Positions 1 through 64,000 are shown, counted from the stretch's first letter. The stretch: 64,000 bases of DNA from Candidatus Edwardsbacteria bacterium (GCA_018821925.1 JAHJLF010000077.1:1-64000); one strand, 5' to 3'. Numbers and translations are program-made. Notes: generated by a model not told the origin, from the letters alone.

Positions 1-1
1 A

Positions 2-580
2 AATATTAATGATGCAAAAAAATATTTTGAAAAAGCTTTAGATTTAGACCCAAAAAATATTACAATTATTGGATATAATGCAGATTTTTTATCAAAATAT
101 CTGAAAGAATATGAAAAAGCAGAGAAATTATATAGGAAGATATTAGAAGTCGAGCCAGTTAATGTGGAAATTATTGGCAATTATGCAAATGTCTTAATGG
201 AAATAAATAAAAATTACGATCAAGCAGAGGAATTATATAAGAAGATATTGGATATTGACCCTACCCATTGTAATACTCTTGGAAATTATGCACGTTTGTT
301 GTTATGGAAGGGCAACATGGAAAAGGCCAAAGAATACATAGAAAAAGCTTTCGCAAGTAACAAAGAAAACCAAGATTTAATGTGTGAATTATGGTTTTAT
401 CGTTATGCGCATTTTCCCGAATATTATGAAATAGGGAAACAAAAATTAGAAGAACTAATTAATGCAGGCGTAAAATCTATTGGGTGGAATTTAAAGCCAA
501 ATATTGAAATTGCTAAAAAGGCTGGACACCCAGAAATAGAAACGTTAGAAAAATTCGCAAAGCAAATAACAGAACCATAG
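2..580 (+). CDS. TPR-repeat protein, 5' end missing
   Basis: The frame is open from the window edge, so the N-terminus lies outside. The 192 visible residues are tandem tetratricopeptide-type helix pairs (AEKLYRKILEVEP, AEELYKKILDIDP), each closed by an acidic-Pro turn. TPR arrays are protein-protein interaction scaffolds; no catalytic domain is visible. Base composition and codons (AAA, ATT, TTA) are far more AT-rich than in the GC-rich genes that follow, so it may be acquired or belong to an accessory block to the left. An internal GTG at 164 is not the start because coding continues upstream. The gene closes with an intrinsic terminator. Confidence 0.8.
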   Translation, partial: NINDAKKYFEKALDLDPKNITIIGYNADFLSKYLKEYEKAEKLYRKILEVEPVNVEIIGNYANVLMEINKNYDQAEELYKKILDIDPTHCNTLGNYARLLLWKGNMEKAKEYIEKAFASNKENQDLMCELWFYRYAHFPEYYEIGKQKLEELINAGVKSIGWNLKPNIEIAKKAGHPEIETLEKFAKQITEP

Positions 581-608
581 ATTAAAAATTCCTTGTCTAA
601 TACTTAAA

Positions 609-636
609 AGCCCCCTTCCCAAGGGGGCCTTTTTTA
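609..636 (+). terminator. Intrinsic terminator after TPR gene
   Basis: GC-rich stem AGCCCCCTT / AAGGGGGCC with a three-base loop, followed by a run of T, 30 bases after the TPR stop codon. Confidence 0.85.
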
Positions 637-685
637 TTTCCCGCACCTATTCTAAAAATATTTCAATAAATCTTCATTTGGGTCA

Positions 686-715
686 TTGACGAAAATTTGC
701 CAAATAGACTATTAT
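686..715 (+). promoter_or_regulatory. Candidate promoter for the toxin-antitoxin pair
   Basis: TTGACG (686-691), 18-base spacer, TATTAT (710-715). Transcription would start near 722 and give a leader of about 57 bases before the toxin ATG. This promoter is compatible with the ATG at 779, unlike the better-looking one at 752. Confidence 0.45.
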
Positions 716-751
716 TAGTAAAACAAACCCAAAATAATTAATAAATACATC

Positions 752-780
752 TTGACAATACATCACAATTGATGTAGAAT
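752..780 (+). promoter_or_regulatory. Promoter-like sequence with inverted-repeat operator
   Basis: TTGACA (752-757), 17-base spacer, TAGAAT (775-780). An inverted repeat ACATCA-CAAT-TGATGT (760-775) fills the spacer, the usual place for a toxin-antitoxin autorepressor operator. The -10 element overlaps the toxin start codon, so transcripts from here would lack that ATG. Either the upstream promoter is used, or this one serves the antitoxin, whose start is at 1155. Confidence 0.5.
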
Positions 781-1180
781 GAAAAAGACTTGGAAGATCA
801 TTTATTACGAGACGGAAGGCGGGGAATCCCGGATAGAAGACTTTATAAAAGCCCTTCCGCCCAGAAGCCGGGCAAAGGTCATGAGTTTTATCGGTCTGCT
901 GGAGGAACGCGGACCCGATCTGCCCAGGCCCTATGCCGACCTGCTGAAAGACGGCATTCACGAATTGAGGATAAAGGTCACCGGCAATCAGTACCGTTTT
1001 TTGTATTTCTTTTGTTTCCGGGATTATATCGTTTTAACCCATGCAATACGTAAAAATTCCGACCGGGTGCCTGCCGGGGAAATAAAGGCGGCTGTGGGCA
1101 TCAGGTGTGATTTTCTTAAGAGGTACAGCCTGAAAAAGCTACAGGAGGAGTTCAATGAAGACATTTCAAAAGCATCTTAA
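779..1180 (+). CDS. HigB/RelE-type toxin (phage Gp49-like family)
   Basis: A 133-residue protein with the layout of the Gp49-like/HigB toxin family: an N-terminal WKIIYYET strand, a helical ALPPRSRAKVMSFIGLLEERG segment, then HELRIKVTGNQYRFLYF and VLTHAIRKNSDRVP. Family members are ribosome-dependent or free mRNA endonucleases of type II toxin-antitoxin systems. The toxin gene precedes and overlaps the antitoxin gene (1155) by 26 bases, the inverted order typical of higBA. The C-terminus is a little longer than usual, and that extension carries the overlap. Activity is inferred from family only. Confidence 0.8.
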   Translation: MKKTWKIIYYETEGGESRIEDFIKALPPRSRAKVMSFIGLLEERGPDLPRPYADLLKDGIHELRIKVTGNQYRFLYFFCFRDYIVLTHAIRKNSDRVPAGEIKAAVGIRCDFLKRYSLKKLQEEFNEDISKAS

Positions 1181-1436
1181 AAAGGAGATGCAAAATAAAA
1201 AATTTACCAAGGCATACCGGGAAGAAAAGGAATTGGCGGAATTGGCCGTTAAGATAGCAGAAACCAGAACTGCATATCATTTGACCCAAAGGGAACTGGC
1301 ATCTAAGGCCCATATAACCCAGCAGCAGTTATCCAAGGTCGAGAACGGCGAGAACTGCTATATGACAACCCTGCTTAAAATATTCAGGGCATTGGATCTG
1401 GATTTTTCACTTTGCTCTGCCGGCCGTAAAATATAG
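1155..1436 (+). CDS. HigA-like antitoxin, XRE-type helix-turn-helix
   Basis: 93 residues. Positions about 30-85 form a Cro/C1-type HTH: AETRTAYHLTQRELASKAHI, then TQQQLSKVENGENCYMTTLL. It should neutralise the toxin encoded just upstream and repress their shared promoter; the inverted repeat at 760-775 is the obvious operator candidate. The start overlaps the toxin end, and GGAGG at 1144-1148 within the toxin gene serves as ribosome binding site, so translation is probably coupled. A terminator follows, making this a self-contained two-gene unit. Confidence 0.85.
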   Translation: MKTFQKHLKKEMQNKKFTKAYREEKELAELAVKIAETRTAYHLTQRELASKAHITQQQLSKVENGENCYMTTLLKIFRALDLDFSLCSAGRKI

Positions 1437-1469
1437 CCGTTCATAACCGGTCAATCGATGGATATTGCG

Positions 1470-1498
1470 GCCCCCTTCTATAAGGGGGGCATTTTTAT
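1470..1498 (+). terminator. Intrinsic terminator after the toxin-antitoxin pair
   Basis: Stem GCCCCCTT / AAGGGGGGC around CTAT, then ATTTTTATT. It is almost the same hairpin as at 609-636, so near-identical terminators bracket the module. Confidence 0.85.
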
Positions 1499-1505
1499 TC
1501 CCCTA

Positions 1506-1534
1506 TTGCATTTTCCCTAACTATTTGCGATAAT
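1506..1534 (+). promoter_or_regulatory. ispG promoter, probably leaderless
   Basis: TTGCAT (1506-1511), 17-base spacer, GATAAT (1529-1534). The ispG ATG begins at 1542, eight bases past the -10 element and at the expected transcription start. No Shine-Dalgarno is present. Confidence 0.6.
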
Positions 1535-1541
1535 ACCCCAA

Positions 1542-2615
1542 ATGCCAGAAAAGATACAAAATACCTATCCCCGCCGTAAATCCCAGCCAGTCAAGGTGGG
1601 GAATATCGTCATCGGCGGCAGTGCCCCGGTGTCCATCCAGTCCATGACCAACACCGATCCCTGCAACGTCAGGGCCACTTTGGCCCAGATAAAAAAATTA
1701 GAGAAGGCCGGGTGCCAGATCATCCGCCTGGCGGTGCCGGATAAAAAGTCCGCCACCGCTCTGGCCCGTATCCGGCAGGGCACCAAAATGCCCTTGGTGG
1801 CCGATATCCATTTCGACCACCGCCTGGCCCTGATGGCCCTGGATGCCGGGGTGGACAAACTGCGCATCAACCCCGGGAACATCGGCTCTCAAGATAAGAT
1901 CAGACAGGTGGTCAAGGCTGCGGCCGGTAAAAAGGTTCCCATCCGCATCGGGGTCAATGCCGGCTCGCTGGAGAAGGATATTCTGACCCGGGACGGCCAT
2001 CCCACCGCCCGGGGCATGGTAGCCAGCGCCCTGCGCCATGTTCAGATACTGGAGGACCTGGGATTCGACGATATCGTCATCTCGCTCAAAGGCACGGACG
2101 TGCCCATGACCATCGAGGCCTATAGAAAAATATCCAAAATGATTCCCTATCCTTTGCACCTGGGCATCACCGAAGCCGGGACCCCGGCGGCCGGTGCCAT
2201 CCGTTCGGCGGTGGGCATCGGGACCCTTTTGGCCGAGGGCATCGGGGACACCATCCGAGTATCGCTATCAGGCGATCCGGCCCGGGAGATCCCGGTGGCC
2301 CGGGAGATCGTTCAGTCATTGGGGCTGGGAACCTTCGGCCCGGTGGTCCATGCCTGCCCCACCTGCGGCCGCTGCAAGATAGACGTGGCCAGGATCGCTG
2401 CTCAGGTGGAGAGGAGAATCGCCGGGATAAAAAAACCGCTAAAAGTGGCGGTGATGGGCTGTGTGGTCAACGGGCCGGGCGAGGCCCGGGAGGCCGACCT
2501 GGGGATCGCCGGCGGCGACGGTCTGGGCCTGCTGTTCCAAAAGGGAAAGATCATAGCCAAGGTCAAAGAAAAGGATATGGTGAACCAATTGGTATCGTTA
2601 GCCAAAAAAATGTAA
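1542..2615 (+). CDS. ispG: (E)-4-hydroxy-3-methylbut-2-enyl-diphosphate synthase
   Basis: IspG (GcpE) converts 2-C-methyl-erythritol 2,4-cyclodiphosphate to HMBPP, the penultimate step of the MEP isoprenoid pathway, using a [4Fe-4S] cluster. The 357-residue length matches the two-domain bacterial form. The N-terminal part is a TIM barrel (VNIVIGGSAPVSIQSMTNTD-like start, then LVADIHFDHRLAL and KLRINPGNIG). The C-terminal part carries the cluster ligands in ACPTCGRCKID and MGCVVNGPGEA, the latter including the conserved Glu. It is monocistronic here. It would feed prenyl units to the GGGP synthase at 58.6 kb. Confidence 0.96.
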   Translation: MPEKIQNTYPRRKSQPVKVGNIVIGGSAPVSIQSMTNTDPCNVRATLAQIKKLEKAGCQIIRLAVPDKKSATALARIRQGTKMPLVADIHFDHRLALMALDAGVDKLRINPGNIGSQDKIRQVVKAAAGKKVPIRIGVNAGSLEKDILTRDGHPTARGMVASALRHVQILEDLGFDDIVISLKGTDVPMTIEAYRKISKMIPYPLHLGITEAGTPAAGAIRSAVGIGTLLAEGIGDTIRVSLSGDPAREIPVAREIVQSLGLGTFGPVVHACPTCGRCKIDVARIAAQVERRIAGIKKPLKVAVMGCVVNGPGEAREADLGIAGGDGLGLLFQKGKIIAKVKEKDMVNQLVSLAKKM

Positions 2616-2718
2616 ACACATATTTTTTTAGGACACGGATAAACACTGATTTACTAATCATGTACCAAACAGGAGATACTCCACATAAGTTTAAAGTTAA
2701 AATTCAAAGAACAATAAC

Positions 2719-2745
2719 CTTTGTGTCTTGGTGTCTTTGTGGTTT
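2719..2745 (-). repeat. Dispersed repeat B (CACCAAGACAC type), reverse copy
   Basis: Reads, on the minus strand, as ACCACAAAGACACCAAGACA. Related copies lie at 16603, 22741 and 39368. It sits in the 197-base gap before sppA, which otherwise holds no recognisable element. Confidence 0.55.
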
Positions 2746-2812
2746 AATTAGGTCAGTTAAATCTGCGTCCAATAAATTCCGGTTAATCCGGTTTAGTAAT
2801 CAGGAGTAATTT

Positions 2813-3694
2813 ATGAAGAAAAAAGGGATTTTCATAACCTTGATCGTGGCCGCGGTGCTGATGGTCGTCGTCATCTTCGTCGGCGCCATCGTGATGGCGG
2901 TGTCCGACAACAGCGCCATGGATATCTCCTACGGAAAATCGGTGGGGCTGGTGGAGATCGTCGGGCCGATAGTCTCATCCGAAAACGCCGTGCGGATGAT
3001 AAAGAAATACCGCGACAACAACTCCGTCAAGGCCATCGTGATCCGGCTGGAGACGCCGGGCGGCGGAGTGGCCGCTTCCCAGGAGATATATGAGGCTATC
3101 AAAACGGCCAGGGAAAAGAAGCCGGTGGTCTGCTCCATGGGCGAGGTGGCGGCCTCCGGCGGGTATTATATAGCCTGCGGCTGCGATTCCATCGTGGCCA
3201 ATCCCGGCAGCCTCACCGGCTCCATCGGGGTCATTTTAAGCTACGCCGTGGTGGAGGAACTGTTCAGGAAGATCGGCATCAGCTATGAGGTGATCAAGGC
3301 CGGAGCGGTAAAGGATATGGGCTCGCCCTTCCGCCAGATGTCTCCCCAGGAGAGGGCGTTATTGCAGGCCACCATAGACGACGTGCATCTGCAGTTTATG
3401 GAAGCGGTGTCGGAGGGCCGCAGCATCCCGCTGGACTCGGTAAAATTGTTTGCCGATGGCAGGGTTCTCTCCGGACGGCAGGCCTATCAGCTTAAACTGG
3501 TTGACAGGCTGGGAACCCAGGACGATGCAGTGATAATGGCCGGTAACATGGCCGGGCTTAAGGAAACCCCCAAGGTGATCAAGGAGAGGAAACGCCGTCC
3601 CTCGATATTCGACCTGCTGGCCGAAAGCGCCGAGACCCTGTCCAACTTGAATAGATCAGCCCAGACCAAACTGGAGTATCGGCTGGGGAATTAG
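2813..3694 (+). CDS. sppA: Signal peptide peptidase SppA, short form
   Basis: A 293-residue membrane-anchored serine protease of the SppA/S49 family, which degrades cleaved signal peptides. Residues 5-33 are one hydrophobic anchor. The catalytic domain follows: RLETPGGGVAASQEIYEAI, then the nucleophile region GEVAASGGYYIACGCD (Ser in ASGG), and the general-base lysine near KAGAVKDMGSPFR. Length matches the single-domain bacterial and archaeal form, not the about 600-residue E. coli tandem form. AGGAG lies eight bases before the ATG. It is isolated from its neighbours and precedes tRNA genes. Confidence 0.93.
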   Translation: MKKKGIFITLIVAAVLMVVVIFVGAIVMAVSDNSAMDISYGKSVGLVEIVGPIVSSENAVRMIKKYRDNNSVKAIVIRLETPGGGVAASQEIYEAIKTAREKKPVVCSMGEVAASGGYYIACGCDSIVANPGSLTGSIGVILSYAVVEELFRKIGISYEVIKAGAVKDMGSPFRQMSPQERALLQATIDDVHLQFMEAVSEGRSIPLDSVKLFADGRVLSGRQAYQLKLVDRLGTQDDAVIMAGNMAGLKETPKVIKERKRRPSIFDLLAESAETLSNLNRSAQTKLEYRLGN

Positions 3695-3711
3695 GCTGAA
3701 AAGGGATTTTC

Positions 3712-3741
3712 TTGACAGGCGGGGCCGAAAACTGGTAAAAT
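3712..3741 (+). promoter_or_regulatory. Promoter for the tRNA-Cys / tRNA-Leu unit
   Basis: TTGACA (3712-3717), 18-base spacer, TAAAAT (3736-3741). It lies 18 bases after the sppA stop and 82 bases before tRNA-Cys; no other promoter is evident before the two tRNAs. Confidence 0.7.
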
Positions 3742-3822
3742 TGGTTTATTGATATTTGGGGCGGCCCTTCAGTAGCAAGGCAAAGGGCCGGGCTCAGGAC
3801 AGGGAAGCAATAACATTAGTAA

Positions 3823-3897
3823 GGCGGCTTAGCCAAGTGGTAAGGCGACGGTCTGCAAAACCGTTATTCAGCGGTTCGAACCCGCTAGCCGCCTCCA
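3823..3897 (+). tRNA. tRNA-Cys (GCA)
   Basis: Acceptor stem GGCGGCT / AGCCGCC, discriminator U as expected for cysteine tRNA, and encoded CCA. The anticodon loop CTGCAAA gives anticodon GCA. The T-arm carries GTTCGAAC. Confidence 0.95.
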
Positions 3898-3920
3898 GTT
3901 AAGGAACTTATTCAGAGTGG

Positions 3921-3964
3921 GTCATTCCCGTCCCGCATCACAGTGCGAGATAAACTCCGGCGGG
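3921..3964 (-). repeat. Dispersed repeat C, reverse copy
   Basis: On the minus strand this reads CCCGCCGGAGTTTATC followed by a hairpin ending GCGGGACGGGAATGAC. It closely matches 50795-50842 and, more loosely, 59432-59482. It separates tRNA-Cys from tRNA-Leu. The following 3965-4070 contains a second small palindrome around GGATACCTGCTTCCGCAGGT and no gene. Confidence 0.7.
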
Positions 3965-4075
3965 CCTGTCCGCCGCAGTTCGCCGATGGCGAACGAAGGA
4001 GGAAATCCATATCCCATCTGGATACCTGCTTCCGCAGGTATGACAAAAGGCAATCAAAGAAGTGCTACACATTAT

Positions 4076-4163
4076 GCCGGGGTGGCGGAACTGGTAGACG
4101 CAAGGGACTTAAAATCCCTCGTTCCTCAAGAACGTGTCGGTTCGATTCCGACCCTCGGTACCA
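4076..4163 (+). tRNA. tRNA-Leu (UAA)
   Basis: Class II tRNA with a long variable arm. Acceptor GCCGGGG / CCTCGGT, anticodon loop CTTAAAA giving UAA, variable arm around CGTTCCTCAAGAACG, T-arm GTCGG-TTCGATT-CCGAC, and encoded CCA. Confidence 0.95.
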
Positions 4164-4168
4164 GTACA

Positions 4169-4201
4169 AGGCAGGACTGCTGAAAAGCAGCCTGCCTTTT
4201 T
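4169..4201 (+). terminator. Intrinsic terminator after tRNA-Leu
   Basis: Long stem AGGCAGG...CTGCT / AGCAG...CCTGCCT with a GAAA loop and a T run, starting six bases after the tRNA CCA end. Confidence 0.9.
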
Positions 4202-4248
4202 GATTTTATTTTTGCCGCTAAAATTACTTTCCCGCTTTCTCTTATAAC

Positions 4249-4300
4249 ACCTCTCCCCTACCCCTCTCCTAAAGCATTAGGAGAGGGAAGGGTGAGGTCG
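4249..4300 (+). repeat. Dispersed repeat A, copy 1
   Basis: CCTCTCC...CTCTCCTAAAGCATTAGGAGAGGG, then AAGGGTGAGGT. The core folds into a hairpin with CTCTCCTAA / TTAGGAGAG arms. Further copies are at 29579-29632 (with the hairpin loop inverted) and 58494-58546. Confidence 0.85.
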
Positions 4301-4420
4301 AAAGTTTTAGGGGGCGGCAAACTAACGTAATTAATAATAATATGTCTTCACCCCGCTGTTTTATTATCACCAAGACTATTATGCCAGTAACGCCGACCGT
4401 AGCCGCCCCCTAAGACCCAG

Positions 4421-4448
4421 CTTAACCTGTAAATTCTTACAGGTTAAG
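4421..4448. repeat. Perfect 12-bp hairpin
   Basis: CTTAACCTGTAA (4421-4432), loop ATTC, TTACAGGTTAAG (4437-4448). The arms pair without mismatch. No T run follows, so it is not a standard terminator. It lies in the gene-free stretch between tRNA-Leu and tRNA-Gly. Confidence 0.7.
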
Positions 4449-4709
4449 TTAAGTGGACCAGGCGTCCAAATGGGGTCCGGGGACACAGTGCGAATAACTG
4501 CGGGAAACAATATAAAAACGATCACTGCTTCGCAGCGTGTGCTCTTTTCATTAAATTATTGTTGTTTATATAAGCGGTTCATTAATCTTTTAGCCCTGTG
4601 CCCCCGGCGGGTCTTTCGCCCTTTCTGCCCGGACAGAAAGGGCAGAGGGATAAAAAATCCATCAAATTTGCCCTCATAAAGATAATTCGAAAAAACTGTA
4701 GATAGGCAA
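4449..4709. other. Gene-free stretch, nothing recognised
   Basis: Part of the roughly 850-base gap between tRNA-Leu and tRNA-Gly. A 69-codon open frame at 4470-4679 has no ribosome binding site, no family signature and an unremarkable composition, so I do not call it. Confidence 0.5.
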
Positions 4710-4710
4710 T

Positions 4711-4740
4711 AAAAAAGGACAGGCTTTAAAAGCCTGTCCT
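4711..4740 (-). terminator. Minus-strand intrinsic terminator, distal
   Basis: On the minus strand GGACAGGCTTTTAAAGCCTGTCC is followed by six T. It is the third of three terminators downstream of tRNA-Gly, each preceded by a tRNA 3'-end sequence. Confidence 0.8.
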
Positions 4741-4749
4741 GTAATTATC

Positions 4750-4761
4750 TGGAGCGGGCGA
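4750..4761 (-). repeat. Short copy of the tRNA-Gly 3' end
   Basis: TGGAGCGGGCGA matches the last 12 bases of tRNA-Gly (5011-5022), including CCA on the minus strand. It is preceded on the plus strand by ATC, as is the copy at 4818. Confidence 0.6.
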
Positions 4762-4776
4762 CCCCGATTGGCAATT

Positions 4777-4801
4777 AAAAAGCCCCGGATGTTATCGGGG
4801 C
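4777..4801 (-). terminator. Minus-strand intrinsic terminator, middle
   Basis: On the minus strand GCCCCG / CGGGGC around ATAACATC, then TTTTT. It follows the 19-base tRNA-Gly 3' copy at 4818-4836. Confidence 0.75.
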
Positions 4802-4817
4802 GGGGATGTCACAAATC

Positions 4818-4836
4818 TGGAGCGGGCGATGGGATT
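4818..4836 (-). repeat. 19-base copy of the tRNA-Gly 3' end
   Basis: Identical to 5011-5029: acceptor 3' strand, CCA and part of the T-arm. The rest of a tRNA is not recognisable between 4837 and 4970, so this is a tRNA remnant or an attachment-site-like duplication rather than a gene. Confidence 0.7.
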
Positions 4837-4970
4837 TTCCGCCGGCAGAGAAATAGTAGCCCTATCGACGGCGGATGCGCCGTTGAATTGCTGTCGTGTT
4901 TTACGGCCGGCGCAGAACCCACGCATCAATGGAACTAAGCAAGACAGCGATCGAGCCGGATCAGCCAAAT

Positions 4971-4996
4971 AAAAAAGCCCCGTTAAAACAGGGCTG
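4971..4996 (-). terminator. tRNA-Gly terminator (minus strand)
   Basis: On the minus strand AGCCC / GGGCT stem around TGTTTTAACG, followed by six T, 15 bases after the tRNA end. Confidence 0.8.
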
Positions 4997-5010
4997 ATTT
5001 ATTATAAAAA

Positions 5011-5086
5011 TGGAGCGGGCGATGGGATTCGAACCCACGACGTCTACCTTGGCAAGGTAGCACTCTAGCCACTGAGTTACGCCCGC
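5011..5086 (-). tRNA. tRNA-Gly (GCC)
   Basis: Read on the minus strand: acceptor GCGGGCG / CGCCCGC, D-arm CTCAGTGGCTAGAG, anticodon loop TTGCCAA (GCC), T-arm GTGGG-TTCGAAT-CCCAT, encoded CCA. It has its own perfect-consensus promoter and a terminator. Confidence 0.96.
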
Positions 5087-5097
5087 AAACAGTGGTA

Positions 5098-5126
5098 ATT
5101 ATATATAAATATCCGGCGGGTGTCAA
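5098..5126 (-). promoter_or_regulatory. Perfect-consensus promoter of tRNA-Gly
   Basis: On the minus strand TTGACA, 17-base spacer, TATAAT, ending 12 bases before the first tRNA base. This fixes the housekeeping sigma consensus for the genome. Confidence 0.92.
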
Positions 5127-5191
5127 GGGTTTTGTTATATACCGCAAATCACGAAGCAGGTTTAGCCATAAACTTTATGGGTTTATTTCCC

Positions 5192-5220
5192 TTGAAAATA
5201 TTCCCCGATTCTGATACAAT
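5192..5220 (+). promoter_or_regulatory. Promoter of the oxidoreductase operon
   Basis: TTGAAA (5192-5197), 17-base spacer, TACAAT (5215-5220). Transcription would begin near 5227. That excludes the in-frame ATG at 5223 and supports the start at 5280. Confidence 0.75.
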
Positions 5221-5279
5221 AAATGAACCTCATTTCCAGCCAAATAAAATCCTTAATATATAATTTCAGGAGGTCCACT

Positions 5280-5483
5280 ATGCCAGAAATCAGGGTCGAT
5301 GAGACCCGCTGCAAAGGATGTGAGCTATGCACTAAGGCCTGCCCCAAAAGCTGCATAGAGATGTCCGACACCTTCAGCGTTACCGGCTATTACCCGGCCA
5401 AACTGGCCAAAACGGATTGCTGCATAGGCTGCGGTCTGTGCGCCCAAATATGCCCCGACCTGGCCATTGCGGTGTGGAAGTAA
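5280..5483 (+). CDS. 2-oxoacid:ferredoxin oxidoreductase, ferredoxin-like delta subunit
   Basis: 67 residues with two [4Fe-4S] motifs: CKGCELCTKACP near the N-terminus and CIGCGLCAQICP near the C-terminus. It is the small electron-transfer subunit of the four-subunit 2-oxoacid:ferredoxin oxidoreductases, passing electrons from the catalytic centre to ferredoxin. AGGAGG lies seven bases upstream of the ATG at 5280; a longer in-frame start at 5223 precedes the predicted transcription start and is rejected. It is the first gene of the operon delta-alpha-beta-gamma. Confidence 0.9.
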   Translation: MPEIRVDETRCKGCELCTKACPKSCIEMSDTFSVTGYYPAKLAKTDCCIGCGLCAQICPDLAIAVWK

Positions 5484-5543
5484 AGCATTATCATTCTTTA
5501 TCCACGCCTTTTCTGTTTAAGCTAAACTTTTAGGAGAAAATAA

Positions 5544-6800
5544 ATGGGTGAAAAGATCTTAATGAAGGGCAATGAAGCCCTGGCCGAGGGCGCGGTCCTG
5601 GCCGGATGCCGCTTCTTTTCCGGGTATCCCATCACTCCGCAGAACGAGGTGCCGGAGTATATGTCCTGGCGCCTTCCCGAAGCGGGGGGGATTTTTATCC
5701 AGGCTGAATCCGAGGTGTCAGCCATCAATATGATCTACGGAGCTGCGGCTACCGGGATCCGCACCATGACCTCGTCCTCCAGCCCGGGCATCAGCCTCAA
5801 GCAGGAGGGCATCTCCTACTGCGCCGGGGCCGACCTGCCGATATTCTTCGCCAATGTGGTCCGGGGCGGTCCGGGGCTGGGCAACATTGCCGCCTCGCAG
5901 GGAGACTACAACCAGTCGGTCAAGGGAGGAGGCCACGGGGATTACCACACCATCGTGCTGGCCCCGAATTCGGTGGACGAGATGGGCAACTTTCCCAAGA
6001 GATGCTACGAGCTGGCCGAGAAATACCGGATGCCGGCCATGATCCTGGCCGACGGCATCCTGGGACAGATGATGGAGCCGGTGGAGTTCAAGTTCCAGCC
6101 GGTGGATCCGGCAACTTTAAAGAAGCCCGATTGGTCCTTGGGCAACGCCGCCGGGAGAAAGAAAAGAATCGTCCGTTCCTACGACCTGCGGGAGGGCGAA
6201 TTGGAGAAAATGAACTGGGCTCGGGCCAAGAAGTTCCAGGAGATCGAGGACCGGGAGGTTCTGTTCGAGGAAAAGAATACCGCCGATGCCCAGCTGGTGC
6301 TGGTGGCCTACGGCACCTCATCCCGCATTGCTGCCTCTGCCATGAAGATGGCCCGCGATAAGGGCCTGAAGGTCGGTTTATTCCGGCCCATTACCCTGTG
6401 GCCGTTCCCCAAGAAACAGCTGGCCAAAATGGCCCAAAGGGTCAAGAATTTCCTGGTGGTGGAGATGAGCCAGGGCCAGTTCGTGGACGACGTCCGCCTG
6501 GCCATCAATGGCACCGCCCAGGTCGATCTCTACGCCCGGCCGGCCGGGATCCCCTCGGGTGAGGAAGTGTTTGCCGTGGTAGAGAAGCTTTACAAGAGCA
6601 TCAAACCGGCGATTGCGATTAAAATAGTTGAAAAGACCAAACAGGTTAAAAAAGTCAAACAGACGAAAAAAGCCAAGGCCCCCAAAAAGGCCAAACCAAC
6701 AAAGAAGCCCAAGCCTGTTAAAAAAACCCAGCCGGTCAAAAAGAAAACAGTAAAAATAAAGGCTGCCAAAAAATCGACCAAGAAAGGAGGGCGTAGATAA
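5544..6800 (+). CDS. vorB: 2-oxoacid:ferredoxin oxidoreductase alpha subunit (VorB/KorA type), Lys-rich tail
   Basis: The alpha subunit of a CoA-dependent 2-oxoacid:ferredoxin oxidoreductase. The N-terminal pyrimidine-binding domain shows GNEALAEGAVLAGC, FFSGYPITPQNEVPEYMSW and MTSSSSPGISLKQEG, closest to my recollection of VorB (branched-chain 2-oxoacid) and KorA (2-oxoglutarate) proteins. Substrate cannot be settled from sequence. Residues 1-350 cover the normal length. Residues 352-418 add a tail of Lys, Ala, Pro and Thr (KKAKAPKKAKPTKKPKPV) resembling histone H1 tails, which is not normal for this family. The stop overlaps the next start by one base (TAATG). Confidence 0.92.
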   Translation: MGEKILMKGNEALAEGAVLAGCRFFSGYPITPQNEVPEYMSWRLPEAGGIFIQAESEVSAINMIYGAAATGIRTMTSSSSPGISLKQEGISYCAGADLPIFFANVVRGGPGLGNIAASQGDYNQSVKGGGHGDYHTIVLAPNSVDEMGNFPKRCYELAEKYRMPAMILADGILGQMMEPVEFKFQPVDPATLKKPDWSLGNAAGRKKRIVRSYDLREGELEKMNWARAKKFQEIEDREVLFEEKNTADAQLVLVAYGTSSRIAASAMKMARDKGLKVGLFRPITLWPFPKKQLAKMAQRVKNFLVVEMSQGQFVDDVRLAINGTAQVDLYARPAGIPSGEEVFAVVEKLYKSIKPAIAIKIVEKTKQVKKVKQTKKAKAPKKAKPTKKPKPVKKTQPVKKKTVKIKAAKKSTKKGGRR

Positions 6801-7555
6801 TGGAGTTGATCAATAAAAAGCCATCCAGTCTGGTCGACATTAAAATGCATTACTGCCCGGGCTGCGGCCACGGGATAGTGCACCGCCTTATCGCCGAAGT
6901 GATGGACGAACTGGGCATCCGGGAAAGGACCGTGGGGGTGGCCCCGGTGGGCTGCGCGGTGTTCTCCGACGATTATTTCAACTGCGACATGATCCAGGGG
7001 CCGCACGGCCGCGGGCCGGCCATCGCCACCGGCATCAAGCGTTCCCAGCCCGGCTGTATCGTGTTCTCCTACCAGGGGGACGGCGATCTGGCCTCCATCG
7101 GGATGGCCGAGACGGTCCATTCGGCGGCTCGCTCCGAGAACATCACCATCATCTTCATTAACAATGCCATCTATGGCATGACCGGCGGACAGATGGCCCC
7201 CACCACTCTGATGGGCCAGCCGGCCACCACCTGTCCCAAGGGGCGCGATGCCAAGGTCAACGGCTACCCCATCAAGGTCTGCGAACTGCTGTCCCAGCTG
7301 GAAGGCGCCAGGTATCTGGAGCGGACCTCGGTCAGCAGCGCCCAGGGGGTGATCAAGACCAAGAGGGCTATCAAAAAGGCCTTTCAGAATCAGGTCGAGG
7401 GAAAAGGCTTCTCGCTGGTCGAGATCCTGTCCATGTGCCCCACCAACTGGGGGATGAACTCCCTGCAGGGCGTTAAATTCGTGGACGAAAAGATGATGCC
7501 GGTGTATCCGCTGGGCGTATTCCGCTCGACGGAGCAGGAAGGAGGGCAGAGATAA
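6800..7555 (+). CDS. 2-oxoacid:ferredoxin oxidoreductase beta subunit (TPP-binding)
   Basis: 251 residues. This subunit binds thiamine diphosphate and normally the proximal Fe-S cluster. MHYCPGCGHGIVHRLIAEV supplies the CxxC(G)H motif, and the TPP/Mg motif is GDGDLASIGMAETVHSAARS followed by IIFINNAIYGMTGGQMAPT. CPTNWGMN near the C-terminus is typical of the VorA/KorB group. It has its own ribosome binding site (AAAGGAGGG) inside the lysine-rich tail of the alpha gene and overlaps the gamma gene by one base. With alpha it forms the active site for oxidative decarboxylation of a 2-oxoacid to acyl-CoA. Confidence 0.93.
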   Translation: MELINKKPSSLVDIKMHYCPGCGHGIVHRLIAEVMDELGIRERTVGVAPVGCAVFSDDYFNCDMIQGPHGRGPAIATGIKRSQPGCIVFSYQGDGDLASIGMAETVHSAARSENITIIFINNAIYGMTGGQMAPTTLMGQPATTCPKGRDAKVNGYPIKVCELLSQLEGARYLERTSVSSAQGVIKTKRAIKKAFQNQVEGKGFSLVEILSMCPTNWGMNSLQGVKFVDEKMMPVYPLGVFRSTEQEGGQR

Positions 7556-8091
7556 TGTATCAAGGAATTAGAATCTCGGGTTTCGGCGGCCAGGGCGTGA
7601 TCTCGGCCGGCATTCTGCTGGCCCAAGCCGGGCTGCTGGAGAACAAGAACGTCTCCTGGTTTCCGGCCTACGGGGCCGAGATGCGCGGCGGCACCGCCAA
7701 TTGCTCGGTGGTCATCGCCTCCGAGGAGGTGTCCAGTCCGGTGGTCTCCCGTCCTGACACCGTCATCGTGATGAACGAGCCTTCGCTGGCCAAGTTCGAG
7801 CCATTGATAAAACCCGGCGGATTGCTGATCATCAACAGTTCGCTGGTAAATTCCAGGCCCAAGCGGACCGACATCAAGGTGGCCTATGTGCCCTGCAACA
7901 AGATCGCCGAGGAGATCGGGACCACCAAGATTGCCAACATGGTGGCCCTGGGCGCTTATGCCGGACTGACCGGGGCGGTATCGGTCGATTCCATCGTCAA
8001 GGCTCTCGACAAGGTGTTCAAGCGGGCAAAACCGGAGATGCTGGAGCTTAATGTCAAGGCCCTAAAAAAAGGCGCGGAAACAAAGATCTAG
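7555..8091 (+). CDS. 2-oxoacid:ferredoxin oxidoreductase gamma subunit
   Basis: 178 residues of the POR/KOR gamma family: N-terminal GFGGQGVISAGILLAQAG, then WFPAYGAEMRGGTANCSVVI and IANMVALGAYAGLTG. In this family the gamma domain contributes to CoA binding and to complex assembly. It starts at a TAATG overlap with the beta gene after AGGAGGG, and it is the last gene of the operon because a terminator follows 20 bases later. Length is normal. Confidence 0.93.
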   Translation: MYQGIRISGFGGQGVISAGILLAQAGLLENKNVSWFPAYGAEMRGGTANCSVVIASEEVSSPVVSRPDTVIVMNEPSLAKFEPLIKPGGLLIINSSLVNSRPKRTDIKVAYVPCNKIAEEIGTTKIANMVALGAYAGLTGAVSVDSIVKALDKVFKRAKPEMLELNVKALKKGAETKI

Positions 8092-8109
8092 GATATATTC
8101 ACCCAAACA

Positions 8110-8137
8110 GGCGGGCCTTATAGCCCGCTTGTTTTAT
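8110..8137 (+). terminator. Terminator of the oxidoreductase operon
   Basis: GCGGGC / GCCCGC stem with a six-base loop, then TTGTTTTAT. Confidence 0.8.
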
Positions 8138-8151
8138 ATTATTTGAAAAGA

Positions 8152-9576
8152 ATGTCAAAATATAACATAGATACGATCGCCATTTTGGAAATGCCGGGTC
8201 CCCGACCGGGGCAAATTTCGTATTATCCCTTCTCGCTACATTCCAAAAGGGCCTCAATATTTACAATAACCGGCCAGTGGACCCAGGCTGAGGAGACTAA
8301 TTACAGCAATCTGAGCGCGGCCAGGCAAGCCCAAAGTCCCAAAGAAATCGTCGCTGGAGCCAATCAGCTGGGGTTTATCCTATTGCAGAGGGGTAAATAC
8401 CAGGAGGCCTTGCCGCTGTTCCTGGAGGCAATAGCGATCTCTGAAAAATCCGGCCTGAAACATGTAAACCATGACGCCATGGGGAACCTGGGCACATTGT
8501 ACCGCAACCAAGGGGACTATGCCGAAGCCCAGAAATATTTTGATCTGACCAAACAGCAGGCCCGGGCTCAGGGCAATGACCATTCCCTGAGCATCGTCCT
8601 AGGCAATCAGGGACTGATGTACTGGTATCAAGGCCTGCATGAGAAGGCCATGGACTGTTATAATCAGAAACTGTCAATTGATGAGAAGATAGGAAATCTT
8701 TATCTGCTGGGAACCGATTATGGTAATATCGGAGGTGTCCATTTTTCTCGGGGAGATTTTGTACAGGCCGAAAATTGCTATCAAAAACAGATCTCTCTGG
8801 CCCGCCAGATAGGCGATAAGTATTCCCTGAGGGTGGCCCTGAACAACCTGGCCGGGATCTATGATAATCAGGAGAACTACCAAAAAGCTCTGGACTGCTA
8901 TCAGACCAGCCTGAAGATAGCCCGGGAGCTGGGCAACCTGGCCGGGGAGAGGGTGGTGCTGAATAATCTGGGGATCCTTCTATCATACCAAGGAGAATAT
9001 GCCCAAGCCCTGAAATATGCCACCCAGAGCCTGGGGCTGGCCAGGGGTTTGGGGGACAGGCGGGGCGAGGCGATCGTGATGATGACTTTGGGGATCATTT
9101 ATAAAACTAAAGGTGGCAATGCAGAGGCCCTAGATCAGTATAAAAGGGCGGAATCTATTTTCGTGGAATTATCGTTAAAAGAATATTTATGCGAATGCCA
9201 GGCATTAATAGCGACGGCTTTGCTGGATGCCGAGAGGGCGGATCTATCGTTGGATTACTCTCGAACAGCTTCGGCCGCAGCGGTTCAATCAGGAAATAGT
9301 GAAATTATTGTCAGATGTAAAATTATTGAGACCAGAGCGGGGTTTTTAAAAGGCGGCCAAATGACGCCGGAGAAAGCTACCATAGGTTTATTGGAGATGC
9401 TGCCTTCCTGCCCGAAAAAAATGGAGGTTGAACTGAACATTCTGCTTTTCGAGATTACCCATGAACCTAAATACCGTCAAGCTGCTTTGGATGCTATTCA
9501 TTCCCGGCCCAACTGGCAGTTTCGGAAGGATTATCGGGAGTGGGTGAAGGAGCTGGAAAATATTTCTTTGAAATAA
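8152..9576 (+). CDS. TPR protein of the kinesin-light-chain-like (TPR_12) type
   Basis: 474 residues made largely of about 40-residue TPR units, for example ALDCYQTSLKIARELGNL, ALKYATQSLGLARGLGDR and AMDCYNQKLSIDEKIGNL, each followed by an NNLG or GNQG turn. About nine units cover residues 60-340. The remaining C-terminus is helical without a recognised domain. There is no signal peptide, so it is cytoplasmic and probably a protein-interaction scaffold. ATG at 8152 is preferred to an in-frame TTG at 8143; neither has a convincing ribosome binding site. The next gene follows after 19 bases and is probably co-transcribed. Confidence 0.8.
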   Translation: MSKYNIDTIAILEMPGPRPGQISYYPFSLHSKRASIFTITGQWTQAEETNYSNLSAARQAQSPKEIVAGANQLGFILLQRGKYQEALPLFLEAIAISEKSGLKHVNHDAMGNLGTLYRNQGDYAEAQKYFDLTKQQARAQGNDHSLSIVLGNQGLMYWYQGLHEKAMDCYNQKLSIDEKIGNLYLLGTDYGNIGGVHFSRGDFVQAENCYQKQISLARQIGDKYSLRVALNNLAGIYDNQENYQKALDCYQTSLKIARELGNLAGERVVLNNLGILLSYQGEYAQALKYATQSLGLARGLGDRRGEAIVMMTLGIIYKTKGGNAEALDQYKRAESIFVELSLKEYLCECQALIATALLDAERADLSLDYSRTASAAAVQSGNSEIIVRCKIIETRAGFLKGGQMTPEKATIGLLEMLPSCPKKMEVELNILLFEITHEPKYRQAALDAIHSRPNWQFRKDYREWVKELENISLK

Positions 9577-9595
9577 TGTCGAAAAGGATCTGAGC

Positions 9596-10360
9596 ATGTC
9601 CGAAAATAAACTGCCGAGAGAGCAGATCATTCAGGCCGTAGTAGATGCTTTGGAACCATTGAATTATGTTCATACCCTGTGGCAGGGCGGGGCGGCGGCC
9701 TTTGGCCGGGTGGATCGGTGGAGCGATATAGACTTTATGGTCATCGCCGACCGGGAATCCATCCCTCGGGTCTTCCAGGTCGCCGAAGCGACCATCGAAA
9801 AGCTGGCCGGGTTCGACCTGATCTTCGATGTGCCCCAGCCCACCTCCCACGGCTTCTTTCAGAAATTTTACCGGTTGAGGCAGGCCAGCCCGTTTCTGCT
9901 GATAGATCTGGCGGTGGGCGAGCTGGAGAAGCCGGATAAGTTCCTGGAGCCGGAGATCCACGGCCACCCCATCGTCCATTTCGACCGGAAGGACATCATT
10001 GCCTCCCAGCCGCTGGACAGGGAGAAATTCAAAGAAAATATGAAAATAGCGTTGGGGCGGGCCAAGGTTCGTTTTGACATTTTTCAATTGTTCTTTGACA
10101 AGGAATATAACCGGAGCAATTACCTGGATGCCTTTGATTTCTATTACAACTTCGCCATCGGCGGGCTGCTATCGGTCCTGCGGATGAAGCATTCACCGTA
10201 TCATTACACCTTCCGATCTAAGTATGCCAATTACGACCTGCCGCCGGAGGTGGTACTAAGGTTGGAGGATCTCTATTTTGTCAAAGGCCCGGAGGATATG
10301 AAGGCCAAATACCAACAGGTGAAGGATTGGTTCGCCGAGGCAGTATCCGAGGTAGAATAA
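9596..10360 (+). CDS. Nucleotidyltransferase-fold protein
   Basis: 254 residues. Residues 30-55 hold the pol-beta/minimal nucleotidyltransferase signature: GGAAAFGRVDRWSDIDFMVI, where the small residues after GG and the DxD pair bind nucleotide and metal. A third acidic position may be in LLIDLAVGELE. The C-terminal half is helical, as in aminoglycoside adenylyltransferase-like enzymes. The substrate is unknown: resistance-type adenylyltransferase, toxin-like NTase or housekeeping role all remain open. It sits 19 bases after the TPR gene, so a functional pairing is possible. Confidence 0.7.
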   Translation: MSENKLPREQIIQAVVDALEPLNYVHTLWQGGAAAFGRVDRWSDIDFMVIADRESIPRVFQVAEATIEKLAGFDLIFDVPQPTSHGFFQKFYRLRQASPFLLIDLAVGELEKPDKFLEPEIHGHPIVHFDRKDIIASQPLDREKFKENMKIALGRAKVRFDIFQLFFDKEYNRSNYLDAFDFYYNFAIGGLLSVLRMKHSPYHYTFRSKYANYDLPPEVVLRLEDLYFVKGPEDMKAKYQQVKDWFAEAVSEVE

Positions 10361-10374
10361 AATAAATTTTACTG

Positions 10375-10403
10375 TTGACATTCAGATAGGGTGGGATTAT
10401 ACT
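10375..10403 (+). promoter_or_regulatory. Strong promoter of the secreted-protein gene
   Basis: TTGACA (10375-10380), 17-base spacer, TATACT (10398-10403), giving a leader of about 55 bases before the ATG at 10465. Confidence 0.85.
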
Positions 10404-10464
10404 TCAGGCGCCGATAATAAGGAGCCTGATGATCCCATCCTTTAATTATTTTAAGGAGGCGGGT

Positions 10465-12570
10465 ATGAAAAGATCATGGTTGGTCTCTTTTGCGTTGCTT
10501 TTCTGCTGGACATGCCTTTTAGCCGCTCCGGCTAAAAAGGGCATATCCTTTGAAGGAGCTTCCGGTCAAACAACATTTGTGAAATCACCGGCCGCAAAGG
10601 CTCCGGCCGGGATGGTGACCATCGGGCCCATGGGCTATGCCGATGCCTGGCGAACTATAGCCCCAAGCTACGCTAAAAGCATAGTTTCCAGCAAGAGCGG
10701 AGACTCCTTGATGCTGCTGTATTCGCAGTACAGCGGTTCTGGGGGAACCCCGTCTAACCTAACTTTTGCTTATTCAACAGATGAAGGGCAATTTTGGAAT
10801 AACCAAACTATTGTATCGAACAGAAGCTCACGTACATATTCCGCATTGGCTGCGGATTTTTTCTTTACACCGTATCTGATATGGGCGGACAGAATTACTA
10901 TTGCACCTTGGCCAATATGTATTAGTTACGATTCGGGTGGGTTCACTTCGGGGATATGGAGCACTCCTGTGAATCTTACCGATTCAGGGGCATTTTATCT
11001 GCCTACGCTGTCAATTTTTGATGATGGATCTGATTTCCGGCTGATTTGCAGTGCAGTTTCGTCTTCTGTAGCCTTTGGAGGCGATGCCGGAATATTTATG
11101 GCTTTAACAACGGATAGAAGTTTAGGGGCATGGGATCCTCCATGGGATATTTCGTTCCCTTGGGGTTGGAAGGAATGGTATACCTGCCCTTATGACTTGG
11201 GCAATGCTGACTGGATATTCTCACCCAGCGGGGATACGGTCTTCGCATTTTGGGAAGAAGAGGATACCATCACATACAATTACCGGCCCATGTATAGGAT
11301 ATCCACCGACGGCGGAATCAACTGGGGGATCGCGAATATTTTGACCGTTTCAGGCAGCGATGCCAACGGACATCCTTATCAGTATACTGACGGTGGCTGG
11401 TGGTACCGTTACGACGGATGCTGGGCGGGGGACAGGCCGCACCTGCTTTATGGCCATTCCGACGGGGTGTGGAACGGTTTGGCTCTGTTTGAATATCATC
11501 CCACGATGGCGGGTGATTTTTCCCAATGGACCTGCACCCGCATCTCCGAGATCCCGGGCAACCTGGCCGGGGTGACGCCCGGCGACCTGGTGGGTTCTTA
11601 CGCCGATTACCCGTCCATCAGTTATGACCAATACGGCAATATCTTTGCAACCTATGTGGGCTATTCCCAGAATTCTAATACCACCACAGATATCATCGGA
11701 GTGGCCTCCACCGACGGCGGCAACACCTGGCTGCAACATGTCTACCTGACCAACTCTGGCGCCACCTACGATTACAGCTTTGTCGAAGCGGCCGAATATA
11801 CCGGCGGGGACAAGCTGCATATCCTGGCCCCGCCCGCCGCGATGGACAGCCTGTATTACCTGACTGTTCCCACCGCCACCCTGCTGGCAGCCCCTGCCAG
11901 GCCGCGGGAGATCGACCTTCCCAACCTGCTGTGCGGCACTGCCGAGGGTGGAGTGGGCGGCCCGATCGATGCGGTGATGGACACCGTCAACAACGACACC
12001 CTGCATTTTATATGGGGGCCTATGATTGGTATCAATGGCCAGTATGAATTGACAATTTCCAAAACACCAAATTGGGCTAATGCTGCCGGCAACTATGATT
12101 ATATATCGTGGTGCAACACCAATTACACACCGCCAGTGATCGGTTTACCCCAGGCAGGCGTGGTATGGTATTACAAGGTCAGATCTCATTATGGAGGAGA
12201 GAATTCACCCTGGAGTCAAGTGTACGACTTTTTCTACAACGGCACCGCCATCAACACCATAGACTGGTTATCTCCGTCAGGCGTAGCCGGCAAGCCGGGC
12301 ACCGTGGTTCAGCCCTTCGTGCTGAACCAGAACCGGCCCAACCCGGTGAGCGGCAACACCGCGATATCCTTCAGCCTGCCCAGAGCCGGGGACTACAGCC
12401 TCAAGGTCTACAACGTGGCCGGACAGGTTGTCAGCATCGTCAACGGCCGTGGTGACGCGGGCAACAATACCGTCAACTGGAACAGCCGGGCTGTCTCCAA
12501 CGGCGTTTACTTCTATCAGTTAAACGCCGCCGGCAGCACCGCCGTTAAAAAGATGGTGGTCATAAAATAA
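10465..12570 (+). CDS. Secreted sialidase-like-fold protein with C-terminal FlgD/type IX sorting domain
   Basis: 701 residues. A signal peptide (MKRSWLVSFALLFCWTCLLA) is followed by a long beta-rich region with BNR/Asp-box-like repeats (STDEGQFWNN, STDGGINWG, STDGGNTWLQ), the pattern of sialidase-type propellers. Residues from about 615 form the typical C-terminal module NRPNPVSGNTAISFSLPRAG, then SLKVYNVAGQVV and NGVYFYQLNAAG, ending KKMVVIK, as in type IX secretion cargo and FlgD-Ig-like domains. AGGAGG before the ATG at 10465 decides the start; an in-frame ATG at 10429 is rejected. Enzymatic activity cannot be claimed; Asp-boxes are also common in non-enzymatic propellers. Confidence 0.82.
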   Translation: MKRSWLVSFALLFCWTCLLAAPAKKGISFEGASGQTTFVKSPAAKAPAGMVTIGPMGYADAWRTIAPSYAKSIVSSKSGDSLMLLYSQYSGSGGTPSNLTFAYSTDEGQFWNNQTIVSNRSSRTYSALAADFFFTPYLIWADRITIAPWPICISYDSGGFTSGIWSTPVNLTDSGAFYLPTLSIFDDGSDFRLICSAVSSSVAFGGDAGIFMALTTDRSLGAWDPPWDISFPWGWKEWYTCPYDLGNADWIFSPSGDTVFAFWEEEDTITYNYRPMYRISTDGGINWGIANILTVSGSDANGHPYQYTDGGWWYRYDGCWAGDRPHLLYGHSDGVWNGLALFEYHPTMAGDFSQWTCTRISEIPGNLAGVTPGDLVGSYADYPSISYDQYGNIFATYVGYSQNSNTTTDIIGVASTDGGNTWLQHVYLTNSGATYDYSFVEAAEYTGGDKLHILAPPAAMDSLYYLTVPTATLLAAPARPREIDLPNLLCGTAEGGVGGPIDAVMDTVNNDTLHFIWGPMIGINGQYELTISKTPNWANAAGNYDYISWCNTNYTPPVIGLPQAGVVWYYKVRSHYGGENSPWSQVYDFFYNGTAINTIDWLSPSGVAGKPGTVVQPFVLNQNRPNPVSGNTAISFSLPRAGDYSLKVYNVAGQVVSIVNGRGDAGNNTVNWNSRAVSNGVYFYQLNAAGSTAVKKMVVIK

Positions 12571-12582
12571 AAGAAAAATAAA

Positions 12583-12610
12583 AAAGGGCGCTGATGTCAG
12601 CGCCCTTTTT
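12583..12610. terminator. Bidirectional terminator between convergent genes
   Basis: AAAAAGGGCGCTGA / TCAGCGCCCTTTTT: A and T runs on both sides let one hairpin stop the plus-strand gene ending at 12570 and the minus-strand gene ending at 12626. Confidence 0.88.
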
Positions 12611-12625
12611 CTGTTCTGTCCGGAA

Positions 12626-13147
12626 TTACTTCCGGCCCTTGCCGGATTTCTTGTTATCTTTGTCTTTCTTGTCCTTGTCGTCTTTCTTGTCCTGCTTTTC
12701 TTCTTTGATTTCTTTTTTAATTCCCTTCTGGTCCTGTTTTTTATCCCAGCGTTTTTCCTTTTCCCATTGCTTCCAGTTCTTATTCATATCCTGATGTTTG
12801 ATGCCGGAATGGGCCGTGGCCATTTTGCGCCACTCGGGTGAGAGCTTGAAAAACGGTGCCGGAACATATTTGTTCTTCCGATATTTCCAAGGGCCGTTGT
12901 AATGATGGGCCCGATACCAGCGGTTGTGATGGAACCTCCACCAGTAACCGCCATGGAAGAAGTAATCGTGCTCGTAACCGTAGATGAAATAGATGTAGGT
13001 CCCGGGGATGACCGCCATCACCGGCTCCTCCTTGATCTGCACCAGTGGTAGGTTGATGTTGATTTTCACTTTAGTGTCGGCCATCAGTCGTGGCGTCCAA
13101 AGCGAGCTAAACATCAATAAGGCAATAAGGGCTAATTTTGTTTTCAT
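12626..13147 (-). CDS. Exported protein with aromatic-rich core and highly charged tail
   Basis: 173 residues. A cleavable signal peptide (to about residue 24) leads to a Tyr/Trp/His-rich segment (FFHGGYWWRFHHNRWYRAHH, then YNGPWKY), a pattern seen in small uncharacterised envelope proteins of diderm bacteria. Residues 120-173 are almost all Lys, Asp, Glu and Gln, low-complexity and probably disordered. The function is unknown; the His/aromatic cluster could bind metal or envelope polymer. It has its own promoter and shares a bidirectional terminator with the upstream convergent gene. Confidence 0.75.
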   Translation of the reverse strand: MKTKLALIALLMFSSLWTPRLMADTKVKININLPLVQIKEEPVMAVIPGTYIYFIYGYEHDYFFHGGYWWRFHHNRWYRAHHYNGPWKYRKNKYVPAPFFKLSPEWRKMATAHSGIKHQDMNKNWKQWEKEKRWDKKQDQKGIKKEIKEEKQDKKDDKDKKDKDNKKSGKGRK

Positions 13148-13170
13148 TTCCGTTCTCCTTTCTATTTACA

Positions 13171-13199
13171 ATGATAACCAGTGGATATGCTTTTGTCAA
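13171..13199 (-). promoter_or_regulatory. Promoter of the 173-residue exported protein
   Basis: On the minus strand TTGACA, 17-base spacer, TATCAT, with AAGGAG before the start codon. Confidence 0.8.
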
Positions 13200-13281
13200 G
13201 CCTTTGTTGAATAAAGATTAGAGTACCTGGCCGGGAATCAGGTTCCTGGGCTATCCTTAAAAAATTGGCTAACTTTATTGT

Positions 13282-13310
13282 TTGACATAGCTTGCAAAAT
13301 CTGATAAATT
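13282..13310 (+). promoter_or_regulatory. pgsA promoter, probably leaderless
   Basis: TTGACA (13282-13287), 17-base spacer, TAAATT (13305-13310). The ATG at 13317 is seven bases downstream and no Shine-Dalgarno is present. Confidence 0.55.
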
Positions 13311-13316
13311 TATGAC

Positions 13317-13919
13317 ATGATAATGAATTTGCCCAATATTCTCACCCTGAGCCGGCTGGTTATCAGCCCGATCTTCATGGCCCTGCTTTTGATGGACAAC
13401 GTTTACTCGCGATTGGGGGCCCTGATCCTTTTTATCCTGGCTTCGGTAACCGACCTGCTGGACGGGTATCTGGCCCGGAAAAACGGCCAGCAAACCGATT
13501 TCGGCAAGTTTATGGACCCGGTGGCGGACAAGTTCCTGATCGCCCTGGCCCTAGTATCATTCGTGGCTTTAAAGGAAGCCAGCACCTGGATGGTGATGAT
13601 CATCATTGGGCGGGAGTTCCTGATAATGGGACTGCGGACCCTGGTGGCCTACCGCCGCGAGGTGATGGAGTCCAGTTTTCTGGCCAAGATCAAGACCTTC
13701 AGCCAGATGGCCTCGGTGTTCGGGATCCTGCTGTATATATGCCTCAATGATTGCGTGGATGCGGGTTTTATTAGCATCTCCTGGCAGTTTCTGGCCGATT
13801 TGAAATTCTCTTTCGATGTCCTGCTGTTCCTGTCCATGCTTTTAACCCTACTGTCTGGTGTGGATTATGTGATCAAGAACCGCTGGCTGATATTGGGGCT
13901 TTTCAAGGACAATATGTAA
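13317..13919 (+). CDS. pgsA: CDP-diacylglycerol--glycerol-3-phosphate 3-phosphatidyltransferase
   Basis: PgsA makes phosphatidylglycerol phosphate from CDP-diacylglycerol and glycerol-3-phosphate in the inner membrane. The 200-residue protein has the CDP-alcohol phosphatidyltransferase signature DLLDGYLARKNGQQTDFGKF followed by MDPVADKF, matching DG-x2-AR-x8-G-x3-D-x3-D. It begins with the family-typical NLPNILTLSRL, and several membrane segments follow. A second ATG two codons later is possible. pgpA starts three bases after the stop, so the two consecutive steps to phosphatidylglycerol are encoded together. Confidence 0.94.
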   Translation: MIMNLPNILTLSRLVISPIFMALLLMDNVYSRLGALILFILASVTDLLDGYLARKNGQQTDFGKFMDPVADKFLIALALVSFVALKEASTWMVMIIIGREFLIMGLRTLVAYRREVMESSFLAKIKTFSQMASVFGILLYICLNDCVDAGFISISWQFLADLKFSFDVLLFLSMLLTLLSGVDYVIKNRWLILGLFKDNM

Positions 13920-13922
13920 AAA

Positions 13923-14438
13923 ATGAGAATAATAAAAGATAAAATCGCCTTGATATTGGCCACCGGTTTTGGCTCGGGATATTCCCCGGTGGCTCCGGGC
14001 ACTGCCGGGAGCCTGTTGGCTCTTGTCATCTGGTGGCTGGCGCCGCCTTTTTTGTGGCTGAGGGCATCATTGTTGGTTCTGTCACTATTCTTTGGGGTCT
14101 GGTCGGCGACCCAGGCCGAGAAAAAATGGGGGCATGACAACGGGAAGATCGTGATAGACGAAGTGGCCGGGATGTGGATCACGCTGTTGTTTCTGCCCAA
14201 GCTGTTTCTGGTATATCTGATAGCTTTCCTGCTGTTCCGGGCCATGGACATAATAAAGCCGCTGGGCGCCAGGCAGATCCAAAAACTTCCCGGCGGTTGG
14301 GGGGTGGTGGCCGATGATGTGCTGGCCGGGATCTATGCCAATATCCTATGCCAGATCGTGGTGATGATATTCTGGCCGGCTAATAATGTCCCATTGAAAA
14401 TGCTGGCCGCTGCCATAAATAAGTTATTTAACTTATAA
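13923..14438 (+). CDS. pgpA: Phosphatidylglycerophosphatase A
   Basis: 171 residues. PgpA removes the phosphate from phosphatidylglycerol phosphate, the step after PgsA. Signature elements are ATGFGSGYSPVAPGTAGSL at the N-terminus, KIVIDEVAGMW in the middle and GGWGVVADDVLAGIYAN near the C-terminus, with hydrophobic membrane segments between them. The gene directly follows pgsA and no ribosome binding site is obvious, so translational coupling is likely. Confidence 0.94.
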   Translation: MRIIKDKIALILATGFGSGYSPVAPGTAGSLLALVIWWLAPPFLWLRASLLVLSLFFGVWSATQAEKKWGHDNGKIVIDEVAGMWITLLFLPKLFLVYLIAFLLFRAMDIIKPLGARQIQKLPGGWGVVADDVLAGIYANILCQIVVMIFWPANNVPLKMLAAAINKLFNL

Positions 14439-14493
14439 ACGGACCACCCCTTTGATCCCCTCCTTGATCAAGTAGGGAGAAATTTATGATACT

Positions 14494-15729
14494 ATGAAAG
14501 CCTCCATAATCACCATAGGCAACGAGATACTTTCCGGGATGACCATAGATACCAATTCGTCATATCTGGCCAAGGAACTGGGAACGATAGGTATTCCGGT
14601 GATTCTCAATATCTCCGTTGGGGACAGGGCCATTGATATTAAACAGGCTTTCAAACAGGCCCTGGCCGGGTCGGATATCGTTCTTTGTGCCGGGGGGCTG
14701 GGGCCGACCAGTGACGATATCACCAAGAAAGTTGCGGCAAAATTCTTTGGATTGAAACTCAAACTCGATAAAAAAACTTTGGAGCATATCCGATCCCGTT
14801 TTGCCAAGCGGGGAATAGAGATGCCGGTCTGCAACCGCGGGCAGGCTATGGTACCCGACAAGGCCGAGGCGCTGTTCAACCCCGAAGGGACCGCCCCGGG
14901 TTTGTTGTTCAAAAGAAGGAAAAAGATATTGGCCCTTTTGCCCGGCGTGCCCCGCGAAATGAAGACCATCTTTGCCGGGTCTCTGAAAGAAAGGCTGAAT
15001 GCCTTGAGTTGTGGGATGAATATCCGGACGCTGACTGTAAGGACAACCGGAATTTCCGAGTCGGCCATCGCTGAAAAGTTGGTCCCATTCGAAAAAGGAC
15101 TGGCCAAAGGTACTCTGGCATTTTTGCCAACGCACCTCGGCGTGGATCTAAGGCTTGCCATCTCGGGGAAGGCCGTGATAGCCATAGATAAAAAACTGAA
15201 CGACCTATCAGCAAAGGTCTCCGGCCTGTTGGGGCAGGTCATATATGGAAAAGGCGACGAAACTATGGAAGATGTTGTCGGCCGCCTGCTGAAAGAAAAG
15301 AAGCTGACCCTGACCACCGCCGAATCCTGTTCAGGAGGGTTGATAGCAGATAGGATAACCAATATTTCAGGCTCCTCGGATTATTATCTGGGCTCGGTGG
15401 TTGCCTACAGCAATGTCCTTAAAGAGAAGATGTTGGGTGTGAAATCCCAGACCCTGCGTTTGCACGGTGCGGTCAGCAAAGAGACGGCGATAGAGATGGC
15501 CAATGGTGTGCGGGGCAGGCTGGGCAGCGATCTGGGGCTGGCCATCACCGGCATAGCCGGACCGGGCGGTGGGACCGATAAGAAGCCTGTCGGCCTAGTG
15601 TTCATGGCCCTGGCCGGGCCCAAGGGGACGATGGCGGAGGAGAAAAGGTTTTTGGACCAACGCCGGCATATCAAGGAATCGGCCGCTCAGGCGGCGCTGA
15701 ATATGCTGAGGTTATACTTGTTGAAATAA
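14494..15729 (+). CDS. cinA: CinA family protein (nicotinamide-nucleotide amidase)
   Basis: 411 residues in two domains. Residues 1-170 are the MoCF/COG1058 domain (IITIGNEILSGMTIDTNSSY; CAGGLGPTSDDITKK), which in related proteins acts as ADP-ribose pyrophosphatase. Residues 250-411 are the CinA C-terminal amidase domain (LTTAESCSGGLIADRITNI, SDYYLGSVVAYSN, GIAGPGGGTDKKPVGLV), which deamidates nicotinamide mononucleotide in pyridine nucleotide recycling. Length fits the full two-domain form. The gene begins 55 bases after pgpA, with no clear Shine-Dalgarno. Confidence 0.93.
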   Translation: MKASIITIGNEILSGMTIDTNSSYLAKELGTIGIPVILNISVGDRAIDIKQAFKQALAGSDIVLCAGGLGPTSDDITKKVAAKFFGLKLKLDKKTLEHIRSRFAKRGIEMPVCNRGQAMVPDKAEALFNPEGTAPGLLFKRRKKILALLPGVPREMKTIFAGSLKERLNALSCGMNIRTLTVRTTGISESAIAEKLVPFEKGLAKGTLAFLPTHLGVDLRLAISGKAVIAIDKKLNDLSAKVSGLLGQVIYGKGDETMEDVVGRLLKEKKLTLTTAESCSGGLIADRITNISGSSDYYLGSVVAYSNVLKEKMLGVKSQTLRLHGAVSKETAIEMANGVRGRLGSDLGLAITGIAGPGGGTDKKPVGLVFMALAGPKGTMAEEKRFLDQRRHIKESAAQAALNMLRLYLLK

Positions 15730-15777
15730 ATATCATTGCCAACGTCATTCTGAGCCTGACTATATGCTGTGCTAACC

Positions 15778-15833
15778 GAAGAATCTAATGTCACACATTC
15801 GGCTTGTAAAATGAATGCAGTTCTCAGTGTGAC
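15778..15833. repeat. Dispersed repeat D, unit 1 (GAAGAATCT type)
   Basis: Begins GAAGAATCTAATGTCACACA and ends CTCAGTGTGAC; it is repeated with changes at 15958-16013. It is preceded by GTCATTCTGAGC at 15744, the familiar opening of this repeat family. Together the two units occupy most of the 300-base gap between cinA and thpR. Confidence 0.75.
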
Positions 15834-15957
15834 CGACCTTTATGTCACCACTTCGGCAGCATCATAATAGCTAACCTCAGTGCAGGCGCGGAGCCAAGCA
15901 GCGTGCCGAGCAAGTCGAACGGGTGATGTTCTGGATTCGGCAAGATACCTTTCTGCT

Positions 15958-16013
15958 GAAGAATCTACGGTCACACATTCGGTTTGTGTAATAATGGCAA
16001 TACTCAGTGTGAC
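15958..16013. repeat. Dispersed repeat D, unit 2
   Basis: A 56-base direct repeat of 15778-15833 (GAAGAATCTACGGTCACACA ... CTCAGTGTGAC). The intervening 15834-15957 shows no gene. The repeat ends 16 bases before thpR, so it may influence that gene's expression. Confidence 0.75.
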
Positions 16014-16029
16014 AAATAATATCCATGAT

Positions 16030-16602
16030 ATGAACACACAGAAAACAGTCCGCTGTTTCATCGCTCTGGAACTGCCGCCCGATACACAATCCATGCTGGG
16101 GGGCATTATCGGACAGTTGAAAACTTCCGGGGCCGATGTCAAATGGGTGGATCCGGCCAACATCCATCTGACCCTTAAATTCCTGGGCGAGATCCCTGAA
16201 GCCGGCGTTTTGCGAACCGGGCTGGCGCTCAATACCCTGAAGGGAAAATTAAAAGCCATAGATTCCGGCTTGGGCGTTCTGGGAGCCTTCCCATCGGTGG
16301 ACAGGCCGAAGGTGATCTGGGCGGGGCTGTCGCAGGGCGCGGAAGAGATTAAGGAAATCTACAGAGAAGTGGAGAGATTAACGGCCGATATCTCCGAAGA
16401 AAATAAAGGCCGGGAGTTCAACCCTCATTTGACTTTGGGCAGGGTTCGTTCGGACAAGAATCTGCAGCAGTTGAAAGAAGCAATAAAACAAGCTGACATT
16501 CTCCAAAAGGGTTTTGAATTCAATCGCCTGGTATTGATGAAAAGCACCCTGACTCGGGAAGGGGCGATATATTCTGAGTTGAATGGAGTAGAGTTGGTTT
16601 GA
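16030..16602 (+). CDS. thpR: RNA 2',3'-cyclic phosphodiesterase (2H family)
   Basis: 190 residues of the LigT/ThpR 2H phosphoesterase family, which opens 2',3'-cyclic phosphates on RNA. Both catalytic HxT motifs are present: HLTLKFLGEI near residue 45 and HLTLGRVRS near residue 135. The N-terminus RCFIALELPPDTQ is typical. The start is placed at ATG 16030; the frame continues upstream to 15880 but only through a dispersed repeat, so the longer version is rejected. rtcB, another cyclic-phosphate RNA enzyme, lies 20 kb away. Confidence 0.9.
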   Translation: MNTQKTVRCFIALELPPDTQSMLGGIIGQLKTSGADVKWVDPANIHLTLKFLGEIPEAGVLRTGLALNTLKGKLKAIDSGLGVLGAFPSVDRPKVIWAGLSQGAEEIKEIYREVERLTADISEENKGREFNPHLTLGRVRSDKNLQQLKEAIKQADILQKGFEFNRLVLMKSTLTREGAIYSELNGVELV

Positions 16603-16628
16603 ACCACCAAGGCACAAAGACATAAAGC
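16603..16628 (+). repeat. Dispersed repeat B, partial copy
   Basis: ACCACCAAGGCACAAAGACA directly after the thpR stop. Compare 22741 and, in reverse, 2719. Confidence 0.5.
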
Positions 16629-16660
16629 AACTATTGTTGTGTACTCGAATTTCCTCTTAC

Positions 16661-16689
16661 TTGCTAAACCCTAATATTAATGTTAAAAT
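16661..16689 (+). promoter_or_regulatory. truA promoter, probably leaderless
   Basis: TTGCTA (16661-16666), 17-base spacer, TAAAAT (16684-16689). The TTG start of truA lies seven bases downstream, at the expected transcription start. Confidence 0.55.
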
Positions 16690-16695
16690 TACAAG

Positions 16696-17424
16696 TTGCG
16701 CAATATCAAGCTAAACATAGAATACGACGGGACCGATTTCGCCGGGTGGCAGGTCCAGCCCGGCCAGAGAACGGTCCAGGGATTGTTGGAGGAAAAGCTT
16801 TCCTCCATGCTGGAGGAGAAGATATCGGTCCTCGGTTCCGGGCGGACCGACGCCGGGGTCCATGCCGCCGGGCAGGTAGCCAATTTCAAGACCTCCCGCG
16901 ATATTCCATTAAAAGCCTTCGAAGAAGGCCTGAACTCTTTGCTTCCCCGCGATGTGGCCATCATCAAGGCCGAGGAAGCGGCCGAGGAGTTTCATGCCCG
17001 GTTTGATGCCAAGAACCGCCGCTACCGCTATCAGATTGTCTTCCGGCGTTCTCCACTCAGGGAACGCTATGCCTGGCGGATGACATATAAGGCCGATCCG
17101 GCTATTCTGAAGTCCCTGGCGGCACAGATGCTGGGACAGCACGATTTCACCGCCTTTGCCTCGGCCCAGGCCGAGGTCAATAACTTCATCTGCCTGATCG
17201 AGAAGGCCGAGTGGATATTTGCCGACGATATGTGGACCTTCGAGATAAAGGCCAACCGTTTTCTGCATAACATGGTCCGCATTCTGGTCGGAACGATGAT
17301 AGACATGGCCCGGGGACAGATGGATCACAATGATCTCCTAAAGATACTGGAAGCAAAGGACAGAACATTGGCCGGGAAAACCGCCCCAGCTTGCGGTTTG
17401 TGCCTGATGGAGGTATTGTACTAA
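16696..17424 (+). CDS. truA: tRNA pseudouridine(38-40) synthase TruA
   Basis: 242 residues. TruA isomerises uridines 38-40 in the tRNA anticodon arm. Visible hallmarks are IEYDGTDFAGWQVQPGQRTV, the catalytic aspartate in VLGSGRTDAGVHAAGQVANF, FDAKNRRYRYQI and the C-terminal NRFLHNMVRILVGTMIDMARG. Length is normal. The only start that keeps the conserved N-terminus is TTG at 16696; there is no ribosome binding site and the predicted transcript begins there. The JAMM gene starts immediately after the stop codon. Confidence 0.94.
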   Translation: MRNIKLNIEYDGTDFAGWQVQPGQRTVQGLLEEKLSSMLEEKISVLGSGRTDAGVHAAGQVANFKTSRDIPLKAFEEGLNSLLPRDVAIIKAEEAAEEFHARFDAKNRRYRYQIVFRRSPLRERYAWRMTYKADPAILKSLAAQMLGQHDFTAFASAQAEVNNFICLIEKAEWIFADDMWTFEIKANRFLHNMVRILVGTMIDMARGQMDHNDLLKILEAKDRTLAGKTAPACGLCLMEVLY

Positions 17425-17946
17425 ATGCAGGTATTCATCAACGAAGCGGCCTTCTGGGGCCTGCTGGTCTCGGCCATCGAGGTCTACAAGAAGGAATCCT
17501 ACGGGTTGCTTTTGGGCCACCGGGACGGCGACATGTTCATGGTGGTCAACGCCATCGCCTGCCAGAAGGCCGAGCGGCACGCCACCTGGGTCAAGGCCAG
17601 GGACAAATCCTACGCCCGGATAGTAAACTTCTTCCAGAACCTGCCCAACCTGTACATCGTGGGCGATTTCCATTCCCATCCCCGGCATAACACCACCCTG
17701 AGCGAAGACGATCTCTATGGCATGAGCCCCGGACACGTCTACATCGTGATCGAGATCAAGGACAAGGCCAAGGAGAAGTACTGGAGCTATAACGAGGACG
17801 GCACCCTGTCCGGCACCACCGACAACTGGTTCATCAAGATAGCCTCTTATTACATAGACCCTGAGACCGGAAAACACCGGATGGCCGACGTGCTGTGTCC
17901 TTTCGCCATCGGGTTCAACATCAAACCCAGAACACCATCGAGATGA
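17425..17946 (+). CDS. JAMM/MPN+ metalloprotease-like protein
   Basis: 173 residues with a complete JAMM zinc-protease motif: Glu24 in KESYGLLLG, then H83-S-H85-P-x6-S93-x2-D96 in DFHSHPRHNTTLSEDDLYGM. Related proteins are eukaryotic deubiquitinases (Rpn11, AMSH), RadC and the bacterial MEC+ and CysO-cleaving proteases. No ubiquitin-like or E1/E2-like gene is visible in the window, so the substrate is unknown. It starts right after truA and its stop overlaps the prfA start (ATGA), placing it in an operon truA-JAMM-prfA-prmC devoted to translation. Confidence 0.85.
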   Translation: MQVFINEAAFWGLLVSAIEVYKKESYGLLLGHRDGDMFMVVNAIACQKAERHATWVKARDKSYARIVNFFQNLPNLYIVGDFHSHPRHNTTLSEDDLYGMSPGHVYIVIEIKDKAKEKYWSYNEDGTLSGTTDNWFIKIASYYIDPETGKHRMADVLCPFAIGFNIKPRTPSR

Positions 17947-19019
17947 TAGAAAAGAAACTTATAAAGATCGAAGAACGCTACCGCGAATTGGAAAAACTTA
18001 TCAGCGACCCGGCGATAATATCCGATCAGCAGAGATACCGCGACCTGTCCCGGGAGTATCGTCAGGCCTCTCCCATAATTGCCAAATATACCGAGTACCG
18101 AAATACCGCCAAACAGCTGGAGGACAATAAGGCGTTGGTGGCCGAGAGGGGTGACAAGGAGCTGACCGAGATGGCCCAGGCCGAACTGCCGGAACTGGAA
18201 GCCAGATATCAAAACCTGACCGAGGAGCTGAAAAAACTGCTGGTGCCAAAGGATCCCAGCGATTTCAAGAACGCCATTGTGGAGATCCGGGCCGGGACCG
18301 GCGGCGAGGAGGCGGCCATCTTCGCCGGGGACCTGTACCGGATGTACATCCGCTATGCCGAGCGTAAGGGATTCAAGATAGACATCATGAATTCCAACCC
18401 CACCCAGCTGGGCGGCTTCAAGGAAGTGATCTTCACCGTGCAGGGCGAGGGAACCTACGGGCAGTATAAATACGAAAGCGGAGTGCACCGGGTCCAAAGG
18501 GTGCCGCGCACCGAGGCCTCGGGGCGCCTGCATACCTCGGCGGCCACGGTGGCGGTACTGCCCGAGGCCGAGGAGGTGGACCTGCAGATAAACGCCAACG
18601 ACCTGAGGGTGGACACCTTCTGTTCCTCCGGGGCCGGAGGGCAGTGCGTCAATACCACCTACTCGGCGGTGCGGATCACCCACATTCCCAGCGGGCTGGT
18701 GGTGTCCTGTCAGGACGAGCGCTCCCAGATAAAGAACCGGGCCAAGGCTATGACGGTGCTGCGTTCCCGCCTGCTGGAGAAGATGGAGAAGGAGCACAAC
18801 GCCAAGCTGGCCCAGGAAAGAAAATTGCTGGTAAAATCAGGGGACCGCAGCGATAAGATCAGGACCTATAACTTTCCACAGAACCGCGTTACCGATCACC
18901 GCATCGGGCTGACCCTCTATAACCTGGACGGGGTGATGGACGGCCAGATCGACCAAATCATTGAAGGCCTAACCAATGCCGAGCAGGTCGAGGGGCTGGA
19001 AGTGGCGGAGGAAAATTGA
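17943..19019 (+). CDS. prfA: Peptide chain release factor 1
   Basis: 358 residues, the normal RF1 length. The codon-recognition P-x-T tripeptide is in HRVQRVPRTEASGRLHTSAA, which marks RF1 rather than RF2, and the catalytic GGQ loop is SSGAGGQCVNTTYSAVRI. The residue after GGQ is Cys where E. coli has His. The ATG at 17943 overlaps the JAMM stop by four bases; an upstream in-frame extension to 17895 lies inside that gene and is rejected. prmC, whose product methylates the GGQ glutamine, is next. Confidence 0.96.
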   Translation: MIEKKLIKIEERYRELEKLISDPAIISDQQRYRDLSREYRQASPIIAKYTEYRNTAKQLEDNKALVAERGDKELTEMAQAELPELEARYQNLTEELKKLLVPKDPSDFKNAIVEIRAGTGGEEAAIFAGDLYRMYIRYAERKGFKIDIMNSNPTQLGGFKEVIFTVQGEGTYGQYKYESGVHRVQRVPRTEASGRLHTSAATVAVLPEAEEVDLQINANDLRVDTFCSSGAGGQCVNTTYSAVRITHIPSGLVVSCQDERSQIKNRAKAMTVLRSRLLEKMEKEHNAKLAQERKLLVKSGDRSDKIRTYNFPQNRVTDHRIGLTLYNLDGVMDGQIDQIIEGLTNAEQVEGLEVAEEN

Positions 19020-19050
19020 TCCGGCAAATAAAAACAGAAGACGGTCTCAG

Positions 19051-19893
19051 ATGACCATCGGGGAATTATTAAATTACGGTTTTGACCACCTCCTACGGTC
19101 CGGGATTCCGGAAGCCGTCATGGAGGCCGAACTATTGCTTGAATACGTCATGGACCAGGATCGGATATATCTGCATCTGAACCGCAACCAGGACGTATCC
19201 GTAACTGTTCAGGAAAAATACCAGTCATACATCGCCGATCGCTGCCGACACAGACCTTTGCAATACATCGTCGGGCAGACGGAATTTTACGGATTAAAAT
19301 TCACTACGGATAAAAGGGCGCTGATACCCCGGCCCGAGACCGAGATCCTGGTGGAGGAGGTTTTGGAGAACTGGCAGTTGGGGTTCCATACGATTCTGGA
19401 TATTGGGACCGGCAGCGGGGCTATAGCCGTTGCCTTGGCCAAGCATCTGGTTTCGGTCAGGATAACAGCCACCGATCATAGCCCGGAGACTCTGGAGCTG
19501 GCCGGGATCAATGTGAAGAGTTTTGGCCTGGAGGACAGGATCAGTTTGGTGCAGGCAGATTTATTCCCGCCGGAAAATGGCAGATTCGACTGCATCGTAT
19601 CCAACCCGCCATATATTCCCAGCGATCAGATCGCCGCCCTGCAGCCCGAGGTAAGTCAGTTTGAACCTATCCAGGCGCTGGACGGCGGGCCCGACGGGCT
19701 GGACTTCTATCGCAGGATAGCTGGAGGCATTGCCGATCGTCTCAATCATCCAGGGCTGGTTGCTCTGGAGGTCGGGATGGGGCAGGCGGAGGAAGTGGCT
19801 CGGATGATGAGCCAGGCGCTTCCGGCATCCGAAATAATCATCAAAAAGGATCTGGCCGGGATAAATAGGGTGGTGCTGATAAAAATGCAATAA
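19051..19893 (+). CDS. prmC: Release factor glutamine N5-methyltransferase
   Basis: 280 residues. PrmC (HemK) methylates the glutamine of the GGQ motif in release factors. The N-terminal helical domain is followed by a Rossmann SAM site (ILDIGTGSGAIAVALAKH) and the NPPY substrate motif in CIVSNPPYIPSDQI. RPETEILVEEV is the usual linker signature. Placing it directly after prfA is the classical arrangement. The start at ATG 19051 matches the family N-terminus; an extension to 18976 overlaps prfA. Confidence 0.95.
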   Translation: MTIGELLNYGFDHLLRSGIPEAVMEAELLLEYVMDQDRIYLHLNRNQDVSVTVQEKYQSYIADRCRHRPLQYIVGQTEFYGLKFTTDKRALIPRPETEILVEEVLENWQLGFHTILDIGTGSGAIAVALAKHLVSVRITATDHSPETLELAGINVKSFGLEDRISLVQADLFPPENGRFDCIVSNPPYIPSDQIAALQPEVSQFEPIQALDGGPDGLDFYRRIAGGIADRLNHPGLVALEVGMGQAEEVARMMSQALPASEIIIKKDLAGINRVVLIKMQ

Positions 19894-19912
19894 CCCCAAG
19901 GGATAAAATGTC

Positions 19913-19941
19913 TTGACAACGATAAAATTTTACAGTATCAT
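19913..19941 (+). promoter_or_regulatory. Promoter of the Fe-S/FAD dehydrogenase operon
   Basis: TTGACA (19913-19918), 17-base spacer, TATCAT (19936-19941), leaving a leader of about 42 bases before the ATG at 19990. Confidence 0.85.
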
Positions 19942-19989
19942 TACTTTTTATTGTTAATAATCCGCAAATAACTGCCAATTTATGGTCAG

Positions 19990-20301
19990 ATGAGAATAGA
20001 CAAACATCCCATACTTGACTTAAAAAAAGGGACCAAGATAGAATTTTATTTCGAGGGGCAGCCGGTTGAGGGATACCAGGGAGAACCCATTGCGGCTGCT
20101 CTGCATGCCGCCGGGATCAAGGTGCTGCGCCACAGCGTCAAGCTGGACAGACCCCGGGGCTTTTTTTGTGCGGTGGGAAAGTGTTCATCCTGCCTGATGG
20201 AGGTGGATGGAGTGCCCAATATTTTCTCCTGCATCACACCCATCCGCGATGGCATGCAGGTAAGGCGGCAAAAGGGACGGGGCCGGATCTCCCTAAAATG
20301 A
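19990..20301 (+). CDS. (2Fe-2S)-binding small subunit of an amino-acid-dehydrogenase-like complex
   Basis: 103 residues of the Fer2_4 type found at the N-terminus of sarcosine oxidase alpha, HcnA and opine/proline dehydrogenase subunits. Cluster ligands lie in RGFFCAVGKCSSCLMEVDG and FSCITPIRDG. It is the first gene after the promoter. An FAD/NAD-binding subunit follows, then (after an inserted gene) a ferredoxin, and at 29.6 kb a BFD-like and a DAO-type subunit. Together they match the parts list of dye-linked L-proline or D-amino-acid dehydrogenases. The actual substrate is not determinable. Confidence 0.85.
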   Translation: MRIDKHPILDLKKGTKIEFYFEGQPVEGYQGEPIAAALHAAGIKVLRHSVKLDRPRGFFCAVGKCSSCLMEVDGVPNIFSCITPIRDGMQVRRQKGRGRISLK

Positions 20302-20332
20302 ATCAATACTACGACACTGTCTTTAAGAATCC

Positions 20333-21415
20333 ATGACAAATACCGACTTTCTAATCATCGGGGGAGGCCCGGCCGGGCTGATGGCGGCGCTGTCGGCCTC
20401 GGAGTTCGGCCTGGAGCCGCTGATAATTGACGAGAACCAAAGCATCGGGGGCCAGCTGATAAAGCAGACCCACATGTTCTTTGGTTCCAAGGCCGAGAGA
20501 GCTGGGACCAGGGGTTTTGAGATAGGTCTGGAGCTGGAGCAGGAGATAGGGAAGCGCAACATCAGTATCGAGCGCCAGGCCTCGGCGGTGGGATATTATC
20601 CCGACGGAACGTTGGCGGTGCAGCAGAATGAAAAAGTGACCCCGCTTAAACCCAAGGCCATTCTGGTGGCCACCGGAGCCTCGGAGAATTTTGTTTCCTT
20701 TTCCGGCAGCGACCTACCCGGTGTATATGGAGCCGGAGCAGTGCAGACTTTGATGAACGTTTACGGCATCAAGCCGGGCCACAGCGTGCTGATGGTGGGC
20801 TCGGGCAACATCGGGCTGATAGTATCCTACCAGCTGATGCAGGCCGGGGTCGAAGTCAAGGCCGTCATCGAGGGCCTGCCCAAGATCGGGGGCTACCTGG
20901 TGCATGCCTCAAAGATAGCCCGGGCGGGGGTGCCAATTTTAACCCGTCACACCATCCTCAACGCATTTGGGGAGGAACAGGTCAGCGGTGCGGTGATATC
21001 AAAAATTGACGATAAATGGCAGACCATAGAGGGTACCCAGCAGACACTGGAGGTGGACACCATCTGCCTGGCGGTGGGGCTTTCCCCATTGACCGAACTT
21101 TTATGGCAGGCCGGCTGCCAGATGAACTACATTCCGGAGCTGGGCGGCCAGGTGGCCTGGCATGATGATCTGATGATGACCACTGCCCCGGGGATATTCA
21201 CCGCCGGCGACGTCAGTGGGATCGAAGAGGCCTCCACCGCCATGCTGGAGGGTGAGCTGGCCGGATTGGGTGCGGTCAAATTTCTCAGGGGCGGGTCAAA
21301 AGAATTGCAATGTCGGATAGATGATACTACTTGCCGTTTGGCAGGTCTCCGGGCCGGCCCGTTCGGGCAGAAGGCCAGGGAGGGGAAGTGCAAGCTGGCG
21401 GAGTGCAGACGATAA
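20333..21415 (+). CDS. FAD/NAD(P)-dependent oxidoreductase subunit (HcnB / proline dehydrogenase alpha-like)
   Basis: 360 residues. There are two Rossmann sites: FAD at residues 3-30 (FLIIGGGPAGLMAALSASE) and NAD(P)-like near 150 (SVLMVGSGNIGLIVSYQL). The ATG/GD FAD motif is in PGIFTAGDVSGIEEASTAML. The organisation resembles the pyridine nucleotide-disulfide oxidoreductase subunit of HcnB, opine oxidase and multi-subunit proline dehydrogenases. It should shuttle electrons between the amine-oxidising subunit and the iron-sulfur subunits. The next gene in the original operon was probably the ferredoxin at 22234; an AT-rich gene now lies between. Confidence 0.87.
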   Translation: MTNTDFLIIGGGPAGLMAALSASEFGLEPLIIDENQSIGGQLIKQTHMFFGSKAERAGTRGFEIGLELEQEIGKRNISIERQASAVGYYPDGTLAVQQNEKVTPLKPKAILVATGASENFVSFSGSDLPGVYGAGAVQTLMNVYGIKPGHSVLMVGSGNIGLIVSYQLMQAGVEVKAVIEGLPKIGGYLVHASKIARAGVPILTRHTILNAFGEEQVSGAVISKIDDKWQTIEGTQQTLEVDTICLAVGLSPLTELLWQAGCQMNYIPELGGQVAWHDDLMMTTAPGIFTAGDVSGIEEASTAMLEGELAGLGAVKFLRGGSKELQCRIDDTTCRLAGLRAGPFGQKAREGKCKLAECRR

Positions 21416-21430
21416 ATTAGAGGCAAAATT

Positions 21431-22225
21431 ATGAAATATGATAATTGCGAATTTACTTTTTATGGCGATTTATTAGGAGTTTCGAACTATTATAAAATTA
21501 GCCCGGATAAAGCTTATTCAAAATTGAATACTTTTTATAACAAATCATTCGAAATTTTCAAAGAATTAGTTGATAATGACCAAGAATTAAAGATATTTTT
21601 GTTTAGTGATTCGATATTTGTTACAGGCAAGAAGTTAGAAACAGCATTAAAGCATATTTCATATCTTTATTCTACCCTTTTCCAGAACAATCTTCTATTG
21701 CGTGGTGCAATAGTTAAAGGTTTGTTAGAATTCCAACCCAGAGTAGAAATAAAAAGATTTACGAAACAGCTACCCAAAGGGGATGTTTTATTTCGTGCGG
21801 TTGAATTAGAAAAGCGTAGCAAAGGTGCGCGACTTTTAATAGAGACTAAATTAGCACAACAGATACTGCCCAAAGAATGGTATACGAATGAAGGTTATGA
21901 TAGTAATATCGATAGAAAGATTCCAGAGCATAGTATTGTAAGAAAAATAAAACTCACTTCTGATTGGTCTGCTTATGAATATTTATGGCCACTAATAGAA
22001 GAAGATGAATACCCTTTAACTAATAAAGTTAAGATGGGTTATAAGGAATTAATTTTAATTATCGAAAATTTAAAAAGCATTAGTCCCAAAGAGGCAACTG
22101 CACACATAATTGAAACAAAAAAGATGTTTCAAAGTATAAAATTTAGTTTAAAATACAACTATGAGCGAAATTACAACAAAGCACTTGCAGAATCTCTCAA
22201 AGAATTACAAAAAAAAATTACATAA
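21431..22225 (+). CDS. AT-rich nucleotidyl-cyclase-like protein
   Basis: 264 residues. Three short motifs resemble class III nucleotidyl cyclases: FYGDLLGVSNYY (Asp13), FLFSDSIFVTG (Asp60) and LLRGAIVKG (Arg91-Gly92). The two aspartates are spaced as the metal ligands of that fold are. Similar motifs occur in Pycsar-type defence cyclases, but no effector gene is adjacent. Composition is far more AT-rich than both neighbours, and the gene separates two subunits of one enzyme complex. It therefore looks acquired. The fold assignment is inference from motifs; activity is unknown. Confidence 0.65.
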   Translation: MKYDNCEFTFYGDLLGVSNYYKISPDKAYSKLNTFYNKSFEIFKELVDNDQELKIFLFSDSIFVTGKKLETALKHISYLYSTLFQNNLLLRGAIVKGLLEFQPRVEIKRFTKQLPKGDVLFRAVELEKRSKGARLLIETKLAQQILPKEWYTNEGYDSNIDRKIPEHSIVRKIKLTSDWSAYEYLWPLIEEDEYPLTNKVKMGYKELILIIENLKSISPKEATAHIIETKKMFQSIKFSLKYNYERNYNKALAESLKELQKKIT

Positions 22226-22233
22226 CGATCCAA

Positions 22234-22734
22234 ATGCTCAGCGAAAAATTAACAACCTGCGGAATCGCCGATGCCACCGATATCAAAACCTCCTGGCCGT
22301 CGGAAGAGCGGCTGAAAAAAGGCCCGGTGGTCATCGTGGAATGCTTCCAGGAGATCCCCTGCAACCCCTGCGAGACCAGCTGTCCCCGCAACGCCATTAT
22401 AGTGGGGGAGAATATCAACGACCTGCCCCGGGTGGATCACAACAAGTGCAACGGCTGTACCGTCTGCGTCTCCCGCTGTCCGGGCTTGGCCATTTTTGTG
22501 ATTGACGTCAATTTCTCGGAAAAGGAAAGCTTGGTAACCATGCCTTATGAGTTTCTGCCCCTGCCGGAGAAAGGCGATATGGTCGATGGCCTGGACCGTG
22601 AAGGCAAAACATGCTGCCGGGCTAAGGTGGTCAAAGTGGTTAACACCAAGGCCCAGGGCAAGACCCCGCTGGTGACCCTGGCCATACCCAGAGGAATGGA
22701 AATGTCAACCCGGTTTTTCAAGCTGGTTTCCTGA
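22234..22734 (+). CDS. Ferredoxin-like subunit, two [4Fe-4S] motifs
   Basis: 166 residues. Residues 30-90 carry PCNPCETSCPRNAI and CNGCTVCVSRCPGLAI, separated by a loop. A C-terminal extension of about 75 residues (FLPLPEKGDMVDGLDREGKT) is typical of the ferredoxin subunit that accompanies HcnAB/proline-dehydrogenase-like complexes rather than of free ferredoxins. It probably belongs with 19990 and 20333 as electron-transfer subunit. It starts nine bases after the AT-rich insertion. Confidence 0.85.
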   Translation: MLSEKLTTCGIADATDIKTSWPSEERLKKGPVVIVECFQEIPCNPCETSCPRNAIIVGENINDLPRVDHNKCNGCTVCVSRCPGLAIFVIDVNFSEKESLVTMPYEFLPLPEKGDMVDGLDREGKTCCRAKVVKVVNTKAQGKTPLVTLAIPRGMEMSTRFFKLVS

Positions 22735-22740
22735 TTTTTT

Positions 22741-22832
22741 GCCACCAAGTCACCAAGACACAAAAAACATGAATTATATATTCCTTGTTGTATAATCTTT
22801 GGTGCCTTAGTGTATTTATGGTGGAATTGCCA
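22741..22832. repeat. Dispersed repeat B with inverted arms
   Basis: Left arm CCACCAAGTCACCAAGACAC, right arm (reverse complement) CCACCATAAATACACTAAGG. The element fills the 136-base gap between the ferredoxin gene and the first membrane cassette. Confidence 0.6.
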
Positions 22833-22870
22833 AAAATAAAAACATATCATTAATAACCAAAAGGGACGTT

Positions 22871-24010
22871 ATGACCAAGATCAAATCCGCAGTTCTGCTG
22901 ATGTTGTTCCTGCTTCCGGCCCTGGCCCCGGCCCTGGAGCCGCCCACCGATATCAAGCTGACTGACGCTCCCAATGACGACGGCTCCACCGTCATCATGA
23001 AATGGCAACCATCACCCTCGGAAAATGAGCCCGGCTTCATGGGCTACAATATCGAGAGGTCCGTGCTGCCCAACGACTCGTTCCAGATGATCGCCTGGGT
23101 TCCCAAGGGATACGTCGAGCACCAGGACAATTCGGTCGAGGTTATGGGTAAAAATTATTATTATAAGGTGGTGGCCGTCAACGAGAGCGGCGACAGCGCT
23201 GTCAGCGCCGTAGCCGGGCCGATAGCCACCACCCAGGACTGGTTCAATACCGGCAAGCTGAACACCCTTTTCGGCACCTTCCTTTTTATCGCCATCACCC
23301 TTTTATACATCTACTGGGCCCGCAAGGGCAAGCTGTTCATCCGGCGCATTGCCGGCCTGGATGCGGTGGAGGAGGCCATCGGCCGGGCCACCGAGATGGG
23401 CCGTCCCATCCTTTACTGCAACGGCATCGGGTGGATAGATTCCATATCCACCGTGGCTGCCCTGAACATCCTGGGTCAGGTGGCCAAGAAGACCGCCGAG
23501 TACGACACCCCGCTGACCGTTCCCACCGCCGACCCGGTGGTTCATGCGGTGGCCCGGGAGATGGTCAAGGAGGGCTATAAGAGCGCGGGCCGCCCGGATC
23601 TGTTCAAGGAGGACTCGGTATATTTTATCACCAGCGATCAGATGGGGTACGCCGCAGCCCTGGCCGGGATAATGGTCCGCGAGAGGCCGGCCACCAACTT
23701 TTTCATGGGTTACTATGCGGCCGAATCCCTGGTGCTGGCCGAGTCCGGGGCGGCCACCGGGGCCATCCAGATAGCCGGGACCGACCAGATATCCCAGCTG
23801 CCGTTCTTCATCACCGCCTGCGATTACACCCTGATCGGCGAGGAGCTGTACGCCGCCTCGGCCTACCTGTCCAAGGAGCCGCTGCTGGTGGGAAGCCTTA
23901 AGGGCCAGGACGCCTGCAAGCTGGTGATCATACTGTTCGTCCTGCTGGGCACCCTGACGGCCCTGATCTTCCGTTCCGATCTTATCTACAACCTATTCAG
24001 AATTCACTAA
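22871..24010 (+). CDS. Cassette 1 gene a: signal peptide, FN3 domain, membrane anchor, DUF6754-like domain
   Basis: 379 residues. Signal peptide at 1-22, a fibronectin type III-like domain at about 24-118 (PPTDIKLTDAPNDDGSTVIM ... YYYKVVAVNESGDSAVSA), one transmembrane helix at 132-150, then a soluble domain at 155-345 that I assign tentatively to DUF6754. Conserved stretches shared with the copy at 26259 are LFIRRIAGL, NILGQVAKKTAEY, GAATGAIQIAGTD and QLPFFITACDYTLIGEEL. A second helix ends the protein. The FN3 part should be periplasmic. Function unknown. It is the first gene of a four-gene cassette that is repeated immediately downstream. Confidence 0.85.
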   Translation: MTKIKSAVLLMLFLLPALAPALEPPTDIKLTDAPNDDGSTVIMKWQPSPSENEPGFMGYNIERSVLPNDSFQMIAWVPKGYVEHQDNSVEVMGKNYYYKVVAVNESGDSAVSAVAGPIATTQDWFNTGKLNTLFGTFLFIAITLLYIYWARKGKLFIRRIAGLDAVEEAIGRATEMGRPILYCNGIGWIDSISTVAALNILGQVAKKTAEYDTPLTVPTADPVVHAVAREMVKEGYKSAGRPDLFKEDSVYFITSDQMGYAAALAGIMVRERPATNFFMGYYAAESLVLAESGAATGAIQIAGTDQISQLPFFITACDYTLIGEELYAASAYLSKEPLLVGSLKGQDACKLVIILFVLLGTLTALIFRSDLIYNLFRIH

Positions 24011-24022
24011 AGGTAAATGAAT

Positions 24023-24643
24023 ATGAAAAAAAATATTCCCTTGGCCATAGTCTTCGTGCTGGGAGTGGCATTCATCATCCAGTTCTTCATTCCCAGCCGG
24101 CCGTCGCAGATAGCCTTCAATACCATGATCGAATGGGACCTGATTCTTTTTGTCTTCGCCTCGGTGATAGCGGTGGACAGCCTGGTGCGCCACCATATCC
24201 TGAAGATCTCCCGCAAGACCAAGGGCTGGGGATACAGCATCGTCTATCTGGGCGCGGCGGTGTTCATGATCCTGGCGGCGGTGTTCAGCGGCACCCGGGA
24301 GGGCAGTTTTTATATGAAGCTGTTCAATTACGCCCTGGCCCCCATGCAGGCCACCATGTTCGCTATCCTGGCCTTCTACATGGCCTCGGCCAGCTACCGG
24401 GCCTTTCGGGCCAAATCCACCGAGGCCACCATGCTGCTGGTCTCGGCCTTTATCGTGATGCTGGGGCTGATCCCGCAGGGGGCCGCCATCTGGAGCGGCC
24501 TGCCCAAGGTTTCCGAGTGGCTGCTGGTAATTCCCAATATGGCTGCCAAACGGGGCATCACCTTCGGGATCGGGCTGGGCATTACCGCCACCTCCCTGAA
24601 GATCATTCTGGGCATCGAACGCAACTGGATGGGGGGGCACTGA
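24023..24643 (+). CDS. Cassette 1 gene b: six-helix membrane protein
   Basis: 206 residues with about six hydrophobic segments (near 5-24, 36-55, 70-90, 105-125, 133-155, 178-198) and no recognised family. Motifs kept in the paralogue at 27450 are MFAILAFYMASASYRAFRA and NMAAKRGITFGIGLG, followed by TATSLKIILGIER. ATG at 24023 is chosen over 24017 because AGG at 24011 is then properly spaced. It lies 12 bases after gene a and one base before gene c. No charged or cysteine motif suggests catalysis. Confidence 0.83.
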   Translation: MKKNIPLAIVFVLGVAFIIQFFIPSRPSQIAFNTMIEWDLILFVFASVIAVDSLVRHHILKISRKTKGWGYSIVYLGAAVFMILAAVFSGTREGSFYMKLFNYALAPMQATMFAILAFYMASASYRAFRAKSTEATMLLVSAFIVMLGLIPQGAAIWSGLPKVSEWLLVIPNMAAKRGITFGIGLGITATSLKIILGIERNWMGGH

Positions 24644-24644
24644 T

Positions 24645-25496
24645 ATGCTAAAGTTTTTGGCCAAGTTCGGAAAGCTTGACCGCCGGATCGTATTCGCCCT
24701 TCTGCTGGTTTCCATTCTGGTGCCGCTGCTGTTCAACATAAAACCCCGGTTCTATGTTGATTCCGCCACCAAGGGTATTTATGATTATGTGGATCAAATC
24801 AAACCCAACGGGCGCCCCTTGCTGGTATCCTTCGATTACGATCCCCAGGTGGCCGCCGAACTGGATCCCATGGCCCGGGCGGTGCTGCGGCATTGTTTTG
24901 CCCGGGGGGTAAAGGTTGTGGGGATGTCCCTGGCTCCTCAGGGAGACGCCATCGGCGAAGGGATCATCACCCAGGTGGCCAGGGAGTATGATAAAAAATT
25001 GGGCCGTGATTATTGCTATTTTGGCTTCAGGCCCGGGGGCACCATTATCATGCTGCAGTTGGGGGTCAATGTCAAAAAGGCCCTGCCACTGGATTATTAC
25101 CAGACGCCCTACGACAGCCTCCCCATGATGAAAAACATCCACAACTACGACGACATCGCCATGGTGCTGTCCCTGGCCGGCTCCACCTATCCGGTAAGCT
25201 GGATGATTTTTGCCGGCACCAAATTCGGGGTCAAAATCGGAGCCGGGCAGACCGCGGTGATGGCTCCGGATAATTATCCCTTCCTGCAGACCAAGCAGTT
25301 TATCGGACAGCTGGGCGGCATGAAGGGGGGGGCGGAATATGAACAACTGATCGTCGATGCGGGGTATTATAATACGCCTGATGTGGCCAGCAAGGCCATG
25401 GGGGCCATCGCCTATTCGCACCTGCTGATAATCCTGCTGATCATTCTGGGGAATATCGGATATTTCATCTCCAAAAAAATCGAACAGAAAAAATAA
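24645..25496 (+). CDS. Cassette 1 gene c: bitopic membrane protein with large soluble domain
   Basis: 283 residues. A hydrophobic segment at about 15-32 and another at 257-276 flank a soluble alpha/beta region of some 220 residues. Within it, RPLLVSFDYDPQVAAELDPM, AVLRHCFARGVKVVGMSL and DSLPMMKNIHNYDDIAMVLS recur in the paralogue at 28085. The PFLQTKQFIGQLGGMKGGAE stretch near the C-terminus is the best conserved part. The alternating strand-helix pattern suggests a Rossmann-like fold, but I recognise no family. It probably faces the periplasm between two helices. Confidence 0.82.
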   Translation: MLKFLAKFGKLDRRIVFALLLVSILVPLLFNIKPRFYVDSATKGIYDYVDQIKPNGRPLLVSFDYDPQVAAELDPMARAVLRHCFARGVKVVGMSLAPQGDAIGEGIITQVAREYDKKLGRDYCYFGFRPGGTIIMLQLGVNVKKALPLDYYQTPYDSLPMMKNIHNYDDIAMVLSLAGSTYPVSWMIFAGTKFGVKIGAGQTAVMAPDNYPFLQTKQFIGQLGGMKGGAEYEQLIVDAGYYNTPDVASKAMGAIAYSHLLIILLIILGNIGYFISKKIEQKK

Positions 25497-25539
25497 CCCC
25501 GTCATTCTCAGAACCTTTTTTAAAACTAAGGATATAAAG

Positions 25540-26172
25540 ATGAGCACAAATATCTGGGTATGGATCGCGGCCCTGCTGAGCCTGGCCATCTTCTCCTACC
25601 TTTACAAGGACAACCCGGCCTTTAAATTTGCCGAACACCTTTTCACCGGGCTGTCGGTGGGCTATTTCATCGTTCTCTATTGGAACAATTACACCCTGCC
25701 CTATATCGTCACCCCCCTGAAAAATCACCAGTGGATAACCCTGATCCCCATGGCCATCGGGATGATGTACCTGTTCCGGTTCATCCCCAAGCTGAACCAT
25801 CTGATCCTGATACCCATCGCGGTCAGCCTGGGTTTCTGGAACGGGATGTCCATCCCGGTCACCTTCGAGGCCGACGTATTAAAGCAGATCCAGGGCACCA
25901 TGATCAATACCTCCATGCTAAGCAACATCTGGGATCCCCAGAAGGGTCTGATGGTGGGCCTGCTGGTGATGGTGGGGGTGATCAGCACCATCACTTATTT
26001 CTATTTCTCCCGGGAGCACAAGGGGCCTCTCAAGGTCACCGCCAACATCGGCATCTGGTTCGTGATGATCGGCTTCGGGGCCACCTTCGGATACACCGTC
26101 ATGGCCCGGGTCTCGCTGCTGATCGCCCGGATGCAGTTCCTGTTCACCGACTGGATACATCTGATAAAATAA
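25540..26172 (+). CDS. Cassette 1 gene d: polytopic membrane protein
   Basis: 210 residues, about six hydrophobic segments. The N-terminal motif KDNPAFKFAEHLFTGLSVGY and the C-terminal run FSREHKGPLKVTANIGIWFV, followed by MIGFGATFGYTVMARVSLLI, are nearly repeated in the paralogue at 28944. No family is recognised. It starts 43 bases after gene c, and a gap of 83 bases separates it from the second cassette, the largest break within the whole repeated region. Confidence 0.82.
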   Translation: MSTNIWVWIAALLSLAIFSYLYKDNPAFKFAEHLFTGLSVGYFIVLYWNNYTLPYIVTPLKNHQWITLIPMAIGMMYLFRFIPKLNHLILIPIAVSLGFWNGMSIPVTFEADVLKQIQGTMINTSMLSNIWDPQKGLMVGLLVMVGVISTITYFYFSREHKGPLKVTANIGIWFVMIGFGATFGYTVMARVSLLIARMQFLFTDWIHLIK

Positions 26173-26258
26173 GTCGGGCCAGGGGCAGTTTTAAATGTTC
26201 GAAAGGCCATAAAGGTTATATCTGTATATAATCAACAACCATAAAACGGAGAATATTG

Positions 26259-27440
26259 ATGAGGCTTAAAATTTATGCCCTGCTGCTGGCGATGGCGGCG
26301 GCCCTGCCGTGTCTGGCAGCGCCTCCCGGGCCGGAGGCAACGATGGCGGCCGTCACCGTAGCCCCGCCGTCCGACATCAAAGCCGCCGACACCCCCAACG
26401 ATGCCGGCAATGCCATTACCGTAACCTGGCAGGCGTCGCCGGACGAGGCCCAAAAGTTGATCGAGGGCTACGAGGTCCTGCGGTCCGAAACTCCGGACGG
26501 GGAATTTATCAAGGTGGGTTACGTGCCTTACGGCTTCACCAGCTTTGACGACCAGGATGTCCCGGCCAACAGCCAGGATTATTTCTACCAGGTCAAGGCG
26601 GTGGGCCGGGAGAGCCAGGCCCTGAGCTTGGTGTCTGTCTCGGCCAGGTCTGTGGAGCAATGGTTCAACACCATGCGCATCAATGCCCTGATCAGCTGCA
26701 TCCTGTTCACCATGATCGTGATGATATTCATCGGCCGGGCCAAGAGCGGCCAGAGCCTTTTCATCCGCCGCATCGCCGGGCTGTCGGAGGTAGAGGAGGC
26801 GGTGGGCCGGGCCACAGAGATGGGGCGTCCCATCCTATATGTGCCGGGGCTTTCGGGTATCTCGGATGTGGCCACCATCGCCGCCCTGAACATTCTGGGC
26901 CAGGTGGCCAAGAAGACCGCTGAATACGGCACCCCGTTGCTGGTGCCCAATCGCGATCCGGTGGTATTCACCGTGGCCCAGGAGATAGTCAAGGAGGCCT
27001 ACAACGAGATCGGCCGTCCCGACGCCTACAACCATGACTCGGTGTTCTACCTGACCGACAGCCAGATGGGCTTCGCCTCCGGGGTGGACGGCATCATGAC
27101 CCGGGAAAAACCGGCTACCAATTTCTTCATGGGCATGTTCTGGGCGGAAAGCCTGATTCTGGCCGAGACCGGAGCAGCCACCGGGGCCATCCAAATAGCC
27201 GGCACCGACTCCATCTCCCAACTGCCGTTCTTCATCACCGCCTGCGACTATACCCTGATCGGCGAGGAACTGTACGCCGCGTCGGCTTATCTTTCCCGGG
27301 AACCAATGCTGCTGGGTACGCTAAAGGGCCAGGACTGGAGCAAGGCCGTCATTGTGATGCTGCTAATCGTCGGCCTGGCTATATCGCTGATCAGCCCCGG
27401 GGTCAGACAAATCATCCTGCAAATGCTAAAGGTAGGTTAA
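26259..27440 (+). CDS. Cassette 2 gene a: signal peptide, FN3 domain, membrane anchor, DUF6754-like domain
   Basis: 393 residues, paralogue of 22871-24010 with the same domain order: signal peptide (MRLKIYALLLAMAAALPCLA), a longer linker, FN3-like domain (PPSDIKAADTPNDAGNAITV ... YFYQVKAVGRES), transmembrane helix near 150-170, then the DUF6754-like domain. The domain keeps LFIRRIAGLSEVEEAVGRAT and GAATGAIQIAGTDSISQLPF. The FN3 part is much more diverged than the cytoplasmic-side domain, suggesting different partners outside. ATG 26259 with an upstream GGAGA is used rather than TTG 26256. Confidence 0.85.
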   Translation: MRLKIYALLLAMAAALPCLAAPPGPEATMAAVTVAPPSDIKAADTPNDAGNAITVTWQASPDEAQKLIEGYEVLRSETPDGEFIKVGYVPYGFTSFDDQDVPANSQDYFYQVKAVGRESQALSLVSVSARSVEQWFNTMRINALISCILFTMIVMIFIGRAKSGQSLFIRRIAGLSEVEEAVGRATEMGRPILYVPGLSGISDVATIAALNILGQVAKKTAEYGTPLLVPNRDPVVFTVAQEIVKEAYNEIGRPDAYNHDSVFYLTDSQMGFASGVDGIMTREKPATNFFMGMFWAESLILAETGAATGAIQIAGTDSISQLPFFITACDYTLIGEELYAASAYLSREPMLLGTLKGQDWSKAVIVMLLIVGLAISLISPGVRQIILQMLKVG

Positions 27441-27449
27441 GGAGAAAAA

Positions 27450-28088
27450 ATGAAAAGACAGATACCTTTGATAATCGTGTTGACCCTGGGGATATTTTTC
27501 TTCATCCAGTTCTTCGTCCCCAGCCAGATATCAACCAACATCTATCAGACCACCCTGCAGTGGACCATCGTCATCAGCGCCTTTGCCATCGTGCTGGCCA
27601 TCGGCAGCCTGGTCAACCATCACATGCTGAAGATCAAAAGGCGCAAGCCGCATTGGTGGAACAGCATCGTGACCCTGGTGGCCCTGGTGGTGATGGCCCT
27701 GCTGGGCATCTTCGGAAGGGTAAAGGGGCTGGAGCCGCTGGGCAACCTGTTTCATACCTTGTTCCTTTATGTCCAGGCTCCCATGGATTCGGCCATGTTC
27801 GCTATCCTGGCTTTCTACATGGCCTCAGCGGCTTATAGGGCTTTCCGGGCTCGCTCCCAGGAGGCGGCTTTGCTGCTGATATCCGGATTTATCGTGATGC
27901 TGGGGGTGATCCCCTTCGGCTCCATGCTCTGGTCCAAGATCCCGGATATCGCCGAATGGATCATGATGGTTCCCAACATGGCCGCCAAGCGGGGGATCCT
28001 GTTTGGAATCGGTCTGGGGATGACGGCCACCTCGCTGAAGATAATTCTGGGCATTGAACGCAGCTGGCTGGGAGGAGGCGGCAAATGA
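27450..28088 (+). CDS. Cassette 2 gene b: six-helix membrane protein
   Basis: 212 residues, paralogue of 24023-24643. It shares the N-terminal hydrophobic segment ending FFIQFFVPSQ, then MFAILAFYMASAAYRAFRA and NMAAKRGILFGIGLG. The loop between helices 3 and 4 is longer than in copy 1. AAGGAG lies seven bases before the ATG. Its stop overlaps the start of gene c by four bases (ATGA), so the two products are probably made in equal amounts. Confidence 0.83.
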   Translation: MKRQIPLIIVLTLGIFFFIQFFVPSQISTNIYQTTLQWTIVISAFAIVLAIGSLVNHHMLKIKRRKPHWWNSIVTLVALVVMALLGIFGRVKGLEPLGNLFHTLFLYVQAPMDSAMFAILAFYMASAAYRAFRARSQEAALLLISGFIVMLGVIPFGSMLWSKIPDIAEWIMMVPNMAAKRGILFGIGLGMTATSLKIILGIERSWLGGGGK

Positions 28089-28933
28089 AGATATTAGAGA
28101 ATCTGACCAAAATAAACCGCCGGTATATCTTCCTGCTGGTGGCCCTGGCGGTGATCATTCCCCTGATAGTTCCCATGAAACTGCCCACCATCCCGGGAAA
28201 ATATACCATCAAGCTGTACGACTTTATAGATAAGATACCGCCCCAGAGCCAGCCGGTGGTTATTGCGGCCGATTACAGCCCCTCCATGATGCCCGAGCTG
28301 CAGCCGATGCTGGAAGCCGTCATCCGGCACTGTTTTGCTAAGAAGATCAGGGTCATTATTCTGACCCTTGATCCCAACGGCGCGGCTCTTTCGGAAGCGG
28401 CCCTTAAAAAGATCGCTCCGGAATATGGTGCCCAGAACGGCCGGGATTATGCGTTCCTGGGATTCAAGCCGGGCTATTCCATCGTGATGATGTCTATTGG
28501 CGAGAGTTTCATAAAGACCTTTCCCACCGATTTTTACGGCACCCCGCTTGACAGCCTGCCGATGATGGCCGGCGTCCGCAACTACGCCGATGTGCCCTTA
28601 GTGATCTCCATTGCCGGCAGTGCCGTCACCCAGAGTTGGATCGCTTACGCCCATACCAGGTACCATGCCAATGTGGGCGCCGGCTGCACCGCGGTCAGCA
28701 CCGCCGACTACTATCCTTTCCTGCAGTCCGGACAGTTAGTGGGACTTTTGAACGGAATGAAGGGGGCCAGCGAGTATGAATATTTGAATGAGAAGAACGG
28801 CTATTCCCGGGCCATCAAGATCGCCGGACGGGGGATGAACGCCGTTTCTATAGTTCACCTGCTGTTGATGCTGTTCATCATCCTGGGCAATATCGGCTAT
28901 CTGGTGACCCGGCACAACCAGAGCAAGAAGTAA
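28085..28933 (+). CDS. Cassette 2 gene c: bitopic membrane protein with large soluble domain
   Basis: 282 residues, paralogue of 24645-25496. N-terminal helix near 14-34 and C-terminal helix near 256-275 bracket the soluble domain. Conserved patches are VIRHCFAKKIRVIILTL, DSLPMMAGVRNYADVPLVIS and PFLQSGQLVGLLNGMKGASE. The conserved patches of both copies cluster in the second half of the soluble domain, which may be the interaction surface or an active site. Function unknown. Confidence 0.82.
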   Translation: MKILENLTKINRRYIFLLVALAVIIPLIVPMKLPTIPGKYTIKLYDFIDKIPPQSQPVVIAADYSPSMMPELQPMLEAVIRHCFAKKIRVIILTLDPNGAALSEAALKKIAPEYGAQNGRDYAFLGFKPGYSIVMMSIGESFIKTFPTDFYGTPLDSLPMMAGVRNYADVPLVISIAGSAVTQSWIAYAHTRYHANVGAGCTAVSTADYYPFLQSGQLVGLLNGMKGASEYEYLNEKNGYSRAIKIAGRGMNAVSIVHLLLMLFIILGNIGYLVTRHNQSKK

Positions 28934-28943
28934 GGAGAGCGAA

Positions 28944-29576
28944 ATGATATTTTCAACCAACCCCTGGGTGTGGATCGCAGCAACATTGACACTGTGCATC
29001 TTCTCATTTTTATACAAGGAAAATCCCTTCTACCGTTTTGCCGAGCATCTTTTCGTTGGCATCTCGGCCGGATACGGAGTAGCCATCTACTGGAACAACG
29101 CCATAGTGCCCAACCTCTACGTGCCGGTGTTTCAGCAACACAATTACTGGTTCATAATTCCCGGCCTTATCGGGATGATGTTCTTTTTCCGGTTCAGCGT
29201 AAAAACCGGCTGGTTGATATTGATCCCCTTGGCGGTGCTGCTGGGAACCGGCAGCGGAATGGCTTTGGCGCCCACTTTCCAGACCAACATCCTCAAACAG
29301 ATGCAGAGCGCCATCGCCGACGCCACCAACCTTAAGCTCGGCGGCTGGAGCTTAGTTTGGGGCCTAGTCACTTTTGTGGGAGTGCTGACCACCTTGAGTT
29401 ATTTCTTCTTCTCCCGGGAGCAGAAGGGCGCCCTTAAAGTATCGGCCAACATCGGCATCTGGTTCATCATGATCGGCTTCGGGGCTAGTTTTGGCAACAC
29501 CGTGATGGCCCGGATCTCCCTGCTGATCGGCCGGATGCAGTTCCTGCTGACTGATTGGATACATATCATCAAGTAA
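28944..29576 (+). CDS. Cassette 2 gene d: polytopic membrane protein
   Basis: 210 residues, paralogue of 25540-26172 and the same length. It keeps YKENPFYRFAEHLFVGISAG, YWNN and the C-terminal FSREQKGALKVSANIGIWFI with MIGFGASFGNTVMARISLLI. AAGGAG precedes the ATG. It ends the second cassette; dispersed repeat A follows directly and then the remaining dehydrogenase subunits. Confidence 0.82.
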   Translation: MIFSTNPWVWIAATLTLCIFSFLYKENPFYRFAEHLFVGISAGYGVAIYWNNAIVPNLYVPVFQQHNYWFIIPGLIGMMFFFRFSVKTGWLILIPLAVLLGTGSGMALAPTFQTNILKQMQSAIADATNLKLGGWSLVWGLVTFVGVLTTLSYFFFSREQKGALKVSANIGIWFIMIGFGASFGNTVMARISLLIGRMQFLLTDWIHIIK

Positions 29577-29578
29577 CT

Positions 29579-29632
29579 GACCTCTCCCTCGATCCCTCTC
29601 CTAATGCTTTAGGAGAGGGAAGGGTGAGGTTG
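29579..29632 (+). repeat. Dispersed repeat A, copy 2 (core inverted)
   Basis: CTGACCTCTCCC...CTCTCCTAATGCTTTAGGAGAGGG. The central CCTAATGCTTTAGG is the reverse complement of CCTAAAGCATTAGG in the other two copies, while the flanks keep the same orientation. Confidence 0.85.
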
Positions 29633-29646
29633 TAATATTGAAAAGC

Positions 29647-29916
29647 ATGGCAAATAACGACGATAAAATAATCTGCCGCTGCGAGGACATTACCGAGTCC
29701 GAGGTCCTGGAAGCAATTGAGAAAGGCGCAGCCACCGCCGACGAGGTCAAGCGCCTGACCCGGGCCGGCATGGGCCATTGCCAGGGAAGAACCTGCCGCC
29801 GGCTGGTCAACCAGATCCTGACCCGGAAGCTGGGCCAGAACCCGGAGGATCAAAAGGCGGTTACCCAGCGCTCTCCGCTGCAGCCCATCTCGCTGAAAAT
29901 TCTGGCGGATTCATAA
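29647..29916 (+). CDS. BFD-like [2Fe-2S] subunit
   Basis: 89 residues with the bacterioferritin-associated-ferredoxin-like cluster motif: [12 protein letters not shown] near the N-terminus and [14 protein letters not shown] later, i.e. CxC and CxxxxC ligands. In amino-acid dehydrogenase complexes this domain links the FAD subunits. A TTG at 29638 in frame is less likely than ATG 29647. It is two bases upstream of the catalytic subunit gene and belongs functionally with 19990, 20333 and 22234, from which it is separated by the duplicated cassette. Confidence 0.85.
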
Positions 29917-29918
29917 AG

Positions 29919-31055
29919 ATGTCCAAAAGCGCCGACGTCATAATCATCGGTGGCGGTATCGTCGGAGCGGCCACCGGGTACTATCTGGCCCAGGCAGGAT
30001 ATAAGGTCCGGCTGATCGAGAAGGGCTATCTGTGCGCCGGCTCCACCGGGCGCTGCATTGGCGGCATCCGCCAGCAGTTCACCTCCGAGGGATCCATCAA
30101 GCTGATGCTGGAGAGCGTAAGGCATTTCAGCAACATGAAAGAGGAATTGGGTATCGATGTCCACTGGTATCCCGGCGGGTATCTGTTCCTGGCCCACAGC
30201 CCGGAGAAGAAGGAAGCCTTTTTGGCTAATATCGCCGTTCAGCAGAGCTTCGGTCTGAAGGACGTCCGCTGGGTGGATGCTTACGAAGCCGGGCAGGTTG
30301 CCCCGGGGCTGAATATCGACGGCCTGCTGGGCGGCTCCTACTGTCCGTCCGATGGACAGGCCTATCCCTTTGCCGTGGTCAATGGCTACGCCGAAAAGAT
30401 CAAATCACTGGGTGGCCGGATAAACACCTTTACCGAGGTGACCGCCATATTGCAGGGCGGAGGCCGGGTCCAGGGTGTTAAAACCGCCGAGGGGCCTGAA
30501 TATCATGCCGCTATCGTCATCAACGCCGCCGGGCCCTGGGCCAAGGAGATCGGGATGATGGCTGGTATCAGTGTGCCGGTGGAGCCGGAGCGGCATGAGG
30601 CCCTGATAACCGAGGGGGTGGAGTATCTGAACATCCCCATGCTGGTTGATTACCGGACTGACGGAGGCTATTTCCAGCAGTTCCGCCACAACGGACAGTT
30701 CATCGGCTGCTACTCGCCGGTTCCCAGTGTGCCCGGGCATTCCACCGATTCCACCCATGAGTTTTTGCATGAGATGCCCAAAAGAATGCTGAAGCTGGTT
30801 CCCGCCCTGGCCCCGGTCAAGGTCATCCGCCAGTGGTCGGGCAGCTATGAGAACACCCCGGACGGCAACCCCATCCTGGATAGATCGCCGCTGGAGGGTT
30901 TCTATGTCATCGCCGGTATGTGCGGGCATGGCTTCATGCTGGGTCCGGCCATCGGGCGAATGGCGGCCGATTTCATAAAGAAAGGCGCAAAAGAGCCGCC
31001 CATCGCCGAGTTCGCCCTGGAGCGCGATTATTCCAGCCAGGAGGCAATGAAATAA
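29919..31055 (+). CDS. FAD-dependent amino-acid dehydrogenase, DAO family (catalytic subunit)
   Basis: 378 residues, full length for the DadA / sarcosine oxidase beta / proline dehydrogenase beta family. FAD Rossmann motif DVIIIGGGIVGAATGYYLAQ at residues 6-25, GSTGRCIGGIRQQFTSEGS near 40, and the C-terminal FAD loop GFYVIAGMCGHGFMLGPAIG. It should oxidise an amino acid or N-methyl amine to an imine and pass electrons to the partner Fe-S subunits. The ATG at 29919 is two bases after the BFD-like gene; the longer frame from 29778 overlaps that gene and is rejected. Confidence 0.88.
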   Translation: MSKSADVIIIGGGIVGAATGYYLAQAGYKVRLIEKGYLCAGSTGRCIGGIRQQFTSEGSIKLMLESVRHFSNMKEELGIDVHWYPGGYLFLAHSPEKKEAFLANIAVQQSFGLKDVRWVDAYEAGQVAPGLNIDGLLGGSYCPSDGQAYPFAVVNGYAEKIKSLGGRINTFTEVTAILQGGGRVQGVKTAEGPEYHAAIVINAAGPWAKEIGMMAGISVPVEPERHEALITEGVEYLNIPMLVDYRTDGGYFQQFRHNGQFIGCYSPVPSVPGHSTDSTHEFLHEMPKRMLKLVPALAPVKVIRQWSGSYENTPDGNPILDRSPLEGFYVIAGMCGHGFMLGPAIGRMAADFIKKGAKEPPIAEFALERDYSSQEAMK

Positions 31056-31092
31056 ATCTGAAAAAGTTATGGTAATTAAAAGGAGAAAAGAA

Positions 31093-31458
31093 ATGGACTC
31101 TCTCATCAAATTAATAGGGGCCAATGCCCGCAGGATCCGCAAGGCCAAGGGTCTCTCCCAGCAAAAACTCGGAGAGAAGGCCGGATTCGATTATCGCTAT
31201 ATCGGCTTTATCGAACAGGCCCGGGTAAACCCCACTATCAAGACACTGGAGAAGGTGGCCTCAGCTCTGAATGTCACGGTTCGCGACCTCTTTCCGGCAA
31301 ATTCGGAAGTTGAGGCGAATAAAAAAGGGGTGCCGGCCAAGATCAGCGACCGGGAGAGGATCACCTCCATCATCATGCGGGACCTGAATAAGGCGGACAA
31401 TGCAAAATTAAAACAGCTGCGCCGCATCATCAAGATCACGGTCGGCGCCGAAGACTAA
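31093..31458 (+). CDS. XRE-family transcriptional regulator
   Basis: 121 residues. Residues 5-62 are a Cro/C1 HTH (ARRIRKAKGLSQQKLGEKAG, then YRYIGFIEQARVNPTIKTLE). A short helical C-terminus may dimerise. AGGAG at 31081 fixes the ATG at 31093 over an in-frame ATG at 31069. It follows the dehydrogenase gene by 37 bases and may regulate that operon, though no operator is obvious. There is no toxin partner next to it. Confidence 0.85.
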   Translation: MDSLIKLIGANARRIRKAKGLSQQKLGEKAGFDYRYIGFIEQARVNPTIKTLEKVASALNVTVRDLFPANSEVEANKKGVPAKISDRERITSIIMRDLNKADNAKLKQLRRIIKITVGAED

Positions 31459-31499
31459 GCTAACACCCGGTAAAAGTTGGGAAAATTTAGAGGTTCTGA

Positions 31500-32021
31500 A
31501 TGATATTAGCCGGGGCCCTGGAAAAATTCAAGACCTTGGAACTGAAGATGTCCGAGGTCTATCTGTGGTGTTCCATCAGCTTTGAGGACCTGGAACTCCG
31601 GCAATTCTTTGCCGACATGTCCGACGAGGAACTGTCGCATGCCAGGGCCTTGGAAAACATCAGCAAGATCCCGGCGATAAAGGATGTCAACTTCGAAATC
31701 CCGGACTATCTTCCGGAGAGGATCGGACAAAACATGGCTGAGATTTTCACCCGGCTGAAGCAGGAAAAAGAGCTGGATAAGATATTCCTGCATCTGGTGG
31801 AACTGGAGAGCAGCGAGATCAACCAGGCCTTCGACAGTATTCTGAGAGGCGTCAACGATGCCAATATCCAGCGGGTCGATTTTTTGAGCAACAGCACCCG
31901 CCGGCATATATTGATGTTGGCCAGCCAGGCGGAAAAGCTGAAGCTTTCGGATGACATCCGCAATAAAATAGGGCAGATCTGTGTGACCGGCCGGGATTAT
32001 TTCAGGCTGTTCATCCCGTAA
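31500..32021 (+). CDS. Ferritin-like / rubrerythrin-type diiron protein
   Basis: 173 residues, all helical. EVYLWCSISFEDLELRQFFA and DMSDEELSHARALENI give the E...ExxH pattern of helix pairs in the ferritin-like superfamily; a second pair is around LVELESSEINQAFDSILRGV. No rubredoxin-like CxxC domain is present, so it is not a full rubrerythrin. Such proteins handle iron or peroxide in anaerobes. It lies between the XRE regulator and an Hsp20 gene and may be part of a stress group. Confidence 0.72.
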   Translation: MILAGALEKFKTLELKMSEVYLWCSISFEDLELRQFFADMSDEELSHARALENISKIPAIKDVNFEIPDYLPERIGQNMAEIFTRLKQEKELDKIFLHLVELESSEINQAFDSILRGVNDANIQRVDFLSNSTRRHILMLASQAEKLKLSDDIRNKIGQICVTGRDYFRLFIP

Positions 32022-32043
32022 GGAATCGAAGGAGGATAGAATT

Positions 32044-32478
32044 ATGCCAAATCAACCGGTAAAGGTAATGCGGGTGTATCGCCGCGACCTGAGCGGTCTG
32101 TTGAATGACATGACCGACCAGACCCAGCCCTTTTATCTGGTGGAGGAGGAGACCCTCTGGCATCCCAGCTGCGACGTATACGAGACCGACGATGAACTGG
32201 TGATCAAGCTGGATTTGGCTGGCATCTCCAAGGATGACATCAATATCACCTTCGTCCCCGGAGCAATTGTGATAAGAGGTTCCCGGCTGGACAATGCCGG
32301 CGAGGATAAGAAACGCTTCTACCACAAGATAGAGATAAACCAGGGTTGGTTCGAGAAGATCATACCCCTGCCGGAGACGATTAGCGACAAGGTCAAAAGT
32401 TCGGTCTACAAGGATGGGATGCTGGATATCAGGATCTCCAAGAAAAAAGCCAGGACTGTGGAGATAAAGATTGAATGA
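32044..32478 (+). CDS. Hsp20/alpha-crystallin small heat-shock protein
   Basis: 144 residues. The alpha-crystallin domain occupies residues 35-135: CDVYETDDELVIKLDLAGIS, DDINITFVPGAIVIRGSRL, and SSVYKDGMLDIRISKKKA, which corresponds to the usual A-x-x-(D/N)-G-(V/L)-L element, with Val-Tyr-Lys in place of Ala. It is an ATP-independent holdase that prevents aggregation. AAGGAGG precedes the ATG. It precedes lon, consistent with a proteostasis cluster. Confidence 0.92.
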   Translation: MPNQPVKVMRVYRRDLSGLLNDMTDQTQPFYLVEEETLWHPSCDVYETDDELVIKLDLAGISKDDINITFVPGAIVIRGSRLDNAGEDKKRFYHKIEINQGWFEKIIPLPETISDKVKSSVYKDGMLDIRISKKKARTVEIKIE

Positions 32479-32556
32479 ATTTCCGGAAGGGCGATCATCT
32501 GGCATCCGCCGGCGGACGGATCTAAAATTATAACCGAATCATTGAATAGGTATTGA

Positions 32557-34905
<2,349 letters not shown>

Positions 34906-34906
34906 A

Positions 34907-35923
34907 TTGAGCCTGTTTACCGCCCTGGCCATAAGCCTGTCCCGCCGATACGGCCGCCAAAAACCGGTGGATTTCACCGGGGTTTTGAAAAAGCCCGGCA
35001 AGATCCTGTGCTTCCCGGCCCAGGACGAAGGCGAGCTGCTGTGCGCCATCCCGGCCATAAGGGCCCTGCGCAAACATTACCGGGACAGTCTGCTCACCCT
35101 GCTGATCGACGAGGACAAGCGCGGGCTGTGGCATTTTGACAACGAGGTGGACGAGGTGATAGATTTCCGCCCCCGGTTGGTTAACGGCCTAGCTTCTAAG
35201 GAATCCCGCCGGTTGAAGAAGATCTTCCGCCAGCGTCGGTTCGACCTGCTGCTGGATCTGAACTACCGTCCCCTGGAACAATTATCGTACCTGTTCTTCC
35301 GCTCCGGGATAGAGGTACGGTACGGCCAGGAGACCGGGCGGGACTATCCCTTTAAAAATTTCATCATCAAAGCCGGTACTCTTTCGGCTGACGAGATAAC
35401 CCGCAGTTTGGACATCATCAAACCCCTGGGGGCCCAGGTGTCCGGCCATCACCCGGCCTGGCCCAAGCTGGTGGGGCTGGAGGGCAAAAGGGAGTTTCGG
35501 GAAAGGCTCAAAGAGGAGGGCCTGAAAAAAGGCCAGTCGGTGCTGGCCCTGGACGGAAGCCATTGGAAAAAAAAGAACTTTGAAAAGACCCTGACGGCCC
35601 TGGCTAAAAACCCGCACCTAAAGCTGATCGTGATAAACCCTGGTGAAAAGATGCCGGAGCAGGCCCTAATCGGGCAGACGGTGATGAACTCGCCTTCGTC
35701 GGCCGAAGCGGCCGAGGCCCTTTCCCAGGCCCGGGGTTTCATCGGCTCCAAGAACGACGTCTTTTCCATAGCCTATATGCTCAAGGTACACAGCCTGATT
35801 ACCGCCGGGCCCCAAAGCCGCGGCCTGCCCCTGGCGGGGGAATTGCTGCAGATACGCCACGGAAAACTGCCTTTCGAGATCGGCGACCAGGAGCTGAATA
35901 TTTTCCTGCAAAAAATATTTTAA
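34907..35923 (+). CDS. Glycosyltransferase family 9-like protein
   Basis: 338 residues resembling ADP-heptose:LPS heptosyltransferases: an N-terminal Rossmann half with AIPAIRALRKHYRDSLLTLL and RRFDLLLDLNYRPL, and a C-terminal half with SVLALDGSHWKKKNFEKTLT and a FIGSKNDVFSIAYML segment in place of the usual G-D-S/T-x-x-x-H-x-A loop. The missing His suggests an altered or lost transferase site. The start is TTG, one base after the lon stop; no better start is available. The gmhA gene at 61 kb shows heptose chemistry is present in this genome. Confidence 0.72.
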   Translation: MSLFTALAISLSRRYGRQKPVDFTGVLKKPGKILCFPAQDEGELLCAIPAIRALRKHYRDSLLTLLIDEDKRGLWHFDNEVDEVIDFRPRLVNGLASKESRRLKKIFRQRRFDLLLDLNYRPLEQLSYLFFRSGIEVRYGQETGRDYPFKNFIIKAGTLSADEITRSLDIIKPLGAQVSGHHPAWPKLVGLEGKREFRERLKEEGLKKGQSVLALDGSHWKKKNFEKTLTALAKNPHLKLIVINPGEKMPEQALIGQTVMNSPSSAEAAEALSQARGFIGSKNDVFSIAYMLKVHSLITAGPQSRGLPLAGELLQIRHGKLPFEIGDQELNIFLQKIF

Positions 35924-35931
35924 AATTCCTA

Positions 35932-35961
35932 TTGACAAACACTGCTCCGAAATTGTATCAT
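35932..35961 (+). promoter_or_regulatory. Promoter of the zinc-ribbon/HU group, leaderless
   Basis: TTGACA (35932-35937), 18-base spacer, TATCAT (35956-35961); the ATG at 35968 lies seven bases downstream. Confidence 0.65.
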
Positions 35962-35967
35962 AATGCT

Positions 35968-36186
35968 ATGCCAATCTTTGAGTTTGAATGCAGCAGGTGT
36001 AATCGTAAATTTGAACAGCTGATGCGCCTCTCGGAAAGCAAACCCGCCTGCCCGGATTGCGGCAGTAACAAGACAGAAAAAATATTTTCCACATTCGGCT
36101 GCAAGACCGAGAGAGGTTTCGTTTCGGCCGGAAAGTCCGGAGGATGCGGCGGCTGTACATCTCATAACTGTTCCAGTTGTAACTAA
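35968..36186 (+). CDS. FmdB-family zinc-ribbon protein
   Basis: 72 residues. MPIFEFECSRCNRKFEQLM and PACPDCGSNKTEKIF form the CxxC...CxxC zinc ribbon of the FmdB/CxxC_CXXC_SSSS family, and the tail GGCGGCTSHNCSSC adds a cysteine-rich end common in the family. The role is putative regulation; no function is firmly known. The frame extends to 35932 but that part is the promoter. HU follows after 13 bases. Confidence 0.85.
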   Translation: MPIFEFECSRCNRKFEQLMRLSESKPACPDCGSNKTEKIFSTFGCKTERGFVSAGKSGGCGGCTSHNCSSCN

Positions 36187-36199
36187 GGAGGGTTCACAA

Positions 36200-36481
36200 A
36201 TGACTAAGGCTGATCTGGTGAAGTTGGTTTGCGATAAAACCGGGGTTACCCAGCGGGATGCCAAGATCGTGGTCGATTCCTTTCTGGATGTCATCACCCT
36301 GACATTAAGCGAGGGCAAGAACATAGAGATCAGGGGATTCGGCCGATTCAAGGTCAAGGAGCGCAAGCCGCGTCTGGCCCGTAATCCCAGGCGCCCCACC
36401 GAGACGGTCCAGATACCTGCCAGGTTGGTCCCCATATTTCAGCCTTCCAACGAGTTGAAGGCTCAGGTCTCAAAGAAGTAA
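36200..36481 (+). CDS. HU/IHF-family DNA-binding protein
   Basis: 93 residues. TKADLVKLVCDKTGVTQRDA gives the helical dimerisation half and EIRGFGRFKVKERKPRLARN the beta-arm with the conserved RNP region (ARNPRRPTETVQIPA). HU proteins bend and compact DNA. AAGGAGGG lies nine bases before the ATG. It is probably co-transcribed with the zinc-ribbon gene and the following 31-residue gene. Confidence 0.95.
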   Translation: MTKADLVKLVCDKTGVTQRDAKIVVDSFLDVITLTLSEGKNIEIRGFGRFKVKERKPRLARNPRRPTETVQIPARLVPIFQPSNELKAQVSKK

Positions 36482-36524
36482 AAATAATTAAATATGATAA
36501 ATCAGAAGGAGGTTTGCATTTTAA

Positions 36525-36620
36525 ATGCCTTGCGGTAAGAAAAAAAAGAAACACAAGATAGCAACCCATAAACGCAAAAAAAGACTCAGGGCCGATCGGC
36601 ACAAGAAAAAGTTGCGTTAG
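36525..36620 (+). CDS. Small basic AURKAIP1/COX24-like protein
   Basis: 31 residues, 17 of them Lys or Arg: MPCGKKKKKHKIATHKRKKR followed by LRADRHKKKLR. This matches my recollection of the tiny bacterial AURKAIP1/COX24-domain proteins (MPSGKKRKRHK... consensus), related to a mitochondrial small-subunit ribosomal protein. AGAAGGAGG is well placed 12 bases upstream and an intrinsic terminator follows eight bases after the stop. It is short enough to be missed by most gene callers. A ribosome-associated role is inferred. Confidence 0.85.
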   Translation: MPCGKKKKKHKIATHKRKKRLRADRHKKKLR

Positions 36621-36627
36621 TGCTTGT

Positions 36628-36660
36628 GGCTATTCCCTTCGGGAATAGCCATTTTGATTT
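36628..36660 (+). terminator. Terminator of the HU/COX24-like group
   Basis: GGCTATTCCC-TTC-GGGAATAGCC followed by ATTTTGATTTT. Confidence 0.88.
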
Positions 36661-36673
36661 TAATGGCGCGATC

Positions 36674-38104
36674 ATGGAAATAGAACAAATAGATCAATAC
36701 CGCTGGCGGATACCCCGGGCCGGGGCCATGCAGGTGGACGGTCTGTTGTACGCCGACCGGGAGATGATGGAGCAGGCCCGGAGCGAGAGATCTCTGCTGC
36801 AGGTGTCAAACGTGGCCTGTCTGCCGGGCATCGTGGGATCATCACTGGCCATGCCGGATATCCATCAGGGATACGGCTTCCCCATCGGAGGGGTGGCAGC
36901 CATGACAATGGATGGCGTCATCTCGCCGGGCGGGGTGGGGTCGGACATCAACTGCGGGGTGCGGTTGGTCAGAACCAACCTGCTGTATGACGACGTCAAG
37001 GATAGGGTCAAGGATCTGGTCGATGCGATGTTTCAACTTGTCCCTTCGGGGATCGGCTCCAAGGGGGCCATAAAATTATCTCCGGCCCAGGAAAGGGCCG
37101 CGCTGGAAAAAGGGGCATCCTGGGCGGTGGAGAACGGATACGGCTGGAAGGGCGACCTGGAGTTCACCGAATCCCAGGGCTGTCTGCCGGGGGCCGACCC
37201 CGATAAACTCTCCAAACGTTCCTTTGATCGGGGACGGGAGCAATTGGGCACCCTGGGGGCCGGCAACCATTTTTTGGAGATCCAAAAAGTGGTCGAGATG
37301 TACGACCTCAAGACCGCCGGAGCCTTCGGGATAGAAAAGGACCAGATAGTGGTGATGATCCACTCCGGTTCCCGGGGGCTGGGTTTCCAGACCTGCGAGG
37401 ATCAGGTGGACATCATGCTGAGGGCCATGCCCAAATACGGCATCAATATTCCGGACCGCCAGCTGGCCTGCTGCCCCATAGAATCGCCTGAGGGCCGCGA
37501 TTACCTGGCGGCCATGGCCTGCTCGGCCAACTACGCCTGGGCCAACCGCCAGTGCCTGATGCATTTGGTGCGCCAAAGTTTCGAACGGGTATTCCGGACC
37601 AGCGCTGAAAAGCTGGGGATGTCGTTGTTATATGATGTGGCCCACAATATCGCCAAGTTTGAGACCCACCAGTATAATGGAAAAAGCATCAAGCTATGCG
37701 TTCACCGCAAGGGGGCTACCAGGGCCTTCGGCCCCGGCCACCGTGAACTGCCCGAACGCTACCGCCCCTACGGCCAGCCGGTGATCATCCCCGGGGACAT
37801 GGGCCGGGCTTCCTATCTTTTAACCGGAACCGAAAGAGCCATGCAGGAGACCTGGGGCTCCACTTGCCACGGGGCCGGAAGGCTTATGTCGCGCACCCAG
37901 GCCCTGAAAAATACTAGGGGCCGGTCCATCGCCCGGGAGTTGGGCGAGAAGGGCATAATCGTCCGCTCCCACGGCAACGATACCCTGCGCGAGGAGATGC
38001 CGGAGGCCTATAAGGATGTCAACCAGGTGGTGTCGGTGGTGCACAATGCCGGCATCTCGAATATGGTGGCCAAGATGAAACCGCTGGGAGTGGTAAAGGG
38101 ATAA
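36674..38104 (+). CDS. rtcB: RNA-splicing ligase RtcB
   Basis: 476 residues, normal length. RtcB joins 2',3'-cyclic-phosphate and 5'-OH RNA ends with GTP and Mn. Signature segments are MPDIHQGYGFPIGGVAAMT, GGVGSDINCGVRLVRT, GTLGAGNHFLEIQKV, MIHSGSRGLGFQ and, near the C-terminus, GSTCHGAGRLMSRTQA, which contains the guanylylated His. ATG 36674 is used; the frame upstream to 36620 is the terminator of the previous group. No archease gene is adjacent. It acts in RNA repair or tRNA maturation. Confidence 0.96.
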   Translation: MEIEQIDQYRWRIPRAGAMQVDGLLYADREMMEQARSERSLLQVSNVACLPGIVGSSLAMPDIHQGYGFPIGGVAAMTMDGVISPGGVGSDINCGVRLVRTNLLYDDVKDRVKDLVDAMFQLVPSGIGSKGAIKLSPAQERAALEKGASWAVENGYGWKGDLEFTESQGCLPGADPDKLSKRSFDRGREQLGTLGAGNHFLEIQKVVEMYDLKTAGAFGIEKDQIVVMIHSGSRGLGFQTCEDQVDIMLRAMPKYGINIPDRQLACCPIESPEGRDYLAAMACSANYAWANRQCLMHLVRQSFERVFRTSAEKLGMSLLYDVAHNIAKFETHQYNGKSIKLCVHRKGATRAFGPGHRELPERYRPYGQPVIIPGDMGRASYLLTGTERAMQETWGSTCHGAGRLMSRTQALKNTRGRSIARELGEKGIIVRSHGNDTLREEMPEAYKDVNQVVSVVHNAGISNMVAKMKPLGVVKG

Positions 38105-38219
38105 AAATATTTTTTTGTTGCTTGACTTTTATTATTTTATGCTATAAACTTAACCAAGTTGTAATTATAAACCGAAATATATCAACACAATCACACAAAA
38201 ACTTAAAAGGAGTAATGTT

Positions 38220-38726
38220 ATGAAGAAGTTGGTTTTGGTTCTGGTGGCCCTGGTTGCCATAACTGCAATTGCTTCGGCCGATGGCTACAAAAAAGGTGAC
38301 AAATATATCGGCCCGTTGGTGGGCATGGGGTGGCATGATTTGATGCTCGGCGGCCAGTTCGAGTACGGGTTCCATGAGAATATCAGCGGCGGTGCCATCC
38401 TTGGATGGTCCTCGCAGTCTGAGGATTATTACTGGGCCGAATATACATACACCTACATAGCGATCGGGGCGCAGGGCAACTATCACTTCAAGCCAGGCGA
38501 GAAGTTCGATCCGTTCGTTGGCGCAGTACTTGGATATGATATTGTTTCTTGGGATGTGAAGTATAATCCTGGTTATACCTCTTGGTACGGCTATGATGCA
38601 ACCGCCAATTCCATGTTCTTCGGCGGAGCTCTGGGTTGCAACTATGATTTCAGCCCGACGATGGTAGGCACCGCCCGGGTCGGGTATCCGTACTATTTGG
38701 CGGCAGGCGTTTCCTTCAAGTTTTAG
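38220..38726 (+). CDS. Small outer-membrane beta-barrel protein
   Basis: 168 residues. A signal peptide (MKKLVLVLVALVAITAIASA) is followed by alternating amphipathic strands (GGQFEYGFHENISGGAILGW, YIAIGAQGNYHFK, GTARVGYPYYLAAGVSFKF). The last residue is Phe, as expected for BAM substrates. It resembles OmpW/opacity-type eight-strand barrels. AAGGAG lies before the ATG. It is a single gene with its own terminator; a TTGACT at 38122 with TATAAA downstream may be the promoter, with a short 15-base spacer. Confidence 0.82.
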   Translation: MKKLVLVLVALVAITAIASADGYKKGDKYIGPLVGMGWHDLMLGGQFEYGFHENISGGAILGWSSQSEDYYWAEYTYTYIAIGAQGNYHFKPGEKFDPFVGAVLGYDIVSWDVKYNPGYTSWYGYDATANSMFFGGALGCNYDFSPTMVGTARVGYPYYLAAGVSFKF

Positions 38727-38737
38727 TAAATACAATC

Positions 38738-38767
38738 AAAAGCCCCGCTTAAGCGGGGCTTTTTTGT
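38738..38767 (+). terminator. Terminator after the beta-barrel gene
   Basis: AAAAGCCCCGCTT / AAGCGGGGCTTTTTT perfect hairpin with T run. Confidence 0.92.
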
Positions 38768-38815
38768 TTTAAACCATATCTTATAAGCATAAGTCTAATC
38801 TATTGAATATCAACC

Positions 38816-39352
38816 ATGCCTGAATCCTTAATGAATGCCATACAAGAAGTTAAAGCCGGGAATACCAGCTCTTTCAATGAGATCATTCGGGCTCATCAGC
38901 AGGGCATCTATCGGCTATGCTACCGCCTTACCGGCAACATTGAGGATGCCAAGGACCTCACTCAGGAGGTGTTCATTAAGGCCTTAAAAGGCATTGGATC
39001 GTTCAGAGGAGAGAGCGACATCAGGACCTGGCTCTACCGGATAGCCATCAACACCGGATCAACCTGGCGAAAAAAGAATCTTAACCAACCCCTTTCTTTT
39101 GAAGTTACCGGAGAGGTGGCCGACAACAAGACCCGTGACGTTCTTTTACAGAGAAAGATTTCTGAGGCGGTGGATTCACTGCCTTACAAACAAAGATCGG
39201 TGTTCGTGATGCATCATTACGAGGGATACAAACACGACGAGATCGCCCGGATCACCGCCCGGTCAGTAGGCAGCGTCAAGGCCAATTATTTCCAGGCAGT
39301 CCAGAAGCTGAAGGGGAAACTTAAGGATTTCGCGGAGTACGGAAATGAATGA
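38816..39352 (+). CDS. ECF-type RNA polymerase sigma factor
   Basis: 178 residues. Region 2 spans about 25-90 (RAHQQGIYRLCYRLTGNIED, AKDLTQEVFIKALKGI, GSFRGESDIRTWLYRIAINT) and region 4 about 120-170 (DSLPYKQRSVFVMHHYEGYK, DEIARITARSVGSVKANYFQ). This is the RpoE/CarQ-type extracytoplasmic function sigma family. The genes downstream encode a probable anti-sigma factor and two Spy-like periplasmic proteins, suggesting an envelope-stress circuit. Confidence 0.93.
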   Translation: MPESLMNAIQEVKAGNTSSFNEIIRAHQQGIYRLCYRLTGNIEDAKDLTQEVFIKALKGIGSFRGESDIRTWLYRIAINTGSTWRKKNLNQPLSFEVTGEVADNKTRDVLLQRKISEAVDSLPYKQRSVFVMHHYEGYKHDEIARITARSVGSVKANYFQAVQKLKGKLKDFAEYGNE

Positions 39353-39502
39353 CCAACCGAGATCATCTCACAAAGGCACTAAGACACCCCCGCTTTACGG
39401 GGTTCACGCATTTTATTTGTAGCAGTAGTTCTCAAGGCTTGGTGACGGAAAATGAGATCGGGGCGATCATAGGTGATTTGCGATTTGGTAAGTAAGAGAA
39501 AT

Positions 39503-39598
39503 GGATTGCTTCCTTTGTTAGGCATAAGGTCATTTCGCAATGACGAAGTGGGTGCGTCATCGCGAGGAAAACATAATATATGGCATGCGAAGCGATCC
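39503..39598. repeat. Dispersed palindromic repeat E
   Basis: GGATTGCTTCC ... CGCAATGACG, then GTCATCGCGAGG ... GCGAAGCGATCC: two halves in inverted orientation. It lies in the 293-base gap between the sigma-factor gene and its putative partner. Upstream at 39368 is a CAAAGGCACTAAGACACC remnant of repeat B. No gene is seen in the gap. Confidence 0.75.
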
Positions 39599-39645
39599 AA
39601 AAAACGAAGGCAAACAGTGTATCAGTGGCTTAGTGAGAGGAAAAA

Positions 39646-40137
39646 ATGAATAAAAACAAAAAAATAACGTCTGATCTGGAATTGTTCGCAATTCTAGACA
39701 AATGGCAGGTGGAGATGCCCGACCAGCAGTTCTTTGCCAACCTGCCGGCCGTGGTCCAGCAGGCCGCCCTGAAACCATCCAGGCCTTGGTGGAGCGCTGT
39801 CTTGGCCCCCCTGCCGGTAACGTCTTTTATTATGGTTGCCGCCCTGGCATTCGGGATAGCGACCATTCAGTCCCGGATATCGTCCGACAACAGGATCTCC
39901 CTGACTGCGGCCCACTGGGCCTCCGAGAAATACGGCTGGTCAAACATCGATGAAGCCCTGGAAGCAGTAGCCCAAGATATTCCTGTCTCCCAGAATAATT
40001 CGCATGAGAAATATCTTTCCACCCTGCAGAAGGGAACCTATCTCTACGGGACGGACAATGCCGCCCAGATGCTGGATGAACTGTCCGAAACCGAAATGGA
40101 GTATATCCTTTCGGAACTGCAGAATACAAGGAGCTGA
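39646..40137 (+). CDS. Probable anti-sigma factor, single-pass membrane protein
   Basis: 163 residues. The N-terminal 45 residues are soluble (ITSDLELFAILDKWQVEMPD), a transmembrane helix spans about 55-72 (PVTSFIMVAALAFGIATI), and the remaining 90 residues would be periplasmic. Position after an ECF sigma gene and topology fit a membrane anti-sigma factor, but no zinc-binding HxxxCxxC motif is present, so this is inferred from context. Its stop is one base before the next start. Confidence 0.6.
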   Translation: MNKNKKITSDLELFAILDKWQVEMPDQQFFANLPAVVQQAALKPSRPWWSAVLAPLPVTSFIMVAALAFGIATIQSRISSDNRISLTAAHWASEKYGWSNIDEALEAVAQDIPVSQNNSHEKYLSTLQKGTYLYGTDNAAQMLDELSETEMEYILSELQNTRS

Positions 40138-40138
40138 A

Positions 40139-40666
40139 ATGAAAAAAATAATGTTGATACTGGCCCTGTCGCTTATATCGCTTCCGGTGTTGGCCCAAAA
40201 CCGGATGACGGTCATGATGCAGGAGTATGACAGCCTGTGCCCCCCGGAATGCCCGCCGCCGCCCGAGCACCGGGAACGCAGGATGCTGGAGGCGGTGAGG
40301 GTGACCCGGATGACCGAAATGCTTGAGCTTTCCAACCAGCAGATATCCAGGTTCTTTCCCAAGCTCAAACAGATGGAGGAGAGTCAGCGGGAGGTGCGCA
40401 AAAAACATCGGGCGCTGGTGGTCCAGCTTGAAGAGCTGATGATCAGAAAAGCCAAGGACCAGGAGCTGAAAGCCAAGCTGGATTCCCTTGACAAGCTGCA
40501 GAAGGAAACCTTAAAGAACATGGAGAAGATCCACCAGGAGCTGGATGCCATGCTTACCATCCAGCAGCGGGCCATGTGGAGGATCTTCGACCAAAACTTT
40601 GACGAGGAGATCCGCAAGATGGTGATCCAGGTCAAAGAAAAAAGATATCGCAAGGTGAGGTGGTAA
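40139..40666 (+). CDS. Periplasmic Spy/CpxP-like helical protein 1
   Basis: 175 residues. A signal peptide (MKKIMLILALSLISLPVLA) is followed by a long amphipathic helical region (TRMTEMLELSNQQISRFFPK, LKAKLDSLDKLQKETLKNME). LELSNQQ resembles the LTxxQ motif of Spy/CpxP-type chaperones and metal-resistance sensors. A CPPECPPPPEH segment near residue 37 could bind metal. It is cotranscribed with the anti-sigma-like gene and probably acts as envelope-stress sensor or chaperone. Confidence 0.7.
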   Translation: MKKIMLILALSLISLPVLAQNRMTVMMQEYDSLCPPECPPPPEHRERRMLEAVRVTRMTEMLELSNQQISRFFPKLKQMEESQREVRKKHRALVVQLEELMIRKAKDQELKAKLDSLDKLQKETLKNMEKIHQELDAMLTIQQRAMWRIFDQNFDEEIRKMVIQVKEKRYRKVRW

Positions 40667-40784
40667 CAAATGTTTTCATCAAGGTGCTGCGCCAGGAATA
40701 AAGAATTAAACCTTTGGACGGCCGGTGCAGTCCAATCAACAAACAACAGCAGATAACAATAACCATTAAACCTAAGGAGAACAA

Positions 40785-41294
40785 ATGAAAAAAGCAATTC
40801 TATTGATGGTGCCGGCCCTGATGTTGGCGGCCAGCGCCATGGCCCAATGCCCCAGCGGGGGGGAGAAGAAAATCCGGATCGAGAAGCGCATCGAAAAGGG
40901 CGATCCCGGAATGATGCACCAGGGGCGCGGCCAGTGGTGGGAAAATCCGGAATTAGCCAAGGAGATCGGTTTGACCGAGACTCAGGTCAAAAAGATCGAC
41001 GGCATGGCCACCACCCACCGCAAAGAAACGATCAGGACCGAGGCCGACCTAAAGATCGCCAAGATGGAACTGCAGGACCTGATGGATGACCTGGGGAACG
41101 ACGGCGCCATCAGGAAGAAGGCGTCGGAGGTCTCCAAACTTCAGGAGAAGATCTATAACTCCCGGATCGAGCACCGCCTGGCCATGAACAAAGTGCTGAC
41201 CGCCGAACAGCAGAAAAAGATGAAATCCATGAAGCATATGAAAATGAAAAAAACCATGATCAAAGATGATTGCGGCGGCTGCGGCAACAAATAA
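40785..41294 (+). CDS. Periplasmic Spy/CpxP-like helical protein 2
   Basis: 169 residues with a signal peptide (MKKAILLMVPALMLAASAMA). Two LTxxQ-like motifs, GLTETQVKKIDGM and VLTAEQQKKMKSM, place it with Spy/CpxP/ZraP-type proteins. The C-terminus is Met-, Lys- and Cys-rich (MKSMKHMKMKKTM, CGGCG), suggesting soft-metal binding. AAGGAG lies upstream of the ATG. It ends the sigma-factor cluster with a strong terminator. Confidence 0.78.
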   Translation: MKKAILLMVPALMLAASAMAQCPSGGEKKIRIEKRIEKGDPGMMHQGRGQWWENPELAKEIGLTETQVKKIDGMATTHRKETIRTEADLKIAKMELQDLMDDLGNDGAIRKKASEVSKLQEKIYNSRIEHRLAMNKVLTAEQQKKMKSMKHMKMKKTMIKDDCGGCGNK

Positions 41295-41310
41295 AATTCA
41301 CCCGGCTTAT

Positions 41311-41344
41311 AAATGGGATGCCTTTAGGGCATCCCATTTTTTTA
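41311..41344 (+). terminator. Terminator of the ECF/Spy cluster
   Basis: AAATGGGATGCC-TTTA-GGGCATCCCATTT with a long T run; it abuts the next promoter. Confidence 0.92.
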
Positions 41345-41373
41345 TTGACAGTCGCAATGGGTTATGATATTCT
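41345..41373 (+). promoter_or_regulatory. Promoter of the sigma-54 activator gene
   Basis: TTGACA (41345-41350), 17-base spacer, TATTCT (41368-41373). It excludes the in-frame ATG at 41364, which is upstream of transcription start, and favours ATG 41382 as a leaderless start. Confidence 0.7.
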
Positions 41374-41381
41374 GTTATGCT

Positions 41382-43637
41382 ATGAAGCGCAAATGGTTAA
41401 AATACGAACGGGAGACCCGGTTGGTCGGGTTTCTGCTAGTGATGATTTTGTCGGTAGTGAACCTGGTTTCTATTTTAATGTTCAACTATTCGGTCAGGCA
41501 ATACCGCTGGCAGATGGAGGGGCATTTGGCAGCCACTGCCCGGCTGGCAGCGGAAAGCTATCGGGGAAACCCGGGTCTTTCCGTGGACAGCATTGAGGCC
41601 AAGTGGTCGGCCCTGGCCAGCATCTCCGGCATCAGCGCCATCGGGCTGGCCGACAACAACGGCCAGTGGAAGGCGGCCAGCAACCGGTATCTATTGGAAG
41701 CCTATCTTTTTCCGGACGTGACTGATATTGAACAGGCAACCAGCTGGGGGAAATTAGCTCCTGGCAGAATGGTCTACAACCCAAATCGGGAGGGCTATGG
41801 ATTTGTCAACTATTCCCTCAGGGAGGGCCTGAAAGGGAATATTCTGGTTATGCTGGCCCCGGCCGGCTTGCTGCCTTCGCTGGAATCCGGCGCCAGGTTG
41901 CAAAATATCTGGTCGGCCATAATCTTTCTGGCCGTATTGATCGGACTGTTTCTGTATCTGCGGCTGATATTCAATCCCTTCCGAAGCATGGCCGGGCTGG
42001 CCCGTGATGCTGCAGGGGAGGGGAAACTCCCGGGTTCCGATGTCGAGCTGGTGATGGATACATATCAAGGTATGATCACCGAACTGAGGCAGAAGGGGCG
42101 TGATCTGAATGATTTGTATGCCAAGGAGCGGGTGAGGGCTGATGATCTGGAACAGTTCAGCCGACAGATATTGGATAGCGTGGACAAAGGGATGATCAGC
42201 ATTGACAATGCCGGGAAAATGCTGGCCTGCAACCCGGCGGCCAGGGACATCTTCGGCATCGCCGTCATTGAATCCTGCGCCGATATATTCAGCCGGGAGG
42301 AACTGGAGGCCATCGGCCGGGGCGCTAAACTTATGACCAAGGAACTGGAAAGCCCGGCCGGCCGGGCCAGGACCATCCAGGTGGAGATTAGCGACTTGAA
42401 AAATTCTGGCGGACAAAAGATGGGAAAAAACCTGGTGATATCGGACATCACCGATATCAAGAGGATGGAGGAACTGGAGGAGCTGTCCGAGAAATCGGCC
42501 CTGTTGGAAAGCGCCTCCCGGAACCTGCTGGCAAAGGTACAGCCGGGCCTGCAGGAGATAAAACAATCCCTGGAAAATTACTCCGGCGAAGCTGCCGGCC
42601 TGCAGTTAGAGAAACTGGAGAGATTGATCGCCGAGTACGGTCAGTATTTCAGTTATCGGGACCAAATAAGCGATCAGCCCAGATCGCCGGATATCGTCTT
42701 TGCCTCCGCGGCCATGCGGGAAGTTTTGAACCTGGCGGCCAGGGTGGCCCCGGCCGACAGCACGGTAATGATAACCGGGGATAGCGGCACCGGCAAGGAA
42801 TTGATCGCCCGGGAGATCCACCGCCTGAGCCCCCGATCGGGAAAACCCTTTATCACCATAAACTGTGCGGCCCTGCCGGAAAATCTTCTGGAGTCAGAAC
42901 TGTTCGGGTATGTCAAGGGCGCCTTTACCGGAGCCGGCCGCGATAAGCCCGGCCTGCTGAGGGCGGCCGAGGGCGGCAGTTTTTTCCTGGATGAGATCGG
43001 GGAGCTTCCCCTGGGCCTGCAACCCAAGATCCTTAGGGCCATCCAGGAGAAGGAGGTCACGCCGGTGGGCGGCACCAAGAGCATAAAGATCGACATCCGG
43101 CTGATAGCCGCCAGCAACCAGGATCTGGGAAAGATGGCGGCCGAGGGAAAATTCCGGCAGGATCTTTTCTACCGGCTGAATGTTTTTCCCATCTGCTTGA
43201 GTCCGCTTAACCAAAGGCCCGAGGATATCGAGCCGCTGGCCTATCATTTTATAGAAAAGCATAGTCTCAAAAATAAAAAGAAGATCGAATCCATCGATGC
43301 CGGAGCGCTGGCAGCCTTAAAGAAATACAACTGGCCGGGCAACGTCAGGGAACTGGAGAATGCCATAGAGAGAGCCATGCTGTTCGCCCGGGGCCGAAAG
43401 ATAAATCTGGAGGACCTGAATATCGTACTGCCGCCCGATGATGAAATTGAAGTGAATGTTGGCGACGAGGGATTACTGTCCGTTTCGGCCAAAGCGGCGG
43501 CCAAGGCCGAAGCCGAATTGATCGAGAAGGTGCTGGCCCAGACCGGCGGCAATAAAAGCCAGGCCGCCCGCCGGTTGCAGATAAGCTACCGGGTGATGCT
43601 TAAAAAGATCAAGGATTACGGCCTGAATAAAGCTTAA
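41382..43637 (+). CDS. Membrane-bound sigma-54-dependent transcriptional activator with PAS domain
   Basis: 751 residues. Transmembrane helices at about 14-35 and 176-196 enclose a periplasmic sensor domain. A PAS-like domain spans about 260-375 ([20 protein letters not shown]), then the AAA+ sigma-54 interaction domain from about 440: Walker [16 protein letters not shown], the GAFTGA loop in [16 protein letters not shown], Walker [17 protein letters not shown] Fis-type HTH ends the protein ([20 protein letters not shown]). Sensor and activator are fused in one polypeptide, unlike two-component PilS/PilR. A good -24/-12 promoter and four minor-pilin genes follow, the likely target. Confidence 0.92.
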
Positions 43638-43656
43638 GATTATTACCGGGAGGTCC

Positions 43657-43682
43657 ATATTGTTACCTTCGGGTAACAATAT
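43657..43682. promoter_or_regulatory. Palindrome with UUCG loop upstream of the pilin promoter
   Basis: ATATTGTTACC-TTCG-GGTAACAATAT, 11-bp perfect arms, 19 bases after the activator stop and about 85 bases upstream of the -24 element. It could be an enhancer site for the activator or an RNA hairpin ending its mRNA; no T run follows. Confidence 0.55.
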
Positions 43683-43766
43683 TTAGGGTTTATGTCAAGC
43701 TGACTGAAACACAGGATGGTCTGCAGTATCTTGTTATCCAAGATGTTAAATGGCTGGCAAAGAGAA

Positions 43767-43781
43767 TGGCATTAATATTGC
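43767..43781 (+). promoter_or_regulatory. Sigma-54 (-24/-12) promoter of the minor-pilin operon
   Basis: TGGCATTAATATTGC: GG (43768-43769), exactly ten bases, GC (43780-43781), with TTGC at -12. Transcription would start near 43793, just before the GGAGG and ATG at 43809. The gene before it encodes a sigma-54 activator. Confidence 0.82.
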
Positions 43782-43808
43782 TTATAAATAAATGGTGGAG
43801 GTAGGAAA

Positions 43809-44258
43809 ATGAAAAAGAACGGGTTTTCCCTGATTGAGTTGATGACGGTGATCATAATTATTGGCATTATGGCCGGACTGACCGTTCCCGGTATCATGAA
43901 AAATATACCGCACAGGAAACAGAAGGATGCCCGCAGCCAGCTGTTCGGCGAACTGCACCTGATCCGCCAGATGGCAATGGGCAAGGATGTTTTCTATTGC
44001 CTGGATGTTATCAGCAGCACCCAGTACCGGGTATTTGTCGATAATAGCCTTTCCCCTAACGGCCTTTATGATGGCGGGGAAACGATACTACGGACAGTGC
44101 AGCTGCCATCGGGCATAACCTTCTCCAACACCACTTTTTCGGTCGGTTTTCGGCCTACCGGAGTGCTGATAAATAACACTATCAACGCCCTGGCCATTCA
44201 AAACACCGTTGGCTCCAGAGATACCATCTACATCATGCAGTCGGGCAGTATCTTTTAA
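43809..44258 (+). CDS. Minor pilin, GspH/FimT-like
   Basis: 149 residues. Type III signal: MKKNG, cleavage, FSLIELMTVIIIIGIMAGLT with Glu5 of the mature protein. The rest is a beta-rich globular domain without cysteine pair. The FimT/GspH resemblance rests on size and on the long second strand region (GITFSNTTFSVGFRPTGVLI). It is processed by prepilin peptidase, whose gene is not in the window. First gene after the sigma-54 promoter; GGAGG lies seven bases upstream. Confidence 0.88.
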   Translation: MKKNGFSLIELMTVIIIIGIMAGLTVPGIMKNIPHRKQKDARSQLFGELHLIRQMAMGKDVFYCLDVISSTQYRVFVDNSLSPNGLYDGGETILRTVQLPSGITFSNTTFSVGFRPTGVLINNTINALAIQNTVGSRDTIYIMQSGSIF

Positions 44259-44282
44259 AATTTTAAGGGAGGTTGGGAAACC

Positions 44283-44648
44283 ATGAACAAGCATGGCATG
44301 TCACTTGTCGAACTGATGGTCTCCATTACCATATTATCCATAACTCTTTTGGGCATAGCGGCGCTTTTCCCACGGGGAATGGGACACACCACCCAGTCCC
44401 GGCTGCTGACTCAGGCTACCAACCTGGCCATGGAGAAGTCCGAGGAATTCGAAAGGATGCCCGCCACTCATGCCGACCTGACTTTGGGGGCCCATCAGGA
44501 AACCGTTGACGGATTTACCCGCGACTGGGTGATCACCAACGAAAACATCACCACCAAGATCAAACGGGCCGTCATCACGGTCACCTGGGTGGCCGGCGCC
44601 TCCACCATGAACAGCATCGGGACCACGGTTTTCCTGTACAAACCCTAA
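44283..44648 (+). CDS. Minor pilin, PilV-like
   Basis: 121 residues. Prepilin signal MNKHG then MSLVELMVSITILSITLLGI, with a short C-terminal domain (KRAVITVTWVAG). The residue after the cleavage glycine is Met instead of Phe, a known variation. The layout FimT-PilV-PilW-PilX mirrors the minor-pilin operons of type IV pili, where these proteins initiate the pilus tip. GGGAGG precedes the ATG. Confidence 0.85.
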   Translation: MNKHGMSLVELMVSITILSITLLGIAALFPRGMGHTTQSRLLTQATNLAMEKSEEFERMPATHADLTLGAHQETVDGFTRDWVITNENITTKIKRAVITVTWVAGASTMNSIGTTVFLYKP

Positions 44649-44671
44649 ACTTTTAAATACAGAGGTATGTC

Positions 44672-47600
44672 ATGAACAGAAAAGGGTTTTCTTTAGTCGA
44701 GCTGATGATTTCAGTGGTGGTGCTGGGGATTGTGATGGCAGCCGTAGTCACCATGATGATCAACAGCGACAAGGCCAAACGCAAGAATGAATCACTGATA
44801 GAGGCCCAGCAACAGGGTTCGGCGGCCATGGAGATGCTGGTCCGGGATATCCGCAGCGCCGGGTACGAAGTGGCCACCCTTAACGAACAGCCGATAATAG
44901 CCTACGCCATGCCGTTCGAGATCATATTCAACACCAATCTCAACCCATTTCCCGATAGTCTGGGCCTGAAACAGCCCCGGGCCTACGATCCGGGCATAAG
45001 CCCGCTGTGTCCCAATTATACCATCGGCGCCACTTTCACCGGAGGGGCCGAGACCTATCGCTACACCCTGGATTCCAACCACGACGGCATCTTCGGCGTG
45101 GCCGACCGCATCGATGATGCGGTGGAGCTGAGAACCCGAAATCCTGATGATTATGTGTTGATCCGCCAGACCTACGGCCGGATGGACGACAACACCAACA
45201 ATGTCTATCCCAACCGGAATTTCGATATCGCCCTGGTGAGGGGCCCGGTGGCGGCCGACGACCAGGATATCATCCCCATGTTCCAGTATTGGTACCGGGA
45301 TGTTGTCAGCAATGTGCTGGTGCTGTGGGGCGATACCGACGGAGACGAAGTGCTGACCGGGGTCGAGCGACTTTTCGCCAATCCCCCCCAGAACATTCTG
45401 ATGAGCATCGAGATGATAACCATCACCGTCACCACCGAGACCCGGATACCAGTGGACAGAAACCAGTACCGCCGGGTGGTGGTGTCCACCACCACCAATC
45501 TGGCCAATGTGCCCAACACCAAAGCCAAATACGGCATCACTGGCAAACTTAAGGATGAATCTGGCGGCGGCATCGCTGGAGGCAAGGTCTATCTAAGTAC
45601 CGGATCCATCCAGACCTCCAACGGCTCGGGGGATTATACCTTTGCGGTGGAGAACGGGATCTACGTAGTGACACCGGAGAAGCTGATAAACAGCGGCAGT
45701 TACTTTTATGTGCTGAAGAATCCCCAGGATTCGTCAGTGACGGTGGCCGACGCCGATGCGCCCAATGTCGATTTTCGCTATCAGAGCATCAGCAGCGGCG
45801 ACATGCGGGATGTAGGCGGCAAGGTCTACAACGATTCTATTGTTCCCATTGGCGTAACGCCAGGTGTGCCTCCGGCGCCCGACACCGACGAGCGCGGGAT
45901 AACCGGGGTGGTGGTGGCGGTAAAGGGAAAGCCGACCATTGCCGATTCCACCATCTTAAACATCAGCACCACCACCGATGCCCTCGGCGACTACCGGTTC
46001 ACCCTGCCTCAGGGCATCTATACGATTACCGAGATAGATTCCCCCGGCTATTATTCCACCACCCCCAATATCGTGGTGGACACCCTAGGCGCCACCGATA
46101 ATCTTAACGTAAATTTCGGCGATTCCCGCGCCGGCATGGGCACCATCAACATCAAGGTGTGGAATGACGCCGACAAGGACAGCACTTTGGACACCGGCGA
46201 ACCCGGACTGGGCAACGTCTTCTGCATGGTGGTCAACACCAACAACGGCGACCTGGCGGGATCCGGGCGGACCGATGCCAACGGAGACCTGGTTATCAAC
46301 CTGCCGGGCGACTCTTTATATACGGTGATGGAGATAGACCCCGATTCCATGATCTCCACCTGCGGTCTTTTCAGAGCGATAGGCTCCACCAGTTGGAGCG
46401 TCGCCAGTACCCTCAACCAGGTAGACAGCCTTTTTGTGCCCAAGGATTCCACCCGCTATGTGATGTTCGGCGACGTGGTGGGCTATGTGGCCATACCGCT
46501 GGGCCAGACCGAGCGGGTGCTGTCCATGATCCTGCCGGACCTGAGGGAATACCGGGAGCCCCCAGGGGATAGAAACAATCCGTTGTCCTATTCGGCCGAC
46601 CCGGATATCGTGCTGGGAACGGTCAATACCACCGGGGCGGTATCCAACCTGCTTGTATGGTATAACCGCTATCAGAGCTCTGCCACCCCGGCCAGCGCAT
46701 TGTTCCCGACAGCCTTCGATTCCTCCGCTAACCTTACCACCGACATTACCGCGTTGGCCGGCGGAGACATAAACTCCCATTTAGGCAGCACCACCGAGGA
46801 TGTCATCTGCGGGCTCAAGGAGAACGTGGGGGCTTTTAATATCTCGGTAGGCCGCACCCACGACGGCGGCCTGACTGGCGCGAACTTCAACCGGGACAAA
46901 GGGCTTATGAGGGATGCCGTCCTTAATTATGCCACATCTACCCCGGTGAGCAATACCTCGGTGCTGGCACTGGGCACCGGAAACCTCACCCCCACCACCC
47001 TAACGACGCTCCGTTTGGATTTTGCCGCCGGCACCAAAGTTGCCGACAACGAAGGGCGGGTGGAGATATGGAAGAGCAACAGCGCCACCAATAACCCCCC
47101 CACTTTTACTTTGGACACCGTGATCGCCACCGCCGGCGGCGGGACCCCGCTAGGCGAGGTCCGAGCCCTGCTCCTGATGGATGTGGTGGATAGCACCGGC
47201 ACTTTGGGCAGCGATCTGCCCAACAATTACCAGGACCTGATAATCGCCACCAAGACCGGAAGTTTCCCCACCTACACCGGGCAGTTGGTCATCTACCGCC
47301 GGGCCGGGTTAAACAAACGCTTCATCCACCAGGCGACCTATAACATCAGCGACGGATACATAAACGCGCTGGGGACCTATCGCTCCCGCGGCACCAGCTT
47401 TCCCAACGACATAATCTGCGGACTGAGGACCAACGGATCCACGGTGGACGACTACAAGGGCCGGCTGTCCCTGTGGTACAACAACAATGACGGCACCTTC
47501 GGCTCGACCGGAGCGCCCAACGTCTCCCGGGTGACCGAGGGTGAGGTGCTGTGCCTGAGCGCCAACAATCTTAACATAGATTACATGATTGATGTGGCGG

Positions 47601-47836
47601 TGGGCCTTAAGTTCGGCGAATATACCGGAGGCACCCGCTTCTACTACAACACCAGCGGCAGCCTGGCCCTGGCCGGCTCCGATCCCTCCGGCGGCAAGTA
47701 CACCGGCGAGGTGGTGACCATCCGCTCCAAAACCCTCCGGCCCTATACCACCAAGGTCGACGTGGTGGTCGGCGAGCGGTTCCTGTCGGGCGGCGTGGGC
47801 TATGGAAGAGTAATCATCTACCATCATAAATATTAA
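44672..47836 (+). CDS. Giant PilW-like minor pilin with Cna/SdrD-like and propeller-like domains
   Basis: 1054 residues. Prepilin signal MNRKG, then FSLVELMISVVVLGIVMAAV, and a PilW-like globular part to about 285. Two carboxypeptidase-regulatory/Cna-B-like modules follow (YGITGKLKDESGGGIAGGKV; TDALGDYRFTLPQGIYTITE), then an SdrD-like module (INIKVWNDADKDSTLDTGEP). From about 620 to the end, roughly seven FG-GAP/VCBS-like units repeat the pattern D-(I/V)-(I/V)-x-G...G-x-(L/V)-x-(I/V)-(W/Y), for example NDIICGLRTNG and KVDVVVGERF. Ordinary PilW proteins are about 200-350 residues. The extra part plausibly replaces a PilY1-type tip adhesin. Confidence 0.87.
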   Translation: MNRKGFSLVELMISVVVLGIVMAAVVTMMINSDKAKRKNESLIEAQQQGSAAMEMLVRDIRSAGYEVATLNEQPIIAYAMPFEIIFNTNLNPFPDSLGLKQPRAYDPGISPLCPNYTIGATFTGGAETYRYTLDSNHDGIFGVADRIDDAVELRTRNPDDYVLIRQTYGRMDDNTNNVYPNRNFDIALVRGPVAADDQDIIPMFQYWYRDVVSNVLVLWGDTDGDEVLTGVERLFANPPQNILMSIEMITITVTTETRIPVDRNQYRRVVVSTTTNLANVPNTKAKYGITGKLKDESGGGIAGGKVYLSTGSIQTSNGSGDYTFAVENGIYVVTPEKLINSGSYFYVLKNPQDSSVTVADADAPNVDFRYQSISSGDMRDVGGKVYNDSIVPIGVTPGVPPAPDTDERGITGVVVAVKGKPTIADSTILNISTTTDALGDYRFTLPQGIYTITEIDSPGYYSTTPNIVVDTLGATDNLNVNFGDSRAGMGTINIKVWNDADKDSTLDTGEPGLGNVFCMVVNTNNGDLAGSGRTDANGDLVINLPGDSLYTVMEIDPDSMISTCGLFRAIGSTSWSVASTLNQVDSLFVPKDSTRYVMFGDVVGYVAIPLGQTERVLSMILPDLREYREPPGDRNNPLSYSADPDIVLGTVNTTGAVSNLLVWYNRYQSSATPASALFPTAFDSSANLTTDITALAGGDINSHLGSTTEDVICGLKENVGAFNISVGRTHDGGLTGANFNRDKGLMRDAVLNYATSTPVSNTSVLALGTGNLTPTTLTTLRLDFAAGTKVADNEGRVEIWKSNSATNNPPTFTLDTVIATAGGGTPLGEVRALLLMDVVDSTGTLGSDLPNNYQDLIIATKTGSFPTYTGQLVIYRRAGLNKRFIHQATYNISDGYINALGTYRSRGTSFPNDIICGLRTNGSTVDDYKGRLSLWYNNNDGTFGSTGAPNVSRVTEGEVLCLSANNLNIDYMIDVAVGLKFGEYTGGTRFYYNTSGSLALAGSDPSGGKYTGEVVTIRSKTLRPYTTKVDVVVGERFLSGGVGYGRVIIYHHKY

Positions 47837-47850
47837 AGAGGACAAAAGCC

Positions 47851-49206
47851 ATGAAACGGATAAAAAATCAAAAGGGGGTGGCCCTGGTGCTGTCGCTGAT
47901 GGTCATCTTGGTGCTGTCGGTGATGGCCAGCGGGCTGATGTTCAACATCATCAACGAAAAAACCATCACCGCCAACCGGATGCGCAGTTCCCAGGCACTG
48001 TTGCTGTCCAAAGCCGGCACCTCGGAGGCCATCGCCCGGCTGTCGCAGCAGCCTGGCACCACTTGGGGCATCGCCCAGGATATCTCCAGCGGCTCCCTTA
48101 ACCCCGAGTGGCGCTGCTACATCACCCTGGATGCCGGCGGCTCACCCGAAGGTCCCATCGTTTACGCGCAGACCCTGCAGACCGGGACCGCGCTTCAGTA
48201 CAGCACCAACCGCAACGCTTTGGGCGACACCTTCTCCACCCTGCAGGTACGCTACAAGAGGATCGATCTGAACGGCGACGGCGCCATCACCAACGACGAG
48301 GTGTACTTTTATGACTACAAGCGGGAGATGGTGGTGCTGGGCAGGACGAGTCCCACTCCGGTTGACGCCTATCCGATATGGGAGATCATCTCCACCGGGC
48401 GGGTGGGCAATTCGCGCCGGACCATGGTGACCGAGGTCAGCGTGCCCAGTTTTAACACCCGGACCAGGGCCGGATTAAGCAGCAAGGCACCGGTTACCGG
48501 AAACGGCAATGCCGACGTCTGCGGACATGACCATCCGCAGACCACCCCCTATAATTTAAGCCCGCCCAACTGCTTTACCCTGACTACCGCCCAGCCCCAT
48601 GGCTGGCACGTAGCAGCCGAGGACTCGCACGGCATAGCGGCCAACAGTTTTGCCAATCTCGCCCCCAAAGCCACCTGCACCCAGGCCGGCTGCTTGCCCG
48701 GGATAGAGACCAACGCTACATTTGATAATGTCGGCGCCAACCGCAAGGCCTGGGGCAATCCCGATGTTGTTGAAAACTCCACCTCGCCCATCTATCCGAT
48801 ATGGGAGATGCTGGGAATGGAAGAGACGGCCTGCAAGAACCTGCCCTGGGGCAATAATATGTATCCGGTTACAGGCCTGGTGCGGGTGGGGTCCCCCGGC
48901 ACTACCACCATGTATGCCGGGGGCGGCTCCGGGCTGCAGCATGACGGCATCCTGTGGGTCCTGGGAAACCTGCATTCCGCCTCAAACATATCGTTCAAGG
49001 GCTTGATCTACATCGAGGGCAATTATCAGTCCGGCGGCACCACCTGGGTGCTGGGGGGTATCGTGGTGCAGGGCGCCACCCAGACCTCCATCACCGGCAG
49101 CATCGATGTGCTCTATTCCAGCCAGACCTTGGCCCGGGTGTCCCGGCTGGCCAATGCCGCCGGGATGGTGGTGCTTAGCCAACGTGAGGTTGACCAAAAA
49201 TTTTAA
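47851..49206 (+). CDS. PilX-like pilus assembly protein
   Basis: 451 residues. The N-terminus KRIKNQKGVALVLSLMVILV, continuing LSVMASGLMFNIINEK, is the PilX_N type: prepilin-like hydrophobic helix without the Glu5. A long beta-rich domain follows with several cysteines (ADVCGHDHPQ, ATCTQAGCLPG) and a C-terminal right-handed-helix-like region (GILWVLGNLHSASNISFKG; GNYQSGGTTWVLGGIVVQGA). PilX is longer than the usual 150-250 residues, like PilW in this operon. Last gene before a strong terminator. Confidence 0.85.
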   Translation: MKRIKNQKGVALVLSLMVILVLSVMASGLMFNIINEKTITANRMRSSQALLLSKAGTSEAIARLSQQPGTTWGIAQDISSGSLNPEWRCYITLDAGGSPEGPIVYAQTLQTGTALQYSTNRNALGDTFSTLQVRYKRIDLNGDGAITNDEVYFYDYKREMVVLGRTSPTPVDAYPIWEIISTGRVGNSRRTMVTEVSVPSFNTRTRAGLSSKAPVTGNGNADVCGHDHPQTTPYNLSPPNCFTLTTAQPHGWHVAAEDSHGIAANSFANLAPKATCTQAGCLPGIETNATFDNVGANRKAWGNPDVVENSTSPIYPIWEMLGMEETACKNLPWGNNMYPVTGLVRVGSPGTTTMYAGGGSGLQHDGILWVLGNLHSASNISFKGLIYIEGNYQSGGTTWVLGGIVVQGATQTSITGSIDVLYSSQTLARVSRLANAAGMVVLSQREVDQKF

Positions 49207-49216
49207 ACAGCTTCCT

Positions 49217-49259
49217 CAAAAAAGGTGATTTCCAGCTTGCTGGAAGTCGCCTTTTTTAT
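49217..49259 (+). terminator. Terminator of the minor-pilin operon
   Basis: AAAAAAGGTGATTTCCAGC-TTGC-TGGAAGTCGCCTTTTTT; the stem has an A:C mismatch but is long, and the T run is clear. Confidence 0.88.
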
Positions 49260-49288
49260 TTGACTTTTATTTGATAGTGTCTTATACT
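49260..49288 (+). promoter_or_regulatory. Promoter upstream of the RnfC-like gene
   Basis: TTGACT (49260-49265), 17-base spacer, TATACT (49283-49288). Transcription from here would give a leader of about 230 bases that includes the palindromic element at 49374-49487. Confidence 0.7.
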
Positions 49289-49373
49289 TAACAAGTTAGT
49301 TTTAGTGTAACTTACGAAACCAGTCGCGGTGAAAACGTTTTGATTGCCAACTTTAATATTTTATGATTTTTGT

Positions 49374-49487
49374 GGCCTGCCTATGCCGTCCGCTTACGCT
49401 TTATATTATGGCTTCCGCGAGTGCCATAGCTTTAGCGGAGGCACTAACTACGCTTGGCATAAAAGCACGGCTTCGTGCAGGCAGGCC
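49374..49487. repeat. Palindromic element F (GGCCTGCC ends)
   Basis: Starts GGCCTGCC and ends GGCAGGCC, with inner complementary patches (TTATGGCTTCCGCGAGTGCC / GCACGGCTTCGTGC). It occupies most of the 318-base gap between the pilX-like gene and the RnfC-like gene. A 78-codon open frame across it (49344-49580) has no coding features and is rejected. Confidence 0.7.
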
Positions 49488-49524
49488 GATCAAGGAAATG
49501 ATTATGCAAGTATCAAGTATATAG

Positions 49525-50754
49525 ATGAAAAATTCCATCACCGGCGGCTGGCATTGGCCGGCCAAAATGTTCTGCTATAAAAAGCCCATAGAAAATTCCG
49601 ACCGGCCGGATTTTCTGACCATACCCCTGTGGCGGGGCGGCAAGGCCTCGGTTTTCCCCGGGGACTGGGTCCATGCCTACGATGCCATCGGCTATAATTC
49701 AAAGGGCCTTCCGGTTTATGCCCCGCTGGCCGGGCAGGTGGAGAGAGTGGAGGACTTTCTCGATCTGGTGGCCCGGCCCAAGAATTTTGATTTCCCCCGG
49801 CTGACGATTTATCTGCAGGTGTCGGAGGCCCAGCATCAGCCGAATGTTGTGCTGGAGCCGTTTCCCAATTACTGGGAGAAGACACGGGGCGATCTGGGCC
49901 ATCGGATATGGGAGGCCGGGATCAGGGATCTGCAGGAACCGCCGGATATAGGCCTACTGATATTCAACGGCCTGAGCCTGGAGCCGCCGGTATCAGGCAA
50001 TATCCGCCTGTTGCGGGAGGTCCCGGAGAAACTGATAGAGGGAATGCGGGTCCTGATGCAGGTTCACCGTTCGGTGCGGGGGAGGGTGGTCATTTCCTCC
50101 GACATGCCGGATCTGATAGAGCGGATGAAGGTGCTGTTGACCAGCGCGGTGAATATATCGGTGGATATCGTGGAGCCCAAATATCCCCAGGGTCATATGA
50201 GCCTGCTGAAGGATAATTTCCCCGGATCCGCCAGCTCCCGGGTCTACGGCCTGGAGGAGGTGTGGAACATCCGGCAGGCGGTGATCGAGGGATTGCCGAT
50301 GGTCTCCAAACTGTGCACCGTCTGGGACCAGACCTCCGGGCAGTCGGCCAATGTCCGCCTACCGCTGGGTATAAACATGGAGCAGATATTCAAGCGCGAC
50401 CTGTCGCGCTACCGCAAGATCAAGCTGATCCTGGGCGGGCTGATGACCGGGCAGAGCTATTACAGCCCGAAGATGCCGGTGACCCCGGACACCGACGGGG
50501 TGATCATGATGAAGGACGACGTTTCCTGGGAGAACAACCTATGCAGCAACTGCGGGGAATGCTCCAACATCTGCCCCCGGAACCTAAGCCCCCACTGTCT
50601 CTATGCCGCGGTCGGCAGCGGCGAAAGGAACAAATATTCCGCCCTGGGCCTGGGGACATGCCTGGAGTGCGGGCTGTGCAGCTTCGTCTGCCCGTCGCGA
50701 ATTCATCTGCTGCATCAGATCAAGGTAGGCAAAACGATGATGAAGGGCAGTTGA
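49525..50754 (+). CDS. RnfC-like iron-sulfur protein
   Basis: 409 residues. The N-terminal part has RnfC features (GGKASVFPGDWVHAYDAIGY, GLPVYAPLAGQVERVEDFLD). The central part corresponds to the NADH/FMN domain but lacks the usual glycine-rich GGAAYPTG-type motif in clear form. The C-terminus carries two [4Fe-4S] sites, CSNCGECSNICPRN and CLECGLCSFVCPSR. It resembles RnfC in order and length. An RnfD-like gene follows, but RnfA, B, E and G are absent here. Membrane-associated electron transfer is inferred; the electron donor is unknown. Confidence 0.8.
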   Translation: MKNSITGGWHWPAKMFCYKKPIENSDRPDFLTIPLWRGGKASVFPGDWVHAYDAIGYNSKGLPVYAPLAGQVERVEDFLDLVARPKNFDFPRLTIYLQVSEAQHQPNVVLEPFPNYWEKTRGDLGHRIWEAGIRDLQEPPDIGLLIFNGLSLEPPVSGNIRLLREVPEKLIEGMRVLMQVHRSVRGRVVISSDMPDLIERMKVLLTSAVNISVDIVEPKYPQGHMSLLKDNFPGSASSRVYGLEEVWNIRQAVIEGLPMVSKLCTVWDQTSGQSANVRLPLGINMEQIFKRDLSRYRKIKLILGGLMTGQSYYSPKMPVTPDTDGVIMMKDDVSWENNLCSNCGECSNICPRNLSPHCLYAAVGSGERNKYSALGLGTCLECGLCSFVCPSRIHLLHQIKVGKTMMKGS

Positions 50755-50794
50755 CGCGGCAGTGTCTCTCGGGGAGGGTTATCCAGGCTTGGAT

Positions 50795-50842
50795 TCCCGT
50801 CGGAGTTTATCCCGCACCGTGATGCGGGACGGGAATGACACG
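50795..50842 (+). repeat. Dispersed repeat C, copy 2
   Basis: GGATTCCCGTCGGAGTTTAT, then a hairpin CCCGCACCGTGATGCGGG and GGGAATGACA. It matches 3921-3964 in reverse and 59432-59482. Its right flank TATTTATTCGTCGGAGCTATAA resembles 59489-59510. Confidence 0.8.
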
Positions 50843-50889
50843 TTGCGATATTTATTCGTCGGAGCTATAACCAAAAGGAACTGATTTTG

Positions 50890-51780
50890 ATGTTCAACGT
50901 ATCGTTGTGGCCCCATATTCGTACCCGCTTTGACTGGAAACAGCTGGGCTTCCGCAGATTCATTGCCCTGCTGCCGCTGGCCGGCTTCGGCCTCTACCTT
51001 TGGGGATGGGGCTTGGCATCATCGCTGTTGTTGTCCCTGTTCCTGGGGTTGGTCTGGCACATCTATGCTTTAAAAAAAGGCCGCCGGAAAAGAACGGATT
51101 TTTGGTTCGTCAATGATGCCATCCTGATAAACCTTATGATGCCGGCAGGCATCGGCTGCTTGATCCCGGCCGGACTGACGGTGGTCTGCGGGATGCTGCG
51201 AACCTACGTCAGGGATCGGGAGTACGCCTATCCCCTGAACTTTCCCCTGGTGCTGGCGCTGCTGGTCCTGGCGGCGGGCAATTATTTCGGCGGGGAAACA
51301 AGCCTAAACAACTTCATCGGGCGGGGGGCCGTTTTTAGCGGCCGGTTGTATTTCCTTTCCGGGTGGCTGCCGGTAGGGCTGACGGTTCTGTTCTCGTTTT
51401 TATTCCTCAACCGGCTTTACAAATGGAGAATATTGCTGGCCGGTCTGTTGATGCCCCTGACCTTTCTTTATCTGCAATACCGGGCTTACGGGGGGCTGGA
51501 AATATTCCAATTGTCATGGATGGTCAACCTTTTTCTGTTTTCGCTGGGGGTGCTGGGCGCCGACCATATGTCAACCCCGGCCAGGCACTGGGGGCAGTAT
51601 TGGTACGGAATGCTCTGCGGCATCCTGATATTCCTGTTCTCTTTAAAGGGGCTGATGCTGGAGGGGATTCTGTTCGCTCCGGTCATTGCCGGACTGGCCA
51701 CGCCCCTGCTGGACAAGCTGGGCGGGGTGGCTTTGCGCCCGGCCGAAACATTCAACCTGCCAGGAGATTCCGGGGTTTGA
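50890..51780 (+). CDS. RnfD/NqrB-like membrane protein
   Basis: 296 residues with about eight to nine hydrophobic segments. FWFVNDAILINLMMPAGIGC recalls the RnfD/NqrB N-terminal half; the SGAT-type FMN-threonine motif of RnfD is not obvious, and NFIGRGAVFSG occupies roughly that place. If the flavin site is absent, the protein may only anchor the RnfC-like subunit. ATG 50890 is chosen over TTG 50887. It shares orientation with 49525 but is separated by a dispersed repeat. Confidence 0.72.
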   Translation: MFNVSLWPHIRTRFDWKQLGFRRFIALLPLAGFGLYLWGWGLASSLLLSLFLGLVWHIYALKKGRRKRTDFWFVNDAILINLMMPAGIGCLIPAGLTVVCGMLRTYVRDREYAYPLNFPLVLALLVLAAGNYFGGETSLNNFIGRGAVFSGRLYFLSGWLPVGLTVLFSFLFLNRLYKWRILLAGLLMPLTFLYLQYRAYGGLEIFQLSWMVNLFLFSLGVLGADHMSTPARHWGQYWYGMLCGILIFLFSLKGLMLEGILFAPVIAGLATPLLDKLGGVALRPAETFNLPGDSGV

Positions 51781-51805
51781 CCAACCCAAAACGATATGCT
51801 AAAAT
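51777..51805 (+). promoter_or_regulatory. recA promoter
   Basis: TTGACC (51777-51782, overlapping the previous stop codon), 17-base spacer, TAAAAT (51800-51805). Transcription would start near 51812. Confidence 0.75.
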
Positions 51806-51812
51806 AAATTAA

Positions 51813-51829
51813 AATAGGTTAAACCTATT
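51813..51829. promoter_or_regulatory. 17-bp palindrome at the recA transcription start, candidate SOS operator
   Basis: AATAGGTTAAACCTATT, a perfect palindrome around a central A, placed from about +1 to +18 between promoter and ribosome binding site. This is where a LexA-type repressor would act. It does not match the LexA boxes I know from Proteobacteria or Firmicutes. Confidence 0.55.
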
Positions 51830-51849
51830 ATTTTGAGAGGAGTATGAAA

Positions 51850-52917
51850 ATGGCAGAGGGCGAAAAAGCAAAAGCCTTGGATCTGGCAGTATCGCAGATC
51901 GAAAAACAGTTCGGCAAGGGCGCCATAATGAAATGGGGCAGCCGCGACGCCGGGGTCAATGTGGAGGTGATATCCACCGGCTCCATATCGCTGGACTATG
52001 CCCTGGGGGTGGGCGGCGTGCCCCGCGGCAGGGTGGTGGAGATATACGGCCCGGAGGCCTCGGGCAAGACCACCCTGGCCCTGTCCATAGTGGCCCAGGC
52101 CCAGAAGAATGGCGGCACCGCCGCCTATATAGACGCCGAGCATGCCCTGGATTCCAAATACGCCCGGGCCATGGGGGTGGACGTGGACAATCTGCTGATC
52201 TCCCAGCCGGACACCGGCGAGGACGCTTTGGAGATCACCGAGACCCTGGTCCGCAGCAACGCCATGGATGTGATCGTGATCGATTCGGTGGCGGCCCTGG
52301 TGCCCAAGGCCGAGATCGAGGGGGACATGGGCGATTCCCACATGGGCCTGCAGGCCCGGCTGATGTCCCAGGCCCTGCGCAAACTGACGGCGGTGGCCAA
52401 CCGCTCCAAGACCTGCATCGTATTCATCAACCAGATCCGGATGAAGATCGGGGTGATGTTCGGCAACCCCGAGACCACCCCGGGCGGCCTGGCCCTGAAA
52501 TTTCATTCCTCGGTCAGGATGGACATCCGCCGGATAGAGACCATCAAGCAGGGCGACCAGATGATCGGCAACCGGGTGAGGGTAAAGGTGGTCAAGAACA
52601 AGATGGCGCCGCCCTTCCGGAACACTGAATTCGAGATCATCTTTGGAGAGGGCATCTCCTACGCCGGAGACCTGATGGACCTGGCGGTGGAGAACAACGT
52701 CATCGAGAAAGCCGGGGCCTGGTTCTCCTACCAGGGCGAACGGCTGGGGCAGGGCCGGGACAACATCAAGACCATGCTCAAGCAGAATCCCGATCTGTTG
52801 CAGAAGATAGAGATCGAACTTAAGGCCAAGCTCAATCAGCCGGCCGGGCAGAAGACAGAAGATAAGGACCCGGAGAAAGAGGAGAAGGAAGAGCCCAAGA
52901 AGCGGGGGCGGAAATAA
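51850..52917 (+). CDS. recA: Recombinase A
   Basis: 355 residues. RecA forms filaments on single-stranded DNA for homologous recombination and triggers the SOS response. Walker [19 protein letters not shown], Walker [21 protein letters not shown] and the L2 loop region [20 protein letters not shown] are intact. The acidic C-terminal tail ([13 protein letters not shown]) is normal. ATG 51850 is preferred over 51844 because GGAG at 51839 is then correctly spaced and the N-terminus [20 protein letters not shown] matches the family. recX lies downstream. Confidence 0.97.
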
Positions 52918-53011
52918 ATCGTACGATTGTTATGCTTAGAGATACGAGGACCATACGATTGTCAAACAATGGTATGACGACAGTGTCACTACCGTATCGC
53001 AACGTTAAATA

Positions 53012-53485
53012 ATGGATATAAATAAAGCCCGGAATTACGCCCTGCGGCTGTTGGCGCTGCGCGGCCGCTCGGTCAAGGACATCAGGGACAAGCTCAAGGC
53101 CAGGGCGGCCTCCCCGGCGGATATTGATCTGGTGATAGATGATCTGCTGTCGCTGGGGCTTTTGGACGATGAGAAATTCGCCCGGGACTGGATCGAGAAC
53201 CGGCAGCACTTCCGGCCCACCGGCGTGGTCCGTTTGCGGCAGGAGCTTTTTGCCAAGGGGATAGACCGGGAGATAGTTGACCAGGCCATCCGGGAGTATA
53301 AAAGCAATGTGGACGAGTTCCCTGCGGCCCTGGACCTGGCCCGGAGAAAGATGAAGCTTTACCGCAAGCTGGACGCCGACACTGCCAGGCGTCGCTTGGC
53401 TGGGTTTCTGGCTCGCCGGGGGTACGAGGGCTCGGTAGTATCCAAGGTCTTGAAGACATTGCTGAAGGAAAATATTTTAGAATGA
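53012..53485 (+). CDS. recX: Regulatory protein RecX
   Basis: 157 residues of tandem three-helix RecX repeats: ALRLLALRGRSVKDIRDKLK, DDLLSLGLLDDEKFARDWIE, LRQELFAKGIDREIVDQAI. RecX modulates RecA filaments. It starts 94 bases after recA, across a short region with no clear terminator, and its stop overlaps the hemolysin III-type gene by four bases. Confidence 0.92.
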   Translation: MDINKARNYALRLLALRGRSVKDIRDKLKARAASPADIDLVIDDLLSLGLLDDEKFARDWIENRQHFRPTGVVRLRQELFAKGIDREIVDQAIREYKSNVDEFPAALDLARRKMKLYRKLDADTARRRLAGFLARRGYEGSVVSKVLKTLLKENILE

Positions 53486-54183
53486 TCCAAACTACCATCC
53501 GGCGCTGGCTCAAGCTAATGACTGCAGTGCGGGACGCCGATGCAGATTCGGTGGAACGCTACACGCCGGGCGAGGAGACCACCAACGCTATCCTGCACGG
53601 GGTGGGGCTGGGGCTGGCCATTGCGGCCCTGGTGGTATTGGTGGTGCTGGCCAGCCTGTCCGGGAACGCCTGGCACATAGTCAGCTTTAGCATCTACGGC
53701 GCGACCCTGGTGTTGCTTTATTTATCGTCGACTCTGTATCACGGTTTTTACGCTGGGCGGGCTAAGCAATTGTTCCGGATCTTTGACCACTCGGCAATAT
53801 TTCTTCTGATAGCCGGGACCTACACCCCGATCGCGCTGATCACCCTGCATGGCCGGCTGGGCTGGACGGTGTTCGGCGTGGTGTGGGGCATAGCGGCGGC
53901 AGGAATAGTGGGCAAGGCTTTTTGGGCGAATCGTTTTGCGGTGCTGTCCACGTTATTATACCTGGCGATGGGTTGGATAGTGGTGATCGTGGCCAAACCA
54001 CTGCTGACGAACCTCAACACAGCCAGCCTGGTGTTCCTGGGGGTGGGAGGGCTGTTCTACACGCTGGGGACGGTGTTCTACCTGTGGCGCAAGTTAAAGT
54101 TCCACCACGCCATCTGGCACCTATTCGTGCTGGCCGGGAGCATCTGTCACTTTTTTACCATACTGTTTTTGCTGCCGAAATAA
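53482..54183 (+). CDS. Hemolysin III / PAQR-family membrane protein
   Basis: 233 residues, seven predicted helices. Signature elements of the HlyIII/YqfA (PAQR) family: GEETTNAILHGVGLGLAIAA, SSTLYHGF, FDHSAIFLLIAGTYTPIALI and, at the end, HHAIWHLFVLAGSICHFF, which supplies the conserved His and Asp metal ligands. Members are putative ceramidase-like membrane hydrolases; the bacterial substrate is unknown. Translationally coupled to recX through ATGA. Confidence 0.92.
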   Translation: MIQTTIRRWLKLMTAVRDADADSVERYTPGEETTNAILHGVGLGLAIAALVVLVVLASLSGNAWHIVSFSIYGATLVLLYLSSTLYHGFYAGRAKQLFRIFDHSAIFLLIAGTYTPIALITLHGRLGWTVFGVVWGIAAAGIVGKAFWANRFAVLSTLLYLAMGWIVVIVAKPLLTNLNTASLVFLGVGGLFYTLGTVFYLWRKLKFHHAIWHLFVLAGSICHFFTILFLLPK

Positions 54184-54279
54184 AGAGGATAATGAAATAG
54201 GGTGCTGATTGTGGTAATTTCTAATTATAGATATCTTAGATTTCGTTCCTAACTATTATTTTATGCTTTATAAATTAAC

Positions 54280-55065
54280 ATGCGCAATCACATAATAAAT
54301 AAATACGGCGCTTATGTGCCAGACAAAGCTACGTTGTCATTCTTAAAGTTTACTTCCGAATTAGGAATTTGTGAATTATTGATGGTATACATTAATATTG
54401 CCGAGGAACTTTTATCTACAAATAATGAATTTGTTGTTGAAAGATTAACCCGGATATACCAGGATCAAGAAAATGAACTGTCGAATGAATTAGTGAAATT
54501 ATTAACAAAAAACGGTGCAGAAAGTTTTACCCAAAGTAAATCATATGAGCATTACTTTTGTCAAATGGCGTTTAGTAGATCAATAGATAACCTGATAACT
54601 TATTTTAAAGACATACTTGCTGAAGTGATTAATATAAAGCCAGAAATACTTAAATCAAACGAAACGATCAATTATGAATTTGTTCTTAGTTTTGATGATA
54701 TTAATGAATTAAAAAATGCCTTAGCAGAAAAGAAAATTGAGGAGCTTTTCTATGGCGGTGTTATAAATATAAAAAATTATTTTGAAAAACGTTTAGGTGT
54801 AATTCTATTTGACAAACAAGATGCATTTGATCAAATTAATTACATAATAAAAATACGTAATTTAATTGTGCATAATAGGGGTATGGTTAATAGTGAATTC
54901 AAAAAGGAATTTCCGTTGGTGTCGCAGAAGGTAGGTGATTCCTATAGTTTCAAGTATGAAGAAATATCTAAACTTAATTTAGATATACAAAATTTCATAG
55001 CATATACTGATGACAAAATTGGATCAAAATTTAATTTGCCGTTGTTGGATAATCTGCCCGGGTGA
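54280..55065 (+). CDS. AT-rich HEPN-like protein
   Basis: 261 residues, mostly helical. Residues 185-200 (INYIIKIRNLIVHNRG) carry Arg193-x4-His198, the RxxxxH signature of HEPN RNases and of RiboL-PSP-HEPN-type proteins. The rest shows no known domain. Codon use is much more AT-rich than in the flanking genes and it interrupts the hlyIII-alaS interval alone, which suggests horizontal acquisition. TATAAA at 54269-54274 lies six bases before the ATG. HEPN proteins are often toxins or defence effectors, but no nucleotidyltransferase antitoxin is adjacent. Confidence 0.65.
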   Translation: MRNHIINKYGAYVPDKATLSFLKFTSELGICELLMVYINIAEELLSTNNEFVVERLTRIYQDQENELSNELVKLLTKNGAESFTQSKSYEHYFCQMAFSRSIDNLITYFKDILAEVINIKPEILKSNETINYEFVLSFDDINELKNALAEKKIEELFYGGVINIKNYFEKRLGVILFDKQDAFDQINYIIKIRNLIVHNRGMVNSEFKKEFPLVSQKVGDSYSFKYEEISKLNLDIQNFIAYTDDKIGSKFNLPLLDNLPG

Positions 55066-55170
55066 TTTTTGACTAGTGTGAAATGCTGAAAGCGAAATAT
55101 CGGTAACAAAACCAGTACTATTTAGTCCGATTGATCCGTAGCACAAAATAAAATAAAAACATTCAAACCC

Positions 55171-57807
55171 ATGCAAACATCAAATCAAATACGTCAATCA
55201 TTCCTGGATTTCTTCAAATCCAAAGGCCACACCATCGTGCCGTCCGATTCGGTGGTGCCGTCGGACGATACCACCTTGTTGTTCACCAACGCCGGAATGA
55301 ACCAGTTCAAGAAGATCTTCCTGGGGCTGGAGGACCGGGGCTACAAGCGGGCGGCCGACAGCCAGAAGGTCTTGCGGGTCTCCGGCAAACATAACGACCT
55401 GGAGGAGGTGGGCCGGGACCATACCCATCACACCTTCTTCGAGATGCTGGGCAACTGGTCCTTCGGCGACTATTACAAGAAGGAGGCCATCTCCTGGGCC
55501 TGGGAACTGCTGACCGGGGTCTGGAAACTGCCCAAGGACAAACTGTACGCCACGGTCTACGTCAACGACGAAGAGGCTTATAATTTTTGGAAGACCTTGA
55601 CCGATATGGAGCCTTCGCACATCAGCCGTCACGGCGAGAAGGATAATTTCTGGGAGATGGGCGAGACCGGCCCCTGCGTGCCGTGCTCCGAGATCCACAT
55701 GGACATGGGCCAGGGCAGCTGTCCCAAGGAGGGAAAGGACGGCCACATATGCGGGGTCAACGTTGATGGTTGCGGGCGTTTTGTGGAGATCTGGAACTTG
55801 GTGTTCATCCAGTACGACCGGGGACCTGACGGGAAACTGACCGAACTGCCCAGCAAGCATGTGGACACCGGGATGGGCTTCGAGCGCATCGTCCGGGTGA
55901 TGCAAAAGAAAAATTCCAACTATGACACCGATCTTTTCTATCCCGTCATCAAGGCGGTGGAGAAGATATCGGGTAAAACCTACGGCCAGGGACAGACCGA
56001 CGTTTCCTTCAGGGTGGTTGCCGACCACATCCGGGCCCTGATCTTTACCATCGGGGACGGTGTGCTGCCGTCCAACGAGGGCCGGGGCTACGTGATCCGG
56101 CGGATCCTGCGGCGGGCGGCCCGGCACGGGCGCCTGCTGGGGCTGACCGAGCCGTTCCTGTATAATCTGGTGCCGGGGGTCATAGATATCATGGGCCAGG
56201 CTTATCCCGAACTTAAGCCCCGGACCGAACACATTGCCATGGTCATCAAAAACGAGGAAGAGACTTTCGTTTCCACCATTGCGGTGGGGCTTACCAAATT
56301 GCTGGAATCGGCCGCGGCCATCACCCTCCCCAATGACAAATCCATACCCGGGGAAGTGCTGTTCAAACTCTACGATACCTTTGGTTTCCCCATAGACCTG
56401 GCCCAGGAGATCGCAACGGAACAGGGACTGACCCTCGATCTGGACGGGTTCAATAAGGCCCTGGAACAGCAGAAGGAGCGGGCCCGGGCGGCCCGGGGCG
56501 AGGTGTCCTACTCTGTTCAGAAGAGCGTGGACTATCCCTCCTGCATTTTCGTGGGCTATAACAATCTGGAGCAAAAATCCAAGGTCACCGGGATATTCAT
56601 CAAAGAACTGGCCATTGACCAGGCCGAGAAGGGCCGGAAAGTTGACATCACCTTGGAGAACACCCCGTTCTATGGCGAGGGCGGCGGACAGGCTGGCGAC
56701 GTGGGAATTTTGGAGAATCCCAACTGCCGGATAAAGATTCTGAACACAGTCAAGACCTTCAACGGGTCCACGGTGCATCAGGCCGAGATCGTTTCCGGCA
56801 CGATAAAGGTCAAGGATGAAATCACGGCCACGGTAGACCAGCAGGCACGACTGAGCACCGCCCGGCACCATACAGCCACCCACCTGTTGCAGGCGGCCTT
56901 GCAGCAGATAGTGGGCAAGCATGTCCAACAGCAGGGTTCGATGGTCAGCCCGGAGCGCCTGCGGTTCGATTTCACGAATTTTACCGCCCTGGACCAGATG
57001 CAATTGGACGAGGTGGAGCACTTAGTCAACCGCAAGATCATGGACAACCTTCCGGTGGCCGACCGGCACATGAAGCTGGCCGAGGCCCAGCAGACCGGGG
57101 CCATGGCCCTGTTCGGCGAGAAATACGGCGAGGAGGTCCGGGTGATCTCCTGCGGCGATTTCTCCAAAGAACTGTGCGGTGGCACTCATGTTAAAAACAG
57201 CGGCGAGCTGGGGCTGTTCCGGATAATAAAAGAAGAAGCCATCGCCTCTGGGGTGCGGCGGATCGAGGCCGTGGCCGGCGAGGCCGCCTACCAGCAGATC
57301 AAACAGGATCAGCTGCTGGTGTCCGAAATCCAGGACCGGCTTAAGGCCAACCGCGAGGACATCGTCAAGAAGCTCAATGCCCAGATGGAGGAGCTGAAGA
57401 CTCTGGAGAAGGCCAAGAAGGATGTGGCCAGACAGCAGCAGGGTGGTATGGTCGAAGGGTTGGTTAAAGAGGTTAAAAAAGTCAAAGATGTTGAATTGCT
57501 GGTCAAACTGCTGGATGGCCTTTCCCAGGACGACATGCGGGAGATGGCCGACAAGCTGCGGATGAAACTGCCGGGCGGAGTCATAATTCTGGCCAGTACG
57601 GACGACGGCAAGTTCGGGTTCACTATCGCGGTGGGGGACCATCTGGTCAAGGCCAAGAAATATATGGCCGGTGATATCGCCAAGCAGATCGCCGCGATCA
57701 CCGGCGGCAAGGGCGGCGGCCGGCCACAGCTGGCCCAGGTGGGCGGCAAGGACGACGGGAAGCTGAAGGAGCAGATGGGGAAAATAGAGGGGACCATTTT
57801 CACTTAG
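55171..57807 (+). CDS. alaS: Alanine--tRNA ligase
   Basis: 878 residues. Class II catalytic core at the N-terminus (QIRQSFLDFFKSKGHTIVPS, FTNAGMNQFKKIFLG, RVSGKHNDLEEVGRDHTHHT), editing domain with the zinc motif HHTATHLLQAAL and CGGTHVKNSGELGLFRI, and the C-terminal coiled-coil and glycine-rich C-Ala domain (GGKGGGRPQLAQVGG). It charges tRNA-Ala and edits misacylated Ser and Gly. No Shine-Dalgarno is visible. Interestingly the core insertion CSEIHMDMGQGSCPKEGKDG carries extra Cys residues. Confidence 0.97.
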   Translation: MQTSNQIRQSFLDFFKSKGHTIVPSDSVVPSDDTTLLFTNAGMNQFKKIFLGLEDRGYKRAADSQKVLRVSGKHNDLEEVGRDHTHHTFFEMLGNWSFGDYYKKEAISWAWELLTGVWKLPKDKLYATVYVNDEEAYNFWKTLTDMEPSHISRHGEKDNFWEMGETGPCVPCSEIHMDMGQGSCPKEGKDGHICGVNVDGCGRFVEIWNLVFIQYDRGPDGKLTELPSKHVDTGMGFERIVRVMQKKNSNYDTDLFYPVIKAVEKISGKTYGQGQTDVSFRVVADHIRALIFTIGDGVLPSNEGRGYVIRRILRRAARHGRLLGLTEPFLYNLVPGVIDIMGQAYPELKPRTEHIAMVIKNEEETFVSTIAVGLTKLLESAAAITLPNDKSIPGEVLFKLYDTFGFPIDLAQEIATEQGLTLDLDGFNKALEQQKERARAARGEVSYSVQKSVDYPSCIFVGYNNLEQKSKVTGIFIKELAIDQAEKGRKVDITLENTPFYGEGGGQAGDVGILENPNCRIKILNTVKTFNGSTVHQAEIVSGTIKVKDEITATVDQQARLSTARHHTATHLLQAALQQIVGKHVQQQGSMVSPERLRFDFTNFTALDQMQLDEVEHLVNRKIMDNLPVADRHMKLAEAQQTGAMALFGEKYGEEVRVISCGDFSKELCGGTHVKNSGELGLFRIIKEEAIASGVRRIEAVAGEAAYQQIKQDQLLVSEIQDRLKANREDIVKKLNAQMEELKTLEKAKKDVARQQQGGMVEGLVKEVKKVKDVELLVKLLDGLSQDDMREMADKLRMKLPGGVIILASTDDGKFGFTIAVGDHLVKAKKYMAGDIAKQIAAITGGKGGGRPQLAQVGGKDDGKLKEQMGKIEGTIFT

Positions 57808-57876
57808 TCCGGTAATCGTCATTCTGAGATTGGCACATTGCCTTGATCAAAACGCTGGTTCCCGAAGGACACGAAT

Positions 57877-57905
57877 TTGCACAAGGTTTATAAAGCTGTT
57901 AGCAT
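57877..57905 (+). promoter_or_regulatory. Promoter of the 133-residue gene, leaderless
   Basis: TTGCAC (57877-57882), 17-base spacer, TAGCAT (57900-57905); the ATG at 57912 lies seven bases downstream without a Shine-Dalgarno. Confidence 0.5.
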
Positions 57906-57911
57906 ATTAAA

Positions 57912-58313
57912 ATGAATTTGAGAATCCATGCAGATGAACTGCCAGTAACTGTGCTTGAAGCTGTGGGGTTCATGGCGAACCATGCGATTTTGCGAGTCGC
58001 TGACGTGAAGCACGACCCTGAGGCGCGAACGGTCACATTCCCTTTAAATCGTTTCCCCATTACTGGTAAGTCGATTTTTACTGGAACACGTCACGCGAAA
58101 ACCGCGGTACGCTGTCGAGTAACATTTCGCAACGTTGTGGGCTATAAGATCGATCAGCACACCAAAGAGATGGAAACCATCAATTTAATTTTTGGTTTCA
58201 AGATCAAACGGAATGAAATATACCTCTGCTCAGCCGAAGAGGACCAAGGTGTACCTTGTTTCGAGTTGAGGTGTCAGATAAACTTCCTGGATATTGAGAT
58301 CAAAGATGAGTGA
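57912..58313 (+). CDS. Uncharacterised 133-residue protein
   Basis: No family recognised. The sequence is beta-rich (HAILRVADVKHDPEARTVTF, RCRVTFRNVVGYKIDQH, LIFGFKIKRNEIYLCSAEED) with no signal peptide or membrane segment. It overlaps the following ferredoxin gene by eight bases, so the two are translated together and probably function together. Composition is somewhat less GC-rich than the surrounding housekeeping genes. Confidence 0.72.
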   Translation: MNLRIHADELPVTVLEAVGFMANHAILRVADVKHDPEARTVTFPLNRFPITGKSIFTGTRHAKTAVRCRVTFRNVVGYKIDQHTKEMETINLIFGFKIKRNEIYLCSAEEDQGVPCFELRCQINFLDIEIKDE

Positions 58314-58494
58314 TAATAATACAACTCGGATGATCACCATTCACAAACAACTCTGCGGAAATTGCGGCTTATGTTCCGGAATCTGCCCGGCGCTGGCCAT
58401 CATTCTTCACGGCTGGGGCCTGGAGATTGACAAAGATAAATGCATCTCCTGCGGAAAGTGCGTAACAGTCTGCCCCACCGGGGCGCTGACCTGA
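58306..58494 (+). CDS. Two-[4Fe-4S] ferredoxin
   Basis: 62 residues. Cluster motifs CGNCGLCSGICPALAI and CISCGKCVTVCPTGAL, i.e. two CxxCxxCxxxCP sites with the standard spacing of clostridial-type ferredoxins. The start is ATG 58306 inside the end of the previous gene. It could donate electrons to a nearby reductase; the closest lipid gene is GGGP synthase at 58559. Confidence 0.9.
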   Translation: MSDNNTTRMITIHKQLCGNCGLCSGICPALAIILHGWGLEIDKDKCISCGKCVTVCPTGALT

Positions 58495-58546
58495 CCTCTT
58501 TTTTTCCCTCTCCTAAAGCATTAGGAGAGGGGTAGGGGTGAGGTTG
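58494..58546 (+). repeat. Dispersed repeat A, copy 3
   Basis: CTGACCTC, T run, then CCCTCTCCTAAAGCATTAGG and AGAGGGGTAGGGGTGAGGTT. The T run may also let it act as part of an mRNA 3' end for the ferredoxin gene. Confidence 0.82.
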
Positions 58547-58558
58547 AAAGGAAATTTT

Positions 58559-59302
58559 ATGTTCTACGATTATCTATTAAAGACCGCCAAAGCCAAGGGC
58601 GCGGCTTTTGTGGTGCTGGTGGATCCCGACAAGGTCAAGCCGGCCCAGGCCGTGAAATTGGGAGGCATATTCCAGAATGAAGGGGTGGATGCCGTTTTCC
58701 TGGGCACCAGCCTGCTGATGTCGGATCAGATCAGTCTTATTGCCAAAGCATTGAAAAGAAATTTCAAACGGCCGATAGTGATATTCCCCGGCAGCGCCTA
58801 TCAGGTGACCAAAGAGGCCGATGCCCTGCTGTATCTCTCGCTGATCAGCGGGCGCAACGCCAACCTGCTGATAGAGGAGCAGGTCAAGGCCGCCCCGATG
58901 GTCAAACGCTCCGGGCTGGAGGTGATTCCCACCGGCTATATGTTGATAGAATCCGGAAAACTGACATCAGCCACTTACATGAGCCATTCGATTCCCATCC
59001 CACATGACAAGCCGGACATCGCAATGGTTCACGCCCTGGCGGCCAGATATCTGGGCATGAAGCTCATCTACATGGATGCCGGCAGCGGCGCCCTGTCGCC
59101 GGTATCGGAGAAGATGATCAGCGGAGTGGCCAAGTATGCCGATCTGCCGGTGGTGGTGGGCGGGGGGATAAAGGATCCCGAGACCGCCGGGATAAAAGCC
59201 CGGGCCGGAGCCACCGCTGTGGTCATCGGGAATGTGCTGGAAGGAAAAATGCAGAAAGATATCATTGGCAGTTTTGCCAGAGCCATTCATTATAAGGACT
59301 AA
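58559..59302 (+). CDS. Geranylgeranylglyceryl-phosphate synthase family protein
   Basis: 247 residues, a TIM barrel of the GGGPS/PcrB family, which joins a prenyl diphosphate to sn-glycerol-1-phosphate, the first step of archaeal-type ether lipids. Motifs: FVVLVDPDKVKPAQAVKLG, GVDAVFLGTSLL, VIFPGSAYQVTKEADALLYL, IPTGYMLIESG, YMDAGSGALSPV and VVVGGGIKDPETA (phosphate-binding). The YMLIES and GSGA elements suggest the longer archaeal/FCB type rather than Bacillus PcrB. Chain length cannot be read. No G1P dehydrogenase or DGGGP synthase is in the window. Confidence 0.92.
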   Translation: MFYDYLLKTAKAKGAAFVVLVDPDKVKPAQAVKLGGIFQNEGVDAVFLGTSLLMSDQISLIAKALKRNFKRPIVIFPGSAYQVTKEADALLYLSLISGRNANLLIEEQVKAAPMVKRSGLEVIPTGYMLIESGKLTSATYMSHSIPIPHDKPDIAMVHALAARYLGMKLIYMDAGSGALSPVSEKMISGVAKYADLPVVVGGGIKDPETAGIKARAGATAVVIGNVLEGKMQKDIIGSFARAIHYKD

Positions 59303-59534
59303 CCACGGAAACACTAAATGCCGAAAGTTACGGAACTGAATTGAATTTATTACTTCGGCGGGTAATAGATCAATAAACCTTACCTGTTTATGAACGTTCT
59401 TTTTGTCATGCCATTGAAAAATAGCATCCAGGCCTGGATTCCCGCTGGAGTTTATGCTGAATGCAATGAAGTGCGGGAATGACACATTGTACTATTTATC
59501 CGCCGAAGTAATAAATTCCGTGTTTCCGTGGTAA
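59303..59534. repeat. Large imperfect palindrome containing repeat C
   Basis: Outer arms CCACGGAAACAC / GTGTTTCCGTGG, and inner perfect arms GAATTTATTACTTCGGCGG / CCGCCGAAGTAATAAATTC. Between them lies repeat C (59432-59482). It fills the gap between GGGP synthase and rmlA, and looks like one repeat inserted into another. Confidence 0.82.
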
Positions 59535-59565
59535 AGTAAAAATAATATTATCAGAAAGGCTCCAT

Positions 59566-60297
59566 ATGAAAGGCGTAATTTTAGCCGGCGGGCTGGGAAC
59601 CCGGCTCCGCCCGCTGACCAGCATCACCAACAAGCATCTTCTCCCGGTGTACGATCGGCCCATGATCTACTATCCCATCCAGACCCTGGTGCAAGCCGGG
59701 ATCAAGGACATCATGCTGGTAACCGGGGGAAATGCGGCCGGAGATTTCCTTCGTCTGCTGGGAAACGGCGAGGAGTTCGGCCTCAAGCACATCAATTACA
59801 CCTACCAGCGACGCGAGGGTGGCATCGCCGAGGCCCTGGGCCTGTGCCGTCACTTCGTGGGAGACGACAAGGTGGTGGTGATGCTGGGCGACAATATTCT
59901 GGACGGATCCATCAAGAAAGCTGTCAGCGATTTTCAGAAACAGGATTCGGGGGCCAAGATATTCCTTAAGACGGTGGCCAATCCCCGGGAATACGGGGTG
60001 GCCGAGGTCAAAGGCCGGCTGGTGAAGAACATTGTGGAGAAACCCCGGAATCCCAAGAGCAATTACGCCGTGATCGGCATCTACATGTACGACTCCCAGG
60101 TGTGGGACATCCTGAAGACCTTGAAGCCATCGGGCCGGGGCGAGCTGGAGATCACCGACGTCAACAACGCCTTCATCAAAAAAGGCCAAATGACCTACGA
60201 GATCATCAAGGGCTGGTGGGGCGACGCCGGATCATCCATCGAGGACCTGTGGGTGGTTAACCAGTTCATAGGGCAAAGGGCCAGGAACAAAAAATGA
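59566..60297 (+). CDS. rmlA: Glucose-1-phosphate thymidylyltransferase, short form
   Basis: 243 residues. Nucleotidyltransferase motif MKGVILAGGLGTRLRPLT, substrate motifs HLLPVYDRPMIYYPIQ, VVVMLGDNILDGS and VEKPRNPKSNYAVIGIYMYD. It makes dTDP-glucose from dTTP and glucose-1-phosphate, the first step to dTDP-rhamnose. At 243 residues it lacks the C-terminal extension of long RmlA (about 290). rmlD overlaps its stop by four bases; rmlB and rmlC are not next to them. Confidence 0.92.
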   Translation: MKGVILAGGLGTRLRPLTSITNKHLLPVYDRPMIYYPIQTLVQAGIKDIMLVTGGNAAGDFLRLLGNGEEFGLKHINYTYQRREGGIAEALGLCRHFVGDDKVVVMLGDNILDGSIKKAVSDFQKQDSGAKIFLKTVANPREYGVAEVKGRLVKNIVEKPRNPKSNYAVIGIYMYDSQVWDILKTLKPSGRGELEITDVNNAFIKKGQMTYEIIKGWWGDAGSSIEDLWVVNQFIGQRARNKK

Positions 60298-61139
60298 AGA
60301 TTTTAGTCACCGGAGCCAAGGGGATGCTGGGCACCGACCTGTGCCTTGAGCTGGCTGGCGATCATCAGGTGACGGGCATCGATATCCAGGATATTGATAT
60401 TACCAGTGAAGAGGCCATTAAAAAAATCATTGGATATCATCCGGAATTTATCATCCATTGCGCCGCCATGACCAATGTTGACGGTTGCGAGAAGGATCCC
60501 GATACCGCTTATGCCGTCAACGGTCTGGGGACTAAAAATGTGGTTCTGGCCTGCCGGCAGCTTGATATTCCCGTGCTGTACATCAGCACCGATTTCGTGT
60601 TTGACGGCGCCAAGGGCGAACCCTATTGCGAATGGGACCAGCCAAACCCGCTGGGACATTATGGAAGGTCCAAGCTGGAGGGCGAGAATCACGTCAGAGA
60701 ACTGTTGAAAAAATTCTACATCGTCCGCACTTCCTGGCTGTACGGGAAACAGGGCAGGAATTTCGTCAGCACCATACTGGCCAAGGCCCGGGAGACCGGA
60801 ACGATAAAAGTGGTCAATGACCAGGTGGGGTCGCCCACCTATGCCAGAGACCTTTGCCGGGCCATCGCCAGGCTGATCTCCAGCAATAAATACGGCACCT
60901 ATCATCTGTCAAACTCCGGCGCCTGCAGTTGGTTCGATTTTGCCAAAAGGGCAGTGGAACTTTCCGGGACTAAAGCCGAGGTTCTGTCTATTTCTTCGTC
61001 CGATTATCCCACCCCCACCAAGCGCCCGGCCTTTTCTGTTTTACGAAATTTTTGCTGGGAGAGGACCTTCGGGGAAACATTAAGGCCCTGGGAGGAAGGT
61101 TTAAAGGATTATCTCAAGGAAACTGGGTATATCAAATAA
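60294..61139 (+). CDS. rmlD: dTDP-4-dehydrorhamnose reductase
   Basis: 281 residues. Rossmann motif MKILVTGAKGMLGTDLCLEL, DITSEEAIKKI, HCAAMTNVDGCEKDP, SDFVFDGAKG-like YISTDFVFDGAKGEPYCEWD and the catalytic YGRSKLEGE (Tyr-x3-Lys). It reduces dTDP-4-dehydrorhamnose to dTDP-L-rhamnose for surface polysaccharide. Translationally coupled to rmlA through ATGA. Confidence 0.94.
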   Translation: MKILVTGAKGMLGTDLCLELAGDHQVTGIDIQDIDITSEEAIKKIIGYHPEFIIHCAAMTNVDGCEKDPDTAYAVNGLGTKNVVLACRQLDIPVLYISTDFVFDGAKGEPYCEWDQPNPLGHYGRSKLEGENHVRELLKKFYIVRTSWLYGKQGRNFVSTILAKARETGTIKVVNDQVGSPTYARDLCRAIARLISSNKYGTYHLSNSGACSWFDFAKRAVELSGTKAEVLSISSSDYPTPTKRPAFSVLRNFCWERTFGETLRPWEEGLKDYLKETGYIK

Positions 61140-61152
61140 CAGTAAAGGATAT

Positions 61153-61740
61153 ATGAAAAATATAAATATCACCTTGGCTCAATTGCGGCGGGAAATGCTG
61201 AAAAGCGCCCAGGCCCTTATCGATACGGCGGAAAATTCAGCGGCTGATATAATCAAAGCGGCCGATATTATTGCCGGCGCGTTTAAAAAAGGCAAAAAAC
61301 TTTTAATCTGCGGGAACGGGGGAAGCGCCGCCGACAGCCAACATATTGCGGCCGAGCTGGTGGTCCGCTTTCTTAAGGAAAGGAAGGCCCTGCCAGCCAT
61401 CGCCCTGACCACCGATTCCTCGATCATCACCTCCGAGGCAAACGACCATAGCTTCGACACGGTTTTTTCCCGCCAAGTGGAAGCCTTGGGCAAAAAAGGG
61501 GATGTACTGTTGGCCATCACCACCAGCGGGAGGTCGCCCAATGTTATCGAAGCGGCTAAAGCCGCTAAGAAAATGGGGCTGGTTGTTGTCGGGCTGACCG
61601 GCCCGGCTTCCGGCACCTTGGGGAAATATTGCCGGGTATGCATAAAGGCTGCGGGAGATAAAACATTCCGAATCCAGGAATCCATGCTGATGGCCGAGCA
61701 CGCCATCTGCGATCTGGTGGAAAAGGATTTTGTAAAATAA
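61153..61740 (+). CDS. gmhA: Phosphoheptose isomerase (sedoheptulose-7-phosphate isomerase)
   Basis: 195 residues, SIS domain. LLICGNGGSAADSQHIAAEL is the substrate-binding loop, LTTDSSIITSEANDHSFDTV and LAITTSGRSPNVIEAAK complete the site. GmhA starts ADP-heptose synthesis for lipopolysaccharide, which fits an outer membrane. It lies between dTDP-sugar genes and a YbbR protein, all on the same strand and closely spaced. Confidence 0.93.
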   Translation: MKNINITLAQLRREMLKSAQALIDTAENSAADIIKAADIIAGAFKKGKKLLICGNGGSAADSQHIAAELVVRFLKERKALPAIALTTDSSIITSEANDHSFDTVFSRQVEALGKKGDVLLAITTSGRSPNVIEAAKAAKKMGLVVVGLTGPASGTLGKYCRVCIKAAGDKTFRIQESMLMAEHAICDLVEKDFVK

Positions 61741-62670
61741 ATGAAGATTACTGGGAATAAATATAAAATATTCAGAAACCTGGATATCAGGATAGTATCA
61801 CTGGTGCTGGCTGTTACCCTGTGGTTGTATGCCTCCACCGAAAGATATTATAAACTTACCTTTCATTGCCCGGTGGAGGTCAAAAATATCCCCCCGGGGT
61901 ATTCCCTGGCCCGGTGCCTGCCTTCGGTGACCTGCGACATCGAGGCCAGGGGAAAGGACCTGGTCGCTTTTCAGTTCAAAAAACCGACTGTGGTGATCGA
62001 TGCCGAGAATCGCCAGATCAAAAAATTCAAGGTTAAGCTTACCCCGAATCACCTGGTTCTGCCTTTCCGGCTCAAGGTCCGGTCGGTTCAGTTCCTGGAC
62101 CAAGAAATGGAAATAAACCTGGATCGCCAAACCGAGAAAGTAGTCAACATCCTGCTTGACCTGGTGGGCGACCCGGCGGACGGGTTCGTGCTTTCCGACA
62201 GCATTCGGTATGAACCGGCTTCGGCTCTGTTGAAAGGGCCGGCCCGGCAGCTGGAGATGCTGGATGCCATTTATTCGGCCCCCATAAGGGTTGAGGGCTT
62301 TTCGGAAGGAACATTGGTAAGGTCGGCTTTGATGCTACCGGATTCCTGCCTTTTCGCAGTCAGCCCCGAATCCATCGATGTATTTCTCCGGTTTGAGAAG
62401 AGCGGGGAGCGGGTGTTTAAAAACATACCGTTATCGGTTATCAACCGGAGCAGAGACTACCTGGTCAGTTTCGCCCCCGGCACCATAGACTTGGTGGTGT
62501 CCGGGCCCAGAAATATTCTGGACGCTTCAAAACAATCCGACCTGAAAATAACCCTTGACCTGAAGGATCTCCCGCCGGGCAAGCACCAGCTGCAGGCCAC
62601 CATCGAATTGCCGGATAAACTGGTGCTGATCGCCGCCAGTCCCAAGGATTTCGAGGTCAACATCCGATGA
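61741..62670 (+). CDS. YbbR-domain protein (CdaR-like)
   Basis: 309 residues. A short cytoplasmic N-terminus, one transmembrane helix at about 19-34 (IVSLVLAVTLWLYASTERYY) and three to four YbbR repeats outside (PVEVKNIPPGYSLARCLPSV; PIRVEGFSEGTLVRSALMLP). In Firmicutes the homologue CdaR regulates the c-di-AMP cyclase CdaA encoded next to it. No cdaA gene is adjacent here. The start immediately follows the gmhA stop codon, and the end overlaps tsaD by four bases. Confidence 0.85.
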   Translation: MKITGNKYKIFRNLDIRIVSLVLAVTLWLYASTERYYKLTFHCPVEVKNIPPGYSLARCLPSVTCDIEARGKDLVAFQFKKPTVVIDAENRQIKKFKVKLTPNHLVLPFRLKVRSVQFLDQEMEINLDRQTEKVVNILLDLVGDPADGFVLSDSIRYEPASALLKGPARQLEMLDAIYSAPIRVEGFSEGTLVRSALMLPDSCLFAVSPESIDVFLRFEKSGERVFKNIPLSVINRSRDYLVSFAPGTIDLVVSGPRNILDASKQSDLKITLDLKDLPPGKHQLQATIELPDKLVLIAASPKDFEVNIR

Positions 62671-63686
62671 TGGTACTGGGGATCGAGAGCTCCTGCGATG
62701 AGACCTCGGCCAGTCTGGTGCAGGACGGAAAGATCGTTTTAAGCAACGTGATCTATTCTCAGCTGATCCACCAGCAATACGGCGGGGTGGTGCCGGAGCT
62801 GGCGGCCCGGGATCATCTGAACCGGGTATCCCAGGTGGCGGAGGAAGCTTTGACCAAAGCCGGGATTGACCATGGCCGACTCGATCTGATAGCGGTCACC
62901 AACAAACCCGGCCTGGCCGGGGCCCTGCTGGTGGGGTACAGCTACGCCCAGGGACTGGCCATGAGCCTGGGAAAACCGCTGGTTCCGGTGAATCACGTGG
63001 CTGGCCACATCTATACCGCTTTTTTAAGCCGGCCGGATCTTGATCTGCCGCTGGTGGCACTGGCGGTCTCCGGCGGACATACCTCGCTGTTTTACATGGA
63101 CCGCGATCAAAAAATATCCCTGCTGGGCCAGACCCTGGACGATGCCGCCGGCGAGGCTTTCGATAAGTCCGCCAAGATGATGGGGCTGGGCTATCCCGGC
63201 GGTCCGCTGATAGAAAGCCAGGCGGCGAAAAATAAGATCAAGCCGGTGAAATTTCCGCGGGCCCTGTTGGGGCAGGACAGCCTGGATTTTTCGTTCTCCG
63301 GCCTGAAGACGTCGGTGCTTAATTACCTGCAGAGCCGGGGGGCCGGTGCTCTTTCGGAAGAGGAGACCTCCTCCATCTGCGCCGGTTTTCAGGAGGCGGT
63401 ATTTGAAGTGCTGATAGAAAAGCTGCGAAGGGCCTCACTCCTGACGAACTGCCAAACCCTGACGGTGGGTGGGGGTGTGGCGGCCAACGGAGCCTTGCGG
63501 GGTAAACTCCAGTTATTTGCCGAGCGGGAGAAAAAAACCATGATACTTCCCGGGCGGGAGCTTTGCACCGACAATGCCGCCATGATCGCCTGTTGTGGTT
63601 ACCATCTTTACCGTAATTCGTCCGATAAACAATTTGAATATAAAGTGAGCGCCAGGGCAGTTTGGCCAAGATATCAAACTTCATGA
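62667..63686 (+). CDS. tsaD: tRNA N6-threonylcarbamoyladenosine synthase subunit TsaD
   Basis: 339 residues. N-terminal LGIESSCDETSASLV, metal-binding NHVAGHIYTAFL (HxxxH), LALAVSGGHTSL-like VALAVSGGHTSLFYM, and GGGVAANGALRGKL with the C-terminal metal Asp in ELCTDNAAMIA. TsaD transfers the threonylcarbamoyl group to A37 of ANN-decoding tRNAs. Coupled to the YbbR gene upstream and to maf downstream by ATGA overlaps. Confidence 0.96.
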   Translation: MMVLGIESSCDETSASLVQDGKIVLSNVIYSQLIHQQYGGVVPELAARDHLNRVSQVAEEALTKAGIDHGRLDLIAVTNKPGLAGALLVGYSYAQGLAMSLGKPLVPVNHVAGHIYTAFLSRPDLDLPLVALAVSGGHTSLFYMDRDQKISLLGQTLDDAAGEAFDKSAKMMGLGYPGGPLIESQAAKNKIKPVKFPRALLGQDSLDFSFSGLKTSVLNYLQSRGAGALSEEETSSICAGFQEAVFEVLIEKLRRASLLTNCQTLTVGGGVAANGALRGKLQLFAEREKKTMILPGRELCTDNAAMIACCGYHLYRNSSDKQFEYKVSARAVWPRYQTS

Positions 63687-64000
63687 ATTGGCCGGCTTTG
63701 TTGCTGGCCTCGGCCTCGCCCCGCCGCAAGGCCCTGTTGGAGGGGCTGGGGGCGGATATCATCATCAAACCAGCCGAGGTGGATGAGGAGAACTGCGGTT
63801 TCTCCGACCCCCAAAAGATAGCGGAATACCTGGCCGAACAAAAGGCCATGTTCTTGGGGAAAAAATGGCGGGCATCCTTCGGCACCCGCCTGATCCTGGC
63901 GGCGGATACGGTGGTGGCCTACCGCCACCATGTTTTGGGAAAGCCGGCGGATGAAAAGGATGCCCTGCGGATGATCAAACTCTTATCCGGCCAGTGGCAC
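63683..64000 (+). CDS. maf: Maf-family nucleotide pyrophosphatase, 3' end missing
   Basis: 106 codons are visible before the window ends. LLLASASPRRKALLEGLGAD is the Maf N-terminal signature (S-x-S-P-R-R), ILAADTVVAYRHHVLGKPAD carries the catalytic Asp and the KP motif, and DALRMIKLLSGQWH continues the family pattern. Maf hydrolyses dTTP/UTP or modified nucleotides. It starts within the tsaD stop (ATGA), so it belongs to the gmhA-ybbR-tsaD-maf run. Confidence 0.9.
   Translation, partial: MNWPALLLASASPRRKALLEGLGADIIIKPAEVDEENCGFSDPQKIAEYLAEQKAMFLGKKWRASFGTRLILAADTVVAYRHHVLGKPADEKDALRMIKLLSGQWH

Follow-up and report, generated by a model that had tools for sequence, protein, structure and literature searches.

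The region analysed here lies in a 64,000-nucleotide stretch of DNA (the window) from a Candidatus Edwardsbacteria bacterium, and consists of two four-gene cassettes in tandem, copy 1 at 22871-26172 and copy 2 at 26256-29576. All eight a-b-c-d open reading frames are found on the + strand, tightly packed, with an order and coordinates close to those of the original prediction. Gene a1 (22871..24010) encodes a protein with a signal peptide, an FN3 domain predicted to lie outside, a transmembrane (TM) helix, a cytoplasmic α/β domain of the DUF6754 family and a C-terminal TM helix, its fold being taken from the model of a2. It is followed by b1 (24017..24643), a polytopic protein with about 6 TM helices and its N-terminus inside, c1 (24645..25496), in which a Rossmann-like α/β domain, predicted to be extracytoplasmic, lies between two TM helices, and d1 (25540..26172), again polytopic with about 6 TM helices. 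The start of b1 is at 24017, the previously given position 24023 being a second in-frame ATG. In copy 2, a2 (26256..27440, with a likely start at ATG 26259) has the same architecture as a1 and is followed by b2 (27450..28088), c2 (28085..28933), whose first 4 bases overlap the end of b2, and d2 (28944..29576). As had been claimed, the gene order is repeated at nearly equal lengths (379/394 residues for a, 208/212 for b, 283/282 for c and 210/210 for d), and protein identity between the copies is far above chance: 66% for the DUF6754 region of a, 58% for b, 43% for c and 57% for d. The pair is no assembly artefact, since the same tandem pair occurs in loci L027, L030, L036, L038, L067 and L068; both cassettes of L067 resemble those of the window, with 97% (copy 1) and about 90% identity.

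Both a1 and a2 match Pfam PF20539 (DUF6754), with 378 bits (E 2.2e-113) and 404 bits (E 2.3e-121) respectively, for a gathering cut-off of 27 bits. The Pfam match of the FN3 domain falls below its cut-off (E 0.086); the domain is backed by the AlphaFold model of a2 (pLDDT 92) and by Foldseek (E about 1e-6, probability 1.00). In this model, the FN3 domain (residues 39-123) is followed by a TM helix (139-163), a six-stranded α/β domain (176-347) and a second TM helix (350-379). The model of c1 (pLDDT 96) likewise comprises a TM helix, a six-stranded α/β domain and a TM helix. Foldseek ranked FN3 domains first for the a model and gave no useful fold match for its α/β domain; for c, no PDB match was found below E 1e-3 and the matches were of a generic Rossmann type. 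Sequence searches against the PDB returned no relative of c, and the best match of DUF6754 had an E value of 0.82. No named family was found for b, c or d in Pfam or NCBIfam.

Hydropathy and charge bias in about 80 homologues place DUF6754 inside and the FN3 and c domains outside, and predict about 6 TM helices in each of b and d; the 6+6 TM core and the orientation of c are predictions from hydropathy and charge bias only. In a proteins devoid of FN3, the short uncharged N-terminus and the basic stretch after the TM helix place DUF6754 inside. This topology agrees with the one originally proposed, in which a carries an FN3-like domain, an anchor and DUF6754, b and d are polytopic and the c domain lies between two TM helices. 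Nine residues of a are invariant in the alignment of the DUF6754 family (Q270, R283, E298, E304, Q313, Q322, C330, D331 and E338), and by inference from the model several of them would sit at strand ends of the α/β domain. The ectodomain of a varies across homologues, from proteins lacking FN3 up to proteins of more than 900 residues; the lengths of some long a frames (e.g. at L090) were obtained by naive ORF calling and were given no weight. The α/β domains of a and c share an identical order of secondary structures, and their C-terminal motifs look alike by eye. That the two are sequence paralogues was unsupported by profile comparison (probability about 1%). In the very divergent genome G340, the c protein reaches 1508 residues (L166 2232-6758); a zinc-ribbon-like motif at its N-terminus and PPWLQ-type repeats are predicted to be on the cytoplasmic side.

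The cassette is a conserved unit. In all, 142 DUF6754 genes were found, and directly downstream of 130 of them lie b, c and d, in this order and on the same strand; the survey covered about 110 loci from many phyla, including Coatesbacteria, Zixibacteria, WOR-3, Stahlbacteria, Hydrothermota, Nitrospirota, Planctomycetota, Fermentibacteria and Armatimonadota. The 12 exceptions are mostly due to contig ends or short contigs, and one to a frameshift in the fourth cassette of the source genome; the few real ones are an extra a, an orphan a, a split locus in G144 and a divergent locus. The frameshifted gene is a b gene found in two frames (L006 9343-10004) and whole in relatives, which reflects either an assembly error or a real frameshift. 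Distances between cassettes correlate among the four proteins (r 0.80-0.89). The proposal that a-d form a membrane cassette is thus upheld, as b, c and d adjoin a almost everywhere, and none of b, c and d matches an ordinary transporter family.

The origin of the tandem pair was examined in a tree of 74 concatenated cassettes. Copies 1 and 2 of the window fall into two sister clades, each with orthologues from other members of the Edwardsbacteria family f1, which indicates a single duplication on the stem of this family. Moreover, dN/dS ranges from 0.05 to 0.19 across all eight genes, as expected for purifying selection. The duplication is therefore old and has been kept under selection, as was first suggested. 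However, the shared block QLPFFITACDYTLIGEEL, put forward as a sign of its age, hardly varies throughout the DUF6754 family, which spans many phyla; it cannot date the event, and it is the tree that does. For each of a-d, copy 1 groups with its copy 1 counterparts elsewhere, distances being smaller within clades than between them; the two copies have therefore exchanged no gene. Co-variation in the sequences favours each cassette forming its own complex over a mixed complex such as the paired, possibly heteromeric, subunits first suggested, and contacts between copies may still occur. Three tandem cassettes are present in G004, and the tandem pairs of G043, G078, G018 and G091 arose from other, separate events. 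Given these separate origins and the 53 single-cassette genomes among 108 carriers, the duplicate is not needed for function.

Clustering of neighbouring genes revealed three recurrent upstream genes, which encode a PF13941 (MutL/GlmL) ATPase, an RnfC-like protein and p132, a protein of 132 residues. A fourth partner, p148, is a small membrane protein whose gene lies ahead of p132 in many loci. The MutL protein of the system is about 600 residues long (PF13941, E 3e-125); in 35 such long proteins, the ASKHA phosphate-2 and adenosine motifs are always present and the phosphate-1 pattern is found in 33. The RnfC-like protein (375 residues) has a weak match to the RnfC_N/biotinyl barrel-sandwich (E 9e-5, below cut-off) and a KOW-like C-terminus, and outside the RnfC_N part is mostly a different conserved domain. 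Searching the PDB by sequence gave no relative of MutL and, for the RnfC-like protein, nothing beyond weak KOW matches; neither this protein nor p132 or p148 belongs to a named family in Pfam or NCBIfam. The usual gene order is p132-mutL-rnf-a-b-c-d, contiguous in 27 cassettes, and a contiguous p132-a-b-c-d-mutL arrangement is found even in G340. MutL-RnfC-like fusions of about 1000 residues exist, which suggests that the two proteins touch. Such fusions were seen as extra copies in carrier genomes (L115 2296-5322 and L117 4878-7925, reverse strand), one of them with an N-terminal HTH domain. The original prediction had correctly recognized a conserved membrane unit, but this is only the membrane half of the system, and the separately encoded ATPase module had been missed.

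Co-occurrence was assessed in 386 bacterial species genomes, with partners counted whether linked or not. DUF6754 was detected in 108 genomes from 66 families; the Fisher p-values for co-occurrence ignore shared ancestry and are to be read with this spread over families. The RnfC-like protein was found in 105 genomes, 104 with DUF6754 and one, a weak match, without it (4 genomes having DUF6754 only). Similarly, 101 of the 103 genomes with p132 carry DUF6754 and two do not (7 DUF6754-only), and MutL exceeds its cut-off in 116 genomes, 103 with DUF6754 and 13 without (5 DUF6754-only), several of these MutL-only genomes encoding the shorter form of about 460 residues, as in true GlmL. All four markers are found together in 99 genomes. 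The search for p148 covered 251 genomes and gave 59 carriers; DUF6754 is present in 57 of these, and in the remaining two the p148 match is weak. In the source genome, the p132, mutL and rnf-like genes adjoin the fourth cassette on contig C72, and p148 is on C53. The ATPase module is not strictly obligatory: G067, a single contig estimated to be 96% complete, has a cassette and p132 but gave no match for MutL or the RnfC-like protein; both proteins are also missing from G086 and G226, and MutL from G016. That a-d are ordinary unrelated membrane genes, adjacent by chance and duplicated together, has nothing in its favour beyond missing annotation; it is refuted by the constant order and strand in many phyla together with the genome-level co-occurrence with unlinked partners, and we consider it barely credible.

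Two to six cassettes are present in 55 of the 108 DUF6754 genomes. The source genome has four, two being the tandem pair of the window and a third lying on contig C50. Nearly all carrier genomes have one full-length RnfC-like gene, the extra matches being mostly the fusions described above. It appears, then, that one ATP-using module is common to one to six interchangeable membrane modules per cell. Composition, gene order, co-occurrence and copy numbers are in this way established computationally; topology and fold are predicted.

The surroundings of the cassettes were then considered. Directly upstream of the window pair are SoxA-like amine dehydrogenase genes (19990..22734, + strand; 2Fe-2S subunit at 19990, FAD subunit at 20333, ferredoxin at 22234), a position kept in family f1, and directly downstream are genes for a BFD-like [2Fe-2S] protein and a SoxB-like FAD subunit (29638..31055, + strand). 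In this family, the tandem pair thus splits a SoxA/SoxB-like amine dehydrogenase cluster. Elsewhere, the core operon directly follows GcvT-GcvH-GcvP in about 7 of 66 families, with lipoate ligase after d in some. A glycine-cleavage superoperon (GcvT, GcvH, GcvP, p148, p132, MutL, RnfC-like, a-b-c-d, with or without lipoate ligase) was observed at L120, L134, L142, L153 and L160. These neighbours could indicate a membrane-bound enzyme, or enzyme-maturation, complex, in which DUF6754 would be catalytic, the MutL/RnfC-like pair would act as an ATP-dependent reactivating chaperone, and glycine, amine or lipoate metabolism may be the setting. The invariant polar set of a, including Cys330-Asp331, would suit such a role, GlmL/MutL is described as a chaperone reactivating glutamate mutase (PMC4682846), and an alanine-glyoxylate-aminotransferase-like gene, named from its sequence, is near four loci. 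However, the remaining cassettes adjoin unrelated housekeeping genes, so that the glycine/amine link is suggestive and not general. In addition, no enzyme family match or cofactor motif was seen, and a single ATPase module for up to six cassettes is left unexplained. We regard an enzyme complex as the main alternative, though a somewhat doubtful one.

Several further features were noted around the cassettes. The window encodes, between the FAD and ferredoxin subunits, a 264-residue protein with no family match (21431-22225). The same slot is empty in L027; L067 and L030 have a nucleotidyltransferase-like gene there, and L036 has two large proteins that look secreted. The slot is a small insertion hotspot. 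Upstream of the triple cassette of G004 (L033 14410-17066), a TIR-like protein and a P-loop ATPase-like gene, both judged by eye, are perhaps defence cargo in the same hotspot. In Nitrospirota (L078, L079, L080 and L083), the gene directly upstream of a encodes a Tll0287-like protein (PF11845) that bears a CxxCH haem-binding motif. In eight genomes of the Edwardsbacteria family, a third cassette is embedded in a V-type ATPase operon, where it directly follows subunit C and precedes subunit A (L005, i.e. G000:C50, 4149-16528; L029, L032, L035, L037, L039, L040 and L041).

Roadblock/LC7 and DUF4388 genes occur near cassettes in the Edwardsbacteria family and in Stahlbacteria. Together with the variable ectodomains over the conserved inner domain of a, they could point to transmembrane sensing or signalling, where FN3 and c would sense, DUF6754 would relay the signal, and MutL, p132 and roadblock-type proteins would be cytoplasmic switches. 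We think this unlikely: no kinase, HAMP, cyclase or receiver domain was found linked to the cassettes, two polytopic subunits would be odd for a sensor, and the roadblock linkage is confined to few lineages. The varied ectodomains, along with the wide distribution and housekeeping-like neighbours, are also what would be expected of an envelope-assembly or membrane quality-control machine acting on lipid, polymer or protein, with the ASKHA ATPase as its power source. However, no link to a particular envelope pathway was found, and this alternative too seems improbable to us.

The interpretation we tentatively lean towards is an ATP-powered membrane machine, most likely a transporter, in which exchangeable membrane modules have a motor in common. 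In such a machine, a, b, c and d would form one membrane complex with b and d (about 6+6 TM helices) as its core. The α/β domain of c would be presented outside, and a would present its optional FN3 domain outside and its highly conserved α/β domain inside. The MutL-type ASKHA ATPase, the RnfC_N-like barrel-sandwich/KOW protein, p132 and p148 would dock on the inner face and drive the complex with ATP, a single energising module serving every membrane cassette of the cell (four in the source genome). Its work would most likely be to move substrates across the membrane or out of it at the expense of ATP, with a different substrate for each cassette paralogue. The physical complex, docking, ATP drive and transport are what we infer. 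Against this reading, the diverse housekeeping neighbours of the cassettes share no substrate theme, a few carriers are devoid of the ATPase module, and ASKHA ATPases are, to our knowledge, not known to energise transporters. The bolder version of this proposal, which is doubtful, is that a GlmL-type ASKHA ATPase and a barrel-sandwich adaptor constitute the common motor for several exchangeable heteromeric (6+6 TM) cassettes, and that the system represents a new class of primary transporter.

Although 108 of the 386 species genomes sampled carry the system, it is absent from all 14 well-known control genomes. Of its eight proteins, seven either lack a family name or are known only through a domain of unknown function. 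Once these scattered hypothetical genes are treated as a single eight-gene system, comprising one ATPase module and one to six membrane modules per cell, they become open to experimental testing, and long GlmL-type ATPases, previously known only beside a B12 enzyme, gain a likely membrane role. A literature search, with subscription papers and preprints outside its scope, returned no paper on the system, nor one naming DUF6754, PF20539 or PF13941. We regard the system as newly described; it is possible that it has been noticed elsewhere.

The system was also compared with known ones. Pfam DUF6754 covers only that domain of a, and b, c, d, the partners of the ATPase module and the operon are absent from Pfam and NCBIfam. 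The ATPase is a member of PF13941 with ASKHA motifs, as is GlmL/MutL (PF13941, NF040745). However, it has about 600 residues compared to about 460 for GlmL, is linked to a membrane complex, was not seen with mutase genes, and misses the NCBIfam GlmL cut-offs (226.6 vs 475 bits for NF040745 and 158.5 vs 204 bits for TIGR01319). A search of PADLOC-DB gave one marginal match, of p132 to LmuB (E 1e-3, 55 residues), and an anti-phage defence system was ruled out. Likeness to the RnfC/NqrA subunits of the Rnf and Nqr complexes is limited to the weak RnfC_N barrel-sandwich match; b and d match no Rnf/Nqr family and no further Rnf/Nqr subunit was seen. Electron transfer of the Rnf/Nqr type was ruled out, as no Fe-S, flavin or other Rnf subunits were found. 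Similarly, a-d match no V-ATPase subunit in Pfam or NCBIfam, and the V-ATPase was ruled out as a general partner, the co-location being confined to the Edwardsbacteria family. No recurrent gene for an ABC-type nucleotide-binding domain was found in the core operon, whose sole conserved ATPase is of the ASKHA type. In group II ECF transporters, several exchangeable membrane modules operate on one energising module. The system described here has neither an ABC ATPase nor EcfT, and its subunits are different and unrelated in sequence, but its copy-number logic is alike.
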